From Schwartzia succinivorans DSM 10502 (GTDB lineage Bacteria > Bacillota > Negativicutes > Selenomonadales > Selenomonadaceae): DNA of 64,000 bases. This document shows positions 1 through 64,000 of the stretch, piece after piece (the stretch's first letter is position 1; every line of letters begins with the position of its first letter). A model generated the notes under the pieces. The model did no database searches and had not been told where the DNA came from. It saw nothing but the letters and a program-made list of their open reading frames with translations. The stretch spans positions 1 through 64,000 of the forward strand of contig NZ_FQUG01000003.1 in NCBI RefSeq assembly GCF_900129225.1, given 5' to 3'. Position numbers and translations under genes: made by a program.

Positions 1-174
1 TATGGAAATCGGCATTTTTGGTGTCGTGGGTATTATGTTGACACAGTTGGTAAATACGAAAACGCGATTAAAGAATATATACAGAACCAATTGCAGGATG
101 ATATTGCAAATGATCAATTAAGTTTATTTGAATCAGTGGACCCGTTTACGGGGAAGCGAGAGAAAAAAGGCTAA
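1..174 (+). mobile_element. tnpA: IS200/IS605-family transposase (TnpA), 3' end only
   Basis: The window opens inside this gene. The last 57 codons read in frame from base 1 to a TAA at 172. The peptide contains NRHFWCRGYYVDTVG followed by a helix with EYIQNQL, which is the usual C-terminal pattern of IS200-type Y1 HUH transposases (the RGY.V.T.G block). The HUH motif and catalytic Tyr would lie upstream, outside the window. Palindromes typical of an IS200 end follow at once. Whether the element is intact cannot be judged. Confidence 0.8.
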
Positions 175-180
175 GAAAAA

Positions 181-312
181 AGCCCCCGAGTAGGGGGCTG
201 CCAGTGATAATAGTGTGATTGCCAGATTGTTTCGATGCGCCCTTTAGGGTGCTACCACAGGTAATTGGCCCTTATAGGGCCTGAGCAAACCACCCGTTTC
301 ACGGGTGGTTTT
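181..312 (+). mobile_element. Right-end region of the IS200-like element with hairpins
   Basis: Several short palindromes follow the transposase. AGCCCCC/GGGGGCT at about 181-200 can act as a terminator. GGCCC/GGGCC lies near 267-281. A perfect 11-bp stem lies at 287-297 and 301-311 with a TTC loop. IS200/IS605 elements end in subterminal imperfect hairpins recognised by TnpA rather than in inverted repeats, so the last hairpin is the best candidate for the right end. The exact cleavage site cannot be fixed. Confidence 0.55.
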
Positions 313-402
313 GATTATGCTATCCACAGTTGCTCAAAGTTGACGATGGTTTTTGCCTGCTGTAAGCTTTAGGAAAGAATAACTCGGAAAAGGTTGAGCA
401 TT

Positions 403-1020
403 ATGAAGAAACTGGTCTATGTACATGGTAAGAACGGCAATGCCGCGGAAGCGGAGCACTACAAGTCCTTTTTTCCGGAGTATGATGTTATTGGTTTCGA
501 CTATAAGGCCGAAACACCCTGGGAGGCAAAGGAAGAATTCAGAGGTTTTTTCGATTCCTTGGACGCTGGATACACTGATATTGTGATAATCGCAAACAGC
601 ATCGGGGCTTTTTTTACTATGTGCGCGTTAGGTGACAAGCGAATGGAAAAGGCTTATTTTATTTCTCCGATTGTTAACATGGAGAGTCTTATTGCCGATA
701 TGATGAAGTGGTGCAGCATTTCCGAGGCTGAATTGATGGAAAAGGGAACTATAGAGACAAGCTTTGGAGAAAGGCTGTCGTGGGAGTATCTTTCATGGGT
801 TAGGAGTAATCCTTTGTCATGGGTGACGCCGACGGCTATACTGTATGGTTCAAAGGATGAGCTGCAGTCCGTTGATACGATTCGGGCATTTGCTGAGAAT
901 ATCGGGGCATCTGTTACTGTAATGGAAAATGGCGAGCATTGGTTTCATACTGACGGGCAGATGGAATTTTTGGACAGATGGATTCAGAAGAATTTCGAAG
1001 GAGATTCACACGAAGGCTGA
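403..1020 (+). CDS. Small alpha/beta hydrolase of unknown substrate
   Basis: A 205-residue soluble protein with an alpha/beta hydrolase pattern. It has an N-terminal beta strand with the oxyanion-type HG (KLVYVHGKNG), a nucleophile elbow ANSIGA near residue 66 (Ser in N-S-I-G, where the family usually has GxSxG), an acid loop YGSKDEL and a late histidine in GEHWFH. The ATG at 403 is preferred to the upstream TTG at 394 because GGAAAAGG at 386-393 is well spaced for it. It sits alone between the IS end and the phoH promoter. The catalytic triad is inferred from motif order; the substrate is unknown. Confidence 0.75.
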   Translation: MKKLVYVHGKNGNAAEAEHYKSFFPEYDVIGFDYKAETPWEAKEEFRGFFDSLDAGYTDIVIIANSIGAFFTMCALGDKRMEKAYFISPIVNMESLIADMMKWCSISEAELMEKGTIETSFGERLSWEYLSWVRSNPLSWVTPTAILYGSKDELQSVDTIRAFAENIGASVTVMENGEHWFHTDGQMEFLDRWIQKNFEGDSHEG

Positions 1021-1036
1021 GCTAATCGTATGAAAG

Positions 1037-1065
1037 TTGACGTTGTTTCGCGTGTGCTGTAAAAT
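1037..1065 (+). promoter_or_regulatory. Sigma-A promoter of the phoH-ybeY-era cluster
   Basis: TTGACG at 1037-1042 and TAAAAT at 1060-1065 are separated by 17 bp. The start point would be near 1072, which leaves a leader of about 170 nt before phoH. Confidence 0.65.
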
Positions 1066-1083
1066 TTATAATGCCTTCAATCG

Positions 1084-1104
1084 AAGTTTGCCATAGGCAA
1101 ACTT
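1084..1104. promoter_or_regulatory. Palindromic operator-like site (AAGTTTGCC-N3-GGCAAACTT)
   Basis: A perfect 9-bp inverted repeat with a 3-nt centre lies about 12-32 bases downstream of the predicted start point of the phoH promoter. Two diverged copies of the same geometry lie at 19096-19116 and 22588-22608, over the -35 regions of other promoters. The TTTGCC half resembles MntR/DtxR-family boxes; the actual regulator is unknown. Confidence 0.5.
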
Positions 1105-1137
1105 TCCTCTGCGGCATTTCAACGAGGTGGGAGATAT

Positions 1138-1227
1138 ATGCTTCTATCATATTATTTGTTACTAACCCCCACTTGCAGAAGTGGGGGACATCTTTTACCG
1201 AGTTATAGAAGTATTTTTTCGGAATAG
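1138..1227 (+). CDS. Possible 29-residue upstream ORF in the phoH leader
   Basis: A short ORF starts at ATG 1138 behind a good ribosome site (GAGGTGGGAG, 1124-1133) and stops at TAG 1225, 18 bases before the phoH start. It begins MLLSYYLLLTPTC and uses five different Leu codons in its first 20 codons. A 9-bp hairpin (stem 1166-1174/1179-1187) lies inside it. This could be a leader peptide, or chance in a leader. No homolog is recognised. Confidence 0.3.
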   Translation: MLLSYYLLLTPTCRSGGHLLPSYRSIFSE

Positions 1228-1245
1228 TTGGGAGGACGGTCTTTT

Positions 1246-2241
1246 TTGCAGAATTTTTTTGAGGCTACTGTGGCGTTTGATAACCAGCAGGAGGCGTATG
1301 CACTCCTTGGCGGACATGATGAATTTCTGCATCTGCTTATGGAGGCGTTTGCGTGCAGATTTGTGAGCCGGGGAAATGAGCTCAGGATTCGTGGAGATGA
1401 GGATGAGGTGCGTGCGGCCTCCCTTGTTATTGGTGAGCTTCAAAATCTGTACCGTCAGGGTTCGCCTGTCACAATGCATGAGGTCCGATATAGTATCGGA
1501 TTGGCAAAGGAAGGGCAGGGGGAAGCCCTTCGCGCAATGATGCGTGAGACGGTGCTGGTTACTGCGAAAGGGCGTGTGGTGCGTCCGAAGACCGTCGGAC
1601 AGCAGAAGTATCTTGATGCAATACGCCATCATGCTGTGACCTTCGGTGTGGGGCCTGCAGGAACGGGAAAGACATATCTGGCGGTTGTAATGGCGGTAGC
1701 GGCTCTCAGAAATAAGCAGATAAGCCGTATTATACTTACGCGCCCCGCAGTAGAGGCAGGAGAGCGCCTTGGATTTCTGCCGGGTGATATGCAGGAAAAG
1801 GTTGATCCGTATCTGCGCCCTCTTTATGATGCGCTTGAGGATATTTTCGGGACGGAGACATATCAGCGCCTCGTTGCCAAGGGAACTATAGAAATAGCGC
1901 CCCTTGCTTATATGCGCGGACGTACTCTTGAGGACGCATTTATTATTCTTGATGAGGCGCAGAATACTACAACTAAACAGATGAAGATGTTTCTCACACG
2001 TCTTGGTATAGGTTCAAAGATGGTTGTTACCGGTGATATGAGTCAGATTGACTTGCCGCACGGTACTGCCAGCGGACTTCGCGAGGCGGTTGAGGCTCTT
2101 TCTGAGGTTCGGGATGTGGCAATATCTGTTTTTGACGGGACGGATATAATACGCCATGAGGTTGTATCGCGTATAGTTGCGGCCTATGACAGATACGAAG
2201 CAAAGAAGGCTTCAAAGCATACGCATGATGAAAGGAAGTAA
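1246..2241 (+). CDS. phoH: PhoH family ATPase
   Basis: A 331-residue cytoplasmic P-loop ATPase. Walker A GPAGTGKT is at about 136-143, Walker B IILDEAQN at about 233-240, and the helicase-like block TGDMSQIDLP follows. The start is TTG at 1246 (protein MQNFFE...), with GGAGG at 1231-1235; the in-frame TTG at 1228 has no ribosome site, and family members begin in the same MQNFFE way. PhoH (YbeZ) associates with YbeY in RNA processing, and ybeY follows three bases downstream. The precise activity of the family is not settled. Confidence 0.93.
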   Translation: MQNFFEATVAFDNQQEAYALLGGHDEFLHLLMEAFACRFVSRGNELRIRGDEDEVRAASLVIGELQNLYRQGSPVTMHEVRYSIGLAKEGQGEALRAMMRETVLVTAKGRVVRPKTVGQQKYLDAIRHHAVTFGVGPAGTGKTYLAVVMAVAALRNKQISRIILTRPAVEAGERLGFLPGDMQEKVDPYLRPLYDALEDIFGTETYQRLVAKGTIEIAPLAYMRGRTLEDAFIILDEAQNTTTKQMKMFLTRLGIGSKMVVTGDMSQIDLPHGTASGLREAVEALSEVRDVAISVFDGTDIIRHEVVSRIVAAYDRYEAKKASKHTHDERK

Positions 2242-2244
2242 AGC

Positions 2245-2709
2245 ATGAACGTAATAATGAGCAATTATCCTGAGGAGCTGAGCTTTCCTGAGGAGATTGC
2301 AGCAACTGTTGAAGAAGCGGCAAGGAAGGTTGGGGAGCTGTATGACCTTCCTGATGCAGAGGTTAGCATCACACTGACGGACAATGAGTATATTCATACC
2401 TTGAATAAGGAATATCGTAAGATAGACCGTCCGACGGATGTCATTTCCTTCGCCCTTGACGAGAGTGAGGAGCCTGAGGTGGAGGGCGGCCCTGATGTTC
2501 ATGTTCTTGGAGATATAATAATTTCTGTGGAGAGAGCAAAGGAGCAGGCTGCTGAGTACGGGCACAGTCTCCGTCGTGAAATGGCCTTTTTGACAGTGCA
2601 CGGTATGCTGCATCTTTTGGGCTATGACCACATGGAGGAAGAGGAACGCGCTGAAATGGAAAATGAGCAGCGTGTTGTGATGGAAGCACTGGGGATTCCC
2701 AGAGAATAA
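2245..2709 (+). CDS. ybeY: Endoribonuclease YbeY (rRNA maturation)
   Basis: A 154-residue protein of the UPF0054 family. The zinc-binding signature [11 protein letters not shown] is at residues 119-129 with all three histidines present, and the conserved [10 protein letters not shown] block is at about 62-71. YbeY takes part in 16S rRNA 3' maturation and ribosome quality control. Its start is three bases after the phoH stop, so the two are co-translated in practice, and era follows 16 bp on. Confidence 0.96.
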
Positions 2710-2725
2710 ATGAAGGAGAAATAAC

Positions 2726-3619
2726 TTGGAAGCAAAGCATAAATCGGGATTTATCGCTGTCATTGGACGGCCTAATGTAGGAAAATCAACACTCATCAAC
2801 AGTCTTATCGGGCAGAAGATTGCCATAATGTCCGATAAACCACAGACTACGCGTAATCGTATTCTGTGTATTTTGACGCAGCCTGACGCGCAGGTAGTAT
2901 TTCTTGATACTCCCGGCGTACATAAGCCTATGAAAAAGCTGGGCGAGTATATGGAAAGCGCGGTAGAGGGAACTCTGCAGGAGGTTGATGCGGTCCTTTT
3001 CGTTGTAGACGCGGCAGAAAAGCCGGGACCGGGTGAGCGGTATATCGTCGAGCGTCTTTCGAAAACCAAGCAGCCTGTTATTCTTGTCGTTAATAAGATT
3101 GATACCCTTGAACGGGAGGCTGTGCTTCCTGCCATAGACGTATACAGCAAGCTTTACGATTTCGCGGGAGTTGTTCCTATTTCTGCGCGGGAAAAAATAA
3201 ATCTTGATGACCTTCTTGGGGAAACAAAGAAATATCTTCCTGACGGGCCGCAGTATTATCCTGATGATATGGTTACGGATCAGCCTGAAAGACTCATCGC
3301 GGCGGAGCTGGTGCGTGAAAAGGTTCTCGGACTTACAAGGGATGAGGTGCCTCACGCTGTTGCCGTTGATGTTGACGAGATGAAGACACGCCCGAAAGGT
3401 GATGTTTATATCCGTGCGACGATATATGTTGAACGTGACTCTCAAAAGGGAATAATCATCGGAAGCAGGGGCGCTATGCTGAAAGAAATCGGCCGCCTTG
3501 CCCGCCATGATATAGAGGCTCTTTTGGGTTCTAAGGTTTATCTTGACCTTTGGGTTAAGGTAAGCAAGGACTGGAGAAACCGCGAGGCTGTATTAAAGAG
3601 CCTTGGCTTTGAAAAATAA
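2726..3619 (+). CDS. era: GTPase Era (30S assembly)
   Basis: A 297-residue GTPase. G1 GRPNVGKST is at 14-22, G3 DTPGV at 61-65 and G4 NKID at 123-126. A C-terminal KH domain contains the GxxG loop (IIGSRGAMLKEIG), which binds the 3' end of 16S rRNA. The start is TTG at 2726 with AAGGAG at 2713-2718. In many Firmicutes dgkA and cdd separate ybeY and era; here the two are adjacent. A terminator follows the stop. Confidence 0.97.
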   Translation: MEAKHKSGFIAVIGRPNVGKSTLINSLIGQKIAIMSDKPQTTRNRILCILTQPDAQVVFLDTPGVHKPMKKLGEYMESAVEGTLQEVDAVLFVVDAAEKPGPGERYIVERLSKTKQPVILVVNKIDTLEREAVLPAIDVYSKLYDFAGVVPISAREKINLDDLLGETKKYLPDGPQYYPDDMVTDQPERLIAAELVREKVLGLTRDEVPHAVAVDVDEMKTRPKGDVYIRATIYVERDSQKGIIIGSRGAMLKEIGRLARHDIEALLGSKVYLDLWVKVSKDWRNREAVLKSLGFEK

Positions 3620-3629
3620 GATTAAATTT

Positions 3630-3669
3630 GCACCTGTTCCTGATGAGCTGAAGGAGCGGGTGCTTTTTT
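3630..3669 (+). terminator. Rho-independent terminator after era
   Basis: An 11-bp stem with two G-U pairs (3630-3640 with 3653-3663) is followed by six T. It separates era from recO, whose ribosome site begins 16 bases later. Confidence 0.7.
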
Positions 3670-3702
3670 GTGATATACTTATGTGAAAGGAGAGAAAAAG
3701 AC

Positions 3703-4440
3703 GTGGCTCAGTACAAGACAGAGGCTTTTGTTCTTGGTTCAAGAAATTGGGGAGAGGCAGACAAAATAATACAGCTTTTTTCGCGGGAAAAAGGAAAGCT
3801 TCGGGCATCGGCTTTTGGCTGCAGACGCCCAAAGAGTCCTCTGGCAGGCGCGCTGCAGATGTTTCAGGTGCTTGATGTGACGCTTAATGAAGGCGAACGT
3901 GTCGATACCGTGAGACAGGCAGCGGTGAGGAAACGTTTTCCCATGCTTTCATCTGATTTGAACGCAATGGCATACGGCGCCTTCATTGCAGAGCTTACTC
4001 TTGAAATGATGCCGGAGGGCGAGCCGCAGGAGCAGGTATACGATTGGCTTATGAGTGTTTTCGATGTCTGCGGGGAAAGAAATCCGCGTGTTGTCGCATT
4101 GATTGCCGGATGGCAGATGCTTGAACTTTCAGGGGTCGGTCCTGCATACGATACATGCGCTCATTGCGGCACTCATATAGATGGAAATGCTTTTTTTGAC
4201 GCGGTAGAGGGCGGAGCACTCTGTCCTCACTGTGCGGAAGGGATACCGACGGCAAAAGTATATCCTGATGCTGTGCGGGATTTTTTGAAAATGATTTCAA
4301 AGCTTGATTTTGCTTCGCTGCCATCTTTTCACGTCAAAAAGGAGGAGCTTCTTGGAGCGGAGGAGCTTCTTTTGTACACGCTTGATGAGCTTCTTGGCAA
4401 GCGTTTAAAGTCCGTAACATTTCTGTCCCAACTGGGTTAG
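3703..4440 (+). CDS. recO: DNA repair protein RecO
   Basis: A 245-residue protein with an N-terminal OB fold (AQYKTEAFVLGSRNWGEADK) and a C-terminal helical domain with a zinc site: Cys 152/155 (CAHC) and 174/177 (CPHC). RecO loads RecA with RecF and RecR on SSB-covered DNA. The start is GTG 3703, eight bases after AAAGGAGA (3686-3693). An upstream in-frame GTG at 3670 lies in the era terminator tail and is not used here. glyQS, which often follows recO in Firmicutes, is absent. Confidence 0.93.
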   Translation: MAQYKTEAFVLGSRNWGEADKIIQLFSREKGKLRASAFGCRRPKSPLAGALQMFQVLDVTLNEGERVDTVRQAAVRKRFPMLSSDLNAMAYGAFIAELTLEMMPEGEPQEQVYDWLMSVFDVCGERNPRVVALIAGWQMLELSGVGPAYDTCAHCGTHIDGNAFFDAVEGGALCPHCAEGIPTAKVYPDAVRDFLKMISKLDFASLPSFHVKKEELLGAEELLLYTLDELLGKRLKSVTFLSQLG

Positions 4441-4480
4441 GAGCTGTGGAAAATGTTTTTTCCATGGCTCTATTTTTTTT
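4441..4480 (+). terminator. Rho-independent terminator after recO
   Basis: It begins right after the recO stop. A GAGCTGTGGAAAA arm pairs (with G-U pairs) with TTTTCCATGGCTC, followed by a T-rich tail to 4480. Confidence 0.75.
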
Positions 4481-4620
4481 ATGAAATACAATACGAGGAC
4501 ATAAGTTTTTTCTGATTGGATAAAATCCTGTTTCATAGAAAAATGGTCACGATTTAGTGGACAAAAAATAGGAACAAAAATAAAAATGTTACAAATAAAT
4601 CTTATTTTCGCTCAAAAGTG

Positions 4621-4649
4621 TTGACAAATGATACAGAGAGTGACATAAT
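4621..4649 (+). promoter_or_regulatory. Sigma-A promoter of the ilv-leu operon
   Basis: A consensus TTGACA at 4621-4626, a 17-bp spacer and CATAAT at 4644-4649. Transcription would start near 4656 and run through the T-box leader. Confidence 0.8.
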
Positions 4650-4731
4650 AAGCACATGTTTACAACCGGACGCATTCCATATGCGGACGAAACCAAACAA
4701 AAAGCAGCAATGAACGGGATAAGGCCATTTT

Positions 4732-4944
4732 AAGCTCCACACAGAGAGCCGTCGGTTGGTGAAAGACGGCAGGAAGAGATGACCGAGATCACCCGGGAGC
4801 TTTCACGTCGATGAGTTATCGGAGGCGCGAACGTATCTCAGCGTTAATGAGGACCTGTCAGGTCATGAGTATAATGCAGGGTGGTACCGCGGACATTCCG
4901 CCCCTGCTGTCGGATTTTTCCGGCAGCAGGGGCTTTTCTTTTTA
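4732..4944 (+). promoter_or_regulatory. T-box leader of the ilv-leu operon, probable Ile specifier
   Basis: A tRNA-sensing attenuator. Stem I closes with AAGCTCC (4732-4738) against GGAGCTT (4796-4802) and carries an AGAGA element near 4743. The candidate specifier is ATC (Ile) at 4788-4790 in the context GAG-ATC-ACC. The T-box core AGGGTGGTACCGCGG is at 4878-4892; its TGGT fits a tRNA with discriminator A. The terminator is GCCCCTGCTGTCGG (4900-4913) with its complement (4920-4933) and a T run. Uncharged tRNA would favour the antiterminator and switch the operon on. The codon assignment is an inference; Val or Leu is not excluded. Confidence 0.88.
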
Positions 4945-5000
4945 CCCGGGTAGAGGAGCGGCACACCGTACGCTGCTGCAAGATGATGGAGGGATTTGTC

Positions 5001-6528
<1,528 letters not shown>

Positions 6529-6557
6529 GCTGAGCATAACGCCGGAAAATAGGAGAG

Positions 6558-6589
6558 AAGGGCTGTTGCATTTATGTGACAGTCCTTTT
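6558..6589 (+). terminator. Intercistronic hairpin between ilvC and leuC
   Basis: A 13-bp stem with three G-U pairs and a TTTA loop (6558-6570 with 6575-6587) is followed by only a short T tract. It may partly terminate or protect mRNA ends, so that ilvNC and leuCDB-ilvB are expressed at different levels. Confidence 0.45.
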
Positions 6590-6620
6590 CTGGCATAACA
6601 TTAATTAGGAGGAAAAAGCT

Positions 6621-7880
6621 ATGGGAATGAACATGACGGAGAAGATTCTCGCAAAGCACGCGGGACTCGCCTCGGTTGAACCCGGTCAGCTCATCACCTG
6701 CAAGCTGGATATGGTGCTGGCAAATGATATTACGGCTCCGCCTGCCATAAAGGAATTTGAGAAAATCGGACGGCCTGTATTTGATAACACAAAAATAGCG
6801 CTTGTTCCTGATCACTTCACCCCGAATAAGGACATGAAGACGGCAGGTCTTACGAAGGCAGTGCGTGACTTCGCTAATGCAAACAATATAGTCAATTACT
6901 TTGAGGTTGGGCACGACGCAGGTATAGAGCATGTTATCCTGCCGGAGAAGGGACTTGTTGGGCCAGGAAAGCTTACCATCGGTGCGGATTCCCATACCTG
7001 TACCTACGGTGCGGTGAATGGATTTGCAACGGGTGTAGGTACTACAGATTTGGCGGTTGCCCTTGCAACAGGTGAAGCATGGTTCAAGGTGCCTCAGAGC
7101 ATAAAAGTAAATCTGACAGGAAAGAAGCCTAAAAATATCAATGGCAAGGATGTCATTCTGACACTTATAGGCATGATTGGTGTTGACGGCGCTCTTTATC
7201 AGTCCCTTGAATTTGCTGGGCCGGGAGTTGCCGAGCTTTCTATGACTGACCGCTTTACGATTGCGAATATGGCGATTGAAGCAGGCGGCAAGAACGGTAT
7301 CTTCCCATTCGACGAAAAGACAAAGGAATATGTGGAGGGCCGCGTGAAGGATTATGAGCCTGTCGCTCCTGACGCTGATGCAAAATATGTACGCACGGTG
7401 GAAATCAATCTTTCCGAGCTGAAGCCTGTAGTAGCTTTCCCTCATCTTCCGGGCAATACAAAGCGCGTTGAAGATATCGGTGAAATAAAGATTCATCAGG
7501 TGGTTATCGGCTCCTGTACGAACGGACGCCTTGAGGATCTTGCGATTGCGGCTGAAATCATGAAGGGACATAAGGTACATAAGGATGTACGCTGCATCGT
7601 AATTCCCGGAAGTCAGCAGGTCTATATGGAGGCTCTTGAGGCAGGTTATCTCAAAACCTTTATCGAGAGCGGTGCTGCGGTATCCACACCTACCTGTGGT
7701 CCGTGCATGGGAGGACACATGGGAATCATGACTGCAGGAGAGCGCTGTGTATCCACGACAAACCGTAATTTCCGCGGACGTATGGGCCACGTGGACAGCG
7801 AGGTTTATCTTGCTGGTCCGCATGTCGCGGCGGCAAGCGCTATTCTCGGACGCATCGCAACACCGGAGGAGGTTGAGTAA
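6621..7880 (+). CDS. leuC: 3-isopropylmalate dehydratase, large subunit
   Basis: A 419-residue aconitase-family protein of the LeuC2 type. The 4Fe-4S ligands are seen in GSCTNGR and in TCGPCMGG, and the substrate-site motif [10 protein letters not shown] is present. With LeuD it isomerises 2-isopropylmalate to 3-isopropylmalate in leucine synthesis. AGGAGG at 6607-6612 sets the start at 6621. The leuD start lies two bases after the stop. Confidence 0.96.
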
Positions 7881-7882
7881 GT

Positions 7883-8371
7883 ATGGCATTGGAAGGAAAG
7901 GTATGGCGCTACGGCGACAATATAGATACGGATGTTATTATACCGGCACGTTATCTTAACAGCTTTGACCCGAAGGAGCTTGCGTCCCACTGCATGGTGG
8001 ATATAGATACGACCTTTGCTGAAAAGGTTCAGGAAGGCGATATCATGGTGGGCGGAAAAAATTTCGGCTGTGGTTCGTCCCGTGAGCATGCGCCTATTGC
8101 AATCAAGGCGTCGGGTGTACCTGTCATAATAGCTGCCAGCTTCGCACGCATATTCTATCGCAACGGAATAAATATCGGTCTTCCGCTTCTTGAAATCGGA
8201 GACGACGTAGAGAAAATCCACGCAGATGACAGACTGCGTGTTGACCCCGAAAAGGGGACAATCGAAAATCTTACAACAGGCGATACCTTCAAGGCTCATC
8301 CTCTTCCGGGCTTTGTTCAGGATATAGCAAACGCAGGCGGACTTATAAATTACATTAAATCCAAGAAATAA
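7883..8371 (+). CDS. leuD: 3-isopropylmalate dehydratase, small subunit
   Basis: A 162-residue swivel-domain subunit. It has [15 protein letters not shown] near the N-terminus and the [15 protein letters not shown] loop near 57-71, which complete the active site with LeuC. It is short, as in the LeuC2/LeuD2 group. It is translationally coupled to leuC, whose 3' end carries its ribosome site (GGAGGAGG). Confidence 0.96.
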
Positions 8372-8421
8372 AAATGACAGGGCAGGGGCTTCCTCTGCAG
8401 CCTGTTCAAAGGAGAATACCT

Positions 8422-9489
8422 ATGGCAAAGAAAATCGTGGTCATCCCTGGCGATGGCATCGGTAAAGAAATAACGGATTCGGCAGTTGAAGTACTGAAAA
8501 AGGCAGATGCGAAGTTCGGACTTGGACTCAGCTATGATTATTATGATGCAGGCGGCACGGCGTATGACAAGTTCGGAACACCGCTTCCGCAGGAGACCAT
8601 TGACGCGGCAAAGGCATCGGATGGTGTGCTTTTTGGCGCTGTTGGCGGAGATAAATGGGATAATGTAGAACCGACACTTCGCCCTGAAAAGGCAATTCTC
8701 GGTCTCAGAAAGCATCTTGGGCTCTATGCAAACCTTCGTCCTGTCAAGGTATCCGATACACTTGTGGAGTATTCTCCTCTGAAGCAGGAGGTTGTAAAAG
8801 GTGTAGACCTGGTAATAGTTCGTGAGCTTATTGGCGGTATTTATTTCGGAGACCGCTGTGAGTCGGAGCAGAAGGATGGGCATGAGCGCGCGTGGGATCT
8901 TGAAAATTATTCCGTTCCTGAGGTAGAGCGCATTGCGAAGCTCGCCTTTGAAACAGCAAAGCTGAGGCGTGGCAAGGTCACATCTGTTGATAAATCCAAC
9001 GTCCTTGCTACATCAAGGCTCTGGCGCCGCACAGTAGCAGAGGTATCGAAGGGATACCCTGACGTAGAGCTTGACAATCTATATGTTGATAACTGCGCTA
9101 TGCAGCTGGCACTTCGTCCGACACAGTTCGATGTAATCTGCACAGGCAACCTTTTCGGCGATATCCTTAGTGACGAGGCAGCAGTCCTGGGAGGCTCCAT
9201 AGGCATGATGCCAAGCGCAAGCATAGGCGAGTGCACCAGTCTCTTCGAGCCTATTCATGGCTCCGCTCCGGATATTGCAGGGCAGGGAATTGCAAACCCG
9301 ATCGGGACGATTCTTTCCGCGGCTATGCTGCTCCGCTACTCCCTCCATGAGGAGGCTGCGGCAAAGGCAATAGAGGATGCCTGCGACAAGGCGCTGGCTG
9401 ACGGATACCGCACACCTGATCTTTGGAAGGAAGGCTTCAAAAAGGCAAATACAGACCTCATGACAGAGGTTATTGTTGAACGCGTATGA
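8422..9489 (+). CDS. leuB: 3-isopropylmalate dehydrogenase
   Basis: A 355-residue NAD-dependent beta-decarboxylating dehydrogenase. It has IPGDGIGKEI at the N-terminus, the substrate-binding LRPEKAILGLRKHLGLYANL segment and the C-terminal NAD-binding GSAPDIAGQGIANP. It makes the 2-oxo acid precursor of leucine. The start is ATG 8422 (MAKKIVVIPGDG) behind AAAGGAGA; the longer frame from 8374 has no such site. Confidence 0.97.
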   Translation: MAKKIVVIPGDGIGKEITDSAVEVLKKADAKFGLGLSYDYYDAGGTAYDKFGTPLPQETIDAAKASDGVLFGAVGGDKWDNVEPTLRPEKAILGLRKHLGLYANLRPVKVSDTLVEYSPLKQEVVKGVDLVIVRELIGGIYFGDRCESEQKDGHERAWDLENYSVPEVERIAKLAFETAKLRRGKVTSVDKSNVLATSRLWRRTVAEVSKGYPDVELDNLYVDNCAMQLALRPTQFDVICTGNLFGDILSDEAAVLGGSIGMMPSASIGECTSLFEPIHGSAPDIAGQGIANPIGTILSAAMLLRYSLHEEAAAKAIEDACDKALADGYRTPDLWKEGFKKANTDLMTEVIVERV

Positions 9490-9519
9490 TTTGAATCGGA
9501 ATGAGAGGAGGGCCGGCGT

Positions 9520-11181
9520 ATGAAGGGCGCAAAGGCTGTCGTCGAATGTCTTAAAGAGCAAGGGGTCGATACGATTTTCGGCTATCCCGGAGGAATGATC
9601 CTTCCTCTTTATGATGCGCTTTACGACGAAAAGAGTATCAAAAATATTCTCACTACCCATGAGCAGAGCGCGGCACATGCGGCAGACGGGTACGCACGTG
9701 CCAGCGGAAAGGTCGGCGTCTGCATGGCGACCTCAGGCCCCGGTGCCACAAACCTCGTTACCGGAATCGCTACAGCGTTTATGGATTCTATCCCTATGGT
9801 AGCAATAACAGGACAGGTCGATACAACTCTTCTTGGACGCGACGCGTTTCAGGAAACGGATATTGTCGGCGTGACTATGCCGATTACAAAGCATAATTAC
9901 AAGGTCAAAAATCCGAAGCTTCTTGTGGAAACCATTCGTGAGGCCTTTGAACTGGCAAAAAAGGGCCGCCCGGGGCCGGTACTTATAGATATTCCGAGAA
10001 ATGTTTTCTTTGCGGATGTGGAATATACGCCGCTCAGGAAAGAAAAAAAGGAAAAAGCACGTCCTGACGCGGATTTTCTTATATACGCGGCTGAGGCAGA
10101 GGAGGTAATGCTTCAGGCTAAGCGTCCTCTTGTAATCGCAGGCGGTGGAGTCATTTCGGCAGGAGCGGAGAAGGAGCTTGCGGCATTTGTGGAGAAATTC
10201 CATTTTCCTGTTGCCACTACACTTATGGGAATCGGAGCTATACCATGCTCCCATCCGCAGCTTCTCGGCTTTGCGGGAATGCACGGGAAAAAGGCCGCGA
10301 ACAATGCTATTGCCGCAGCAGATTTGATTATTGCCATAGGAAGCCGTTTTGCCGACAGACAGACGGGAAGCATAGACAAATATACAACAGATACTAAATT
10401 TATCCACATCGACATAGACCCTGCGGAGATTGATAAAAATATCGCCAGTGCAATCGGACTTGCGGGAGATATGAAAACAATCCTAGAGATTTTGATGCAG
10501 CGTTCACCGCGGACGAATCTTGACGCGTGGTGGAAAAAAATCGGAGGTTGGCGTGAGGAATACGCTTACGATTACAGCGTTAAACGGCTGACACTTCCAT
10601 GGGCGCTTCATCATGTAGCAGGCCGCACGGCGGGAAAGGCGTATGCTTTTACTACTGATGTTGGCCAGCATCAGATGTGGTCGGCGCTTCATCTTCATAT
10701 CGAAGAGCCGCGTACATGGATTACCTCCGGAGGACTGGGGACTATGGGCTTTGGCCTTCCTGCGGCTGTCGGAGCACAGATGGCATTCGGAGATAAAAGA
10801 CGTGTTATTCATGTGGCAGGAGACGGCGGAATAAAGATGACAGGAAGCGAATATTATACCATTGCCCGGTTCAATCTGCCTGTCATATCGCTGATTGTAA
10901 ATAATACGAGCCTTGGCATGATACGTCAGCTTCAGAAGGTCATGTATAAAGAACGCTATACGGCCTGTGAGTTTGATTACGATATGGATTACGTGAAGTA
11001 CGCCGAGAGCTTCGGAATTAAAGCAGAGGCAGTATCAACGCCTGATGAATTTGCGGAGGCATTTGACCGCGCGCTGGAGGAGAAAGGGCCACGCGTTCTG
11101 GTGCTGAACATTCACAGGAGCTTCGTTGAGCCGATGACAAAAGGCGGAGCAAGGATTAATGAGTTTGTAGATTTCAAATAA
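9520..11181 (+). CDS. ilvB: Acetolactate synthase large (catalytic) subunit
   Basis: A 553-residue thiamine-diphosphate enzyme. The catalytic Glu is in THEQSAAHAADGYAR near residue 46, the middle domain carries IAIGSRFADRQTGS, and the C-terminal ThDP-Mg motif runs GDGGIKMTGSEY to NNTSLGM. It condenses pyruvate with pyruvate or 2-oxobutyrate. It is placed last in the operon and separated from its regulatory subunit ilvN. The downstream intermediates made by IlvC need ilvD and ilvE, which are not in the window. Confidence 0.95.
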   Translation: MKGAKAVVECLKEQGVDTIFGYPGGMILPLYDALYDEKSIKNILTTHEQSAAHAADGYARASGKVGVCMATSGPGATNLVTGIATAFMDSIPMVAITGQVDTTLLGRDAFQETDIVGVTMPITKHNYKVKNPKLLVETIREAFELAKKGRPGPVLIDIPRNVFFADVEYTPLRKEKKEKARPDADFLIYAAEAEEVMLQAKRPLVIAGGGVISAGAEKELAAFVEKFHFPVATTLMGIGAIPCSHPQLLGFAGMHGKKAANNAIAAADLIIAIGSRFADRQTGSIDKYTTDTKFIHIDIDPAEIDKNIASAIGLAGDMKTILEILMQRSPRTNLDAWWKKIGGWREEYAYDYSVKRLTLPWALHHVAGRTAGKAYAFTTDVGQHQMWSALHLHIEEPRTWITSGGLGTMGFGLPAAVGAQMAFGDKRRVIHVAGDGGIKMTGSEYYTIARFNLPVISLIVNNTSLGMIRQLQKVMYKERYTACEFDYDMDYVKYAESFGIKAEAVSTPDEFAEAFDRALEEKGPRVLVLNIHRSFVEPMTKGGARINEFVDFK

Positions 11182-11215
11182 AAAATGGAGCTGTGAAAAT
11201 CACAGCTCCATTTTT
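11181..11215. terminator. Bidirectional terminator after ilvB
   Basis: An almost perfect 15-bp stem with a 5-base loop (11181-11195 and 11201-11215), with an A run on one side and a T run on the other. It can end the ilv-leu transcript and also the short minus-strand gene at 11226-11306. Confidence 0.85.
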
Positions 11216-11225
11216 GGTTTATGCA

Positions 11226-11306
11226 TTATCTTTTTGCAAACAGCTCATCCCAAAATGTGTATGCAATCATTAAAAGGGTTAAGAATACAACAAAGATATC
11301 ACCCAT
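11226..11306 (-). CDS. Putative 26-residue single-pass membrane peptide
   Basis: A minus-strand ORF beginning MGDIFVVFLTLLMIAYTFWD and ending in ELFAKR. It has a hydrophobic core and a charged C-terminus, like a one-helix membrane peptide. Support comes from an AGAGG ribosome site nine bases before ATG, a minus-strand TTGCCC-N17-TATCAT promoter candidate upstream, and the bidirectional terminator just beyond its stop. No family is recognised. It could still be chance. Confidence 0.45.
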   Translation of the reverse strand: MGDIFVVFLTLLMIAYTFWDELFAKR

Positions 11307-11472
11307 ACTGTATCGCCTCTGATGCCTAAAATTACAATACTTCCGTTTCATGATACAGGAAAAAATATTCCGGGGCAAGAAAAAAGATTTCAGGATTCAA
11401 AAAATTTTGCAGGAATTTTTTAATAAACAGCGAATAAATTATAAATAGAAAAATATTAGGAAAGGTAAGGCG

Positions 11473-11844
11473 ATGGCAATGGCAAAAATCAGCATCAAAA
11501 ACATGATGTGTTACGGATTCCATGGAATTTATGAGTATGAGCGTGAACAGGGACAGAAATTTTTCCTTGATATTGAGCTTGTAACGAAGGACAACAAGGC
11601 GGCTGAGACGGACAAGGCTGAGGATGGAGTTGACAGCGCTATCGTGTACGGCAAGGTCCGCGATATTTTTGAAAATGAGCGCTGCACACTCATGCAGACT
11701 GCGGCAACAAATATAAATAAAAAGCTGTTGGCTACATTCCCGCATGTTGCTGAGGTTACGACGACTATTCGCAAGCCGTCTGCTGTTATCGCAGGCCCGC
11801 TTGACTATGTTGAGGTCGAGGTAACATCCAAGCAGGGTGAATAA
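11473..11844 (+). CDS. folB: Dihydroneopterin aldolase
   Basis: A 123-residue tunnel-fold enzyme of folate synthesis, cleaving dihydroneopterin to 6-hydroxymethyl-dihydropterin and glycolaldehyde. It begins with the family pattern ISIKNMMCYGFHGIYEYER (the catalytic-site Glu lies in this stretch) and ends with KPSAVIAGPLDYVEVEV. It stands alone between terminators, apart from other folate genes; folC is at 42182. AGGAAAGG lies upstream; ATG 11479 is an alternative start. Confidence 0.92.
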   Translation: MAMAKISIKNMMCYGFHGIYEYEREQGQKFFLDIELVTKDNKAAETDKAEDGVDSAIVYGKVRDIFENERCTLMQTAATNINKKLLATFPHVAEVTTTIRKPSAVIAGPLDYVEVEVTSKQGE

Positions 11845-11858
11845 ATCAAAATAAGAAA

Positions 11859-11897
11859 CTCCGTATCTGCAGATTTATGCGGATACGGAGCTTTTTT
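11859..11897. terminator. Terminator shared by convergent folB and the ATPase-like gene
   Basis: A 13-bp stem with one G-U pair (11859-11871 and 11878-11890) is followed by CTTTTTT on the + strand and a T-rich tract on the - strand. It lies between two convergent stops. Confidence 0.8.
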
Positions 11898-11907
11898 ATG
11901 CTTATTG

Positions 11908-13776
11908 TCAATCGTATATGAGACGAAGGGCATTGATGAGACATGCGAAGAAGCCCGGAATGGATGCGAGAAGCGCAATTGGCGGAGAAAGTACAGGGCC
12001 TCCGAAGCTGTAAGCTATGCCTGAAGCCACCGGAAGCGCAAGAACTGTTCCGATTGCGGCCCAGATATAGTTTTGGCGTGTGAGCTTCTCAACTTTTCTT
12101 CCAAGGGTGAAGAAGGGCGCGAGAGGAGCAAGCCCCGGATGAGAAAGTGTTATTTGGGCAGATTTTGCGGCTTCGGCGGATGTTCCGCCGGGGGCAATAA
12201 CATAATCTGACTGGGCTGCGGCCGCATCGTTTTCATGCTTGAGTGTGTCCAAAAGTGCGACGTTTTTTCCCTGCGCCTGAAGAAGCTGAATCTCCTTTGC
12301 ACGGTCATTGTGGTGGCAGGCAGCCTTGTATTCGGTGATTCCAAGCTCCTGCGCCAGTGCTTTCGCTGTGCGTGCGCTGTCGCTTGTCATGAGAACCGGT
12401 TCTATTCCCGCGTTTTGAAGCTTTTTTATCATCTTTTTTACTTCGGGCTGAGGTTCGTTTGCGAATGCGATGAGTCCCTTGGCAAACTGGTTGCTGCTTA
12501 CAAATACTACCGTTTTGCCTTTGCTTTCAAGCTGATCCGCCCGTGTTTGAAGCTCCGCGCTGATACGGACTCCCTGCTTTTGAATCCAGTCCCCGCGCCC
12601 GACTCTGAGAGAGGCTCCGCCGGCAAGTGCTTCAACTCCGCAGCCCGGCACCTCTGTTCTTGCAGATGAGCGCAGCATACGCGCGTGAAGTCTCAGGGCA
12701 CGGTCGTTTATAGCCAACGCAATAGGATGATAGGAATCAGCTTCTGCGGTTGCCGCGAGGGAAAAGAAGGTGGCATCAGTAAGTCCTTCGGCAAGAAAAT
12801 CGGTAATGTGTATTTTTTTGCGGTCAAGGAGGATGCTGCGCCCGATGACAAGTGTATTTATTTCTGATGCTTTACGGATGGCATCCTGGCTGTTGATACG
12901 GATGCCGCTTGATAGAATCGTATTTGCGGCGATGCACTGCGGCAGAGTACGGCAGAGTGCAATCGCACCCGGGCAGGCTATGATTAAAATTCCCGAGGCA
13001 ACAGCAAGAACATCAGAAACAGGCGCGCCGAGGAAATAAAGAACGAGGGCACCTGCAAGAGCGAGGAGCACAGCAGCTACGGCTGCCATACCTGTGACGG
13101 TAGAGGCAGGAGGCAGCGTTTCTTCGGGCTGCGGGATTTTTGATTCCTTTGGTGCGTCTTCAGTAGGAACTTGTTTTTCAACAGGCTCGTCAGTGTGTTT
13201 ATCAGGTGCTGCGTTCGAAGGAGGCTCGAAGTGAAAGCCTTTTTCTGAGGAGGACTGATTTTTTCCCGCGGTGGAATCGGATACAGCTTTAACCGGGGCT
13301 GTCTGTGCCTGAAGCATGTCAAACTCAGCACGGGCTTCAGCATAAAGACCTAAGTCAGTAAGGGCAAGTGTGAAGCCGACAACAGGAAAAAACGAAAGCG
13401 AGTGCGCTGATGCAGTCTGTGACATGAGAACGAATAAGCTGTACGCAAAGCCTCCAAGGGTGCTTACAGATATAAGGGAGTCCATGTCGGGGGCTGAGCG
13501 TAAAAGCTGCCTGATACCTCTAAGATATATGTCGAGGTTCAGAAGAATTAAAAACCCGGTGAGCAGGGCACCCAGATAAGGAAATTCATTTGCAAAAGGG
13601 GTTCCTTCGGGAATAAGCTGTACTCCGAAGGAAATGCAGAGTACTGCGGCTGTATGGAGGCCGAGACCTGCGGTAAGAATAATGGCTGCCGCAAGTCTTG
13701 CACCGGCAAGCCCGGAGCGCCGCTGCGCTGTTACACGCGGATTCTCCGGTGAGTCATTTCTATCATGCAGTGTCAT
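11908..13776 (-). CDS. P-type-ATPase-like membrane protein lacking catalytic residues (pseudoenzyme)
   Basis: A 622-residue intact ORF with the layout of a P1B (CopA-like) metal ATPase but without its chemistry. Membrane helices lie near 28-52, 65-87, 98-118, 126-146, 219-249 and 254-278, with two more near 570-620. The metal motif CPC is CPG (268-270). The phosphorylation motif DKTGT is replaced by LVIGRSILLDR near 309-319, with Gly where the Asp belongs. TGD is TSD (464-466) and GDGxND is DTLKHEND. The TGE actuator domain is absent; a Pro/Glu-rich linker at about 155-220 takes its place. The HP motif (SYHPIALAI) remains. Transport activity is unlikely; a binding or regulatory role is a guess. 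Confidence 0.8.
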   Translation of the reverse strand: MTLHDRNDSPENPRVTAQRRSGLAGARLAAAIILTAGLGLHTAAVLCISFGVQLIPEGTPFANEFPYLGALLTGFLILLNLDIYLRGIRQLLRSAPDMDSLISVSTLGGFAYSLFVLMSQTASAHSLSFFPVVGFTLALTDLGLYAEARAEFDMLQAQTAPVKAVSDSTAGKNQSSSEKGFHFEPPSNAAPDKHTDEPVEKQVPTEDAPKESKIPQPEETLPPASTVTGMAAVAAVLLALAGALVLYFLGAPVSDVLAVASGILIIACPGAIALCRTLPQCIAANTILSSGIRINSQDAIRKASEINTLVIGRSILLDRKKIHITDFLAEGLTDATFFSLAATAEADSYHPIALAINDRALRLHARMLRSSARTEVPGCGVEALAGGASLRVGRGDWIQKQGVRISAELQTRADQLESKGKTVVFVSSNQFAKGLIAFANEPQPEVKKMIKKLQNAGIEPVLMTSDSARTAKALAQELGITEYKAACHHNDRAKEIQLLQAQGKNVALLDTLKHENDAAAAQSDYVIAPGGTSAEAAKSAQITLSHPGLAPLAPFFTLGRKVEKLTRQNYIWAAIGTVLALPVASGIAYSFGGPVLSPPIALLASIPGFFACLINALRLIYD

Positions 13777-13810
13777 GATGTGAAATCTCCTTTATATAGT
13801 ATACAGATTC

Positions 13811-13840
13811 ATTATGTACCGATTTAAGGGGGGTTGTCAA
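13811..13840 (-). promoter_or_regulatory. Promoter of the ATPase-like gene (minus strand)
   Basis: On the minus strand TTGACA (13835-13840) and CATAAT (13811-13816) are 18 bp apart. An AAAGGAG ribosome site precedes the ATG at 13776. Strong signals argue that the pseudoenzyme is expressed. Confidence 0.65.
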
Positions 13841-13919
13841 TGAAAGGAAAAAATACTAAAATTTATAGGAGAGAATTACGTGTCAGTATAAATTGCGGGA
13901 CTTTGGACCGCTTTTTTGA

Positions 13920-13948
13920 TTGACATATTGTTTGTTCTTTCATGATAC
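13920..13948 (+). promoter_or_regulatory. Promoter upstream of ispE
   Basis: TTGACA at 13920-13925, a 17-bp spacer and TGATAC at 13943-13948, about 75 bp before the ispE start. Confidence 0.5.
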
Positions 13949-14021
13949 TGATGCTGGCCGTTTGTCAGGAATTTCACAGCAGTGATGATTTTTTTCAGTC
14001 CATAAAAAGGAAGTGTGTAAC

Positions 14022-14891
14022 ATGATAACAGTGACGGCGAATGCTAAAATCAATCTTGCCTTGGATGTTCTCGGTAAACGCAAGGACGGATATCACGAGG
14101 TAAAGCTCGTGATGCAGAGTATTGGTCTTGCGGATACGATTTGGATGGAACCAAAGCCCTGTGGTATTGAACTTGAGGTTGATTCGCCGGAGCTGCCCGC
14201 GGATGAGTCGAATCTGGCGTATAAGGCTGCACGCATTTTTTTGGATGAACATAGCATGCAGCATGGTGTATCAATTGCTGTGAAGAAGAAAATTCCCATG
14301 GGAGCAGGGCTTGCGGGAGGTTCAGCTGACGCGGCCGCGGTCCTTTTGGGAATGGATAAGCTTTTCGGAACGCGTATGACGCAGGACGACTTTATGAGAA
14401 TGGCAGCGAAGCTTGGCTCGGATGTGCCGTTTTGTGTTATCGGAGGGACTATGCTTGCGGAGGGCCGGGGCGAATGTCTGACAGAGCTTCCGGAGCTTCC
14501 TTCCTGCTGGGTTGTTCTTGCGAAGCCGGATGTCAGCGTTTCGACTGCATGGGCGTATAATGCCTTCGACGATGAAAAGGACGTTGTCCATCCGGATATT
14601 GATGGGCTGCAGCAGGCGCTGAAGGATGGCGATATGCAGAAGGTGCTTTCAAATATCGGGAATGTTCTGGAACCAATCGCAGTCAGAGAGTATCCGGTAA
14701 TCGGTGATTATCTTGCACAGATGGAAAAGCATGGTGCACAGGCATGCCGTATGACCGGAAGCGGTTCTGCGGTATTCGGCATATTCAAATCGCAGGTGGA
14801 AGCCGAATCGGCTGCTGCGGCACTGAGAGGTCTGGCATCTGAGGTATTTGCAGTTCCGGTAAAGAGAAAAGCATGCATTATTGAATGCTGA
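14022..14891 (+). CDS. ispE: 4-diphosphocytidyl-2-C-methyl-D-erythritol kinase
   Basis: A 289-residue GHMP kinase of the MEP isoprenoid pathway. It has AKINLALDVLGKRKDGYHE at the N-terminus, the ATP loop PMGAGLAGGSADAAA near 93-107, and the C-terminal MTGSGSAVFGIF motif. ATG 14022 is chosen over GTG 14013 because AAAGGAAG overlaps the latter. Its pathway partners ispD and ispF lie at the far end of the window. Confidence 0.95.
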   Translation: MITVTANAKINLALDVLGKRKDGYHEVKLVMQSIGLADTIWMEPKPCGIELEVDSPELPADESNLAYKAARIFLDEHSMQHGVSIAVKKKIPMGAGLAGGSADAAAVLLGMDKLFGTRMTQDDFMRMAAKLGSDVPFCVIGGTMLAEGRGECLTELPELPSCWVVLAKPDVSVSTAWAYNAFDDEKDVVHPDIDGLQQALKDGDMQKVLSNIGNVLEPIAVREYPVIGDYLAQMEKHGAQACRMTGSGSAVFGIFKSQVEAESAAAALRGLASEVFAVPVKRKACIIEC

Positions 14892-14940
14892 CAATATTCG
14901 AAGGTTTGAAAAAGTAAGTTGTTTTGAGTGGGGGAAGAAT

Positions 14941-15639
14941 ATGGAGCAGAAATTAGGTCCTATAAGGCTGGACAGCTATCAGCCGCTACGTGAGGTTGTG
15001 TGTGAGACACTGCGCGATGCGATAAGACGCGGAGTATTAAAGCCGGGGGAACGCCTGATGGAGATTCAGCTCGCGGAGGAGCTCGGTGTCAGCCGTACAC
15101 CTGTCCGTGAGGCTATCAGAAAACTGGAGCTTGAGGGATATGTTATTATGATGCCGCGCCGCGGTACATATGTCGCAAATCTTTCAATACGTGATATTAA
15201 CGAGGTTTTTGAGATTCGTACCTCCCTTGAATCACTCTCAAACGGACTTGCGGCGGAGCGTATAACTAATGAGGAGCTTGAGCAGCTCCAGCGTTTGCTT
15301 GTTGAAATCGGAAATGATATCGAGAAGAACGATATGGAAAAAATCGTCGAAGTCGATACGAAGTTCCATGACCTTTTATATCAGGCAAGCCGCAATCAGA
15401 GACTGATTGGTATTATTTCTAATCTTCGGGAGCAGCTCACGCGTTTCCGTACGACATCCATGTCGTTTCCGGGCCGTTTGAAGGAGACTCTCGGGGAACA
15501 CCGTGAGATTGTTGAGGCAATTGCCCAGGGTGATGTGAAGGCTGCGCGCCGTGCTGCGGAAAAGCACATGGAAAAATCCGAACAGACCCTTTTGCGGGCG
15601 ATTGACGCAGCCAAGAAAAAAGAACAGAAAAATAAATGA
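14941..15639 (+). CDS. GntR-family regulator (FadR subfamily, FCD domain)
   Basis: A 232-residue regulator. An N-terminal winged helix (LREVVCETLRDAIRRGVLKP, then LAEELGVSRTPVREAIRKLE) is followed by an all-helical FCD effector domain with the metal or ligand residues of the family (FHDLLYQAS; LGEHREIVEAI; AEKHMEKS). It takes the place purR has between ispE and glmU in Bacillus. The effector is unknown; organic acids are usual ligands of this subfamily. The ATG at 14941 follows GGGGGAAGA. Confidence 0.9.
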   Translation: MEQKLGPIRLDSYQPLREVVCETLRDAIRRGVLKPGERLMEIQLAEELGVSRTPVREAIRKLELEGYVIMMPRRGTYVANLSIRDINEVFEIRTSLESLSNGLAAERITNEELEQLQRLLVEIGNDIEKNDMEKIVEVDTKFHDLLYQASRNQRLIGIISNLREQLTRFRTTSMSFPGRLKETLGEHREIVEAIAQGDVKAARRAAEKHMEKSEQTLLRAIDAAKKKEQKNK

Positions 15640-15671
15640 CGAGAGCCAAAGAGTTGGAGGAATACACAGGA

Positions 15672-17039
15672 ATGTCAGATTTAGTTACAGTCATCCTTGC
15701 GGCAGGAAAGGGAACCCGCATGAAGTCAGCACTGCCTAAGGTGCTGCATAAGGCAGGGGGAAAGCCCATGGTGCAGCATGTAATTGATGCTGCAAAGGAG
15801 GCAGGTGCAAAGCGCAACATCGTCGTCGTTGGATTTGGCGCAGAGCTGGTACAGAAAGCAGTAGGAAATCAGGCAGAGGTCGTTGTCCAGGCAGAGCAGC
15901 TTGGAACAGGTCATGCCGTTCTGCAGGCAGAACCGCTTTTGAATAATGAGCATGGTACTGTCATGGTTTTGTGCGGAGATACGCCGCTTTTGACAGGGGC
16001 ACTTGTAAAGAAGCTTTATGATGCGCACAGGAATGCAGGCGCAAAGGCGACGGTTCTGACTGCCGTCATGCCTGATGCGACAGGCTACGGCCGTATTATT
16101 CGCACTCCGGAGGGTACTGTCGCGAAAATCGTGGAGCATAAGGATGCAACTGACGAGGAGCGCAGGGTAAATGAGGTTAACTCCGGTATTTACTGCTTTG
16201 AGAAGGATGATTTGTTTGAAGCGCTGAAGCAGGTAGGATGTGATAACGCCCAGGGCGAGTACTATCTTCCGGATGTTCTTTCAATCCTTCGTGAGAAGGG
16301 TGAGAAAATCTGGGCTGTAGCCGCGGATGACTACGAGGAAACGCTGGGTGTTAATTCACGGGTGCAGCTTGCCGGTGCTGAAAAGATTCTGCGCCGCAGG
16401 AAAAATATTTTGCTGATGGAAAGCGGAGTTACAATCATGGATCCGGATTCGACATTTGTTGATGCAGGCGTCGAGGTTGGAAAGGATACAATCATTTATC
16501 CGGGCACATGGCTGGAAGGAACGACCAAGGTCGGCGAAAACTGCGTGCTTGGTCCGTCAAGCCGTTTCACTGATACTTTTATAGGAAATAATGTGACGGC
16601 TCAGTTTACCTATGCTCATGAGTGTGAGATAGGCGATGGAGTCACGATGGGGCCGTATGTACATCTTCGCCCGAATACGAAGATTTCCGCGAATGTTAAA
16701 ATCGGAAATTTTGTTGAGGTCAAAAATTCGAACATCGGCGAGGGTTCAAAGCTTCCGCATCTCCAATACATAGGAGACTGTGATATGGGCTCGGGAGTCA
16801 ATATGGGCTGCGGAACCATTACTGTTAATTATGATGGGAAGAAAAAGTTCCGTACGACTATTGGGGATAATGCCTTCGTTGGCTGCAATTCCAATCTGGT
16901 AGCTCCTGTCACAATCGGAAACGGCGCATACGTAGGCGCAGGCTCCACGATTACAAAGGAAGTACCGGAAGACCAGCTGGCAGTGGCAAGAGCACGTCAG
17001 GTAAATATTCCGCATTGGAACGACAAGAGAAAAGAATAA
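15672..17039 (+). CDS. glmU: Bifunctional UDP-GlcNAc pyrophosphorylase / GlcN-1-P acetyltransferase
   Basis: A 455-residue two-domain enzyme that makes UDP-GlcNAc for peptidoglycan and LPS. The N-terminal nucleotidyltransferase has LAAGKGTRMKSALPKVLH near 9-26 and CGDTPLL; the C-terminal left-handed beta helix has hexapeptide repeats and the acetyl-CoA site. The start MSDLVTVILAAG at 15672 is preferred to the frame start at 15636, which overlaps the regulator stop. Confidence 0.96.
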   Translation: MSDLVTVILAAGKGTRMKSALPKVLHKAGGKPMVQHVIDAAKEAGAKRNIVVVGFGAELVQKAVGNQAEVVVQAEQLGTGHAVLQAEPLLNNEHGTVMVLCGDTPLLTGALVKKLYDAHRNAGAKATVLTAVMPDATGYGRIIRTPEGTVAKIVEHKDATDEERRVNEVNSGIYCFEKDDLFEALKQVGCDNAQGEYYLPDVLSILREKGEKIWAVAADDYEETLGVNSRVQLAGAEKILRRRKNILLMESGVTIMDPDSTFVDAGVEVGKDTIIYPGTWLEGTTKVGENCVLGPSSRFTDTFIGNNVTAQFTYAHECEIGDGVTMGPYVHLRPNTKISANVKIGNFVEVKNSNIGEGSKLPHLQYIGDCDMGSGVNMGCGTITVNYDGKKKFRTTIGDNAFVGCNSNLVAPVTIGNGAYVGAGSTITKEVPEDQLAVARARQVNIPHWNDKRKE

Positions 17040-17132
17040 TTTTTTCCTGCTCCGTTTTATCGTTTTTATGTGAAAACACGTCGTTTGGACATTTATGGTT
17101 TTTCGTTCAAAAATAATTTTCTTAAATAGTAC

Positions 17133-17161
17133 TGGCGGAAAAGAACCGTTCGGTCTATAAT
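17133..17161 (+). promoter_or_regulatory. Candidate promoter of prs
   Basis: A perfect TATAAT at 17156-17161 has only a weak -35 (TGGCGG, 17133-17138) at 17 bp spacing, about 65 bp before prs. The AT-rich 17040-17130 stretch holds no gene. Confidence 0.4.
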
Positions 17162-17225
17162 AATAATGCGTTAAGAATTTTGTATTCAAAAATTTTTTTT
17201 GAGATTTATGGAGGTTTTTTACAAA

Positions 17226-18170
17226 ATGGCAGAAATGAAAGATCTTTGCATCCTGACAGGAAGCGCAAATCCTAAGCTTGCAGAGGATATTGCTAACCAC
17301 ATCGGCGTTAAACTGTGCGATGCATTGGTCAGCCGGTTCAACAACGGCGAAACACAGGTCATGATTGGCGAGAGTGTTCGTGGTCGTGACATATTTATCA
17401 TTCAGCCGACAAGTCAGCCGGTCAATGATAATCTCATGGAGCTTCTTATTATGGTTGATGCCTGCAAGCGTGCGTCTGCACACAGTGTTACGGCAGTTGT
17501 TCCGTATTATGCTTATGCGCGTCAGGACCGCAAGACACGCGGCCGTGAGCCTATCTCTGCGAAGCTCGTTGCTAACCTTATGGAGACGGCAGGTGTTGAC
17601 CGTGTTGTAACGGTTGACCTTCATGCAGGTCAGATTCAGGGATTCTTTGATATTCCGGTAGACCATCTGGCTGCTGCCCCGACTCTCGCAGAGTTCTTTG
17701 AGGAAGCAAAGCTTGAGGATCCTATTGTTGTTTCTCCTGACCTTGGCGGTGTAACACGGGCACGTATTCTTGCAGACCGTCTGCATACCTCCATTGCAAT
17801 TATTGAAAAACGCCGTCCTGAGCCTGGCAAGGCTGAGGTCATGAACCTTATCGGAGATGTAAAGGGCAAATCCTGCATCATGATTGACGATATCGTCGAT
17901 ACCGCAGGTTCTCTCTGCGAGGGTGCGAAGGCCCTTCAGAAATTTGGCGCAAAGTCAGTCTATGCATGCTGCTCTCATGCTATCCTCAGCGATCCGGCTG
18001 TAAAGCGCATCAACAATTCCAATATCGAAAAGCTTGTCATCACGGATACGATTCCGCTTCCGCCGGATAAGCAGTCTGATAAGATTGTTGTCCGCTCGCT
18101 TGCAGATACAATCGGCGATGTAATTGTCCGCATCCAGTCCCATCGTTCGGTGAGCCAGCTTTTTAAGTAA
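17226..18170 (+). CDS. prs: Ribose-phosphate pyrophosphokinase
   Basis: A 314-residue enzyme making PRPP from ribose 5-phosphate and ATP. It has FNNGETQV near the N-terminus, the RQDRKTRGREPISAK flexible loop, VTVDLHAGQIQGFFD, and the PRPP motif IMIDDIVDTAGS. ATG 17226 follows GGAGG at 17210-17214; the frame start at 17199 has none. The glmU-prs order is usual in Firmicutes. Confidence 0.96.
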   Translation: MAEMKDLCILTGSANPKLAEDIANHIGVKLCDALVSRFNNGETQVMIGESVRGRDIFIIQPTSQPVNDNLMELLIMVDACKRASAHSVTAVVPYYAYARQDRKTRGREPISAKLVANLMETAGVDRVVTVDLHAGQIQGFFDIPVDHLAAAPTLAEFFEEAKLEDPIVVSPDLGGVTRARILADRLHTSIAIIEKRRPEPGKAEVMNLIGDVKGKSCIMIDDIVDTAGSLCEGAKALQKFGAKSVYACCSHAILSDPAVKRINNSNIEKLVITDTIPLPPDKQSDKIVVRSLADTIGDVIVRIQSHRSVSQLFK

Positions 18171-18185
18171 GCTATAGTTTATTCA

Positions 18186-18219
18186 CTGCCGTCGGCCGTA
18201 TGCCGACGGCAGTTTCGTT
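18186..18219 (+). terminator. Terminator after prs
   Basis: A perfect 11-bp GC-rich stem (18186-18196 and 18202-18212) with a 5-base loop, followed by TTTCGTT. Confidence 0.75.
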
Positions 18220-18240
18220 ATTTTCGGAAGGAAGAAAAAT

Positions 18241-18993
18241 ATGAAGAAGTGGTTCTGCTTCATTGGCTGTTTTTTTGCGCTTATCGCTGCCTGCCTTGTA
18301 TCCTTTATGCCTGAGGCACAGGCAAGACTTCATGGCGCAGCGGCACATCAGAAACCTCCACAGAAGCCAAAGACGGAAGCATGGAGTCAGTTTTGGCCTG
18401 AGTCAATAGACGAGGGACTCGATATAGAGGAGACACAATATGTTTTTGACGGGCCGCTTCTGCCTCGTTCCTGGACTGATGCAATAGTAATACATCATGT
18501 TGGTGTGCCTTCGGGAGAGGTTTCTTCCGGTACGATTCACATGGCGCATATCGGAAACGGCTGGCTGGGCATCGGTTATCATTATGTAATTCATAAGGAT
18601 GGGACAATCGAAAGAGGACGTCCGCTTCTGGCAGAAGGGGCACATGCTTACGGGCATAACAGTCACACTGTAGGGATAAATTTAACAGGAAATTTTGACT
18701 GGGAGGTACCGACTGATGAGCAGATTGAATCCCTGACGGACCTTTTGACTTCTCTGTGCCGCATTTTTCATCTTCCGGCAAATAGGTATTCTATTGTAGG
18801 TCATGAGGACCTGAATGCAACAGCGTGTCCCGGGTGGAATTTGTATATTCTTCTTCCGGAAATCCGCAGCAGGGTGAGCCAGCGCCTCGGACAGACAGAA
18901 ACGGTGGAGGCAGGAACGATTGGGAATAAAATAACCGAGCGTCCGGTGAATCGCAGAAATTCTCTGCCCACAAACCGTCGTAACGGAAGATAA
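18241..18993 (+). CDS. Secreted N-acetylmuramoyl-L-alanine amidase (Amidase_2)
   Basis: A 250-residue exported protein. An N-terminal signal peptide (KKW, then a hydrophobic stretch, with AQA before residue 29) is followed by a proline-rich linker and an Amidase_2/PGRP domain. The expected zinc ligands are His in IVIHHVG, His in VGHEDLNATACPG and the Cys of that motif. It cleaves the amide between MurNAc and the stem peptide. The basic Arg/Asn-rich C-terminal tail (about 30 residues) is not part of the domain. Confidence 0.88.
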   Translation: MKKWFCFIGCFFALIAACLVSFMPEAQARLHGAAAHQKPPQKPKTEAWSQFWPESIDEGLDIEETQYVFDGPLLPRSWTDAIVIHHVGVPSGEVSSGTIHMAHIGNGWLGIGYHYVIHKDGTIERGRPLLAEGAHAYGHNSHTVGINLTGNFDWEVPTDEQIESLTDLLTSLCRIFHLPANRYSIVGHEDLNATACPGWNLYILLPEIRSRVSQRLGQTETVEAGTIGNKITERPVNRRNSLPTNRRNGR

Positions 18994-19044
18994 ACAGTTT
19001 TAGTATACAAGATATTTGCTGACGTTATATGAGATTTATGGTAT

Positions 19045-19078
19045 AACCGGGCGGTGAGCGCATATCTCCCGCCTGGTT
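19045..19078 (+). terminator. Hairpin downstream of the amidase gene
   Basis: A 10-bp stem (19045-19054 with 19069-19078, one G-U pair) lies 50 bases after the amidase stop but lacks a T run. It may be a processing hairpin rather than a full terminator. Confidence 0.35.
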
Positions 19079-19095
19079 GAAACGCTTGCAGATGA

Positions 19096-19135
19096 AGTTT
19101 TGCCTCTAGCAAAACTGGAATAAATGCGTTATAAT
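19096..19135 (+). promoter_or_regulatory. nhaC promoter with palindrome over the -35
   Basis: A 9-3-9 inverted repeat AGTTTTGCC-N3-AGCAAAACT (19096-19116) has its centre 24 bp upstream of TATAAT (19130-19135). No consensus -35 exists; the -35 position falls inside the palindrome. The same arrangement, with matching flanking bases (ATGCGTTATAAT), occurs at 22588-22627. Confidence 0.6.
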
Positions 19136-19190
19136 ACACTCTAGCTTTTTCAGCTGTATTTATATCTTTTACTAAAGGCAGGGTTATATT

Positions 19191-20705
19191 ATGGCAGAAA
19201 CCGTATGGGCTGTGTTTCCGCCGATGCTGACTATCGTGTTGGCGTTGGCAACAAAGGAAGTGTATATGTCGCTCCTGATTGGAATTTTTTCCGGAGCAAT
19301 GCTTTACACGGACTTCAATGTATTGCAGACGATTTTGACAATGTTCGCCGTCATGGAGGAAAAGGTCGGCAAGAATGTCAATATCCTCGTTTTCCTCGTT
19401 ATCCTTGGTATTATCGTTGCGGCGATTACGCGTTCAGGTGCTACGGCTGCGTACGGCTCCTGGGCTGCAAAGCACATAAAGGGTAAAAGAAGCTCGCTTC
19501 TTCTTACGGCACTGCTCGGACTTGTGATTTTCATTGATGATTATTTCAACTGTCTGACAGTCGGTACGGTTATGCGTCCGATTACTGATAAATTCAAGGT
19601 TTCCGGTGCAAAGCTGGCATATATAATTGATGCGACAGCTGCACCTGTATGTATTCTGGCACCTGTATCAAGCTGGGCTGCGGCGGTAGGTTCTTCCCTG
19701 CCTGAGGGAAGTACGATTGACGGTTTCGGTCTCTTTTTGCAGACGATTCCTATCAATCTCTATGCGATTCTTGCCATGGTGTTTATGGTGTTCATTGCAT
19801 GGACCGGGCGTGACTTTGGAGCTATGGCGGCTGTTGTGCGTGAAGAAAGAACATCCTCTGCTGCTGACGAGTACAGCGGTGATGATGACGTAAAAGAGTC
19901 AAAAAAAGTCGGCAAGGGAACTATTGCTGACCTTATGCTCCCGATTTTCGTACTTATTGCTGCATGTGTTTTTGGGATGCTCTATACAGGTGGAATTATG
20001 GAAGGAAAGGGTATAGCTGATGCCTTTGCGGACTGCGATTCTTCCAAGTCTCTTGTACTCGGCTCGTTTATAGCATTTGTTTTCATGGCACTTCTTTATC
20101 TGCCTCGCAGGGTTATTTCCTTCAACCACTTCTGTGAGTGCTTTGGAATCGGATTCAAGGCTATGGTTCCGGCTATATTTATTCTCTGTCTTGCGTGGAC
20201 AATGTCCGGAATTGTAAGCGATAAATATCTGAATCTTGGAGGATATGTTGGCGGAATAGTAAACGCAAATGCTTCCCTCGGTATTTTCCTTCCGGCAATC
20301 TTTTTTGTAGTTGCCATGTTTTTGGCATTTGCAACAGGAACCTCCTGGGGCACCTTCGGTATTTTGATTCCGATTGCAGTTGCCGTAGTGGGCGTTGAAA
20401 ACTATCAGGGCCTTGTTCTTGCGGTCGCTTCTATTCTCTCAGGCGCGGTTGCAGGCGACCATGCGTCTCCGATTTCAGATACGACAATTCTTGCATCTGC
20501 CGGAGCGCAGTGCAATCACATTGAGCATGTCAATACGCAGCTCCCGTATGTGCTGCTTGTTGCTGCCTGCAGCTTTGTCGGTTATATTGTCGATGGAATT
20601 ACACAGAACGGCTGGGCTGGACTCGGCGCAGGACTCATTTGCATGGCTGCTGTATGTGCTGGGATTTACACAAAGCTGCCTGTGGTTGAAAAAGATGACA
20701 AATAA
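19191..20705 (+). CDS. NhaC-family Na+/H+ antiporter
   Basis: A 504-residue polytopic membrane protein with about 12 hydrophobic helices. Family features include the FIDDYFNCLTVGTVMRPI segment and GDHASPISDTTILASAGA near the C-terminus. A charged loop near 215-240 separates the halves. It would exchange sodium, or an amine or carboxylate in relatives, for protons at the inner membrane. It is monocistronic: a promoter with a palindrome lies upstream and a terminator downstream. Confidence 0.85.
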   Translation: MAETVWAVFPPMLTIVLALATKEVYMSLLIGIFSGAMLYTDFNVLQTILTMFAVMEEKVGKNVNILVFLVILGIIVAAITRSGATAAYGSWAAKHIKGKRSSLLLTALLGLVIFIDDYFNCLTVGTVMRPITDKFKVSGAKLAYIIDATAAPVCILAPVSSWAAAVGSSLPEGSTIDGFGLFLQTIPINLYAILAMVFMVFIAWTGRDFGAMAAVVREERTSSAADEYSGDDDVKESKKVGKGTIADLMLPIFVLIAACVFGMLYTGGIMEGKGIADAFADCDSSKSLVLGSFIAFVFMALLYLPRRVISFNHFCECFGIGFKAMVPAIFILCLAWTMSGIVSDKYLNLGGYVGGIVNANASLGIFLPAIFFVVAMFLAFATGTSWGTFGILIPIAVAVVGVENYQGLVLAVASILSGAVAGDHASPISDTTILASAGAQCNHIEHVNTQLPYVLLVAACSFVGYIVDGITQNGWAGLGAGLICMAAVCAGIYTKLPVVEKDDK

Positions 20706-20720
20706 ATAAAATGATTTTAG

Positions 20721-20748
20721 GCGTGCTGCTTATGCGGCACGCTTTTTT
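20721..20748 (+). terminator. Terminator after the antiporter gene
   Basis: A 9-bp stem with one G-U pair (20721-20729 and 20734-20742), a TTAT loop and six T. Confidence 0.8.
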
Positions 20749-20774
20749 GTGTGTAAAGGTGTTTAATTTTCTGC

Positions 20775-20803
20775 TTGCAATGTGCTGTAATAATGTGTAT
20801 AAT
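20775..20803 (+). promoter_or_regulatory. Promoter of the epimerase-like gene
   Basis: TTGCAA (20775-20780), 17 bp, TATAAT (20798-20803), 35 bp before the coding start at 20838. Confidence 0.7.
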
Positions 20804-20837
20804 GACCATATTAACACTTTAATGGAGGAAAGGATTA

Positions 20838-21671
20838 ATGCAGCTGCACTTCGTGAAAGCAAGTACATGCCGCAACACGACAGCGTTTATGGAAGGTGAT
20901 ATTCCGAAGACGAAATATGCTGCATTCGGAAAGCTGTCAATGGATGCGGATTATCTTGCGGCAGAACAGGCAGGCTTTCTGGTAAAGCCTGAGAATCCTG
21001 ATTCGGTTCTGCGGCTTGAAATGGCAGGAAGTGAGTTCTGCGGAAACGCGACGCTTGCTCTTGGTGCATTGGCTGTTAACAGAGGCAAAGCAGAGATTGG
21101 CAGACAGTTCTTTGTTGAATGCTCAGGAGCTTCGAAGCCGCTTTCATGTGTGGTGAATAAATGCAGCGGCGGTCATTATGAGGTTTCCTCTGAAATGCCG
21201 AAGGAAGCGAAGGTAAGTCCTTTCAGCCTTGATGTGAACGGCAGGCATTTTTCAGGCGGACTGGTGGAACTTCCTGGCATAGCGCATTTCTGCATAGAGG
21301 AAGACATCCTTTCTCAGGAGATATATGACGCAGTGATGGATGAAATCATAAAAGTCTGCAGGAGTGAAGCCTTTGGCGTAATTGTCTACACGCGCAGAGG
21401 TGGCGCGAAGTATTCTATCCGTCCATATGTGTGTGTTCCTTCAGAGGCCAGTCGTGTGTTTGAGCAGGCATGCGGGACAGGAAGTCTTGCTCTGGGACTT
21501 TGGATGAAGGGGAGGAATGAAGCAAAGAAGCTTGAAATTCTTCAGCCAAGCAAAGGTGTTCTGCTTGTAGATGTTTCAGATGATGTGCCGAGGATATCGG
21601 CAGATGTGTATTTTCCCTGTGAAGGCAGTATTTGGGTTGATGATTCCTTGGCTGCCGGACGGGAAGAATAA
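20838..21671 (+). CDS. DapF-like PLP-independent amino acid epimerase/racemase
   Basis: A 277-residue protein of the diaminopimelate epimerase fold. Two catalytic-cysteine motifs are visible: MAGSEFCGNATLALG (near 70) and EQACGTGSLALG (near 215). True DapF has CGNGxRC after the first cysteine; here the sequence is CGNATLAL, as in the histidine-racemase (CntK) branch of the superfamily. An amino-acid-binding lipoprotein follows 18 bp downstream. The pairing suggests racemisation linked to amino acid uptake. The substrate is not shown by the sequence. The ribosome site is GGAGGAAAGG. Confidence 0.7.
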   Translation: MQLHFVKASTCRNTTAFMEGDIPKTKYAAFGKLSMDADYLAAEQAGFLVKPENPDSVLRLEMAGSEFCGNATLALGALAVNRGKAEIGRQFFVECSGASKPLSCVVNKCSGGHYEVSSEMPKEAKVSPFSLDVNGRHFSGGLVELPGIAHFCIEEDILSQEIYDAVMDEIIKVCRSEAFGVIVYTRRGGAKYSIRPYVCVPSEASRVFEQACGTGSLALGLWMKGRNEAKKLEILQPSKGVLLVDVSDDVPRISADVYFPCEGSIWVDDSLAAGREE

Positions 21672-21689
21672 ATTAATGGAGGGGTTTTA

Positions 21690-22508
21690 ATGAAAAGGAT
21701 ATTGGCAATTTGTATGATGCTCGCGCTTGCTGTCGGAATGCTGGCAGGTTGCGGCGGAGAGCAGAAGGCGGCTGCACCTGAGAAAAAGGACGGAGGCAAG
21801 AAAATTATTCTCGGTCTTGATGACAATTTCCCGCCGATGGGATTTGTTGATTCCAATAACAAGATTGTAGGCTTTGATATTGACCTTGCAACGGAAGCTG
21901 CGAAGCGTATCGGCGGACAGGTAGAGTTCAAGCCGATTGACTGGGCAAGCAAAGAGGCAGAGCTCAAGAGCGGACGTGTAGACATGCTTTGGAATGGACT
22001 CGATATTACACCGAAGCGCAAGGAAAATATTCTGTTCAGTGATCCGTATATGAACAACCGCTTCATCATTTTCCGTGCAGCAGGAAAGAATCAGGACATC
22101 AAGGACGAGGCAACATTGGCAGGGAAGGTTGTCGCAACACAGAGCGGCGGCGGTACTATTGAAGACTATCTGGACGGGAAACCCGAGGTCACAGGTAAGT
22201 TCAAGGAATTCAAGAAATACGCGGACTACATGTCTGCTTTCATGGATCTTGAGAACGGCCGTATTGATGCGGTTGTCTGCGATGAAATTATCGGACGCTA
22301 CTATATGCAGAAGCACCCGAACAAGCTTGAGGCAATTGATGTTACGGTTGGACCGTCCGCTCAGTTTGGTGTAGGCTTCCGCAAGGACGACAAGGAGCTT
22401 CGCGACAAAGTTCAGAAGGCGCTTGACGAAATGCGCAAGGATGGTACAATGGCAAAAATCTCCGAAAAATGGTTCGGAGCCGATATCACAAAGATAGATA
22501 AGAAATAA
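21690..22508 (+). CDS. Amino acid ABC transporter substrate-binding lipoprotein
   Basis: A 272-residue SBP_bac_3 protein. The signal peptide ends in a lipobox LAGC (Cys near 21). The two-lobed domain starts with ILGLDDNFPPMGFVDSNNKIVGFDIDLA and has the usual WNGLDITPKRKENILFSDPY block. It would sit on the outer face of the inner membrane and deliver a polar amino acid to a permease. No permease or ATPase gene is adjacent; a terminator follows. Co-transcribed with the racemase-like gene. Confidence 0.9.
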   Translation: MKRILAICMMLALAVGMLAGCGGEQKAAAPEKKDGGKKIILGLDDNFPPMGFVDSNNKIVGFDIDLATEAAKRIGGQVEFKPIDWASKEAELKSGRVDMLWNGLDITPKRKENILFSDPYMNNRFIIFRAAGKNQDIKDEATLAGKVVATQSGGGTIEDYLDGKPEVTGKFKEFKKYADYMSAFMDLENGRIDAVVCDEIIGRYYMQKHPNKLEAIDVTVGPSAQFGVGFRKDDKELRDKVQKALDEMRKDGTMAKISEKWFGADITKIDKK

Positions 22509-22522
22509 GATGAGAGCATCAG

Positions 22523-22550
22523 GGCCGTCGGAGATACCGGCGGCCTTTTT
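22523..22550 (+). terminator. Terminator after the binding protein
   Basis: A 9-bp GC stem with one G-U pair (22523-22531 and 22537-22545), an AGATA loop and five T. Confidence 0.8.
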
Positions 22551-22587
22551 CTTGTGGCATTTTTAATGATATTGGTATCTATGAGGA

Positions 22588-22627
22588 GGGTTTGCCCGTG
22601 GTAAAACCGGAACTAATGCGTTATAAT
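22588..22627 (+). promoter_or_regulatory. Promoter with palindrome upstream of the 86-residue ORF and cysS
   Basis: GGGTTTGCC-N3-GGTAAAACC (22588-22608) is followed, with its centre 24 bp upstream, by TATAAT at 22622-22627. Position, flanking GGAA and ATGCG bases match the nhaC promoter. Confidence 0.55.
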
Positions 22628-22686
22628 AAAAACTAGCGCACTGTCGCAAAAATTGTGCGTGATGATTTGATAAAGGAGAATTTACG

Positions 22687-22947
22687 ATGAATTTTATCGA
22701 GGAAATCAACGAAAAAGGCATTGCGTGTCTTATGACAGAAAATGAACTTAATATGCTTCGTATAACAGGTCATAGCGGATTAAAGCTCAGAGCAGCACAG
22801 AAAGCTGCGCGGGCAGCGCGTGATGAGCTTATGTTGATTTTCAATGCCAGCGGGTATTCGGTTGACCAGCTGGAAATGATGAAGGATGAGAACGGTTCGC
22901 ATGTACTTACTTATGGCATTGCAGATATTATTCGTCAGGAGCAGTGA
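22687..22947 (+). CDS. Hypothetical protein, 86 residues
   Basis: Not recognised. The protein is acidic, soluble and mostly helical in appearance. It begins MNFIEEINEKGIACLMTENE, has an Ala/Arg-rich helix (LRAAQKAARAARDELMLIF) and no transmembrane segment or metal motif. It has an AAAGGAG ribosome site and ends nine bases before cysS, so it shares the cysS transcript. The palindromic promoter at 22588 lies just upstream. Confidence 0.65.
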   Translation: MNFIEEINEKGIACLMTENELNMLRITGHSGLKLRAAQKAARAARDELMLIFNASGYSVDQLEMMKDENGSHVLTYGIADIIRQEQ

Positions 22948-22955
22948 GGGAAAAT

Positions 22956-24383
22956 ATGAGAACAATACAGGTTTATAATACGCTTACACGTAAGAAAGAA
23001 GTTTTTAAGCCGATTGAAGATGGCAAGGTCGGTATATATGTCTGCGGAGTTACGCCGTACAATGACCCGCATATCGGAAATGCGCGTCCCTTTGTAACGT
23101 GGGACACTATCCGCCGCTTCTTCGCAAAGTGCGGTTATGAGGTACATTATATTCAGAACTTTACGGATGTGGACGATAAAATCATCCGTGTATCCCATGA
23201 GCAGGGAAAGACGTGGAAGGAAGTTGCCGACCATAATATTGATGTTTATTTCCAATCTATGGATGCACTGAACGTACGACGTGCCGATGTGTATCCCCGT
23301 GTTTCGGATACTATCCCGGAAATCATTGAGATGGTGCAGGGCCTTGTTGACAAAGGATATGCATATGTGGTTGACGGGGATGTTTTTTACAGTGTTGAAA
23401 AATTTAAGGGCTACGGAAAGCTGAGCGGACGCTCACTTGACGATATGATGGCCGGGGCGCGTGTTGAGGTGGATGAGCGCAAACAGAATCCTATGGATTT
23501 TGCTGTCTGGAAGTCCGCAAAGCCGGGTGAGCCGTTCTGGGAAAGCCCATGGGGCAATGGACGTCCGGGATGGCACATCGAGTGCTCGGCTATGTCACTT
23601 AAATATCTTGGACGCACATTCGATTTTCATGGCGGCGGAAGTGACCTGATTTTCCCGCATCATGAGAATGAGATTGCGCAGTCCCAGGCGTTCTGCGGAA
23701 GCGAGGACTGCTTCGCGCATTATTGGGTACATAACGGATTTATCACAATCCATGAGGAAAAGATGAGCAAGTCTCTTGGAAACTTCTTCACGGTAGCTGA
23801 TATTCTGAAGAAATATCCTGGAGAGGTTCTGCGTTTCTTCATCCTGCAGACGCATTACAGAAGTCCGCTGGATTTCAGCGACGAACGTCTGAAGGACGCT
23901 CAGGCCGGTCTTATGCGTCTTGAGAACGCAAGGCGCAATGCTGAGGAGCTTTCGGCAAAGGATGGTGCAGCTGATACGGCGAAGGCACTTGCTGAGGCTG
24001 CTCTTTCCGCAAAAGAGAGCTTCTACACGGCCATGGCCGACGATTTCAATACAGCTCTTGCTGTAAGCTATCTATTCGCTGTCGCCAAGGATATCAATGT
24101 CTATTACAATGAGGTTGTTAATCAGGGCACAGCATTTGACAAAGAGAATTTCGGGAAGGCAAAGGACGCTTTCTATGATATGGCGGAAATCATCGGTATA
24201 TTCGAGGCGAAGGCCGAGGAAAAATCTGATGAGGATGCTGAGATTGATGCTTTGGTTGAAGAGCGTCTTGCTGCACGAAAGGAAAAGAACTGGGCACGTG
24301 CTGATGAAATCCGTGATTTGCTTAAGGCGCGTGGCATAGTCCTGAAGGATACGGCGGAAGGAACACGGTGGGAACGCGCATGA
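22956..24383 (+). CDS. cysS: Cysteinyl-tRNA synthetase
   Basis: A 475-residue class I synthetase. It has the HIGH motif as PHIGNARPFV near 36, zinc ligands in YVCGVTPYN and in WHIECSAMS plus HHENE, and KMSKS in [11 protein letters not shown]. The start is ATG 22956 (MRTIQVYNTL) behind GTGAGGG; the frame can also begin at GTG 22944 but that overlaps the previous stop. mrnC overlaps its end, as is common in Firmicutes. Confidence 0.96.
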   Translation: MRTIQVYNTLTRKKEVFKPIEDGKVGIYVCGVTPYNDPHIGNARPFVTWDTIRRFFAKCGYEVHYIQNFTDVDDKIIRVSHEQGKTWKEVADHNIDVYFQSMDALNVRRADVYPRVSDTIPEIIEMVQGLVDKGYAYVVDGDVFYSVEKFKGYGKLSGRSLDDMMAGARVEVDERKQNPMDFAVWKSAKPGEPFWESPWGNGRPGWHIECSAMSLKYLGRTFDFHGGGSDLIFPHHENEIAQSQAFCGSEDCFAHYWVHNGFITIHEEKMSKSLGNFFTVADILKKYPGEVLRFFILQTHYRSPLDFSDERLKDAQAGLMRLENARRNAEELSAKDGAADTAKALAEAALSAKESFYTAMADDFNTALAVSYLFAVAKDINVYYNEVVNQGTAFDKENFGKAKDAFYDMAEIIGIFEAKAEEKSDEDAEIDALVEERLAARKEKNWARADEIRDLLKARGIVLKDTAEGTRWERA

Positions 24384-24871
24384 AGTTTGAAATGCTGCAG
24401 AAGCTTACCGCTATGATGTTTGAGCCGGATGGCGCAGGCGGCATACGTCAGCGTTATGACAGTGTGGATGTACGTACGCTCAGTCCTCTTGTTGCGGCGT
24501 ATGTGGGAGATGCGTATTTTCATCTTTTTGTACGCGGAAGGCTTCTTTCCTATGAACAGAATAAGGTACAGGTTCTCAATCGTTTCAGCGCGCAGATTGT
24601 ATCAGCAGTCTGGCAGGCTAAGGCATATACTGCTATTGAGCCGATGCTGACTGATGAGGAAAAGGGTATATTTCGGCGCGGACGAAACGCGCACAGCCAT
24701 GCCCCAAGGGCAGCCAGTGTTCGGGAATACCACATGAGTACAGGCTTTGAGGCACTTCTTGGGACGCTCTATCTTACTAAGCAGTTTGACCGTCTGGAAG
24801 AGGTGACAGAAGCATCTTTTCAGGCGATATCCATGGAGCTTATGCGATTGACAGATAAAGACAGGAAGTAA
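24380..24871 (+). CDS. mrnC: Mini-ribonuclease III
   Basis: A 163-residue RNase III-like catalytic domain without a dsRNA-binding domain, as in Bacillus MrnC, which matures 23S rRNA. Catalytic residues are in [18 protein letters not shown] and in [12 protein letters not shown] near the C-terminus. ATG 24380 overlaps the cysS stop by four bases; GTG 24368 is an alternative start. Confidence 0.92.
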
Positions 24872-24884
24872 AGAGGGAAGTATT

Positions 24885-25574
24885 ATGATAAAAGTAACAC
24901 TGCTTGAACATACACCGAATCCTGAGCGCGTAGTCGCTATGGCGGCGCGTCTCTGCTATTCTCCGTCCGGGGCGGAGGAGCTGAAGGAAAAGATGTCTGA
25001 CGAACAGATTGAAAAGCTTGTGAAGAAGCTTGCGGAAATGGGACATGCCTCGACCTTTGAGCATGTGTCCTTTACTTTCGGCATTGAGGGGATTTCCCGT
25101 GTCCTGACGCATCAGCTTGTCCGTCATCGTCTGGCGTCCTATTCCCAGCAGTCCCAGCGGTACGTGGCAGCCCATGATTTTGAATATATTGTGCCGCCCT
25201 CTATCGCAGAAAAGCCGGAGGCAAAGGCAAAGTTTGAGGAGCTCATGAAAACAATCCGTGAAGCTTATGACGAGTTTACTGAGCTTGGGGTTCCAAAAGA
25301 GGATGCACGCTATGTACTGGCAAATGCAACGGAGACGAAGATTGTTGTTACGATGAATGCCCGTTCTCTTATGCACTTCTTTAATTTGCGCTGCTGCAAC
25401 CGCGCCCAGTGGGAAATCCGTGCGCTTGCATACAAGATGCTGGCAGAAGTCAAAAAAGTCGCTCCGCTTCTCTTCAAGAACGCGGGAGCGTCCTGCGTGC
25501 AGACCGGCGCATGCCCTGAGGGTAATATGACCTGCGGTAAATTCAATGAAATGATTCGTATGCGTGAAGAATAA
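24885..25574 (+). CDS. thyX: Flavin-dependent thymidylate synthase
   Basis: A 229-residue FAD enzyme converting dUMP to dTMP with methylene-THF and NADPH. The ThyX signature [14 protein letters not shown] is near residue 80. ARLCYS in the N-terminal part and [20 protein letters not shown] in the C-terminal part are also typical. The start ATG 24885 follows AGAGGGAAG. A place in this cysS-rlmB cluster is known in clostridia. Confidence 0.96.
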
Positions 25575-25585
25575 AAGGAAGTAAG

Positions 25586-26461
25586 ATGGAAAAGAAACAA
25601 AAAAAGAGAGTGGATAAGCCACGGGAAGAAAAAAATAAACCGGAGGAGCGAAGAACACGCCTGCCGAAGCACACCGGAGAGCGTAATTTGCGAGGGGAGG
25701 CGCGGCAGGAAAGAACGGCGGAGCTTCCTGAGGATGTTGTTGTCGGACGTAATGCCGTGACCGAGCTTTTGAAAAGCGGGCGTGGAGTCAATAAGCTTAT
25801 GATAGCGGAAGGCGACCATTTGGGTTCTGTCCGTGAGATTATGGCTCTTGCCAGGGAACGTGGCATAATCGTTGAGACTGTAAGCCGTCAAAAGATTGAA
25901 GGAATCGCATTCGGGCACAGACACCAGGGCGTTCTGGCGTATGCTGCTCCTGTTCCTTACGCGGAGCTTGAGGATATTCTTGAGAAGGTAAAGGATAAGG
26001 AAGCTCCTTTCCTTGTCCTTCTTGATGAGCTTGAGGATCCGCATAATCTGGGAGCAATCCTCAGAACAGCGGACGCGGCAGGTGTTGACGGAGTGCTGAT
26101 TCCAAAACGGAGAAGCTGTCCGCTTTCAGCGACTGTTGCAAAGACATCGGCAGGTGCTGTTGAATACGTTCCTGTCGCGCGTATAGGAAATGTTGTCCAA
26201 ACACTAAAACAGCTCAAGGAAGCTGGTTTTTGGGCTGCCGCTGCAGATATGGACGGAACACCCTATGATGAGGCGGACCTTACAGTTCCGCTTGTTCTTG
26301 TTATAGGAGGAGAGGGACATGGAGTGGCCCGCCTTACAAGAGAAAACTGTGATTTTATTTTGAGTCTGCCTATGGCAGGACACATCAATTCGCTGAATGC
26401 ATCTGTTGCGGGTGCGGTTTTGATGTATGAGGTGCTTCGTCAGCGGAGGAAAAAGAAGTAA
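25586..26461 (+). CDS. rlmB: 23S rRNA (guanosine-2'-O-) methyltransferase RlmB type
   Basis: A 291-residue SPOUT (TrmH) methyltransferase. A Lys/Arg-rich N-terminal extension of about 50 residues precedes the substrate-binding domain (VVGRNAVTELLKS). The three SPOUT motifs are DELEDPHNLGAILRTADAAG, VIGGEGHGVARLT and LPMAGHINSLNASVAGAV. The start is 11 bp after thyX. Confidence 0.93.
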   Translation: MEKKQKKRVDKPREEKNKPEERRTRLPKHTGERNLRGEARQERTAELPEDVVVGRNAVTELLKSGRGVNKLMIAEGDHLGSVREIMALARERGIIVETVSRQKIEGIAFGHRHQGVLAYAAPVPYAELEDILEKVKDKEAPFLVLLDELEDPHNLGAILRTADAAGVDGVLIPKRRSCPLSATVAKTSAGAVEYVPVARIGNVVQTLKQLKEAGFWAAAADMDGTPYDEADLTVPLVLVIGGEGHGVARLTRENCDFILSLPMAGHINSLNASVAGAVLMYEVLRQRRKKK

Positions 26462-26476
26462 AAGAAGGCGGAAAGC

Positions 26477-27010
26477 ATGGGCCGTAAAAGAGAACATTAT
26501 ATAATCGACGGCTACAATGTAATCCATTCATGGCCGGAGCTGGAAAGGCTTTCCAAAGGAGAACTTGCCGAGGCCAGAGACCGCCTGATACACGTCATGC
26601 AGGAATACGGCGCATACGAAAATTTTGATGTGACGATTGTCTTTGATGCGTTGTTTACAACGGATGAAGCCCATGAAGAAAAACGGGGACGTCATCTTAC
26701 GGTGATTTATACAGCACCGGGGGAAACAGCAGACAGCTATATAGAGCGGCTGGCCTATGAGTCGGTTCGTGAGGAGCGTGAGGTGCATGTCGTTACCTCT
26801 GACGGAGCAGAACAGAGTGTAATTCTTGGGGCGGGAGCGTACCGTCTGCCGTCACGTGAGCTTTTGAAGAATGTAAAAAGGGTAAAAAAGCTTTTACAGA
26901 AGGAATTTCTGCGCCCAATTGCTCAGGTTATTTCCCGGAATGAAATTGGCGGCCGTATCGACCAAGATACTGCTGCACTGCTTGATGCGATGAGAAAGAA
27001 AAGAAATTAA
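26477..27010 (+). CDS. rae1: NYN-domain ribonuclease (Rae1/YacP)
   Basis: A 177-residue PIN-like NYN nuclease. It has an N-terminal YIIDGYNVIHSWPEL with the metal-binding Asp, VFDA in the middle and VVTSDGAEQ. The Bacillus relative Rae1 cleaves mRNA inside the ribosome A site. The position after rlmB and before sigH is the same as in Bacillus. Confidence 0.9.
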   Translation: MGRKREHYIIDGYNVIHSWPELERLSKGELAEARDRLIHVMQEYGAYENFDVTIVFDALFTTDEAHEEKRGRHLTVIYTAPGETADSYIERLAYESVREEREVHVVTSDGAEQSVILGAGAYRLPSRELLKNVKRVKKLLQKEFLRPIAQVISRNEIGGRIDQDTAALLDAMRKKRN

Positions 27011-27072
27011 GATTTTATTCATTTTTAACATAGGATAAATGCTCTAAATATACATCCCAAATAGCCCAAACC

Positions 27073-27101
27073 TTGACTGACAAGGGTTCGTAGTTTATAA
27101 T
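27073..27101 (+). promoter_or_regulatory. Promoter of sigH
   Basis: TTGACT (27073-27078), 17 bp, TATAAT (27096-27101), 60 bp before the sigH start. Confidence 0.75.
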
Positions 27102-27161
27102 TCATGTTATAGCAAAGGTAGTGTGTGTTCAGTGCCGCATACCTGCTGGGAGGATATTCGG

Positions 27162-27899
27162 ATGGAAATAGAAACGTCTACGGAGACAAACGAAGAGGTT
27201 TTAAGCGAGTTCGACAATCTGAGTGATGAAGATATCGTTTTTTCCATCAAGGATAATGACGACAAGCAGGCACTCGACTACATTATCAATAAGTACAAGA
27301 ATTTTGTTCGTGCCAAGGCACGTTCTTATTTTCTGATTGGTGCAGACCGTGAGGATATCATTCAGGAAGGGATGATTGGCCTTTACAAGGCGATTCGTGA
27401 TTTTCGTAATGACAAGCTGTCGTCCTTTCGAGCTTTTGCAGAGCTTTGCGTGACACGGCAGATCATTACGGCAATCAAGACGGCAACCCGTCAGAAGCAC
27501 ATTCCACTGAATTCGTACGTTTCGCTTAACAAGCCAATATATGATGAGGATTCGGACCGTACGCTGCTGGATGTCCTGTCAGGAGTACGTGTATCAGACC
27601 CTGAAGAGCTTATCATAAGCAGGGAAGAGTTTGTCGATATCGCTGAAAAGATGGAGAGCATATTGAGCGACCTTGAGTGGAAGGTGCTTATGAGCTATCT
27701 TGACGGGCATTCCTACCAGGAGATTGCTGTTGATCTGGACCGCCATGTAAAATCCATAGACAACGCCCTTCAGCGTGTTAAGCGTAAGATTGAGAAATAT
27801 ATGGAAGCGCGCGGAAATGATGTTGATTTGTCAATGATTTATAAAGGTCTTACGACAATAAACAGGCGGCTGAACAATAATGACGACGATTTGATTTGA
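27162..27899 (+). CDS. sigH: RNA polymerase sigma-H type factor
   Basis: A 245-residue sigma-70 family factor of the SigH/Spo0H group. Region 2 (DYIINKYKNFVRAKARSYFL, then EDIIQEGMIGLYKAIRDF) and region 4 (YQEIAVDLDRHVKSIDNALQ) are clear, with little between. ATG 27162 follows GGGAGG. In Firmicutes it directs early sporulation or competence genes; its targets here are not shown. The acidic N-terminal and Asn/Asp-rich C-terminal tails are extra. Confidence 0.92.
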   Translation: MEIETSTETNEEVLSEFDNLSDEDIVFSIKDNDDKQALDYIINKYKNFVRAKARSYFLIGADREDIIQEGMIGLYKAIRDFRNDKLSSFRAFAELCVTRQIITAIKTATRQKHIPLNSYVSLNKPIYDEDSDRTLLDVLSGVRVSDPEELIISREEFVDIAEKMESILSDLEWKVLMSYLDGHSYQEIAVDLDRHVKSIDNALQRVKRKIEKYMEARGNDVDLSMIYKGLTTINRRLNNNDDDLI

Positions 27900-27900
27900 G

Positions 27901-27927
27901 AAAGAACGCGGAAGCGTTCTTTTTTTA
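27901..27927 (+). terminator. Terminator after sigH
   Basis: A 9-bp stem with a GGAA loop (27901-27909 and 27914-27922) and a T run. Confidence 0.85.
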
Positions 27928-28045
27928 TGCCCGGAATCAGCCTTTGGCTAATATTAAAATAAGAATAATTTATATAAAGGGAAAATAGAATAAAATACGT
28001 ATATAATGTCCACGAAGTTTACAAAATAGTTTTTTAATAAAAGTG

Positions 28046-28074
28046 TTGCATTAAATAGTGTAAAGAGGTATACT
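28046..28074 (+). promoter_or_regulatory. Promoter of the nuo operon
   Basis: TTGCAT (28046-28051), 17 bp, TATACT (28069-28074). The start point near 28081 leaves a leader of about 200 nt before nuoA. Confidence 0.65.
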
Positions 28075-28076
28075 AT

Positions 28077-28235
28077 GTTTCGTAGTTATTTTGGATAACG
28101 AAACAAATTTGCTTCTTTGTATAACTATTGCGTAAACGAAAGGGGTCTGTATTGTGACGAGTGGCATACGTATATTCAGACCTGAGTAAAATATTTACGG
28201 TTATCGTGTGTTTTTGCACGCGATAGCCGTTATTT
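28077..28235 (+). promoter_or_regulatory. Structured leader of the nuo operon
   Basis: No gene lies between the promoter and nuoA. Candidate stems are GTTTCG/CGAAAC (28077-28082, 28099-28104), which competes with TAGTTAT/ATAACTA (28083-28089, 28121-28127), a GGTCTG/CAGACC long-loop pair (about 28144-28182), and a 14-bp hairpin with two G-U pairs (28197-28210, 28217-28230) followed by a weak TATTT. It looks like an attenuator, but no known riboswitch or T-box motif is seen. Confidence 0.45.
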
Positions 28236-28290
28236 CATATTACAGAGAATGTATATTGTTTACTGTATACAGCAGGAAGGAATGAAAATT

Positions 28291-28644
28291 ATGGGAGATT
28301 TTGGAGGACTTGGAATCTTTTTTGTCGTGACGCTGATTTTCCCGATTACGGCACTTATACCGGCGTTTCTGCTTCAGCCACGGCATCCGACCAAACAGAA
28401 GGGAATACCGTACGAATGTGGTGTGGATACCATAGGCAAAACGTATGTGCAGTATCGTATAGGGTATTTTCTCTACGCTTTGATTTTTCTTGTTTTCGAT
28501 ATCGAGACAGTTTTCCTTTATCCCTGGGCAGTTCGTTTCGGCGCACTTGGACTTTTTGCTTTGCTTGAAATGTTCCTTTTTCTGGGAATTTTAGGTCTTG
28601 GTCTCTGGTATGCATGGAAGAAAGGAGCATTGTCATGGAAATAG
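28291..28644 (+). CDS. nuoA: Complex I subunit A
   Basis: A 117-residue membrane subunit with three helices. The conserved loop [25 protein letters not shown] and the acidic [11 protein letters not shown] segment identify it. The start is either ATG 28282 or ATG 28291; AGGAAGG at 28274-28280 fits the second better by spacing. First gene of an 11-gene operon; overlaps nuoB by 10 bp. Confidence 0.93.
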
Positions 28645-29159
28645 TCGATATCGTACCTCCTATTTTGAAAAATAATGTCATAGTAACAAAGGTTGACCAG
28701 CTTTTTAAGTGGGCTCACGGGAATTCCATCTGGCCGCTTTCATCAGGTCTTGCATGCTGTGCTATTGAAATGATGAGCTGTGCTGCGGCAAGATTTGACC
28801 TCTCACGTTTCGGCTATGAGGTATTCAGACCGTGCCCGCGTCAGGCAGATCTTTTGATTGTTGCGGGAACTTTGACGTGGAAAATGGCAACTCCTATTAT
28901 CAGACTGTATGAGGAGATGCCCGAGCCGAAATACGTCATTGCAATGGGCAACTGCCCGATTGCGGGAGGACCGTTCGCTGATTCCTATGCTGTTGTTCCG
29001 GGTATTGATAAGCTGCTTCCTGTGGATGTGTACATTCCGGGATGTCCTCCGAGACCGGAGGCCCTTATAGAAGGCATGCTGAAGCTTCGTCAGCTTATTA
29101 TGCATCCTGAGCTTGCAGAAAAGGGTACAGAGATTGAAAAGAAGGTGGCAGACGCATGA
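28635..29159 (+). CDS. nuoB: Complex I subunit B (cluster N2)
   Basis: A 174-residue peripheral-arm subunit carrying the terminal 4Fe-4S cluster N2. The ligands are the tandem CC of GLACCAIEM plus Cys in GNCPIAGG and [11 protein letters not shown] 28635 follows AAAGGAG at 28621-28627; the upstream frame start is inside nuoA. Confidence 0.96.
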
Positions 29160-29665
29160 AAACGTATATAGGTGCGGATGCGCTCGCTCTTTTAAAAGAG
29201 AAGTTTCATTCTGTGGAATACAATACAGAGGAAGCAAAGCCGGCAGTGTATGTTCCGGCAGATGAGCTTTTGCAGCTGCTTTCTTTTTTGCGTGACGAAA
29301 TGGGCTTTACGCGTATGGAAAATGTAACATCGGTTGATTACAAAACATATTTCGAGATGGTTTATCATCTGTTTGCGTGGAAGACCTTGGACACATGTCA
29401 GGACGTTCCTGACGAAAATGTTTGGATTACTGTCAAGGTGAAGCTTGACCATGAGCATCCCGTTATTCCGTCAGTGACATCTGTATTCAGCAGCGCTGAG
29501 TTTGAGGAGCGGGAGGTTTTTGACCTCATGGGAATAGATTTTACAGGGCATCCAGACCTTCGCCGCATACTTTTATGGGAAGGTTTTTCGGGGCATCCTC
29601 TTAGAAAAGATTACAAGCAGGCAGCGCCACCTTTTGTGGAGCGCATAACAAGGAGGGGACACTGA
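29156..29665 (+). CDS. nuoC: Complex I subunit C (30 kDa)
   Basis: A 169-residue subunit with the 30 kDa signature near the C-terminus ([20 protein letters not shown], then [16 protein letters not shown]). It is a separate gene, not fused to nuoD. It overlaps nuoB by four bases. Confidence 0.95.
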
Positions 29666-29666
29666 G

Positions 29667-30764
29667 ATGGCGGGTACAGAAACCTATACACTTAATATGG
29701 GACCTCAGCATCCGAGTACACATGGTGTCCTGCGCGTACAGCTTGAGCTGGACGGCGAAAATATTTTGAGCGCAAAGCCGATTATGGGATATCTGCACCG
29801 CGGTATTGAAAAGCTTTTGGAAAGCCGTACCTATGTGCAGGGGGTTCCTTACACAGACCGTCTTGACTACGTGTCATCAATGAACAACAACTTCGGCTTC
29901 TGCCGCGCTGTGGAGGAGCTTGCAGGAATCGAGGTTCCTGAGAGAGCTGAATATATCCGCGTTATTGTTGCAGAGCTCAACCGCATAGCAAGTCATCTTG
30001 TTTTTATAGGCTCATTGGCAATAGACCTTGGTGCCAGTACAGGAATGCTGTATACATTCCGTGACCGCGAGGAGATTCTCGACCTTTTTAATCTCGTTTG
30101 CGGCGCCCGTATGACTTTTCATTACATACGTGTCGGCGGCGTAAACAGGGATGTGCAGCCGGAATTTATCGAGAAAACATATAAGTTCCTTGAGCATGTT
30201 CCTGTGTTCATGGAAGAATACAAGAAGATTCTTCTGGGAAATGAAATTTTTATGAGCCGCCTGAAAGGGATTTCAAAGATGTCGAAGGAAACGGCACTTT
30301 CCCATAATATGACGGGGCCGAATATCCGCGCTACAGGCATACCGTATGATATACGAAAGGTTGACGGCTACAGCGTTTATCCGCGGTTTGACTTTAATGT
30401 AGTGACAGGTAAAAACGGAGATAATTGGGACCGCTTTAACGTGCGCTACAATGAAATCTTTGAAAGTGCAAAAATTGTAAGACAGGCATTGGACGGACTT
30501 CCGGAGGGACCGTTCATGGCCAAGGTTCCAAAGGTTCTTCGCCCGCCTAAGGGTGAGGTTTTCAGCCGCACTGAAGGAACTCGCGGAGAGCTGGGATTCT
30601 ATATCGTAAGTGATGGCTCTACTAAGCCTTACCGTGTCCATATCCGTCGTCCTTCGTTTGTTAATATGCAGGGACTTAACGATATGTGCAGGGGCTATCT
30701 TATCGGTGACTCTGTTGCCGCATTCTCGGCCATCGATCCGTTGATGGGCGAGGTAGACTGCTGA
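29667..30764 (+). CDS. nuoD: Complex I subunit D (49 kDa)
   Basis: A 365-residue quinone-site subunit related to NiFe hydrogenase large subunits. It has GPQHPSTHGVLR at the N-terminus, GYLHRGIEKL, and a C-terminal PSFVNMQGL and DPLMGEVDC end. It starts one base after nuoC. Confidence 0.96.
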   Translation: MAGTETYTLNMGPQHPSTHGVLRVQLELDGENILSAKPIMGYLHRGIEKLLESRTYVQGVPYTDRLDYVSSMNNNFGFCRAVEELAGIEVPERAEYIRVIVAELNRIASHLVFIGSLAIDLGASTGMLYTFRDREEILDLFNLVCGARMTFHYIRVGGVNRDVQPEFIEKTYKFLEHVPVFMEEYKKILLGNEIFMSRLKGISKMSKETALSHNMTGPNIRATGIPYDIRKVDGYSVYPRFDFNVVTGKNGDNWDRFNVRYNEIFESAKIVRQALDGLPEGPFMAKVPKVLRPPKGEVFSRTEGTRGELGFYIVSDGSTKPYRVHIRRPSFVNMQGLNDMCRGYLIGDSVAAFSAIDPLMGEVDC

Positions 30765-30778
30765 AGGGAGGAAGCGAA

Positions 30779-31822
30779 ATGGAAAATCTTACCGTGGGAG
30801 CGGCTGCCGAATGGATTCGCAGCGTCATCCTGCTGATTTTGGGAAATGAGCTTCTGACTGATGTAGTTATGAAGTTTGTGGGGCTTGGTGCATGTATAGG
30901 TGTTATATTGACAGCGGCTATTGTGCTTACTTACGCCGAGCGAAAGGTCTGCGCATTTATGCAGGTTCGTCTGGGACCTAACCGTGTCGGCGGACGCTTC
31001 GGCCTTTTGCAGCCGATAGCGGATATGCTTAAGCTCATGAGCAAGGAGGATATTATACCTGATGGGTGTGACAGGATAGTTTGGGCGCTTTCGCCTATGC
31101 TTCTGTTTGTTCCTTCGGCACTGATATACGGACTTTTCCCTTTTGACGAGGGTGTGGTTTTTGCCGATGTCAATGTGGGTGTATTCCTTCTGCTGGCAAT
31201 TTCATCACAGTCGGTGCTGCCTTTCCTGATGGGCGGCTACGCGTCAAACAGCAAATATGCTTTTATCGGAGGAATGCGTACAGTCGCACAGATGCTGAGC
31301 TATGAGGCACCGATGGTATTCTCTCTTCTCGGCGTTGTCATGATAACAGGCTCTATGCGTATGACTGATATAGTCGCGGCACAGGCGGAGAATGTCTGGT
31401 TCGTGCTTTTGCAGCCCATAGCGTTTATCATTTTCATTATTTCGGCTACAGCTGAAACCAACCGTACTCCTTTTGATTTGGTTGAGGATGAATCTGAAAT
31501 TGTCGCGGGCCCGTTTGCTGAATACAGCGGAATGCGATGGGCACTCTTTTTCCTGGCGGAATATGCAAATCTTTTATCTATATCTATACTTACGACGACG
31601 TTCTTCCTTGGAGGCTGGCATGGCCCGTTCCTGCCGGGAGTTTTCTGGTTCTGGATGAAGGTTTTGTTTATGGTTTTTGTATTTATGTGGTTCCGCTGGA
31701 CATTCCCGCGGACGAGAATCGACCAGATGCTTTCCTTCAGCTGGAAGGTGCTGCTGCCGTTGGCGCTTGTAAACATGATGTTCACCGGTATCGGCGTATA
31801 CGTCTGGCGTTCGATGATGTAA
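30779..31822 (+). CDS. nuoH: Complex I subunit H
   Basis: A 347-residue, eight-helix membrane subunit at the quinone chamber. The YAERKVCAFMQVRLGPNRVG motif and ETNRTPFDLVEDESEIVAG are diagnostic. nuoG, which often precedes nuoH, is missing: nuoH follows nuoD directly by 14 bp. Confidence 0.96.
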   Translation: MENLTVGAAAEWIRSVILLILGNELLTDVVMKFVGLGACIGVILTAAIVLTYAERKVCAFMQVRLGPNRVGGRFGLLQPIADMLKLMSKEDIIPDGCDRIVWALSPMLLFVPSALIYGLFPFDEGVVFADVNVGVFLLLAISSQSVLPFLMGGYASNSKYAFIGGMRTVAQMLSYEAPMVFSLLGVVMITGSMRMTDIVAAQAENVWFVLLQPIAFIIFIISATAETNRTPFDLVEDESEIVAGPFAEYSGMRWALFFLAEYANLLSISILTTTFFLGGWHGPFLPGVFWFWMKVLFMVFVFMWFRWTFPRTRIDQMLSFSWKVLLPLALVNMMFTGIGVYVWRSMM

Positions 31823-31838
31823 GGGGGAACGACAATCT

Positions 31839-32381
31839 ATGTTTGGAAAAGGTTTAATTACGGGCATGCGCGTCACCCTCAAGCATTTTTTCGGAAAGAA
31901 GGAGACGTTCTGCTACCCTGAGGAAAAGCTTCCTATGCCGGAGCGTTTTCGAGGGGGCCATCTTGTAATTGATTATAAAAAATGTATTGCGTGTCAGCTG
32001 TGCTCAATGGCATGCCCCAACCAGGCTATTGAGCTTAAGGTAGTCACAGATGCGCAGCGCAAGCGTCATCTGACAAGCTATATCCATCACATGGGCCGCT
32101 GCATGTTCTGTGACCTCTGCATAGAAAACTGTGCGATTCACGGTCTGCACTGGGATCAGAATTATGAGATTTCGGCTTATACGCGTGATGCTTTTGATTA
32201 TGAGGTTTTGACCGATGATGACAGGCAGTATCTGAAAGAGGTTATGGAGGCAGCTGCGGCAAATCCTGCTCCTCCGATTGTACCCAAGAAGCCTGCTGCG
32301 CCAAAGCCAGCGGAAGCTCCAAAGCCTGAGCCGAAAAAGCCGGAGGAAAATAAGGAAACGGAGGTGAAGCCGAATGAATGA
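31839..32381 (+). CDS. nuoI: Complex I subunit I (two 4Fe-4S clusters) with a Pro/Lys tail
   Basis: A 180-residue ferredoxin-like subunit. The first cluster motif is CIACQLCSMACP (near 49-60) and the second is CMFCDLCIENC (near 87-97). After residue 140 the chain becomes a tail rich in Pro, Lys, Ala and Glu (about 40 residues), which is not part of the usual domain. It overlaps nuoJ by eight bases. Confidence 0.93.
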   Translation: MFGKGLITGMRVTLKHFFGKKETFCYPEEKLPMPERFRGGHLVIDYKKCIACQLCSMACPNQAIELKVVTDAQRKRHLTSYIHHMGRCMFCDLCIENCAIHGLHWDQNYEISAYTRDAFDYEVLTDDDRQYLKEVMEAAAANPAPPIVPKKPAAPKPAEAPKPEPKKPEENKETEVKPNE

Positions 32382-32952
32382 ACTGCTGAAGCTTGTGCAC
32401 GGTGTTGTGAACTGGGGAATGGACACAGCTGAATCAATGAATGCAGGAGTGCTTATTGACGCGAGTGTATTCTATGCATTGATGTGGGTATCTGTTTTGG
32501 CGGCTCTTGGTGTTGTGCTTTGCAGAAATGTTGTTCACAGCGCGCTTCTTCTTACAGCATCCTTTATCGGTGTCGGCTGCCTCTACATTTATATGGATTC
32601 ACCCTTCATAGGGGCGGTACAGTTTCTCGTTTACGGCGGAGCTGTTGCGATTCTTATCGTTATGGCGCTGATGCTCACGAGAAGGGATGATATGGCACAC
32701 TCAAATCTTTCCCGCAGTCTTTTCTGTCAGGCAGGGGCGGCTGTGATTTCGGGAGCATTTTTCCTCTGTATATCCGTGGCATCTTTGATGACACAGTTCA
32801 GGGAGATGTCTGCCGAGCTTGGCGACTCCGTTACAGGTCTTGCGGATATGATGCTGACGAAATATATTCTTCCGTTTGAGGTTGCAGCCGTGCTGCTTCT
32901 CATTGCCATGATAGGCGCTTTGGTCATAGCGAAGGGGGCGCATGAATCATGA
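32374..32952 (+). CDS. nuoJ: Complex I subunit J
   Basis: A 192-residue membrane subunit with five predicted helices and the conserved YGGAVAILIVMALML segment. An extra N-terminal stretch of about 25 residues precedes the first helix. It overlaps nuoI and nuoK by a few bases. Confidence 0.93.
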   Translation: MNELLKLVHGVVNWGMDTAESMNAGVLIDASVFYALMWVSVLAALGVVLCRNVVHSALLLTASFIGVGCLYIYMDSPFIGAVQFLVYGGAVAILIVMALMLTRRDDMAHSNLSRSLFCQAGAAVISGAFFLCISVASLMTQFREMSAELGDSVTGLADMMLTKYILPFEVAAVLLLIAMIGALVIAKGAHES

Positions 32953-33308
32953 TGGATATATTTTCCCTTTCTGCCGTTGATATTCTGAACTGGTCTGTTC
33001 ATATCGGACTGACGCACTTTTTACTTCTGGCGGCACTGCTTTTTTCGATAGGGCTTTACGGACTTCTGACGCGCAGGGGAATAATCCCGACGCTCATGTG
33101 TGTGGAGCTGATGCTGAACGCTGCAAATATAAATCTTGTGGCGTTTAATCACTATCGCCCGGTAACGGACTTTTCAGGGCAGCTGATGGCTGTTTTCTCA
33201 ATTGCAGTCGCGGCCTCGGAGGTTGCCATAGGAATAGCGCTCGCCTTCAGGATTTATCGCGAACGCGGAAGCGTAAATATTGACGAACTTAATCACATGA
33301 AAGGGTAG
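32949..33308 (+). CDS. nuoK: Complex I subunit K
   Basis: A 119-residue, three-helix subunit. LYGLLTRRGIIPTLMCVELMLNAANIN contains the two conserved Glu-bearing helices' start; AVAASEVAIGIALAFRIYR follows. ATG 32949 overlaps the nuoJ stop. Confidence 0.94.
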   Translation: MMDIFSLSAVDILNWSVHIGLTHFLLLAALLFSIGLYGLLTRRGIIPTLMCVELMLNAANINLVAFNHYRPVTDFSGQLMAVFSIAVAASEVAIGIALAFRIYRERGSVNIDELNHMKG

Positions 33309-33322
33309 GAGGGAGCTTACGG

Positions 33323-35221
33323 ATGTCTGAATTTGCTTTAACGCATGCCTGGCTGATTCCATTGCTCCCAGCGCTTGCCTTTGTTGTTATCGGGCTTTTT
33401 ACTCGTCTTAATAAAAAGCTTTCCGAAGCGATTGCTGTTTCAGCCATATCGCTTTCGTTTCTTGTTTCCCTTTGTGTACTTGCGGCTGTTATCGGAGGCC
33501 CCGTCACAATGGATAATCCCTTTATCCAGAAGGCATTATGGGCAAAGATGGGGACGCTTGAGCTTTCAATGGGAGTGCTCATTGACCCGATGACGGCGAT
33601 GATGCTCATCGTAGTTACGACTGTGGCACTTCTGGTACAGGTCTATTCCATAGGATATATGGAGCATGACCCGGGTGCGGGACGTTTCTTTGCGTTTCTT
33701 TCGCTTTTCGCGTCCTCCATGCTTGGACTCGTAATATCTGTGAACTTCCTCCAGATGTACGCTTTTTGGGAGCTTGTAGGTGTATGCTCGTATCTTCTGA
33801 TTGGTTTTTACTATTACAAAATTTCCGCGCGTGAGGCTGCAAAAAAAGCCTTCATAACAACGCGTATCGGTGATTTCGGAATGCTTCTGGGTATTCTTCT
33901 TTTGCAGATTACCTTCGGCACCCTTGATTTCATGGAATTAAAGGAGCTTGTTCCGGCTTATATTTGGATTTCGGGGACGGGATTCATGACGGTTGTGGGA
34001 CTTCTGCTCTTTATTGGACCAATCGGTAAATCAGGACAGTTTCCTCTGCATGTCTGGCTTCCTGATGCAATGGAAGGCCCGACTCCTGTTTCTGCTTTGA
34101 TTCATGCGGCAACGATGGTTGTTGCAGGCGTTTATTTGGTCGGACGCGCATATTTCATTTTCAGCGCACTTCCGACGGTGATGAATGTTATTGCATGGAT
34201 TGGCGGATTTACTGCATTCTTCGCGGCTACGATTGCCGTTACCCAGCGTCCGTTTAAGCGGATTCTGGCATATTCAACAATCAGCCAGCTGGGATATATG
34301 ATGCTTGCTCTTGGTGTCGGTTCTCTTACCGCATCAATGTTTCATCTCATGACGCACGCATTTTTCAAGGCATTGATGTTCCTGTGCGCAGGCGCAGTCA
34401 TTGAGGCGATGAATGAAGAAGCGGACATTTTCAAAATGGGTGGATTAAGACACCGCATGCCGACGACCTTTAAGTGCATGACTATAGGTGTTCTGGCAAT
34501 AGCCGGAGTGCCTCCCTTTGCAGGATTCTTTTCAAAGGATATGATTCTTGCTGCAGCTGCGGAGGTCAGCACACCGCTTTATCTTTTGGCGGCGGCTACC
34601 GCATTTATGACTGCGTTTTACATGGCACGGCTTCTTTTCGTCGCATTCTTCGGTGAAGTCAGGGAGGACTGTCCTGCACATGAAACAAATTCATACATGA
34701 AATGGCCGCTTGTTGTCCTTGCAGTGCTTGCTGTGCTGAGCGGTGCATGGGGACATTTCGCGGGCTTCGGTGAGTGGGTATATTACGGGACAGCCGCTGA
34801 AGAGCATATTGATTTCATGATTGCGGGATCATCTGTTGTGCTGACCTTCATCGCCTTTGCTCTTGCATACGAGATATATGTTGCAAAACGTTTTTCTTCC
34901 TATCTTATCAGCCAAAGATTTGGTATTCTTTACAAGCTTAGTTACAACAAATACTATGTGGATGAATTTTACACGATTGTCCGCAACACATTCGTTGACA
35001 AGCTGGGGGCGGCTCTTTACTGGTTTGACCTTCGTGTCATAGATGGCATGGTTAACGGGCTGGCAAAGGGCGTGGGCTGTCTCTCCTGCGTGTTCACAGT
35101 TCTGCAGAATGGACAGGCACAGCGCTATGCGGCGGTATTTTACTGCGGTGTGATAGCTTTGGTTGCATATAGTATTTTCTACGCGTTTCGTATTCTTCAA
35201 CTGCTGGGAGGTGCATATTGA
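33323..35221 (+). CDS. nuoL: Complex I subunit L (antiporter-like)
   Basis: A 632-residue, about 16-helix subunit of the MRP-antiporter family. Key segments are the AFWELVGVCSYLLIGFYYYK Glu helix, GKSGQFPLHVWLPDAMEGPTP and HLMTHAFFKALMFLCAG. It carries the C-terminal lateral helix region. ATG of nuoM overlaps its stop. Confidence 0.95.
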   Translation: MSEFALTHAWLIPLLPALAFVVIGLFTRLNKKLSEAIAVSAISLSFLVSLCVLAAVIGGPVTMDNPFIQKALWAKMGTLELSMGVLIDPMTAMMLIVVTTVALLVQVYSIGYMEHDPGAGRFFAFLSLFASSMLGLVISVNFLQMYAFWELVGVCSYLLIGFYYYKISAREAAKKAFITTRIGDFGMLLGILLLQITFGTLDFMELKELVPAYIWISGTGFMTVVGLLLFIGPIGKSGQFPLHVWLPDAMEGPTPVSALIHAATMVVAGVYLVGRAYFIFSALPTVMNVIAWIGGFTAFFAATIAVTQRPFKRILAYSTISQLGYMMLALGVGSLTASMFHLMTHAFFKALMFLCAGAVIEAMNEEADIFKMGGLRHRMPTTFKCMTIGVLAIAGVPPFAGFFSKDMILAAAAEVSTPLYLLAAATAFMTAFYMARLLFVAFFGEVREDCPAHETNSYMKWPLVVLAVLAVLSGAWGHFAGFGEWVYYGTAAEEHIDFMIAGSSVVLTFIAFALAYEIYVAKRFSSYLISQRFGILYKLSYNKYYVDEFYTIVRNTFVDKLGAALYWFDLRVIDGMVNGLAKGVGCLSCVFTVLQNGQAQRYAAVFYCGVIALVAYSIFYAFRILQLLGGAY

Positions 35222-36750
35222 TGGGATTTCCTATTTTATCCACAGTGCTCCTGGCACCGCTTTTGATGGCGTTGGTCATATGTTTTCTGCCACGTGAATC
35301 AAGGGAGCAGATACGTATGCTGGCGGCGGCTTCAATGGGTGTGGCGACCTGCCTGACCTTATATGCTTACGCGGCTTATGATACGGCAGCAGGCGGCATG
35401 CAGTTTACGGAACGTATTCCGTGGGTTACGGATCTTGGCGTTTCATATTCCCTTGGTGTGGACGGGATTTCGCTCCCGATGCTTCTCCTGACGGATGTAA
35501 TCGGGCTTGCCTCTGTGTTCAGCTCATGGAATATTGAAAAGCGCGCGAAGGAATTTTTCATTCTTTTGCTTGTGCTTATTACAGGCGTAACAGGAACCTT
35601 TATAGCGTGTGATTTGTTTATTTTCCTGCTCTGCTATGAGGTTGTTGTCATTCCTATCTATATTATGGTGCTTATCTGGGGTTCGACGAAGCGTGTATCC
35701 AAGGAATACTCGGGCATGAAGCTCACAATCTTTCTTTTGATGGGTTCTGCCTTCATGCTTGTCGGAATCGTGTCCCTTTATCTCGGCGCATATCCTGCAG
35801 GACAGCGCACATTTGATATTGAGGCGCTTATCATGGCAAGTCAGATGGGGCATATGAGCATGGAGTTTCAGATACTTGTATTCTTGCTGCTTTTGGCAGG
35901 CTTTGGTTCGCTGCTCTCGATGTTCCCTTTCCACAGCTGGTCGCCTGATGGTTATGCGGGTGCTCCTACGGCAGTATCCATGATTCATGCCGGTGTTTTG
36001 AAGAAAATCGGAGGTTACGGTCTTATCCGTCTCGGCCTTATGGTGCTTCCTCTTGGCGCGAAATTCTGGGCGCCTCTTATTGCCGGACTTGCGATGATTA
36101 ACGTCATGTACGCGGCATACTGCGCAATGGTGCAGAAGGATCTGAAGTATATCATAGGTTACTCATCAGTTTCGCACATGGGCTATGTTCTGCTGGGTTT
36201 TGCGGCGCTGAACGTCGTAAGCATAAGCGGTGCAATCGCGAACATGGTAGCTCACGGAATAATGGCATCGCTGTTCTTCTCGCAGATTGGCTACGTGTAT
36301 GAAAAAACACATATGCGCAGCATTCCGGACCTCAAGGGCCTTGCTCATTATTTCCCGCGTGTGACTATCGGTTTTATGCTGGCGGGATTGGCATCCGTCG
36401 GACTTCCGGGACTCATTGAGTTTGTTCCGGAGGTGACAATATTCATGGGTACAATCGGCGTTTATCCTTTCTTTGCGGTGCTTGCCATCGCAGGTATCGT
36501 CTTTACCGCGCTCTATATACTCCGCATGCTGGCGAAGGTTCTCTTCGGACCGAAGGACGAGCATTTTGCACAGTATGAAGATCAGAAGGGTGTGGAGGTT
36601 CTTCCGCTGCTTCTGCTGGGGGTATTTCTAATCGGCTTTGGCGTATTCCCTGAGCTTTTGATGAGCGTTATTGATTCAGGCGTTCAGCCCTTGACGCCGC
36701 TTCTTGCTGCGCTTTCTGATGTACCTACACTGCTGGGAGGTGGATTATGA
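35221..36750 (+). CDS. nuoM: Complex I subunit M (antiporter-like)
   Basis: A 509-residue, 14-helix proton-pumping subunit. It has LLCYEVVVIPIYIMVLIWG with the conserved Glu, PFHSWSPDGYAGAPTAVSM and SVSHMGYVLLG. The start is ATG 35221 in a TGATG overlap with nuoL; GGAGG at 35206 supplies the ribosome site. Confidence 0.95.
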   Translation: MGFPILSTVLLAPLLMALVICFLPRESREQIRMLAAASMGVATCLTLYAYAAYDTAAGGMQFTERIPWVTDLGVSYSLGVDGISLPMLLLTDVIGLASVFSSWNIEKRAKEFFILLLVLITGVTGTFIACDLFIFLLCYEVVVIPIYIMVLIWGSTKRVSKEYSGMKLTIFLLMGSAFMLVGIVSLYLGAYPAGQRTFDIEALIMASQMGHMSMEFQILVFLLLLAGFGSLLSMFPFHSWSPDGYAGAPTAVSMIHAGVLKKIGGYGLIRLGLMVLPLGAKFWAPLIAGLAMINVMYAAYCAMVQKDLKYIIGYSSVSHMGYVLLGFAALNVVSISGAIANMVAHGIMASLFFSQIGYVYEKTHMRSIPDLKGLAHYFPRVTIGFMLAGLASVGLPGLIEFVPEVTIFMGTIGVYPFFAVLAIAGIVFTALYILRMLAKVLFGPKDEHFAQYEDQKGVEVLPLLLLGVFLIGFGVFPELLMSVIDSGVQPLTPLLAALSDVPTLLGGGL

Positions 36751-38189
36751 TGAACTTCTGGGCAGTATCTACGGAGATTCTCATACTCGCATTGATGGTT
36801 GCAGCTCTTGCAATGGACCTGATTCTCCCCAAGGAGGGAACGCGGAGAGGTATTGCTTATGTAGTTATATCGGGGCTTTTGGCAACGCTGGTCTATACCT
36901 TCGGACTTTATCATACAGGCCCGAGTATGACATTCTTTGGCGGTCTTTTTATAGCTGACAACTACGCGCTTTTCTTTAAGCAGCTTTTCATTGTAGGGAT
37001 GCTCTTCAGTGTACTTTTTTCTATGGATTATGTTGAGAAATACATTGAAAGCCCCGGTGAGTTCTATACGATTTTAATGTCGGCCCTCCTGGGAATGTGT
37101 GTCATGGCATCGGCAAATGATTTGCTGACTCTGTTCATAGGTCTTGAGCTCATGACGATATCCTTTTACGTTCTTGTGGGACAGCGCATGGACGACAAGG
37201 ATTCCGGAGAAGCATCCGTCAAGTATCTCATAGTAGGCGCAGGTTCGACAGCAGTCATGCTGTACGGCATCAGCCTTGTCTACGGAGCATCTGGCAGCCT
37301 TGACTTTGTTGTTATCTGCAGAAGCCTCCAGATGTTTTTCTCCATCGGGCTTGCAGGCGTCGTTCTCGTGATGATTGGATTCTTCTTCAAGCTTTCAGTC
37401 ATTCCGTTTCACATGTGGGCTCCTGATGTATATCAGGGTGCACCTACACCGATTACTGCGCTTCTCGCAATGGGTTCCAAGGCTGCGGGTATTGCGGTAT
37501 TCATGCGCGTGCTTTACACGGCATTTCCTCTCCTTGGAGCATACTGGCTTCCTGTGCTTGCCGTATTCGCAGCTATATGTATGGTCGGCGGCAATATCAT
37601 GGCAATCCGTCAGACGGATGTCAAACGCATGCTGGCGTACTCATCAATCGCTCAGGCAGGATACATGATGTGCGGAATAGTATCGGCAGATATTGCAGGC
37701 ATGAAGGCGGTAATGTTCTATGCTATGCTTTATGTATTTGCAAATGTGGGCGCCTTTGCCGTCCTTACCTGTGTTGAAACAATGCGCGGAGGAACAACCC
37801 ACAGGCACATGACAGGACTTGCCCAGTCAGCTCCGATACTTGCGGCGGTTATGACAATATCGCTTCTTTCCATGGCAGGTATACCACCGACAGCAGGCTT
37901 TTCGGGGAAGATATATATCTTCACTGCGGCAGTGGAGCGCGGATATTTGTGGCTTGCGTTCGTGGGCTTTGTAATGTCCATGATTTCCGTTTACTACTAT
38001 CTTCTCGTTGCGAAAGCAATGTACCGCGACCTAACACCTGAGGAAGAAGCTGAGAACACTGCTGTTAAAATTCCCTTTGCGGTTCGTGCAACAGTACTTC
38101 TTTCAGTCATTGCCACAATCGGAACGGGTATTTATCCGGAGCTTTTGGCATCACTTACGAACCTCGCAAGTCAGACTTTTATGAGGTAA
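36747..38189 (+). CDS. nuoN: Complex I subunit N (antiporter-like)
   Basis: A 480-residue, 14-helix subunit with LFIGLELMTISFYVLVG, PFHMWAPDVYQGAPTPITALLA and SSIAQAGYMMCG. It is the last gene of the operon. Since nuoE, F and G are absent, the complex has no NADH-oxidising module here. Confidence 0.95.
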   Translation: MMNFWAVSTEILILALMVAALAMDLILPKEGTRRGIAYVVISGLLATLVYTFGLYHTGPSMTFFGGLFIADNYALFFKQLFIVGMLFSVLFSMDYVEKYIESPGEFYTILMSALLGMCVMASANDLLTLFIGLELMTISFYVLVGQRMDDKDSGEASVKYLIVGAGSTAVMLYGISLVYGASGSLDFVVICRSLQMFFSIGLAGVVLVMIGFFFKLSVIPFHMWAPDVYQGAPTPITALLAMGSKAAGIAVFMRVLYTAFPLLGAYWLPVLAVFAAICMVGGNIMAIRQTDVKRMLAYSSIAQAGYMMCGIVSADIAGMKAVMFYAMLYVFANVGAFAVLTCVETMRGGTTHRHMTGLAQSAPILAAVMTISLLSMAGIPPTAGFSGKIYIFTAAVERGYLWLAFVGFVMSMISVYYYLLVAKAMYRDLTPEEEAENTAVKIPFAVRATVLLSVIATIGTGIYPELLASLTNLASQTFMR

Positions 38190-38205
38190 AAAATGTAATT
38201 ACATT

Positions 38206-38242
38206 CGGCGAATCCAAAAATTATTTTGGGTTCGCCGTTTTG
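38206..38242 (+). terminator. Terminator of the nuo operon
   Basis: A 10-bp stem with one G-U pair (38206-38215 and 38228-38237), followed by TTTTG. Confidence 0.75.
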
Positions 38243-38366
38243 CGTTTATTTGGAAAATCCTCAAGTCACATGGTATGAAACAGTTCATCTCTTGAGACGA
38301 TGTATTTATCCGGTTAAAACTGATATACTTGTATCAAAATAGTGTAATCACAAACGCGGAGGATAT

Positions 38367-38849
38367 ATGATTCTTGTAAGTGCCTGCCTTTTGGGGCAGA
38401 AGGTGAAATATGACGGGGGAGATAATCTGCAGGAGCTTTTGAAGGCGGCAGAGAAGGAAGGACACTTCGTGCCTGTGTGTCCGGAAACTGCAGGAGGTCT
38501 TCCGAGACCACGCGAGCCTGTAGAGATACAGAATGGAACAGGAGAGGATGTGCTTGAATCGCGCGCTGCTGTTCGGAGCCCTTCGGGAAAAGACTGTACA
38601 AAAGAGTTTCTTATGGGAGCACAGTCAGTTCTTGAGACAGCAAAGAGGCACCATGCGCGTGTAGCAATACTGAAGGAGAGCAGTCCCTCCTGCGGTTCGC
38701 ATACGGTTTATGACGGCACATTCACGCACACGAAGATTGAAGGGCAGGGAGTATGTGCCGCGCTGCTGAAAAGAAACGGAATACGTCTTTATTCGGAGAA
38801 GGAAATGACTGCAGAGCTTTTGGAAAAGCTTATTGAAGAGGATGTATGA
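38367..38849 (+). CDS. DUF523 protein
   Basis: A 160-residue protein with the DUF523 pattern: VSACLLGQKVKYDGG at the start, VPVCPETAGGLPRPREP in the middle and LKESSPSCGSHTVYDGTF. Three conserved cysteines suggest a metal or cluster site. Function of the family is unknown. It stands alone between the nuo terminator and the tRNA region. Confidence 0.85.
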   Translation: MILVSACLLGQKVKYDGGDNLQELLKAAEKEGHFVPVCPETAGGLPRPREPVEIQNGTGEDVLESRAAVRSPSGKDCTKEFLMGAQSVLETAKRHHARVAILKESSPSCGSHTVYDGTFTHTKIEGQGVCAALLKRNGIRLYSEKEMTAELLEKLIEEDV

Positions 38850-38888
38850 ATTGACAGTGGGAAAAGTTCATGATAGAATTTCATCATT

Positions 38889-38963
38889 GTCGAGTGATAC
38901 CTAGTGATGTAGATGTAAAGAACTATGGTATTCTCGATAACTTAATAGAATGCGGGCGTGGCG
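38889..38963 (+). repeat. 75-bp partial duplicate of the tRNA-Leu leader and 5' end
   Basis: This stretch repeats, with differences, 39017-39091: both run from GTCGAG through a diverged AT-rich part to AATAGAATGCGGGCGTGGCG, ending 12 bases into the tRNA gene. Both copies are exactly 75 bp and lie 128 bp apart. After the shared 12 tRNA bases the first copy diverges completely. Confidence 0.8.
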
Positions 38964-39016
38964 TATCGCAGGCACTTGACACTTTAGTGCCTTAGTGAAT
39001 GCCTACTGGCCACGCT
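38952..39016 (+). other. tRNA-start remnant with a two-stem fold
   Basis: It begins with the first 12 bases of tRNA-Leu, then unrelated sequence. It can fold by GCGTGGC (38956-38962) with GCCACGC (39009-39015), and inside by AGGCACT (38970-38976) with AGTGCCT (38986-38992). It lacks an anticodon arm and CCA end, so it is not a working tRNA. It may be a tRNA relic or a structured processing signal. Confidence 0.45.
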
Positions 39017-39079
39017 GTCGAGCGGTACTTAGTGATATAGAAGCATAAAACGATAGAATTTTCGATAATTTAATAGAAT

Positions 39080-39164
39080 GCGGGCGTGGCGGAACTGGCA
39101 GACGCGCTGGACTTAGGATCCAGTGCCGCAAGGCATGGAGGTTCGACCCCTCTCGTCCGCACCA
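39080..39164 (+). tRNA. tRNA-Leu (anticodon UAG)
   Basis: An 85-nt type II tRNA with an encoded CCA. The acceptor stem GCGGGCG pairs with CGTCCGC (one G-U), the anticodon arm CTGGA-CTTAGGA-TCCAG gives TAG, a variable arm TGCCGCAAGGCA follows, and the T arm has GGTTCGACCCC. It reads CUA/CUN leucine codons. Confidence 0.96.
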
Positions 39165-39173
39165 GAATTTATT

Positions 39174-39201
39174 CCCTGTCGTAAACCGGCAGGGTTTATT
39201 T
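39174..39201 (+). terminator. Terminator after tRNA-Leu
   Basis: An 8-bp stem with one G-U pair (39174-39181 and 39187-39194), followed by TTTATTT. Confidence 0.7.
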
Positions 39202-39207
39202 GTATCA

Positions 39208-39236
39208 TTGCAAACTGCACGTCAATATGCTAAGAT
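39208..39236 (+). promoter_or_regulatory. Promoter of valS
   Basis: TTGCAA (39208-39213), 17 bp, TAAGAT (39231-39236), ahead of the T-box leader. Confidence 0.6.
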
Positions 39237-39270
39237 AGCGTATATGAAGGCATATTAAGATGCAGGCTAT

Positions 39271-39489
39271 GAAGAAGAGGAGTACGTGTTCAGGTACTTC
39301 AGAGAGGGAACGGCTGGTGTGAGTTCCTGTACTGAGATACGGAAGGTCGCTTCTGAGCTTCCTTTGCAGAACAGAGTAAGCAGAGGCGTTTGACAGCGTT
39401 ATTGTCTTGAGCCGGAGAATCTCTCCGGGAATTTTGGTGGTACCACGAAAGCAGGCTCTTTCGTCCAGATGGACGAAAGAGCTTTTTTA
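39271..39489 (+). promoter_or_regulatory. T-box leader of valS, specifier GTC (Val)
   Basis: Stem I carries AGAGAG near 39300 and GGTGTGAG near the apical region. The specifier candidate is GTC at 39346-39348, a valine codon matching the downstream synthetase. The T-box core is a variant, TTTGGTGGTACCACG, ending near 39448. The terminator is a perfect 12-bp stem (39455-39466, 39471-39482) and six T. Confidence 0.9.
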
Positions 39490-39515
39490 GTTTCATGAAA
39501 CAGGAGGAAGTAAGA

Positions 39516-42173
39516 ATGTCAGAAGAAAGCAACATCCCTAAGGTCTATGACCCGAAATCCTTTGAGAAAAAATGGTATGAGTACTGGGAGAAAAATAATC
39601 TTTTCCACGCGGAAGTGGAGGAGGATAAGGACCCGTACAGTATTGTAATACCGCCACCGAATGTCACAGGTCAGCTGCACATGGGACATGCTATGGATAA
39701 CACTCTGCAGGATATTTTGATTCGCTGGCGCCGTATGCAGGGCTACAATACGCTCTGGATGCCGGGCTGCGACCATGCAGGAATTGCAACACAGGCGAAG
39801 GTAGAGGAAGCGCTTCGCAAGGAAGGCAAGAGCCGCTATGACCTTGGACGTGAGAAGTTCCTTGAGCGTGTATGGGAATGGAAGGAAGAATACGGCAACC
39901 GTATCATGTTCCAGCTCCGTACCCTGGGGTCTTCCTGTGACTGGGAGCGTCAGCGTTTTACGATGGATGAAGGCTGCTCCCGTGCGGTACGTGAGGTTTT
40001 TGTAAGTCTCTATGAGAAGGGCCTCATCTATCAGGGAACACGTATCACAAACTGGTGCCCGCGCTGCAACACGGCTCTTTCGGATATTGAGGTCGAGCAT
40101 GAGACGGAGCAGGGACATCTTTGGCATCTGCGCTATAAGTTCAAGGATTCGGACGAGTATGTTGAGATTGCGACGACACGTCCTGAGACGATGTTCGGTG
40201 ATACAGGTGTCGCTGTACATCCTGATGATGAGCGCTACAAGAACCTCGTTGGAAAAACATTGATTCTTCCTATTGTCAACCGCGAAATTCCGCTCTTCGC
40301 CGATGAATACGTTGACCCGAAATTCGGAACAGGCGCGGTAAAGGTAACTCCTGCGCATGACCCGAATGACTTTGAGATGGGTGAACGTCATAATCTCGAG
40401 CAGATAAAGGTAATCAACAATGACGGTACTATGGGTGCCGGAGCAGGAAAATATGAGGGTCTTGACCGTTATGAATGCCGCAAGAAGCTCGTTAAGGAGC
40501 TTGAGGAGCTGGGCGTTCTTGTATCTACAGAGGAGCATGAGCATGCTGTAGGACATTGCTCGCGCTGCGATACTACAGTTGAACCGCTTGTTTCCAAGCA
40601 GTGGTTCGTAAAAATGGAATCCCTTGCAAAGCCGGCAATTGAGGCTGTTCAGAACGGACGGATTAAGTTTGTTCCTGAGCGTTTCACCAAAATATATATA
40701 AACTGGCTTGAAAATATCCGTGACTGGTGTATTTCCCGTCAGCTTTGGTGGGGTCACCGTATTCCTGCATGGTACTGCGATGATTGCGGTGAAACATCGG
40801 TTTCCCGTACAGACCTTACGGAATGCCCGCACTGCCACGGTACGCATATTCATCAGGATGAGGATGTACTTGATACATGGTTCAGCTCCGGACTCTGGCC
40901 TTTCGAGACTATGGGCTGGCCTGACGACACACCTGAGCTCAAGCAGTTCTATCCGACGGCAACTCTGGTCACGGGCTACGATATCATATTCTTCTGGGTT
41001 GCACGCATGGTTATGATGGGTCTCGAATTTGGCAAGGATATTCCTTTCCATCATGTGTTTATTCACGGTCTTGTGCGAGACAGCCAGGGACGAAAGATGT
41101 CGAAATCTCTCGGCAACGGCATTGACCCTGTTGAGGTTATTGACAAATACGGTGCGGATACACTGCGTTTTATGCTTATAACTGGAAATACTCCGGGTAA
41201 CGATATGCGTTTCTATTGGGAGCGTGTGGAATCGGCACGTAATTTTGCAAATAAGCTGTGGAATGCTTCGCGCTTCATGCTCATGAACCTTGAAGGCTTT
41301 GACAACAGCTTTGTTCCTGAGGATTCTGACTACACTTTGGCTGACCGCTGGATTCTCAGCCGTTATGCCAAGACTGTTGCAGGGGTAACCGAGAATCTTG
41401 AAAAATTTGAGCTTGGTGAAGCTGCACGGTCTATTTATGAATTTATCTGGAGCGAGCTTTGCGACTGGTATATCGAGCTCGTAAAAGCACGTCTTTACGA
41501 CAAGGATAACGCACGTCCCCGCCAGACTGCACAGTATGTCCTTGGCTATGTACTTGAGCACACGCTTCGTCTTCTGCATCCGTTTATGCCGTTTATTACA
41601 GAGGAAATCTGGCAGCATATTCCGCATGAAGGCAAGAGCATCATGGTATCCGAGTGGCCTAAAAATGAAGAGGGCAAGGTTGATGAAGCAGCCGAGGTTA
41701 ATATGACTGCTGTAATGGATACTATCAAGGCTATCCGCAACATGCGTGCTGAGGTAAATGCGGTTCCGGGGCGTAAGAGTGAAGCTGTTCTTCATTTTGC
41801 GGATGATAAGCTTGCCGGAATATTTAAGGAAAATGAGGCGTATCTCCGTGTTCTGGCAGATGCTGAGCCTGTCGTTATTCTTTCGGCTGATGAGGCAAAA
41901 CCGGAAAATGCCATGACGGCTGCGGTCAGCGGCGTAGAGATTTATCTGCCGCTGAAAGGTCTCATTGATGTTGAAAAGGAGACGGCTCGTCTTACAAAAG
42001 AGCTGGAAAATCTGGACAAGGAAATCAAACGCGCCGCAGGAAAGCTCTCCAATCAGGGATTTGTTGCGAAGGCCCCTGCGGATGTCGTCGAAAAGGAACG
42101 TGCAAAACAGAAGGAATACGAGGAAAAGAAGGCGGTTGTCGCAGAACGCCTTAAATATCTCGCAACACTGTGA
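39516..42173 (+). CDS. valS: Valyl-tRNA synthetase
   Basis: An 885-residue class I synthetase. It has HIGH as [15 protein letters not shown] near 47-61, the CP1 editing domain with [22 protein letters not shown] as [14 protein letters not shown] near 530, the anticodon-binding domain, and a C-terminal coiled coil ([19 protein letters not shown]). ATG 39516 has AGGAGG eight bases upstream, better than ATG 39495, which overlaps that site. Confidence 0.97.
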
Positions 42174-42181
42174 GGCATCCC

Positions 42182-43480
42182 ATGAACTATCAGGAATCTT
42201 TGGAATATCTTGAGGAGCTCAATACATTCGGCGTGAAGCTCGGACTTTCAAGAATCGAACGGCTTGCTGAACTTCTTGGGCATCCGGAACGTAAGTACGA
42301 TACAATTCATATAACTGGGACGAATGGTAAGGGTTCGGTTTCATGTATGACTGCCGGAATCCTTACAGCCTCCGGTCTTCGCACAGGTCTTTATACATCG
42401 CCTCATCTCTTTTCCTATACGGAGAGGTGCAAGGTTGATGGAAAGGAAATTAGCGAAGAAGAATTTGCATCCTGCCTGACACGTGTGCGCGAGGCTGCAG
42501 AGAAAATGGTGCTGGAGGGTGAAGAGACACCAACCCAGTTTGAGGTTTTAACGGCACTGGCATTTCTCTGGTTTGCGGAGCAGAAGGTTAATTATGCGGT
42601 TATTGAGGTAGGTCTCGGAGGTCTGCTGGATTCGACGAACATAATTACCCCTGTATTATCTGTTATAACCAATGTTACCCTTGAGCATGCAGACCGCTGC
42701 GGCGGAACGCTGGAGGGCGTGGCACAGCATAAGGCTGGGATTATAAAAGAAGGTGTTCCTGTCATTACCGGAGCAGAAGGAATTCCGCTCCAAATTATTG
42801 AGAAAGTATCAGAAGAAAAAGATGCGGAGCTTATGGTTCTCGGCAGAGATTTTGCCGGCAGCTTTGAACGCTTCAGCGATGGTTGCCAGGAGCTTGTATT
42901 CTCTTCGGGAAAATTTGAAGTTCGTTCGCTTCATTATGCGCTTTCACTTTTGGGGGACTATCAGATCGCAAACAGTGCTTTGGCTGTTATGGCGGCTGTG
43001 TGGCTTTCGCAGAAAGAAAAAGCAATAACGCCGATGGCACTTCAGACGGCATTGAAAAAGGCGGTTTGGCCCGGACGCTTCGAGGATATGAGTATCGGGA
43101 AACAGCATATACGCGTGGACGGTGCTCATAATCCTGCGGGGATAAAGGCGCTCAGGGCATCACTTGACAGGTATTATCCTGACATGCCCCGTGTTTTCCT
43201 CCTTGGAATTTTGGCAGATAAGGCAATTGATGAAATGCTTCCTGCGCTTCTGCGCAAAGAGGATGTACTGGTTGCCACGCTTCCTGATTCTCCAAGGGCT
43301 GCGGAGCCTGAACTCCTTGTTGAAAAAGCCGATGTGCGGCACGCCGAGGCAGAGCAGGACAATGAAAAGGCACTCAACCGCGTTCTGGAGCTTGCAGATG
43401 AGGATTCGCTTATAGTATGTGCGGGATCGCTCTATCTTATTGGCGGACTTCGGCAAATGCTTTTGCAAAAGGAGCATTGA
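42182..43480 (+). CDS. folC: Folylpolyglutamate synthase / dihydrofolate synthase
   Basis: A 432-residue Mur-ligase-family enzyme adding glutamate to folates. The P-loop is ITGTNGKGSVSCMTAGIL near 43-60, followed by GLYTSPHLFSYTERCKVDG and the C-terminal VDGAHNPAG. The valS-folC pair is typical of Firmicutes. ATG 42182 is preferred to GTG 42170, which overlaps the valS stop. Confidence 0.95.
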   Translation: MNYQESLEYLEELNTFGVKLGLSRIERLAELLGHPERKYDTIHITGTNGKGSVSCMTAGILTASGLRTGLYTSPHLFSYTERCKVDGKEISEEEFASCLTRVREAAEKMVLEGEETPTQFEVLTALAFLWFAEQKVNYAVIEVGLGGLLDSTNIITPVLSVITNVTLEHADRCGGTLEGVAQHKAGIIKEGVPVITGAEGIPLQIIEKVSEEKDAELMVLGRDFAGSFERFSDGCQELVFSSGKFEVRSLHYALSLLGDYQIANSALAVMAAVWLSQKEKAITPMALQTALKKAVWPGRFEDMSIGKQHIRVDGAHNPAGIKALRASLDRYYPDMPRVFLLGILADKAIDEMLPALLRKEDVLVATLPDSPRAAEPELLVEKADVRHAEAEQDNEKALNRVLELADEDSLIVCAGSLYLIGGLRQMLLQKEH

Positions 43481-43483
43481 GTT

Positions 43484-44731
43484 ATGAGAGACCTTAAAGC
43501 AATGCGCAGAAAACGAAATTTAATGTCAATAGAAGGACTGGCGTTCAAGGCTTTTCAGGCCGAGGCCTTTCTGGTGGCGCTTTCACCAACGGCGGCGACG
43601 ATAGCAATGCTTATCAGTTTTCTCCTTTGGCTTATATGCTGGAAAATGGATGATGACGTTCATTTCCGCCATTTTTCCTTTGACAAACCCTTGCTCGTGT
43701 TTGTGATAATATCAGGTCTTTCTGTTCTGGTATCACCGGACAAGGCTTTTAGCTTTTACAATTATTACAACCTTGTAGGGGCTTATGCGATAACGTATAT
43801 TGTGGCAGGACAGCTCGTGCGGACAGAGGAAAGACTAAGGAGTATTCTGGAAGCATTTGCTGTCAGCGCGGCAATTGTTGTGCTGTACGGTTTTTATCAG
43901 TTCATATTCGGAATTGATATCAGCGCGATGAAATGGGTGGACGGGAATGCATTCCCTGAACTCAGCAAGAGAATATTCTCGACATGGGAGAATCCGAATA
44001 TATTGGCCGGATATCTGAATGAAGTAATATGCATGGTGTTTGCTTTCTTTGTGACACTGGAAGACAAAAAGGCAAAATGGATGACGGCAGGAATGATACT
44101 GTGCCTTGTCGCGTGCCTTGCCATGACTTACGCACGTGGTGCATGTCTGGCTATCGCTGTGGTCATTGGCCTGTACGGACTTGTTAAGGACCGCCGTATA
44201 CTTGCCGGACTGTTTGGCGTAGGATTTTTGATGCTGCTTATAGATCCTATGCTTGCAGAAAGACTTTCATCTGTATTCACTCAGACGGATACGTCCTCAG
44301 AAATGCGTCTGGCACTCTGGGAAAGCTCTGTTGACATGATTTGTGATCATCCTATACTGGGAATAGGATGGGGTGCGTACTGGATGGTGTACCCTGAATA
44401 TGATTTCTATATAAATGATGCAACGGTAAGAATTGTCCATGCCCACAATATGTATCTTAACTATGCTGTTGAGGTAGGTGTGTTTGGCGCGGCGGCTTTT
44501 CTGTGGTACTTCTTCGGCACAATGATTCAGGCGTTTTGGAAGGCTCCGAATTCGGATAATTCATCAATGCTTGTGGGGGCCTTTCGATTAGGAATCGGAT
44601 TGGCACTTTTGTCTGTGGCTTTTGGCGGATTAACTGATGATGTGCTGTTCAATATACCGACTTCAATGCTGCTGTGGATGCTTTGCGGATTAGGGGCTGC
44701 GGCACGTGAAATAACACCTCAAAAAGTCTAG
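43484..44731 (+). CDS. O-antigen ligase / polymerase-like membrane protein
   Basis: A 415-residue protein with about 11 hydrophobic helices and a Wzy_C-type domain. A large loop near 270-320 contains the family motif region (EMRLALWESSVDMICDHPIL then GIGWGAYWM) and a late HAHNMYLNYAVEVGVFG. Relatives join O-antigen to lipid A core or polymerise glycans at the periplasmic face, which fits a diderm cell. Four bases separate it from folC. The exact glycan is unknown; no other glycan genes adjoin. Confidence 0.8.
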   Translation: MRDLKAMRRKRNLMSIEGLAFKAFQAEAFLVALSPTAATIAMLISFLLWLICWKMDDDVHFRHFSFDKPLLVFVIISGLSVLVSPDKAFSFYNYYNLVGAYAITYIVAGQLVRTEERLRSILEAFAVSAAIVVLYGFYQFIFGIDISAMKWVDGNAFPELSKRIFSTWENPNILAGYLNEVICMVFAFFVTLEDKKAKWMTAGMILCLVACLAMTYARGACLAIAVVIGLYGLVKDRRILAGLFGVGFLMLLIDPMLAERLSSVFTQTDTSSEMRLALWESSVDMICDHPILGIGWGAYWMVYPEYDFYINDATVRIVHAHNMYLNYAVEVGVFGAAAFLWYFFGTMIQAFWKAPNSDNSSMLVGAFRLGIGLALLSVAFGGLTDDVLFNIPTSMLLWMLCGLGAAAREITPQKV

Positions 44732-44765
44732 GACGTAAGTACCTATATGGATTTCGATATGAAAG

Positions 44766-44813
44766 AAAAAAGCGGAAAGATATGTAAAAGTGCATGTCTA
44801 TTCGCTTTTTTTA
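44766..44813 (+). terminator. Terminator after the ligase-like gene
   Basis: A long stem with G-U pairs and a mismatch (about 44766-44784 with 44792-44811) ending in a T-rich tract. Confidence 0.6.
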
Positions 44814-44948
44814 TTTACCTATATATAGTGCTTGCTGTATAGAAAATTGGATAAAACCACAATATGTTGTAAAAACTATATGTAAGTAAATACTTTCGAT
44901 ATAAATGTGCAAATTGTCGAAAAAAAATACGAAATAATGGCCAAAAAC

Positions 44949-44977
44949 TTGACTCTGATAGGATACAGTGGTATCCT
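44949..44977 (+). promoter_or_regulatory. Promoter of the CoA-transferase / mutase genes
   Basis: TTGACT (44949-44954), 17 bp, TATCCT (44972-44977). The start would be near 44984, which gives a leader of about 145 nt. Confidence 0.65.
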
Positions 44978-44983
44978 TAGTCG

Positions 44984-45107
44984 TGGGTAAAGATGATATG
45001 AAACGTTGCAACGCCGGATGTGAAGATCATAGGCTGATGCGAGCGGCCTGGAAGGTCTGAACTGCCGGATGCCAGCGAGTCATATCGAAAAAAGACCAAA
45101 TCGGTCT
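44984..45107 (+). promoter_or_regulatory. Structured leader RNA upstream of the succinate CoA-transferase
   Basis: A closing helix GATATGA (44995-45001) with TCATATC (45080-45086) encloses an 80-nt, GC-rich segment that carries two copies of GCCGGATG (45013-45020 and 45064-45071) and a GGCC-TGGA-AGGTC-like hairpin. A second small hairpin AGACC/GGTCT (45093-45097, 45103-45107) lies just before the ribosome site. The compact fold resembles an aptamer that acts on translation; no known riboswitch consensus, including the B12 box GCCACTG, is seen. Confidence 0.45.
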
Positions 45108-45129
45108 CTATATTAAAGGAGGTTTTTTG

Positions 45130-46650
45130 ATGATTGACATTACTGATCGCGTACGCAACAAAGCCCTGCGTGATAAAATCGTATCGGCTGAAGAAGCTGC
45201 TGCATTTATTAAGCCGGGCATGAGCATCGGTACCAGCGGATTCACACCGTCCGGCTATCCGAAGGCTGTTCCTCTTGCTCTTGCTAAACGCATCGAGAAA
45301 GAGCACTTCAAAATTAACCTTTGGACTGGCGCGTCCGTCGGACCTGAGCTTGATGGTGAGCTCACGAAGGTCGATGGTATCGACTTCCGTATGCCTTATC
45401 AGACGAATAAGGATATACAGAAGGCGATCAACACAGGCAAGGTTTCCTATTGCGACCTTGATCTGAGTTCTTCTGCGCAGATGGCTCGCTATGGCTTCAT
45501 GAAGGGCAACAAAATCGATGTTGCTATCGTTGAGGCTGCTGCAATCACGGAAGAGGGCAACATCATTCCGACAACTTCTGTTGGTAATGCACCGTCCTAT
45601 GTCCAGACTGCAGACGTAGTCATCGTCGAGGTCAACACCTCCCAACCGCTGGCTCTTGAAGGAATGCATGATATCTACGTTCCTCTTGATCCTCCTTATC
45701 GTCTCCCGATCCCGGTTGTACGCCCCGACACTCGCATCGGTACTCCGTTCATTCCGTGTGATCCGGCAAAAATCAAATTCATCGTTGGCACGGACATCAC
45801 CGATAAGGTTCGTCCGCTGGCACCGGTGGACGACGTCGCTAAGAAGATGGCAGGAAACCTCATCGACTTCCTGGATGGTGAGGTTAAGGCAGGCCGTATG
45901 CCGCAGAACCTGCTTCCGCTTCAGTCCGGCGTCGGTAACGTCGCGAACGCAGCTCTCTCCGGCTTCATAAATTCGAAGTACGAACACCTGACGGTCTACA
46001 CAGAGGTCATTCAGGATGGTATCTTCGACATGATCGATGCAGGAAAGCTTGATTTCGCTTCCGGTACGTCGCTGACCCCGTCCCCTGATGGACAGAAACG
46101 TTTCTACGAGAATATCGAAACGTACAAGAAAAAGATCATGCTTCGTCCGGAGGAAATCTCGAACAACCCGGAGGTTGTCCGCCGTCTGGGTGTAATCGCG
46201 ATGAACACGGCTATCGAAGCCGATATCTACGGCAACATCAACTCCACGCTTGTCAACGGTACCCGCATGATGAACGGTATCGGCGGCTCGGGCGACTTTG
46301 CTCGCAACGGCTATCTGACAATCTTCCTGACACAGTCCACTGCAAAGAACGGCGACATCTCTTCGATCGTTCCGATGGTATCGCATGTTGACCATGGCCA
46401 GCAGGTTGTCGATGCTATCGTTACTGAGCAGGGCGTTGCGGATCTCCGTGGCGTATGCCCGCGTGAACGCGCGAAACTCATCATCAACAACTGCGCAAAT
46501 CCGGAGTATCGTCCGCTTCTTATGGACTACTACGAGCGCGCACTCAAAGCTACCATGGAGAAAGGCGTTGCACATACGCCGCATCTTCTCAAGGAAGCTT
46601 TGTCGTTCCATGTAAGGCTCGCTGAAACCGGCACGATGAAGGTAAAATAA
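45130..46650 (+). CDS. Succinyl-CoA:acetate CoA-transferase (acetyl-CoA hydrolase/transferase family)
   Basis: A 506-residue family I CoA-transferase of the Cat1/AarC group. It has IGTSGFTPSGYPKAVP near the N-terminus, the putative catalytic Glu in VYTEVIQDG, the GGSGDFARNG loop and EQGVADLRG. It would pass CoA between succinate and acetyl-CoA or propionyl-CoA, feeding succinyl-CoA to the mutase downstream. ATG 45130 follows AAAGGAGG by seven bases. Codon choice is strongly biased, as in abundant proteins. Confidence 0.9.
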   Translation: MIDITDRVRNKALRDKIVSAEEAAAFIKPGMSIGTSGFTPSGYPKAVPLALAKRIEKEHFKINLWTGASVGPELDGELTKVDGIDFRMPYQTNKDIQKAINTGKVSYCDLDLSSSAQMARYGFMKGNKIDVAIVEAAAITEEGNIIPTTSVGNAPSYVQTADVVIVEVNTSQPLALEGMHDIYVPLDPPYRLPIPVVRPDTRIGTPFIPCDPAKIKFIVGTDITDKVRPLAPVDDVAKKMAGNLIDFLDGEVKAGRMPQNLLPLQSGVGNVANAALSGFINSKYEHLTVYTEVIQDGIFDMIDAGKLDFASGTSLTPSPDGQKRFYENIETYKKKIMLRPEEISNNPEVVRRLGVIAMNTAIEADIYGNINSTLVNGTRMMNGIGGSGDFARNGYLTIFLTQSTAKNGDISSIVPMVSHVDHGQQVVDAIVTEQGVADLRGVCPRERAKLIINNCANPEYRPLLMDYYERALKATMEKGVAHTPHLLKEALSFHVRLAETGTMKVK

Positions 46651-46725
46651 TAAAGGGAATTTCCCGTATATAAAATTTCATCGGTCAATATTGGCGAACA
46701 AATAAAATAGGAGGGTAAACCCATT

Positions 46726-48402
46726 ATGAGCAATGAAAAAATCCAAGCTGAGCTGGAAAAGTATGAAGCTACAGTAGCAAAAGCAATCGCTAAATTCCCG
46801 GAGCGTCCGAACCTTCCGGAAAAACGTCTCTACACACCGCTGGATGTCAAAGGTCCTGAGGCGTATGTTGACGAACTGAGCTTCCCTGGCGAATATCCGT
46901 TCACACGCGGTGTTCAGCCGACAATGTATCGTGGTCGTCTCTGGACGATGCGTATGTATGCTGGTTTCTCCACTGCAAAAGCATCCAACGAGCGTTATCG
47001 TTATCTGATCGCTAACGGCGGTACAGGCCTGTCCTGCGCATTCGACCTTCCGACTCAGATCGGTTATGACTCCGATGATCCGATTTCCGAAGGTGAAGTT
47101 GGTAAAGTCGGTGTTGCTATCGACTCCCTCGCTGATATGGAAGTTCTGTTCGATCAGATCGATCTTGGCAAAGTTTCCACATCCATGACAATCAACGCTC
47201 CGGCTTCCGTACTTCTTGCAATGTACATTGCAGTTGGTGAGGAGCAGGGTGTACCGGCTTCCGAGCTCAAAGGTACGATTCAGAACGATATTCTGAAAGA
47301 GTATGCTGCTCGCGGAACATACATCTTCCCGCCGAAGCCGTCCATGCGTTTGATCACGAATATCTTCCAGTATTGCTCACAGAATGTACCGAAATGGAAC
47401 ACAATCTCCATCTCCGGTTACCATATCCGTGAGGCTGGTTCCACGGCTTCCCAGGAAATCGCATTCACGATCTCCGATGGTATCGCATACGTCAACGCAG
47501 CTATCAAAGCTGGCATGGACGTCGATGCTTTCGCAGGCCGTCTCTCCTTCTTCTGGAACGCACACAACAACGTTCTCGAGGAAGTTGCTAAATTCCGTGC
47601 TTCCCGCCGCGTCTGGGCTAAAGTCATGAAAGAGCGTTTCCATGCTCAGAAGGCTAAGTCCATGATGCTCCGCGTTCACACGCAGACAGCTGGTTCCATG
47701 CTGACAGCTCAGCAGCCGAACAACAACATCATCCGTGTTGCTCTGCAGACTGCAGCTGCTGTTATGGGTGGCACACAGTCCCTCCACACGAACTCCCGCG
47801 ATGAGGCTCTGGCTCTGCCGACACAGGAATCCGTTACGATTGCTCTTCGTACGCAGCAGATTGTTGCATACGAGTCCGGTCTGGCTGACGTCATCGATCC
47901 GCTCGCAGGCTCCTACTATGTAGAGGCTATGACGGACCGCATCGAGAAAGAAGCTTGGGAATACATCAACAAGATTGATGAACTCGGCGGTGCTGTTGAG
48001 GCTATCGAGAAAGGCTATATCCAGAAAGAGATCCAGGATTCCGCTTACAAATGGCAGATGGATGTTGAGTCCGGCGCTCGTACGATCGTTGGTGTCAACA
48101 AGTTCACGATTGAGGAAGAGCCTCCTAAGGGCCTCCTGAAGGTTGATGCTTCTGTCGGCGTTGAGCAGTGCAAGAAACTGGCTGATCTGAAAGCTGGTAA
48201 GCCAATCAACAAGATGACAAAAGGCCGCGACAACGCAGCTGTTAAAGCAGCTCTCGATGAACTCGAAGCAGCTTGCAAAGACGAGAACGAAAACCTCATG
48301 CCGCATATCCTCAAAGCAGTTAAGACGTATGCAACACTCGGCGAAATCTGCAACGTTATGCGCGGTGTATTCGGTCTCTATGAGGCACATGTCAGCCTTT
48401 AA
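46726..48402 (+). CDS. Methylmalonyl-CoA mutase, catalytic (TIM-barrel) subunit
   Basis: A 558-residue protein corresponding to the substrate-binding barrel of the mutase, without the C-terminal B12 domain. It has [26 protein letters not shown]-like [16 protein letters not shown], and [20 protein letters not shown]. It interconverts succinyl-CoA and (R)-methylmalonyl-CoA with the small subunit encoded next. It lies 75 bp after the CoA-transferase. Confidence 0.96.
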
Positions 48403-48430
48403 TTAGTGAGAGTTGGAGGGAATATTTAAA

Positions 48431-48823
48431 ATGGATAAACGTATTAAAGTATTAGTTGCTAAACCGGGTCTGGATGGTCATGACCGCGGTGCAAAAGTTG
48501 TCGCTCGTGCTCTTCGCGATGCTGGCTTTGAGGTCGTTTACACTGGCCTCCGTCAGACTCCGGAGCAGATTGCAGAAGCTGCTATGCAGGAAGACGTTGA
48601 CGTTGTTGCAATGTCTCTTCTCTCTGGTGCTCATCCGCACCTTTTCCCGAAAGTTGTCGAACTCGTTCGTGGCAAGGGCATGAAAGATGCTCTTATCATC
48701 GGCGGCGGCGTTATCCCTGAGACGGATATCCCGGCTCTGAAAGAAGCTGGTGTTTCTGAGGTATTCACACCGGGCACACCGACCACGAAAGTTGTCGATT
48801 ACATCAAAGCTAACGTAAAATAA
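48431..48823 (+). CDS. Methylmalonyl-CoA mutase, cobalamin-binding subunit
   Basis: A 130-residue B12-binding domain with the base-off/His-on motif DGHDRGAK (His is the lower axial ligand), SLLSGAH and GGVIPETD. The start is ATG 48431 after GGAGGG at 48415-48420. The split into two chains is common in archaea and some anaerobes; Propionibacterium has the fused form. Confidence 0.96.
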
Positions 48824-48840
48824 TTTTGTTGGTATAAAAA

Positions 48841-48877
48841 GTTTGCCCTCTTTGAATGCAAGTTCTTAGAGGGCAAC
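48841..48877 (+). other. Intercistronic hairpin between the mutase subunit and meaB
   Basis: GCCCTCT and AGAGGGC form the core of a stem (48841-48851 with 48868-48877) without a T run. It may stabilise the abundant upstream mRNA or reduce readthrough into meaB. Confidence 0.45.
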
Positions 48878-48904
48878 CTTTATACTATCAAAGGTGGTGC
48901 GGTT

Positions 48905-49846
48905 ATGGAGAACATAGCAGAAGAAGTTCTGAAAGGTAACCGTTTTGCATTGTCAAAAGCCATTACGGCAATCGAGAACGAATATGACAATGCTACGGAA
49001 ATCATGCAGAAGCTTTATCCGCATACTGGCCATGCGTATGTTCTTGGCGTTACTGGTCCTCCAGGCGCCGGAAAAAGTACGTTGACTGATAAGCTTGCGA
49101 AGGAATATCGTAAGCGTGGAAAGACTGTAGGAATTATAGCAATTGACCCGACAAGTCCGTTCTCGGGCGGTGCAATCCTCGGTGACCGTATTCGTATGAA
49201 TGAGCTTACCCTTGATCCGGGGGTTTTCATTCGCAGTATGGGCACCCGCGGAAGTTTGGGCGGCCTGTCTCATAAGACGGCCGATGCTGTTAAAGCAATG
49301 GATGCTTTCGGTGTAGACGTTATTTTCGTCGAGACCGTTGGTGTTGGACAGTCCGAAGTCGATATCGTTAAAGCAGCTGATACGACTATGGTTGTTCTCA
49401 TCCCCGGAATGGGCGATGACATTCAGGCTATTAAAGCCGGTATCCTTGAAATCGGTGATATTTTCACGATTAACAAGGCTGACCATGACGGCGCAGACAA
49501 GCTTGCAACCGAATTGAACATGATGCTTGATCTCGATGGTGAAACGAAGGATTGGCGTCCGCCTATCCTGAAGGCTATCGCAAATCAGAACATCGGCATC
49601 AAAGAAGTTGTCGATACGTTCCATAAACATCATGACCACATTGAAGGCAATGGGCAATTGACTGTACGTCGCACGGAACGTGCAAAAAATGAAATGCTAG
49701 ACCTGCTTGATGCCCGTATCGGAGCATACGTCCGCCACAATATCGTTGATAACGGTAAACTGGATGAATATGTCCAGGATATTAAAGCGCGGAAAACAGA
49801 TCCATATACGGTCGTTAATTCGGTCTTGCAGGATATGCTCAAATAA
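48905..49846 (+). CDS. meaB: Methylmalonyl-CoA mutase-associated GTPase MeaB
   Basis: A 313-residue G3E GTPase that loads and protects the mutase B12 cofactor. P-loop GPPGAGKST near 51-59, DPTSPFSGGAILGDRIRM, the switch ETVGVGQSE and the base motif NKAD. Position next to the mutase genes supports the assignment over ArgK-like names. Confidence 0.95.
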   Translation: MENIAEEVLKGNRFALSKAITAIENEYDNATEIMQKLYPHTGHAYVLGVTGPPGAGKSTLTDKLAKEYRKRGKTVGIIAIDPTSPFSGGAILGDRIRMNELTLDPGVFIRSMGTRGSLGGLSHKTADAVKAMDAFGVDVIFVETVGVGQSEVDIVKAADTTMVVLIPGMGDDIQAIKAGILEIGDIFTINKADHDGADKLATELNMMLDLDGETKDWRPPILKAIANQNIGIKEVVDTFHKHHDHIEGNGQLTVRRTERAKNEMLDLLDARIGAYVRHNIVDNGKLDEYVQDIKARKTDPYTVVNSVLQDMLK

Positions 49847-49875
49847 GCAAGTATCTTTCTAGGAGGTTTTTCACA

Positions 49876-50304
49876 ATGAAATTCAGAGTTCTTGGTGTAG
49901 ATCATCTTGGTATCGCTTGCGGCAACCTCGAAGAGGGCAGCAAGTTCTGGGAAGAAATGCTCGGAGTTAAAAAGACAGGCGAAGAGACAGTTGCATCCCA
50001 GCGCGTTACGACAGTTTTCCATCCGATGTGGAACGGCAGCCAGGTTGAGCTTCTCGTTGCAACGGACGAAGAGAGCCCAATCGCTAAATGGATGGCTTCC
50101 AACGGTGGCAAAGGCGGAATTCAGCATGTTGCTCTCCGTGTCGACAACCTGAAGGCAGCTATCGATGAGCTCCAGGAAAAGGGCGTAAAGATGATCGACA
50201 AGGCTCCTCGTCGCGGTGCTGGCGGCGCTGATATCGCATTCATCCATCCGAAATCCACGGGTGGCGTTCTTCTTGAACTTTGCGAACTCTGCGATCCGGA
50301 ATAA
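49876..50304 (+). CDS. mce: Methylmalonyl-CoA epimerase
   Basis: A 142-residue vicinal oxygen chelate protein. The metal ligands are His in VDHLGIACGNLEEG, His in GGIQHVALRVD and a late Glu in GVLLELCEL. It converts the R to the S form of methylmalonyl-CoA, which the decarboxylase then uses. AGGAGG precedes the start. Confidence 0.94.
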   Translation: MKFRVLGVDHLGIACGNLEEGSKFWEEMLGVKKTGEETVASQRVTTVFHPMWNGSQVELLVATDEESPIAKWMASNGGKGGIQHVALRVDNLKAAIDELQEKGVKMIDKAPRRGAGGADIAFIHPKSTGGVLLELCELCDPE

Positions 50305-50324
50305 GTTGAATTTTCAAAAAACAC

Positions 50325-50353
50325 TTGCAAAATTTGGCTTTTTCGTGCAAAAT
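50325..50353 (+). promoter_or_regulatory. Possible promoter before mmdA
   Basis: TTGCAA (50325-50330), 17 bp, CAAAAT (50348-50353), 55 bp before mmdA. The signals are moderate; mmdA may also be read from upstream. Confidence 0.4.
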
Positions 50354-50407
50354 AGACATGTGCTGATTGCACGATTAAACTTATTTTGATCCATTAGGAG
50401 GTAGAGT

Positions 50408-51943
50408 ATGGCTACTGTTCAGGAAAAAATCAAGTTAATGAAAGACAAACTGGAGCACGTCCGTCAGGGCGGTGGTCCAAAACGCATCGAGAGCCAGCAT
50501 TCCAAAGGCAAACTCACAGCACGTGAGCGTCTTGATCTGCTCTTCGATGAGGGCACATTCGTAGAGCTCGATGCTCTCGTACATCATCGCTGCACAAACT
50601 TCGGCCAGGACAAGAAAGAGCTCCCGGGCGAGGGCGTTGTCTGCGGTTACGGTACTGTTGACGGCCGTCTGGTCTATGCATTCGCACAGGACTTCACGGT
50701 TGAAGGCGGTTCCCTCGGTGAGAAACATGCTCACAAAATCTGGAAGGTACAGGATCTCTCCATGAAGATGGGTGCTCCTTGCGTCGGCCTGAACGACTCC
50801 GGCGGAGCTCGTATTCAGGAGGCTGTTGATGCTCTTTCCGGTTACGGCGGCATCTTCTTCCGCAACACGGCTGCTTCCGGTGTTATCCCGCAGATTTCTG
50901 CAATCATGGGACCGAGCGCCGGCGGTGCAGTTTACTCCCCGGCTATCACGGACTTTATCTACATGGTAAAGAACACGAGCCAGATGTTCATCACGGGCCC
51001 GGCTGTTATCAAATCCGTAACGGGTGAGGACGTTACTGCTGAGAACCTCGGCGGTGCTATGCGTCACAACTCCACATCCGGTGTTGCTCACTTCGCTTGT
51101 GAGAACGACGAAGACTGCATTAAGCAGATCCGTTATCTGCTCAGCTTCCTGCCGAGCAACAACATGGAGGAGACTCCGTTTGTTGAGACGCAGGATTCCC
51201 CGACACGTATGGATGAAGCCCTCAATACGATCATTCCTGACAACCCGAATGCTCCGTATGATATGAAGGACGTTATCCGCATGATCGTTGATGACGGCGA
51301 GTTCTATGAAGTTCATCAGTACTTCGCTAAGAACATCATCACATGCTTTGCTCGTTTCGATGGCCGCACGGTTGGTATCATTGCTAACGAGCCGAATCAG
51401 ATGGCAGGCTGCCTGGATTGCGACGCTTCCGATAAATCGGCACGTTTCATCCGCTTCTGCGATGCGTTCAACATTCCTCTTGTAAACCTCGTTGATGTCC
51501 CGGGCTTCCTCCCAGGTGTTAACCAGGAATACTCCGGTATCATTCGTCATGGTGCTAAAATGCTGTATGCTTACAGCGAGGCAACTGTTCCTAAGATTAC
51601 GGTTATCCTCCGTAAATCCTACGGCGGTTCCTACATCGCTATGTGCTCCCGCGAAGTCGGCGCTGACCAGGTTATCGCTTGGCCGTCCTCCGAAATCGCA
51701 GTTATGGGTCCGGCAGGCGCTGCAAACATCATCTTCAAGAAAGATGAGCCGGAACTCAAGAAGCAGCACACAGATGACTATGTTGCTGAGTTCGCTACGC
51801 CGTACAAAGCAGCAGAGCGCGGCTATGTTGACTATGTCATTGAGCCGAAAGAAACTAGACCTCGTATCATTCAGTCTCTGAATATGCTGGCTACGAAACG
51901 CGAAGTTGGTCCGGCACGTAAACACGGTAACATTCCGTTGTAA
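50408..51943 (+). CDS. mmdA: Methylmalonyl-CoA decarboxylase alpha subunit (carboxyltransferase)
   Basis: A 511-residue carboxyltransferase with two crotonase-like halves. Segments include GKLTARERLDLLFDEGTF, GLNDSGGARIQEAVDAL, GPSAGGAVYSPAITDF, and LVDVPGFLPGVNQEYSGIIR. It moves the carboxyl of (S)-methylmalonyl-CoA to biotin on the carrier protein and releases propionyl-CoA. The beta chain of propionyl-CoA carboxylase looks similar; the small epsilon-like ORF and BCCP downstream, and no carboxylase alpha gene, favour the decarboxylase. Confidence 0.93.
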   Translation: MATVQEKIKLMKDKLEHVRQGGGPKRIESQHSKGKLTARERLDLLFDEGTFVELDALVHHRCTNFGQDKKELPGEGVVCGYGTVDGRLVYAFAQDFTVEGGSLGEKHAHKIWKVQDLSMKMGAPCVGLNDSGGARIQEAVDALSGYGGIFFRNTAASGVIPQISAIMGPSAGGAVYSPAITDFIYMVKNTSQMFITGPAVIKSVTGEDVTAENLGGAMRHNSTSGVAHFACENDEDCIKQIRYLLSFLPSNNMEETPFVETQDSPTRMDEALNTIIPDNPNAPYDMKDVIRMIVDDGEFYEVHQYFAKNIITCFARFDGRTVGIIANEPNQMAGCLDCDASDKSARFIRFCDAFNIPLVNLVDVPGFLPGVNQEYSGIIRHGAKMLYAYSEATVPKITVILRKSYGGSYIAMCSREVGADQVIAWPSSEIAVMGPAGAANIIFKKDEPELKKQHTDDYVAEFATPYKAAERGYVDYVIEPKETRPRIIQSLNMLATKREVGPARKHGNIPL

Positions 51944-51958
51944 TTGGAGGCTTGGACA

Positions 51959-52105
51959 ATGCAGACGACGGGTACCCAGAAAGTCGAGTCTCAAGTCGTT
52001 GCTGCGATTACCGCAGCCGTCCAGAGCATGACTGGAAAGCAGTATGTTGCGGTACACATCGAACGCAATAGCCTGTGGACGATTGCAGGCCGTATGCGCC
52101 GATAA
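51959..52105 (+). CDS. mmdE: Methylmalonyl-CoA decarboxylase epsilon-like small subunit, 48 residues
   Basis: A short ORF with GGAGG (51946-51950) eight bases before its ATG. The peptide has VVAAITAAVQSMTGKQYV in the middle and SLWTIAGRMRR at the end. This matches the conserved C-terminal segment shared by MmdE and by the delta subunits of sodium-pumping decarboxylases (AAI.AA... then W..AGR). Its place between mmdA and the biotin carrier is that of mmdE in Veillonella. It is easily missed because of its size. Confidence 0.75.
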   Translation: MQTTGTQKVESQVVAAITAAVQSMTGKQYVAVHIERNSLWTIAGRMRR

Positions 52106-52158
52106 GGCGTTGTGACGGTCCGCGTTCAAAAATATATGATGTTTTGGAGGAATCTCAA

Positions 52159-52557
52159 GTGAAAAAGTTCAACATTACCGTAAATGGAACATCTTATGCT
52201 GTAGAGGTTGAGGAAGCTGGCGGCGCTGTTTCTGCACCGAAGGCTGCTGCACCGAAAGCTGCTGCTCCGGCACCGGCTCCGGCTGCTCCGGCACCGGCTC
52301 CTGCTGCTGCTCCTGCTGCACCGGCTGCTAAAGCTGCTGCAGGCGAGACAGAGATCACGGCTCCAATGCCGGGCAAGATCCTCAAAGTTCTTGCTAAACC
52401 GGGCGATGCTGTTAACTCCGGCACGAACCTCATGATGCTCGAAGCTATGAAGATGCAGAACGAAATCCTCGCTGGCGTCGATGGCACAGTCAAAGCTATC
52501 AACGTTTCTGAGGGCCAGACTGTTAAAGTCGGCGAAGTTCTCGCTATTGTTGGCTAA
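52159..52557 (+). CDS. mmdC: Biotin carboxyl carrier subunit of the decarboxylase
   Basis: A 132-residue protein. A short N-terminal domain (MKKFNITVNGTSYAVEVEE) is followed by a flexible Ala/Pro-rich linker (about 30-68) and a biotinyl domain with the EAMKMQ attachment Lys. The start is GTG 52159 with GGAGG eight bases upstream; the open frame further 5' overlaps the mmdE-like ORF and is not used. No beta-subunit gene follows. Confidence 0.93.
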   Translation: MKKFNITVNGTSYAVEVEEAGGAVSAPKAAAPKAAAPAPAPAAPAPAPAAAPAAPAAKAAAGETEITAPMPGKILKVLAKPGDAVNSGTNLMMLEAMKMQNEILAGVDGTVKAINVSEGQTVKVGEVLAIVG

Positions 52558-52567
52558 TCGGACTTAT

Positions 52568-52597
52568 AAAAAGCACCTCTTCGGAGGTGCTTTTTTT
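52568..52597 (+). terminator. Terminator of the decarboxylase genes
   Basis: A perfect 12-bp stem with a TTCG tetraloop (52568-52579 and 52584-52595) and a T run. It marks the end of the module without mmdB. Confidence 0.92.
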
Positions 52598-52726
52598 GTG
52601 CCTTTTTTTAGAAGGATTTTGGGACAGTAATATCGAACATAACTAATTAGGTTTTATTTTTGTCATATGGAAATTGTAGTAGAAAATTCTGCGGTGCAAT
52701 ACGTAACGTAATGTTTGATAAAGAAC

Positions 52727-52755
52727 TTGCAAAAAAGCAAAAAGTCAAATATAAT
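52727..52755 (+). promoter_or_regulatory. Promoter of the ctsR operon
   Basis: TTGCAA (52727-52732), 17 bp, TATAAT (52750-52755). Confidence 0.75.
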
Positions 52756-52777
52756 ATAGAAAAGTCAAATGGTCAAT
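52743..52777 (+). promoter_or_regulatory. CtsR heptad sites around the ctsR promoter
   Basis: Three heptads of the CtsR type lie over the -10 and start region: AGTCAAA (52743-52749), AGTCAAA (52763-52769) and GGTCAAT (52771-52777). The classical operator is a direct repeat of RGTCAAA with a 3-nt gap; here the closest pair has a 1-nt gap, so the spacing is not canonical. Autoregulation is inferred. Confidence 0.6.
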
Positions 52778-52798
52778 TAAGAATGTGAAGGTGATCGT

Positions 52799-53245
52799 AT
52801 GAGCAACATTGCAGATTTGATTGAAAGCTATATTTTGCAGCAGCTGGCGGCGCAGGAAGACGGTCAGGTTGAGCTTAGGCGTACTGACATTGCAGATAAA
52901 ATATCATGCGCGCCGTCGCAGATTAGTTACGTTCTGAGCACAAGGTTTACTCCTGCCAAGGGGTTTGTCGTAGAATCACGCCGCGGACTCGGTGGATTTA
53001 TACGTATAGAGCATGTTCCTGTTCAGAATCTTGTGTATCAGGATATGCGCAGCAAAATAGACGAGGAAACGCCCTTTGAAACGGTCCAGTCGATGATAGA
53101 ATATCTTTTTAAGCATCAGATGATTACAAATAGAGAAGCGTCTATTCTCATGCCTGTTGTTACCTCGGCGTATGAGACGATGGAACCGGAGGAAAGAGTG
53201 CAGCTTCTGCATACGCTTCTGTTGACGCTTGAGAGAATGGCATAG
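52799..53245 (+). CDS. ctsR: Transcriptional repressor CtsR
   Basis: A 148-residue class III heat-shock repressor. The winged helix (RRTDIADKISCAPSQISYVL) and the glycine-rich wing (VVESRRGLGGFIRI, with the heat-sensing RGGGG-like loop as RRGLGG) are present, with the C-terminal dimer domain after it. First gene of ctsR-mcsA-mcsB-clpC. Confidence 0.95.
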   Translation: MSNIADLIESYILQQLAAQEDGQVELRRTDIADKISCAPSQISYVLSTRFTPAKGFVVESRRGLGGFIRIEHVPVQNLVYQDMRSKIDEETPFETVQSMIEYLFKHQMITNREASILMPVVTSAYETMEPEERVQLLHTLLLTLERMA

Positions 53246-53255
53246 GAGGGATATT

Positions 53256-53801
53256 ATGCTTTGTGATGATTGCCATAAAAATGAAGCCTGCATCCATATC
53301 ACGCAAATCAGTCCGGAGGGAAAGATTGATAAAAACCTCTGCGAAAAATGTGCCTCCAGATATGGGAACTTTATGCAGGAACCGCAATCCGAAGATTATA
53401 CAGTCAATGATTTTTTGAAGGGGATTTTCAGTAAGCCATCCAAAGAGGAAGCGGCTGATGTCCCTCATGGTCTTGTATGTTCAAATTGCGGTATGACATA
53501 TCAGGATTTTATGCATTCAGGCAAAATAGGGTGCAGCTCCTGTTATTCTACATTCCGTAAACAGCTTATACCGCTTTTGAAGCGTATTCATGGTGCGGTT
53601 CTTCACAACGGAAAAATTCCGAAACGAACCGGCGGAACACTTGTGGTAAAGCAGGAAATCAGTGTATTAAAGGATAAGCTTCAGATGGCTGTCAAGTCTG
53701 AGGAATATGAGAAAGCTGCCGAGTACCGTGACAGGATTCGTGCTTTGGAGCAAAAGCTCGCAGCAGAGGGAGAGGGGGCAGCAGTCGATGGCAGTAAATG
53801 A
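53256..53801 (+). CDS. mcsA: McsA, activator of the protein-arginine kinase
   Basis: A 181-residue protein with two zinc-binding CxxC pairs in each of two sites (CDDC and CEKC; CSNC and CSSC) and a C-terminal UVR motif (LQMAVKSEEYEKAAEYRDRI). It activates McsB. ATG 53256 follows AGGAGGG. It overlaps mcsB by 14 bp. Confidence 0.94.
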   Translation: MLCDDCHKNEACIHITQISPEGKIDKNLCEKCASRYGNFMQEPQSEDYTVNDFLKGIFSKPSKEEAADVPHGLVCSNCGMTYQDFMHSGKIGCSSCYSTFRKQLIPLLKRIHGAVLHNGKIPKRTGGTLVVKQEISVLKDKLQMAVKSEEYEKAAEYRDRIRALEQKLAAEGEGAAVDGSK

Positions 53802-54852
53802 TTTGTACAGAGATTATCTTCTGTCCTGGTTTGGAACTGAAGGGGAAGATAGCGATGTTGTACTTTCAAGCCGCGTCAGGCTGGCAAGAAACTTTGAGAG
53901 TATCCCTTTCCCAAACCGTGCTAATCAAAAGCAGCTTGCACAGGTGCAAAGTCTTATGTCCTCAGTTTTTTCGGACATTGAGACTGTCTGCGGACAGCCC
54001 TTTGATGTTGTTGGCATGGAAGGTATTACCGAGGTAGAGCGTAATATACTTGCAGAAAAGCAGCTTATTACGACACGCATGGCAAAAACTCCGGAGTACC
54101 GCAGCGCATATATAAGCGAAGACCGTACTGTAAGCATTCTTGTAAATGAGGAGGATCATTTACGGATACAGTGCATGGCACCGGGACTCAATGTAGCAGG
54201 TACTTTTGCTGCTGCGTCAAAAATAGATGATGCGGTTGAGGAAAAGCTGAATATTGCTTTTGATGAAAAGATGGGTTATCTTACATCCTGCCCGACAAAT
54301 CTCGGAACGGGGCTTCGTGCGTCTGTTATTTTGCATCTGCCGGGCCTTGTATATACGCGCAACATGCACAATATAACGAATATTGCCCAGCAGCTTGGTA
54401 TTTCGGTTCGCGGCCTGTACGGAGAGGGCAGTGAGACTGTCGGAAATATGTTTGCTGTTTCAAATCAGCTGACACTGGGTTTTTCCGAAAAGAGTCTGAT
54501 TGAGAATCTTACAAGTGCTGTGGCTGAGATTGTTGCCCATGAGCGCCGCGCAAGAAAAGCTTTTGTCGCGTATTCAAAGACTCGGCTTGAGGATGCGGTA
54601 TGGCGCGCGTACGGTATTTTGAAATATGCACGTTCCCTTGGAGAAAGTGAAGTTTTGGAGCTGATAAGCAAGGTGCGTATGGGTGTTGATATGGAGCTTT
54701 TGCATGGCGCACCATCAGAGCTGTTTTCAGAGATTCTGATTGCAAGCCGCCCGAGCTATATCAGGAATCTTGTTGGAAACGATAATCTTTCAGATGGCGA
54801 ACTTGACAGGAAACGTGCGGAAATGGTTCGGCGTATACTGGCAGGTGGCTGA
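53788..54852 (+). CDS. mcsB: Protein-arginine kinase McsB
   Basis: A 354-residue phosphagen-kinase-fold enzyme that tags proteins with phosphoarginine for ClpCP. It has VVLSSRVRLARNFESIPFP, the NEEDHLRIQ active-site block and CPTNLGTGLRASV with the conserved Cys. ATG 53788 (MAVNDLYRDYLL) follows GAGGGGG; the frame start at 53707 is inside mcsA. Confidence 0.95.
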   Translation: MAVNDLYRDYLLSWFGTEGEDSDVVLSSRVRLARNFESIPFPNRANQKQLAQVQSLMSSVFSDIETVCGQPFDVVGMEGITEVERNILAEKQLITTRMAKTPEYRSAYISEDRTVSILVNEEDHLRIQCMAPGLNVAGTFAAASKIDDAVEEKLNIAFDEKMGYLTSCPTNLGTGLRASVILHLPGLVYTRNMHNITNIAQQLGISVRGLYGEGSETVGNMFAVSNQLTLGFSEKSLIENLTSAVAEIVAHERRARKAFVAYSKTRLEDAVWRAYGILKYARSLGESEVLELISKVRMGVDMELLHGAPSELFSEILIASRPSYIRNLVGNDNLSDGELDRKRAEMVRRILAGG

Positions 54853-54875
54853 ACACAGATTTAGGAGTGATGTCT

Positions 54876-57377
54876 ATGAATACCAGGCTGACAGCAAGAG
54901 CCATCAAGGTATTAAAATATGCGCAGTATGAAGCGCAGGATATGGAACGAAATTATATAGGAACAGAGCATCTTCTTCTTGGGCTTCTGCATGAGAGCGA
55001 CGGTCTCGCCGCGCAGGCTCTTATGGCGCTTGGTATAGACCTGGATATGGTACATGAGCGTGTCGAGAGTGTACTTGGAGCTGATGATGATTCAACCTCT
55101 GATAATCCGTATTATACGCCGCGGGCGAAGCGTGTTATGGAGCTGGCAGTAGATGAGGCACGCCGTCTTGGACACAACTATCTTGGGACGGAGCATATTC
55201 TTCTCGGACTGATTCGTGAAAATGACAGTGCTGCGGCCCGTGTGCTGCGTTCGCTTGGCGCGGAGCTTGAGCATGTGCGCAGACAGGTTATGGATATGCT
55301 GGGCGGGGACTATGATGATGTTGAAGACGACGAGATGGAGGAAGGCCGTGGGCGCGCGGAAGGCGCACGCAGCGAATCCAAGACGCCTCTTCTTGACCGT
55401 TATGGGCGTTCACTGAATGACATGGCGGCACAGGATAAGATGGACCCTGTAATAGGCCGTGAAAAGGAAATTCAGAGAGTAGTACAGATTCTTTCACGCA
55501 GGACGAAGAACAATCCTATTCTGCTTGGTGAGCCGGGCGTTGGAAAGACTGCTATTGTGGAGGGACTTGCGCAATGTATTGTCGAAGGGGCAGTACCCCA
55601 CATGCTTTCTGACAAGCGTGTAATGTCGCTCTCTATGGCTTCTATGGTAGCGGGAGCAAAATACCGCGGAGAGTTTGAGGAGCGTCTGAAGGGTGTCATT
55701 GATGAGATAAGGCGTGCCGGAAATATCATATTGTTCATTGATGAGCTTCACACGCTGGTGGGAGCAGGAGCATCGGAAGGCTCGATTGATGCCGCAAATA
55801 TCCTGAAGCCTGCGCTTTCACGCGGTGAGATACAGATTATAGGCGCAACCACGCTGAAGGAATATAAGAAGTATTTCGAAAAGGATGCGGCTCTTGCACG
55901 GCGTTTCCAGACGATAATGGTGGATGAACCGGGTGTCGGGGACGCGATTAAGATTTTGAACGGCCTGAGGGATAAATATGAGGCATTCCATCGTGCAAAG
56001 ATAACAGATGAAGCTATTTCTGCCGCGGTTAAGTTCTCACACCGGTATATAACTGACCGTTTCCTTCCTGACAAGGCCATTGACCTTATGGATGAAGCTG
56101 CCTCGAAGGTTCGCCTTAAGGCTGTTGCTCAGCCTGAGGAAGTGAGAAAAGCTAAGGAGCGGCTGGAAGAGGTACGCTGTGAGAAGGAAGCGGCTATTCA
56201 TGCCCAGGAATATGAGCGTGCCGCAAAATTCCGCGACCAGGAGGGTGTTCTCAAGCAGGAGCTTGCAAGGGTGAAGGATGCCTGGAAGAAGGAAGAGGAC
56301 AAGCACATTGTTGTAACGGCTGATGATATTGCCGAGGTCGTTGGCCTTTGGACAGGAATCCCTGTGCAGAGACTTGCGGCAAAGGAATCGGAGCGCCTTC
56401 TCCACATGGAGAAGCTTCTGACAAAACGTGTTATCGGTCAGCAGGAGGCTGTGATTGCTGTTTCAAAGGCAATCAGGCGAGCACGTGCAGGACTCAAGGA
56501 CCCGAAGCGTCCGATTGGTTCGTTCCTGTTTCTGGGACCGACCGGTGTCGGAAAGACGGAGCTTGCAAGAGCTCTTGCGGAGGTTTTGTTCGGAAGCGAA
56601 GATGCTATAGTACGTTTCGACATGTCGGAGTACATGGAAAAGTTCACCGTATCAAGACTTGTGGGGGCGCCTCCGGGATATGTGGGCTATGAGGAAGGCG
56701 GACAGCTTACGGATGCCGTAAGAAGAAAGCCATATTCCATTCTTCTTCTTGACGAAATCGAGAAAGCACATTATGATGTTTTCAACATACTTCTGCAGGT
56801 ACTTGAAGACGGAAGACTGACGGACAGTCAGGGTAGAACCGTTGACTTCAAAAATACTGTAATAATCATGACCTCCAACGTCGGAGCAAATTTCCTCCGT
56901 GAAGAAGCACCGACAATGGGCTTCATGACGAAGGAGGATTCTCCTGATGACCAGGCAGCGAAGCAGAAGAAGCGTGTGCTGTCCGAGGTCAGAAAGGTCT
57001 TCAAGCCTGAGTTTTTGAACCGCGTTGATGAGACTCTGGTATTCCGTCCGCTGGGCAAAAATGAGCTGGCAGCCATAGTGGATATACAGCTTGGAAACGT
57101 GAGAGCAAGACTTTCGGAGAAGAAGATTGGTCTTGAAATAAGTCCTGCAGCAAAGGCAAAGCTTATTGAGCAGGGTTCGGATTTCAAATACGGAGCACGT
57201 CCGCTGAAGCGCGCAATCAGGAAATATATCGAGGATGCTATCGCGGAGCAGCTGCTCGCAAAGAAGTTCAAGGCCGGCGATACCATATATGTCAAGAAGG
57301 TAAATGGCGAACTGGATTTTGTAAAGAAGACGGAGCATGCAGACAGTACGAGAGAAAAGACGACAGAAAAGAGATAG
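54876..57377 (+). CDS. clpC: ATP-dependent Clp protease ATPase subunit ClpC
   Basis: An 833-residue AAA+ unfoldase. Two N-terminal Clp repeats (near 3-145), AAA-1 with [14 protein letters not shown], a middle coiled coil containing a UVR motif ([20 protein letters not shown]), AAA-2 with [14 protein letters not shown], and a C-terminal D2-small domain. The ClpP loop is expected in the second AAA domain. ATG 54876 lies eight bases after AGGAG. Confidence 0.96.
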
Positions 57378-57483
57378 GCTTGCAGAAAAAAGCCTAGGAC
57401 GGCGTATCGTTAATTTTTTTATGAATTTCGGCGTGGCTGTTGTTTGGCTTTTCCGCTGGTGCATACGTCTTTTGAGAAGATAA
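57337..57483 (+). CDS. Possible 48-residue basic membrane peptide overlapping the clpC end
   Basis: A frame shifted relative to clpC opens at ATG 57337 and runs 106 bases past the clpC stop. It is Arg/Lys-rich at first ([10 protein letters not shown]), then has a hydrophobic stretch NFFMNFGVAVVWLFRW and a basic end. A shorter start at ATG 57421 gives 20 residues. The ribosome site is weak. It ends just before the clpC terminator. It may be chance; no homolog is recognised. Confidence 0.25.
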   Translation: MQTVREKRRQKRDRLAEKSLGRRIVNFFMNFGVAVVWLFRWCIRLLRR

Positions 57484-57490
57484 GAAAAAG

Positions 57491-57523
57491 AACACGGGTG
57501 AATTCTGTTCATCCGTGTTTTTT
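57491..57523 (+). terminator. Terminator between clpC and radA
   Basis: An 11-bp stem with one G-U pair (57491-57501 and 57509-57519) and a T run. The radA ribosome site lies directly after it. Confidence 0.8.
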
Positions 57524-57542
57524 CATGAGAGAGGGAAATGAT

Positions 57543-58922
57543 GTGAAGGCGAAGTCCAAGACAAAGACAATGTACGTATGTCAGGAATGCGGCTATGATT
57601 CCGCAAAGTGGCTTGGGAGATGTCCGGGCTGCGGTGCATGGAATACTATGGTTGAGGAAAAAGTTGCTCCATCAAAGGAAAGCAAAGGAGTTGCACTGGG
57701 GCTTTCGGACGCTGCACCGCCGCAACGAATTGCCGAGGTGGAGACCGAAGATTTACCTCGTTATTGTACGGGCTCTGAGGAGCTTGACCGAGTGCTTGGC
57801 GGTGGTGTGATTCCGGGTTCTATGGTGCTGATTGCAGGAGATCCCGGTGTGGGAAAGTCGAGTCTTACGCTTCGGGTATGCGCTGACGTTGCAAAGCTGG
57901 GACGAAAGGTACTGTACGTTACAGGTGAGGAAAGCACCAGACAGGTGCGGATGCGTGCTGACAGGCTGGGTGCGATAGCCGATAATCTTTATGTTGTCAG
58001 TGAGACAAATCTCGATACGATTTCGACTCATATCGAAAACATAAAGCCTGAGCTTATGGTGATTGATTCAATACAGACTATTTACAGACCTGATATAGAA
58101 AGCGCGCCGGGAAGTGTAAGTCAGGTGCGGGAATCAAGCGTTGAGCTGCTTCGCATTGCAAAAACTTTGGGGATTGCCGCGTTTATCATAGGTCACGTAA
58201 CCAAGGATGGAGGACTTGCAGGCCCAAGAGTATTGGAGCATATAGTAGATACTGTGCTTTTTTTTGAGGGAGAAAAGAATGCGGAATACCGCGTACTCAG
58301 AGCTGTAAAGAACAGGTTCGGGAGCACTAATGAGCTTGGACTTTTTGAGATGCGGGATACAGGACTGGTGGATGTACCTGACGCGTCGAAGCTGTTTCTT
58401 TCTGACAGAGCGGCAGACCCGGGAACTGTAATCGTTCCGACTGTGGAGGGAACGCGCCCGCTTCTTGTTGAGCTTCAGGCACTTGTGGCAAATACACCTT
58501 ATCTTCCGCCGCGCAGAACCTCGTATGCTGTAGACATAAAAAGACTGCAGCTTCTGTTGGCAGTGTTGGAAAAAAGAGTGCATCTTTCCATAGGAAACTG
58601 TGATGTCTACGTAAAAGCGGCAGGTGGAATAAAAATTGATGAGCCTGCAGCTGACCTTGCGCTTTGCATAGCCATGGCATCAAGCTTTGCCAACCGTGTT
58701 CCACGGGATAAAACCATTGTTTTCGGTGAAGTGGGACTTTCCGGTGAAGTGCGTGCCGTCAGTCAGGCGGAGGTTCGTCTCAGGGAAGCTGCGCGTCTGG
58801 GCTTTACAGCGGCAGTAATTCCTGAGAAAAATGCCCGTCAGCTTGATGCGAAATCCATCGGAATAAAGATATATCCGGCGGCGTTTGTGGGAGAGGCTTT
58901 GAAGCTGGCTCTTCCAAAGTAG
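57543..58922 (+). CDS. radA: DNA repair protein RadA
   Basis: A 459-residue RecA-like protein that promotes branch migration. An N-terminal C4 zinc finger (CQECG, then CPGCGAW), Walker A GDPGVGKSS, the RadA-specific KNRFGS motif and a C-terminal Lon-protease-like domain are visible. The start is GTG 57543 eight bases after GAGG; the open frame from 57444 runs through the clpC terminator. disA, the usual next gene in Firmicutes, is not here. Confidence 0.94.
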   Translation: MKAKSKTKTMYVCQECGYDSAKWLGRCPGCGAWNTMVEEKVAPSKESKGVALGLSDAAPPQRIAEVETEDLPRYCTGSEELDRVLGGGVIPGSMVLIAGDPGVGKSSLTLRVCADVAKLGRKVLYVTGEESTRQVRMRADRLGAIADNLYVVSETNLDTISTHIENIKPELMVIDSIQTIYRPDIESAPGSVSQVRESSVELLRIAKTLGIAAFIIGHVTKDGGLAGPRVLEHIVDTVLFFEGEKNAEYRVLRAVKNRFGSTNELGLFEMRDTGLVDVPDASKLFLSDRAADPGTVIVPTVEGTRPLLVELQALVANTPYLPPRRTSYAVDIKRLQLLLAVLEKRVHLSIGNCDVYVKAAGGIKIDEPAADLALCIAMASSFANRVPRDKTIVFGEVGLSGEVRAVSQAEVRLREAARLGFTAAVIPEKNARQLDAKSIGIKIYPAAFVGEALKLALPK

Positions 58923-59003
58923 TTCGCAAAATACTTGCTGACTTTACAACAAATAACTGGAAATTATTCATTTGCAGACAACTATATAATTTATTAAGGA
59001 TTT

Positions 59004-59032
59004 TTTACACGCACGAAAGAATGTGGTATAAT
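59004..59032 (+). promoter_or_regulatory. Promoter of the carD-like pseudogene
   Basis: TTTACA (59004-59009), 17 bp, TATAAT (59027-59032). It is followed by an AAGGAGGTGA ribosome site (59065-59074). Confidence 0.7.
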
Positions 59033-59078
59033 CTAGTTGCCGAATTGAATTAGTGTATTGCGTCAAGGAGGTGAATGT

Positions 59079-59562
59079 TTGCTGCATATTGGTGAAAAGA
59101 TCGTCTACCCTATTTGTGTTACACGGGTGAGGTCGCGGCAGTCCAGCCGGATGATAGACTCGACTGGAACAGGTTTTTGACTTGAGAGTCATGCCGTTTG
59201 GAACAGGAGGTAAAAGTTCCGGTCGATATTGCAGATGATGTTTAACCTTGGGTTATCCGAAAACGAGGAGGAAAGAGTTCGGAATGTTATATTACGTGCG
59301 AACCGCTGAATCGTGTGCTTGGCAAAAATAAAAGTTCCCTCTGAGTTGATTCAGCAGTGGAAGTGTTTGTGGATAGAAAAGCTGCATACGCAATCGTATC
59401 ATTTGAACGATATGGAATATTTGGCGGAAAGCGGTTATATCAGGATTAACACGGCAGATTCCCGTGAAAACTCGTGTATGCGAAAGGATCATACAGGAGG
59501 TCGAGGCATGTACGGCGGAATGCTTTGACGTTGGATTCCGCTGTAATAAAATTAAAGACTAA
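59079..59562 (+). pseudogene. carD: CarD/CdnL-family regulator with multiple frameshifts
   Basis: Coding pieces of a CarD-like protein appear in order but in changing frames: LHIGEKIVYP (59079 frame), GEVAAVQPDDRLDWNR (59126), LRVMPFGT (59182), EVKVPVDIADDV (59207, then a TAA), EEERVRNVILRANR (59265, then TGA), NDMEYLAESGYIRINTADSRENS, and CERIIQEVEACTAECFDV (59479) to TAA 59560. At least five indels and two stops are needed. Promoter, ribosome site and terminator remain. CarD next to yacL is a known Firmicute order. Recent decay or assembly error are both possible. The C-terminal half is less clearly CarD. Confidence 0.7.
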
Positions 59563-59608
59563 AAAGCAGGCAGGTCGCTTTATGATGAATCTGCCTGCTT
59601 TTTCTTTT
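59561..59608 (+). terminator. Terminator after the carD-like pseudogene
   Basis: A 15-bp stem with one G-U pair (59561-59575 and 59589-59603) followed by a T-rich tail. Confidence 0.85.
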
Positions 59609-59665
59609 GTTTTCAGAAAAGCATGGTATATTTCTTACGTTGGAAATAATTCCTGTATTCCCTGA

Positions 59666-59692
59666 TTGACATGGGGGCACAGAAAGTATAAT
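59666..59692 (+). promoter_or_regulatory. Promoter-like elements of yacL with 15-bp spacing
   Basis: A consensus TTGACA (59666-59671) and TATAAT (59687-59692) are only 15 bp apart, two bases less than usual. The promoter may be weak or need an activator such as CarD; that link is a guess. Confidence 0.45.
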
Positions 59693-59793
59693 CTGTATTT
59701 ATGAACTGGTGAAAAATTATTCTGATTCTTATGAATCATGTAAGAGAATAATTTCATCGGATTTAAAATTTTCCATTGAAAGGGGGTGAAATT

Positions 59794-60984
59794 ATGCTTG
59801 ATAAAATTCTTCGTTTTTTCATCGCGGCTATTATGGCATTTGCCGGCGGTGCGCTTATGCAGCTTGCAAGTCCTGTGCTTACGCGTTTTATCAGCACAGA
59901 GATTTTGAAAATGGATATGGGTATTTTCAAAATGACACTTGCTACGCTTGTCTGCGTGCTTATCGGCGCGATTCTCGGCGTTATAGTGGGTCTTCTCATA
60001 GCTCCGTATTTCATTACCAAGCTGAAACGCTTTTCTGCATGGGTTGAAGGGCAGCTCAATAAAATGCCGATTCATGATGTCATTGCAGGCGCGGTCGGGT
60101 TGGTTATCGGACTCATTCTGGCAGCATTGTTGGGGTCAGCGTTTTCGCATCTCCCTATCGTAGGCAATTATATCCCAATCGTATTCAGTATTGTATTTGG
60201 TTATCTCGGCATCGTCATCACAATGAGAAAACGTGAAGATTTCGTGGCTTTGTTTGATTTCATTCCACGTCTCATCCGTGATATCGCGAAGCTTCGCGAG
60301 CGTCAGGCGGAAGAAAGTGCGGCAGTGGAGCGCCAGACGGCAGCTTCTCAGCCGGAGCAGAATCTTCCTGCGGCTGTTATTCAGCAGGACAAAGGCTATA
60401 AGCTTTTGGATACCAGCGTGATTATCGACGGACGCATAGCAGATATCATACAGACAGGCTTCCTTGAAGGCACACTGCTTATTCCGGTGTTTGTTCTTGA
60501 GGAGCTTCAGCACATTGCAGATTCGTCAGATGTTCTGAAACGTACGCGTGGACGCCGCGGATTGGATATTCTGCAGAAAATCCGCACAGAGTCAAGGATG
60601 AAGGTCGAAGTGACAAATCAGGACTTTGAGGATATCACGGAGGTCGACTCCAAGCTCGTGCGTCTGGGACAGCTTGTGGGAGGAAAAATCATAACGAATG
60701 ATTATAATCTGAACAAGGTATCACAGCTTCGCGGAGTTTCGGTGCTTAACATCAATGAGCTTGCAAACGCGGTAAAACCGGTAGTCATACCGGGAGAAAC
60801 AATGCAGGTTACAATCGTAAAGGATGGTAAGGAACAGGGACAGGGTGTTGCCTACCTTGATGATGGTACAATGATTGTCATTGAGGGCGGCAAACGCTAT
60901 CTGAACTCCACCATCGACGTAGAGGTAACATCTGCGCTGCAGACTGCTGCGGGCCGCATGATATTTGCAAGACCAAGAAAATGA
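59794..60984 (+). CDS. yacL: PIN/TRAM-domain membrane protein (YacL)
   Basis: A 396-residue protein. Four N-terminal helices (about 6-27, 45-68, 93-112, 118-140) are followed by a charged linker, a PIN nuclease domain (LLDTSVIIDGRIADI, then acidic sites to ITNDYNLNKV) and a C-terminal TRAM domain (PGETMQVTIVKDGKEQGQGV). A membrane-bound ribonuclease role is inferred from the domains. ATG 59794 follows AAAGGGGGTGA. Confidence 0.92.
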   Translation: MLDKILRFFIAAIMAFAGGALMQLASPVLTRFISTEILKMDMGIFKMTLATLVCVLIGAILGVIVGLLIAPYFITKLKRFSAWVEGQLNKMPIHDVIAGAVGLVIGLILAALLGSAFSHLPIVGNYIPIVFSIVFGYLGIVITMRKREDFVALFDFIPRLIRDIAKLRERQAEESAAVERQTAASQPEQNLPAAVIQQDKGYKLLDTSVIIDGRIADIIQTGFLEGTLLIPVFVLEELQHIADSSDVLKRTRGRRGLDILQKIRTESRMKVEVTNQDFEDITEVDSKLVRLGQLVGGKIITNDYNLNKVSQLRGVSVLNINELANAVKPVVIPGETMQVTIVKDGKEQGQGVAYLDDGTMIVIEGGKRYLNSTIDVEVTSALQTAAGRMIFARPRK

Positions 60985-60996
60985 GTAATACAGCGA

Positions 60997-61024
60997 AGGG
61001 GGCAGAAAAATCTGCCCCTTTTTT
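60997..61024 (+). terminator. Terminator between yacL and ispD
   Basis: An 8-bp core stem GGGGCAGA/TCTGCCCC with an A loop and six T; the ispD ribosome site follows at 61026. Confidence 0.75.
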
Positions 61025-61040
61025 GAAAGGAGGAAGCATT

Positions 61041-61838
61041 GTGGTTTCTGTTGTAGTTCCTGCCGCAGGGCAGGGTAAACGTATGCACGCCGGAATAAAC
61101 AAGACCTTTTTGACGCTGCTCGGTACGCCGATGCTTGTCCGTACAATGCAAAAACTGTCGGCCTGCAGTAAGGTCGACGAGATTATAGTGGCAGTCGGGG
61201 AGGACGAGGTAGAGGGTACAAGAAAGCTCCTTGAGCATGTACCGAATATCAAGCCCTTTGCTATTGTCGCAGGCGGAGCAGAAAGACAGGACTCCGTGGC
61301 CAACGGTCTCAGGGCTGTGAGCTTTGAAGCTGATATAGTGCTGGTTCATGATGCTGCACGTCCGATGGTAAGTGTAGAAACGATAGAAAAGGTCATAGAC
61401 GCCGCAAAAGAAACCGGCGCGGCAATCGCTGCCGTACCTGCCAAGAACACAATAAAGGTTGTGGATGAGGACGGCATAGTGGAAAGCACACCGGAAAGAG
61501 CATCCCTTTGGGAGGTACAGACTCCTCAGGGCTTCAAAAAAGACATGCTTATGGAAGCATATCAAAACGCCTACGCGGAAAAATTCCTCGGGACTGACGA
61601 TGCGAGTCTTGTGGAGCGTTTAGGCTATCCTGTAAAGGTCGTCATGAGTGACTACAGAAATATCAAAATAACAACGCCTGAGGACCTTTTGACAGCAGAG
61701 GCATTTCTGGGAAGCGATGCGCTTGACTCGGCAAAGAAGGGGCTCGACGAAGCTAAAAAGGGAATTGATGATGCAGTGAGCTTTGTTGCCGAAAAAGCCG
61801 AGGAATTCCGCAAAAAATGGAAGGATGGTACACTCTGA
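61041..61838 (+). CDS. ispD: 2-C-methyl-D-erythritol 4-phosphate cytidylyltransferase with a helical tail
   Basis: A 265-residue nucleotidyltransferase of the MEP pathway. [20 protein letters not shown] is at the N-terminus, VHDAARPMV in the middle and [14 protein letters not shown] near the family's normal end at about 225. The remaining 35 or so residues are a Lys/Glu/Ala-rich amphipathic helix ([18 protein letters not shown]). GTG 61041 lies seven bases after AAAGGAGG; the open frame from 60981 crosses the terminator. Confidence 0.94.
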
Positions 61839-62314
61839 TGACACGGTTTGGAATGGGTTATGACGTGCATCGCCTGGTGGAAGGCAGAAAGCTGATTCTT
61901 GGCGGTGTTGATGTACCATACGAAAAAGGCCTTTTGGGACACTCGGATGCGGATGTACTTCTTCATGCGATAACGGATGCTCTTTTGGGAGCGGCAGCAC
62001 TGGGAGATATCGGTAAACATTTTCCCGACACAGATCCAAGGTTTGAAGGGGCAGACAGCCTGAAGCTCCTTGCGCATGCGATGGGGCTTATCCGCGAGAA
62101 GGGCTATGAGGTTGGAAATATCGACGCTACAATTGTGGCGCAGAAGCCGAAGCTTGCCCCATACATAGAAGCGATGAGAGATAATATAGCCAAGACACTT
62201 GGCGTAGATAAAGACCTTGTAAATGTCAAAGCAACAACCGAGGAAAAGCTTGGCTTCACAGGCAGCGGCGATGGAATGTCCGCTTACGCGGTTGCAGGAA
62301 TTGAAAAGAAATAA
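61838..62314 (+). CDS. ispF: 2-C-methyl-D-erythritol 2,4-cyclodiphosphate synthase
   Basis: A 158-residue trimeric zinc enzyme. [19 protein letters not shown] gives the Asp and His metal ligands, and [20 protein letters not shown] follows. The C-terminal [20 protein letters not shown] is typical. ATG 61838 shares bases with the ispD stop (TGATG), so the two are coupled. Confidence 0.96.
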
Positions 62315-62317
62315 AAA

Positions 62318-62360
62318 AAGAGAACCCGATGGATGCATAGGTATCCACGGGTTCTTTTGT
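62318..62360 (+). terminator. Terminator after ispF
   Basis: AGAACCCG (62321-62328) pairs with CGGGTTCT (62348-62355), with a second inner pairing, then TTTGTTT. Confidence 0.75.
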
Positions 62361-62436
62361 TTAAGCGGAAAATGGGGAATTTAGGCGTATAAATATGCGG
62401 GCAAAAAATAAAATGTCAAAAAATCAAAAATAACTC

Positions 62437-62465
62437 TTGATTTTTTGACTTGAAGTGTTTATTAT
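62437..62465 (+). promoter_or_regulatory. Promoter of groES-groEL
   Basis: TTGATT (62437-62442), 17 bp, TATTAT (62460-62465), just upstream of CIRCE. Confidence 0.6.
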
Positions 62466-62476
62466 AAGACTTGTGA

Positions 62477-62503
62477 TTAGCACTCAGCTATATGGAGTGC
62501 TAA
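62477..62503. promoter_or_regulatory. CIRCE operator (HrcA site)
   Basis: A perfect TTAGCACTC (62477-62485), nine bases, GAGTGCTAA (62495-62503). It places groESL under the HrcA repressor, while clpC is under CtsR. Confidence 0.97.
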
Positions 62504-62539
62504 CAAAAAGAAGAAATCAAATATAGGAGGAAGATAAAC

Positions 62540-62821
62540 ATGATTAAGCCATTAGGCGAACGCGTAGTAGTGAAGGTTTCTGAGCAGGATATGAAGACGG
62601 CCAGCGGTATCGTACTGCCGGACACAGCAAAAGAAAAACCGCAGCAGGGTGAGGTTGTTGCTGTTGGTAAAGGCAAAATCCTCGACAGCGGCGCACTTGC
62701 TCCGATGGATGTCAAAAAAGGCGATACAGTCCTCTTTGCAAAATACTCCGGCAATGAAGTAAAGGTAGACGGTGTTGACTACCTTATCATCCGCCAGAGC
62801 GATATCCTCGCAATTCTTTAA
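62540..62821 (+). CDS. groES: Co-chaperonin GroES
   Basis: A 93-residue lid subunit. It has [20 protein letters not shown] at the start, the mobile loop [14 protein letters not shown] and the end [22 protein letters not shown] lies before the ATG. Confidence 0.97.
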
Positions 62822-62828
62822 TAGATAG

Positions 62829-64000
<1,172 letters not shown>

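Follow-up and report, generated by a model that had tools for sequence, protein, structure and literature searches.

A degenerate CopA-like ATPase family in the Selenomonadaceae: a candidate membrane-anchored, nucleotide-binding pseudoenzyme

Active P1B-type pumps carry the phosphorylated Asp of a DKTGT motif, a CPC, SPC or TPC metal site, the TGE motif of the actuator (A) domain and the TGD and GDGxND motifs, besides the HP and GxG motifs of the N domain and the helices that flank the P and N domains. Soluble archaeal proteins of the MJ0968 type (P-type ATPase/HAD proteins) consist of a P+N unit, lack a complete transport domain and keep the catalytic Asp. For ATP7B, NMR places the equivalents of the GxG motif and of a later Gly near ATP, a direct role of the His being disputed (PMC3203118). 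Pseudokinases are well known, but among the open-access papers searched we found no bacterial family of stand-alone P-type ATPase pseudoenzymes.

The gene studied here lies in a stretch of 64,000 nucleotides (the window; contig NZ_FQUG01000003.1, positions 1 to 64,000) of Schwartzia succinivorans DSM 10502. The original prediction, made from the letters alone, had read it as an uninterrupted frame of 622 residues, and the frame is indeed exact, with an ATG start and no internal stop. The protein is a P1B homologue by its match to NCBIfam TIGR01525 (E 3e-51), and its closest solved structure is Legionella CopA (3rfu, 1e-40). It nevertheless stays under the curated NCBIfam cut-offs (174.8 versus 346 bits for TIGR01525, 153.2 versus 397 bits for TIGR01511), where the canonical protein of genome G016 scores 642 and 607, and it only just exceeds the threshold of TIGR01494, the broad superfamily model (62.9 versus 62.3). 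Pfam recognised the HAD hydrolase part only and gave no match to PF00122 (actuator). The gene, its parts and its context are as follows.

11908..13776, minus strand: gene of the degenerate P1B (CopA-like) ATPase, 622 aa (ORF, profile matches, orthologues)
13811..13840, minus strand: promoter-like TTGACA-18-CATAAT (consensus match only)
13300..13740, minus strand: first four predicted helices, residues 13-159, MA, MB, M1 and M2 of P1B (AlphaFold2)
13102..13284, minus strand: disordered Pro/Glu-rich linker, residues 165-225, at the place of the A domain (pLDDT, no PF00122, alignment)
12910..13101, minus strand: helices M3-M4, residues 226-289 (AlphaFold2)
12967..12975, minus strand: CPG (268-270) replacing the metal-binding CPC (motif table)
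12829..12843, minus strand: GRSIL (312-316) replacing DKTGT, Asp to Gly (alignment, motif table)
12454..12819, minus strand: intact N domain, residues 320-441, with E345, H350-P351, G378-x-G380, G393 and G420 (retention, superposition)
12145..12453, minus strand: C-terminal segment of the P (HAD) domain, which carries TSD (464-466) and the broken GDGxND (motifs, AlphaFold2)
11914..12123, minus strand: final pair of membrane helices, M5-M6, residues 552-621 (AlphaFold2)
14013..14891, plus strand: ispE, which lies divergently next to the gene and identifies the slot from genus to genus (synteny)

At the phosphorylation site TLVIGRSILLD replaces LDKTGTIT, with Gly312 in the position of the Asp; the M4 metal site reads ACPG instead of ACPC, and in the P domain MTSD stands for LTGD and DTLKHENDAA for GDGINDAPAL. 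The HP motif is present as SYHP, and among the features of active pumps listed above the HP and GxG motifs and the flanking helices are the ones that the window protein retains. The readings of the altered motifs and of HP had been made beforehand and agree with the motif table, although the wording that all catalytic motifs are lost was slightly strong, for the losses are real but TSD still has its D and GDGxND its ND. Of the promoter and terminator described as good, the promoter-like site is there, matching the consensus at 11 of 12 positions; the sole terminator-like hairpin (11859-11890) has its T-tract on the opposite strand.

The AlphaFold2 model of the window protein, built with 47 sequences, has a pLDDT of 87.5 and the helix layout of a P1B ATPase, with a whole-protein Z of 34.4 against LpCopA (3rfu), in line with the CopA-like membrane layout proposed earlier. 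Residues of about 165-225, at the place of the A domain, are disordered (pLDDT mostly below 60), which together with the missing PF00122 match confirms that in this protein a Pro/Glu-rich linker has replaced that domain. The predicted P+N part aligns structurally with nucleotide-bound AfCopA (AMPPCP or ADP), at 1.9 A for 264-270 residues (Z 27.3 against the AMPPCP-bound 3a1c), and a short family member from G027 was also modelled confidently (pLDDT 90.4). A shared fold alone is no proof of function.

To describe the family, 60 relatives were searched, which gave degenerate forms in most genera of the window's GTDB family, and a profile search over the 189 available genomes of that family, many of them metagenome-assembled, extended this; a search at the level of the order gave the identical 189 genomes. 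We extracted and aligned 94 degenerate orthologues, from 23 of the 30 genera of the Selenomonadaceae, and outside this family, the matches in 23 genomes of the class were of full-length size, except for a 432-aa open frame in G058. The degenerate clade holds three architectures. Genus g6 has a full-length dead form that keeps the A domain, with TGE changed to TGK, TGD, TGS or TGI and the phosphorylated Asp changed to Gly or Ala, and the A domain is thus not missing in all members. In the window protein and in those of g7, g14, g12, g20, g29, g30 and g5 the A domain is absent but the first helices are kept, and in the remaining genera (about 380-485 aa) the A domain and the first four helices are both gone. 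The protein of G020 (L072:8844-10784) is the sole degenerate member with an Asp, in DRSGT, and has neither A domain nor GDGxND; some g13 members lack the HP motif (e.g. AENVLG) yet are intact. In G029 a single in-frame TAG divides the copy (L082:8930-10687) into parts of 415 and 166 aa, which makes it a pseudogene, a sequencing error or a case of recoding. The gene beside ispE is missing in g8, g11 and g22 genomes and in two g13 genomes, and tblastn found no gene remnants beside ispE in the genomes that lack it; the sole matches in that search, in G202, come from an over-long predicted start that extends into ispE.

The family is under purifying selection along the whole gene. Among 109 pairs of degenerate members (dS 0.05-1.5), pairs that are not independent of each other, the Nei-Gojobori dN/dS ranged from 0.036 to 0.231 with a median of 0.122, not near 1, and the canonical pair G010-G161 gave 0.052. 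These values speak for the family rather than for the window gene by itself, whose one congeneric genome has a completeness of 63% and a contig that stops near ispE. In the close pairs that were computed, the lowest ratio usually fell in 100 residues of the N domain. The catalytic Asp is present in one of the 94 degenerate members (4% when weighted by genus), and by the same weighting the second Cys of CPC is retained in 7%, its Pro in 90% and the Gly of GDG in 10%. The ATP pocket, in G016 numbering, keeps E470 in 97%, H475 in 93%, P476 in 83% and the glycines G503, G505, G518 and G545 in 82%, 100%, 100% and 100%. Sites invariant in canonical proteins are kept for 73% in the N domain versus 27-43% elsewhere; the best-kept part of the protein is the N domain, ATP-contact residues included. 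On this sequence evidence the protein can be classed as a probable pseudoenzyme, i.e. an enzyme homologue with its catalytic residues lost and, at the level of the family, under selection; the orthologues, the dN/dS values and the structure prediction all support the earlier idea that selection maintains a P-type ATPase pseudoenzyme.

In most loci the dead gene lies divergent from ispE-gntR-glmU-prs. Canonical CopA relatives, with DKTGT and TGE intact, were found in four genera with csoR and/or copZ adjoining, and the canonical sequences that we read have their motifs intact. Two occupy the ispE slot, in G024 (csoR, canonical CopA, copZ and cydABCD) and in G016 (csoR and canonical CopA); those of G010, G161 and G023 are near csoR or copZ but elsewhere or at contig ends. 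From these arrangements we infer that the ancestor of the family was a working pump. Beside the dead genes csoR and copZ are otherwise absent, the exception being a copZ that adjoins the g6 form in G094, and in g22 cydA adjoins ispE. Orthologues with DKTGT and TGE had been named beforehand as the sign of a decaying ordinary ATPase; they do exist, but as the outgroup from which the dead clade arose, and their existence is no evidence of recent decay.

Two further features of the neighbourhood were observed. In seven g7 loci (including L063, L064, L069, L073 and L076) the dead gene abuts or overlaps rqcH (NFACT family), which suggests co-transcription, in g7 only among the loci read. In several genera a conserved protein of about 234 aa (cluster 9) is encoded beside the gene or after cydABCD (e.g. 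L072:18104-18811, L078:17763-18500 and neighbours in L143 and L149).

In the maximum likelihood tree all degenerate members form one clade (UFBoot 98) with the canonical genes as nearest outgroups; with g5 and g21 added, FastTree supports the clade at 0.685. The gene's own tree thus favours a single loss of catalysis. Two or more independent losses, with long-branch attraction drawing the dead forms into one clade, would be in line with the tree of ispE, gntR, glmU and prs, in which the canonical G016 and G024 group with g6 (the rooting being uncertain). This reading is disfavoured by the AU test, which rejected five alternatives to monophyly of the dead forms (p<0.001).

When the other CopA of the window genome (843 aa, HMA domains at both ends) was used as query, 99 of 99 near-complete genomes had a match at 1e-120. 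The comparison rests on the near-complete genomes, and where these carry the dead form a separate CopA is present as well. In the canonical-gene genomes G010, G016, G023, G024, G095 and G161 a single CopA lies above the cut-offs, and its scores agree with its being the canonical gene. The window genome also encodes, outside the window (L003, G000:C15:116575-120090), a heavy-metal ATPase with FSCGLK for CPC and DKTGT intact.

We therefore propose, with a probability of about 0.6, that a redundant CopA was turned into a membrane-anchored, probably nucleotide-binding and non-pumping pseudoenzyme. An ancestral csoR-copA-copZ pump beside ispE would have lost catalysis, probably through redundancy with a second CopA of about 850 aa, and the metal site and the neighbouring genes for the CsoR regulator and the CopZ chaperone would have gone next. 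The A domain would have been lost later, and one branch would also have lost the first four helices, leaving a membrane-anchored P+N unit. Judged from the residues and the model, this unit may bind ATP or ADP while neither phosphorylating itself nor transporting metal, and it could act by contacting, in a nucleotide-dependent manner, some other protein of the membrane or the cytoplasm. Some g13 members have lost HP, so that nucleotide binding may not extend to the whole family. That a copper ATPase became a membrane-tethered sensor or regulator responding to nucleotide (the energy state), with each step surviving in living genera, is a tentative idea to which we give slightly less than even odds. 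A metal sensor or chaperone, suggested as possible in the original prediction, is not supported, because the CPC cysteines, the HMA domain and the adjoining csoR and copZ (save the copZ in G094) are lost, and metal sensing by the dead protein is unlikely.

Several other readings fit part of the data. The N domain could be a folded scaffold for protein interaction, in which the ATP-contact residues are kept only for stability of the fold; the g13 members that stay intact without HP are in line with this, as is the conservation of residues outside the pocket (the Glu of VEA, DQ and the Arg of RVG) to the same degree as those within. Yet the E, H, GxG and G of the pocket are among the most conserved residues over 23 genera and the GDG glycines of the P domain are lost, and we consider such a scaffold unlikely. 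A regulatory partner (a heteromeric subunit or a decoy) that tunes the true CopA, a partner role having been named as possible in the original prediction, would explain why near-complete dead-form genomes have a separate CopA and why the canonical form occurs where one CopA passed the cut-off, but redundancy alone gives the identical pattern. The other CopA is moreover present without the dead form in g8, g11, g22, G013 and G114, half of the transport helices are missing in the short forms, and to our knowledge P1B pumps do not need a second subunit, which makes a partner of this kind quite improbable.

The position of the gene directly upstream of cydABCD in many genera, with cydA in the same direction 61-458 nt downstream in ten fetched loci, could mean that the protein assists cytochrome bd oxidase as an accessory or assembly factor. 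However, the linkage is older than the loss of catalysis, as it is found with the canonical csoR-copA-copZ-cydABCD of G024, and the conserved neighbours of the dead gene are inherited. Genomes of g8, g11 and g22 carry cydA without the dead gene, and dependence on cytochrome bd is unlikely because genomes without detectable cydA (e.g. the near-complete G014, G012, G029, G005, G021 and G166) keep the gene; this distribution rules out an obligate partner, and any role in the oxidase seems to us very improbable. An ordinary ATPase in decay, a pseudogene in progress, would be consistent with the canonical relatives in the same slot, with the outright loss of the gene in a few genera and with the in-frame TAG of G029. 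It is hardly credible in view of the low dN/dS, which rules out decay of the family, the intact frames with shared losses in 23 genera, and the long and short forms (window, G027) that both fold at high confidence in AlphaFold2. The reading of a nucleotide-binding pseudoenzyme derived from a redundant pump remains the one that we prefer.

Living genera still contain the canonical relatives, the full-length dead intermediate and both stages of domain loss, and the conversion of a transporter into something else can therefore be traced step by step. The eroded catalytic centre versus the intact nucleotide pocket leads to a direct prediction of nucleotide binding. For annotation, weak P-type ATPase matches in Selenomonas and its relatives should not be named metal transporters.

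Compared with the known systems, the window protein shares with the CopA (P1B-1) Cu(I)-ATPases (LpCopA 3rfu, AfCopA 3a1c) the helix layout, the P and N folds and the HP and GxG motifs, and the dead family appears to descend from a csoR-copA-copZ locus; unlike CopA, it lacks the phosphorylatable Asp, the CPC, the A domain with its TGE and the HMA domain. Unlike the MJ0968-type proteins, the family keeps membrane helices and loses the Asp. The P4-ATPase-like domain of Plasmodium guanylate cyclase beta (PMC6592433) is of the P4 type, eukaryotic and fused to a cyclase, and is not a stand-alone family. As far as the cited accounts go, pseudokinases and other pseudoenzymes (PMC5106787, PMC8141879) differ from the dead family in fold and resemble it in that catalytic residues are lost, the fold is kept and a role in regulation or scaffolding is inferred.
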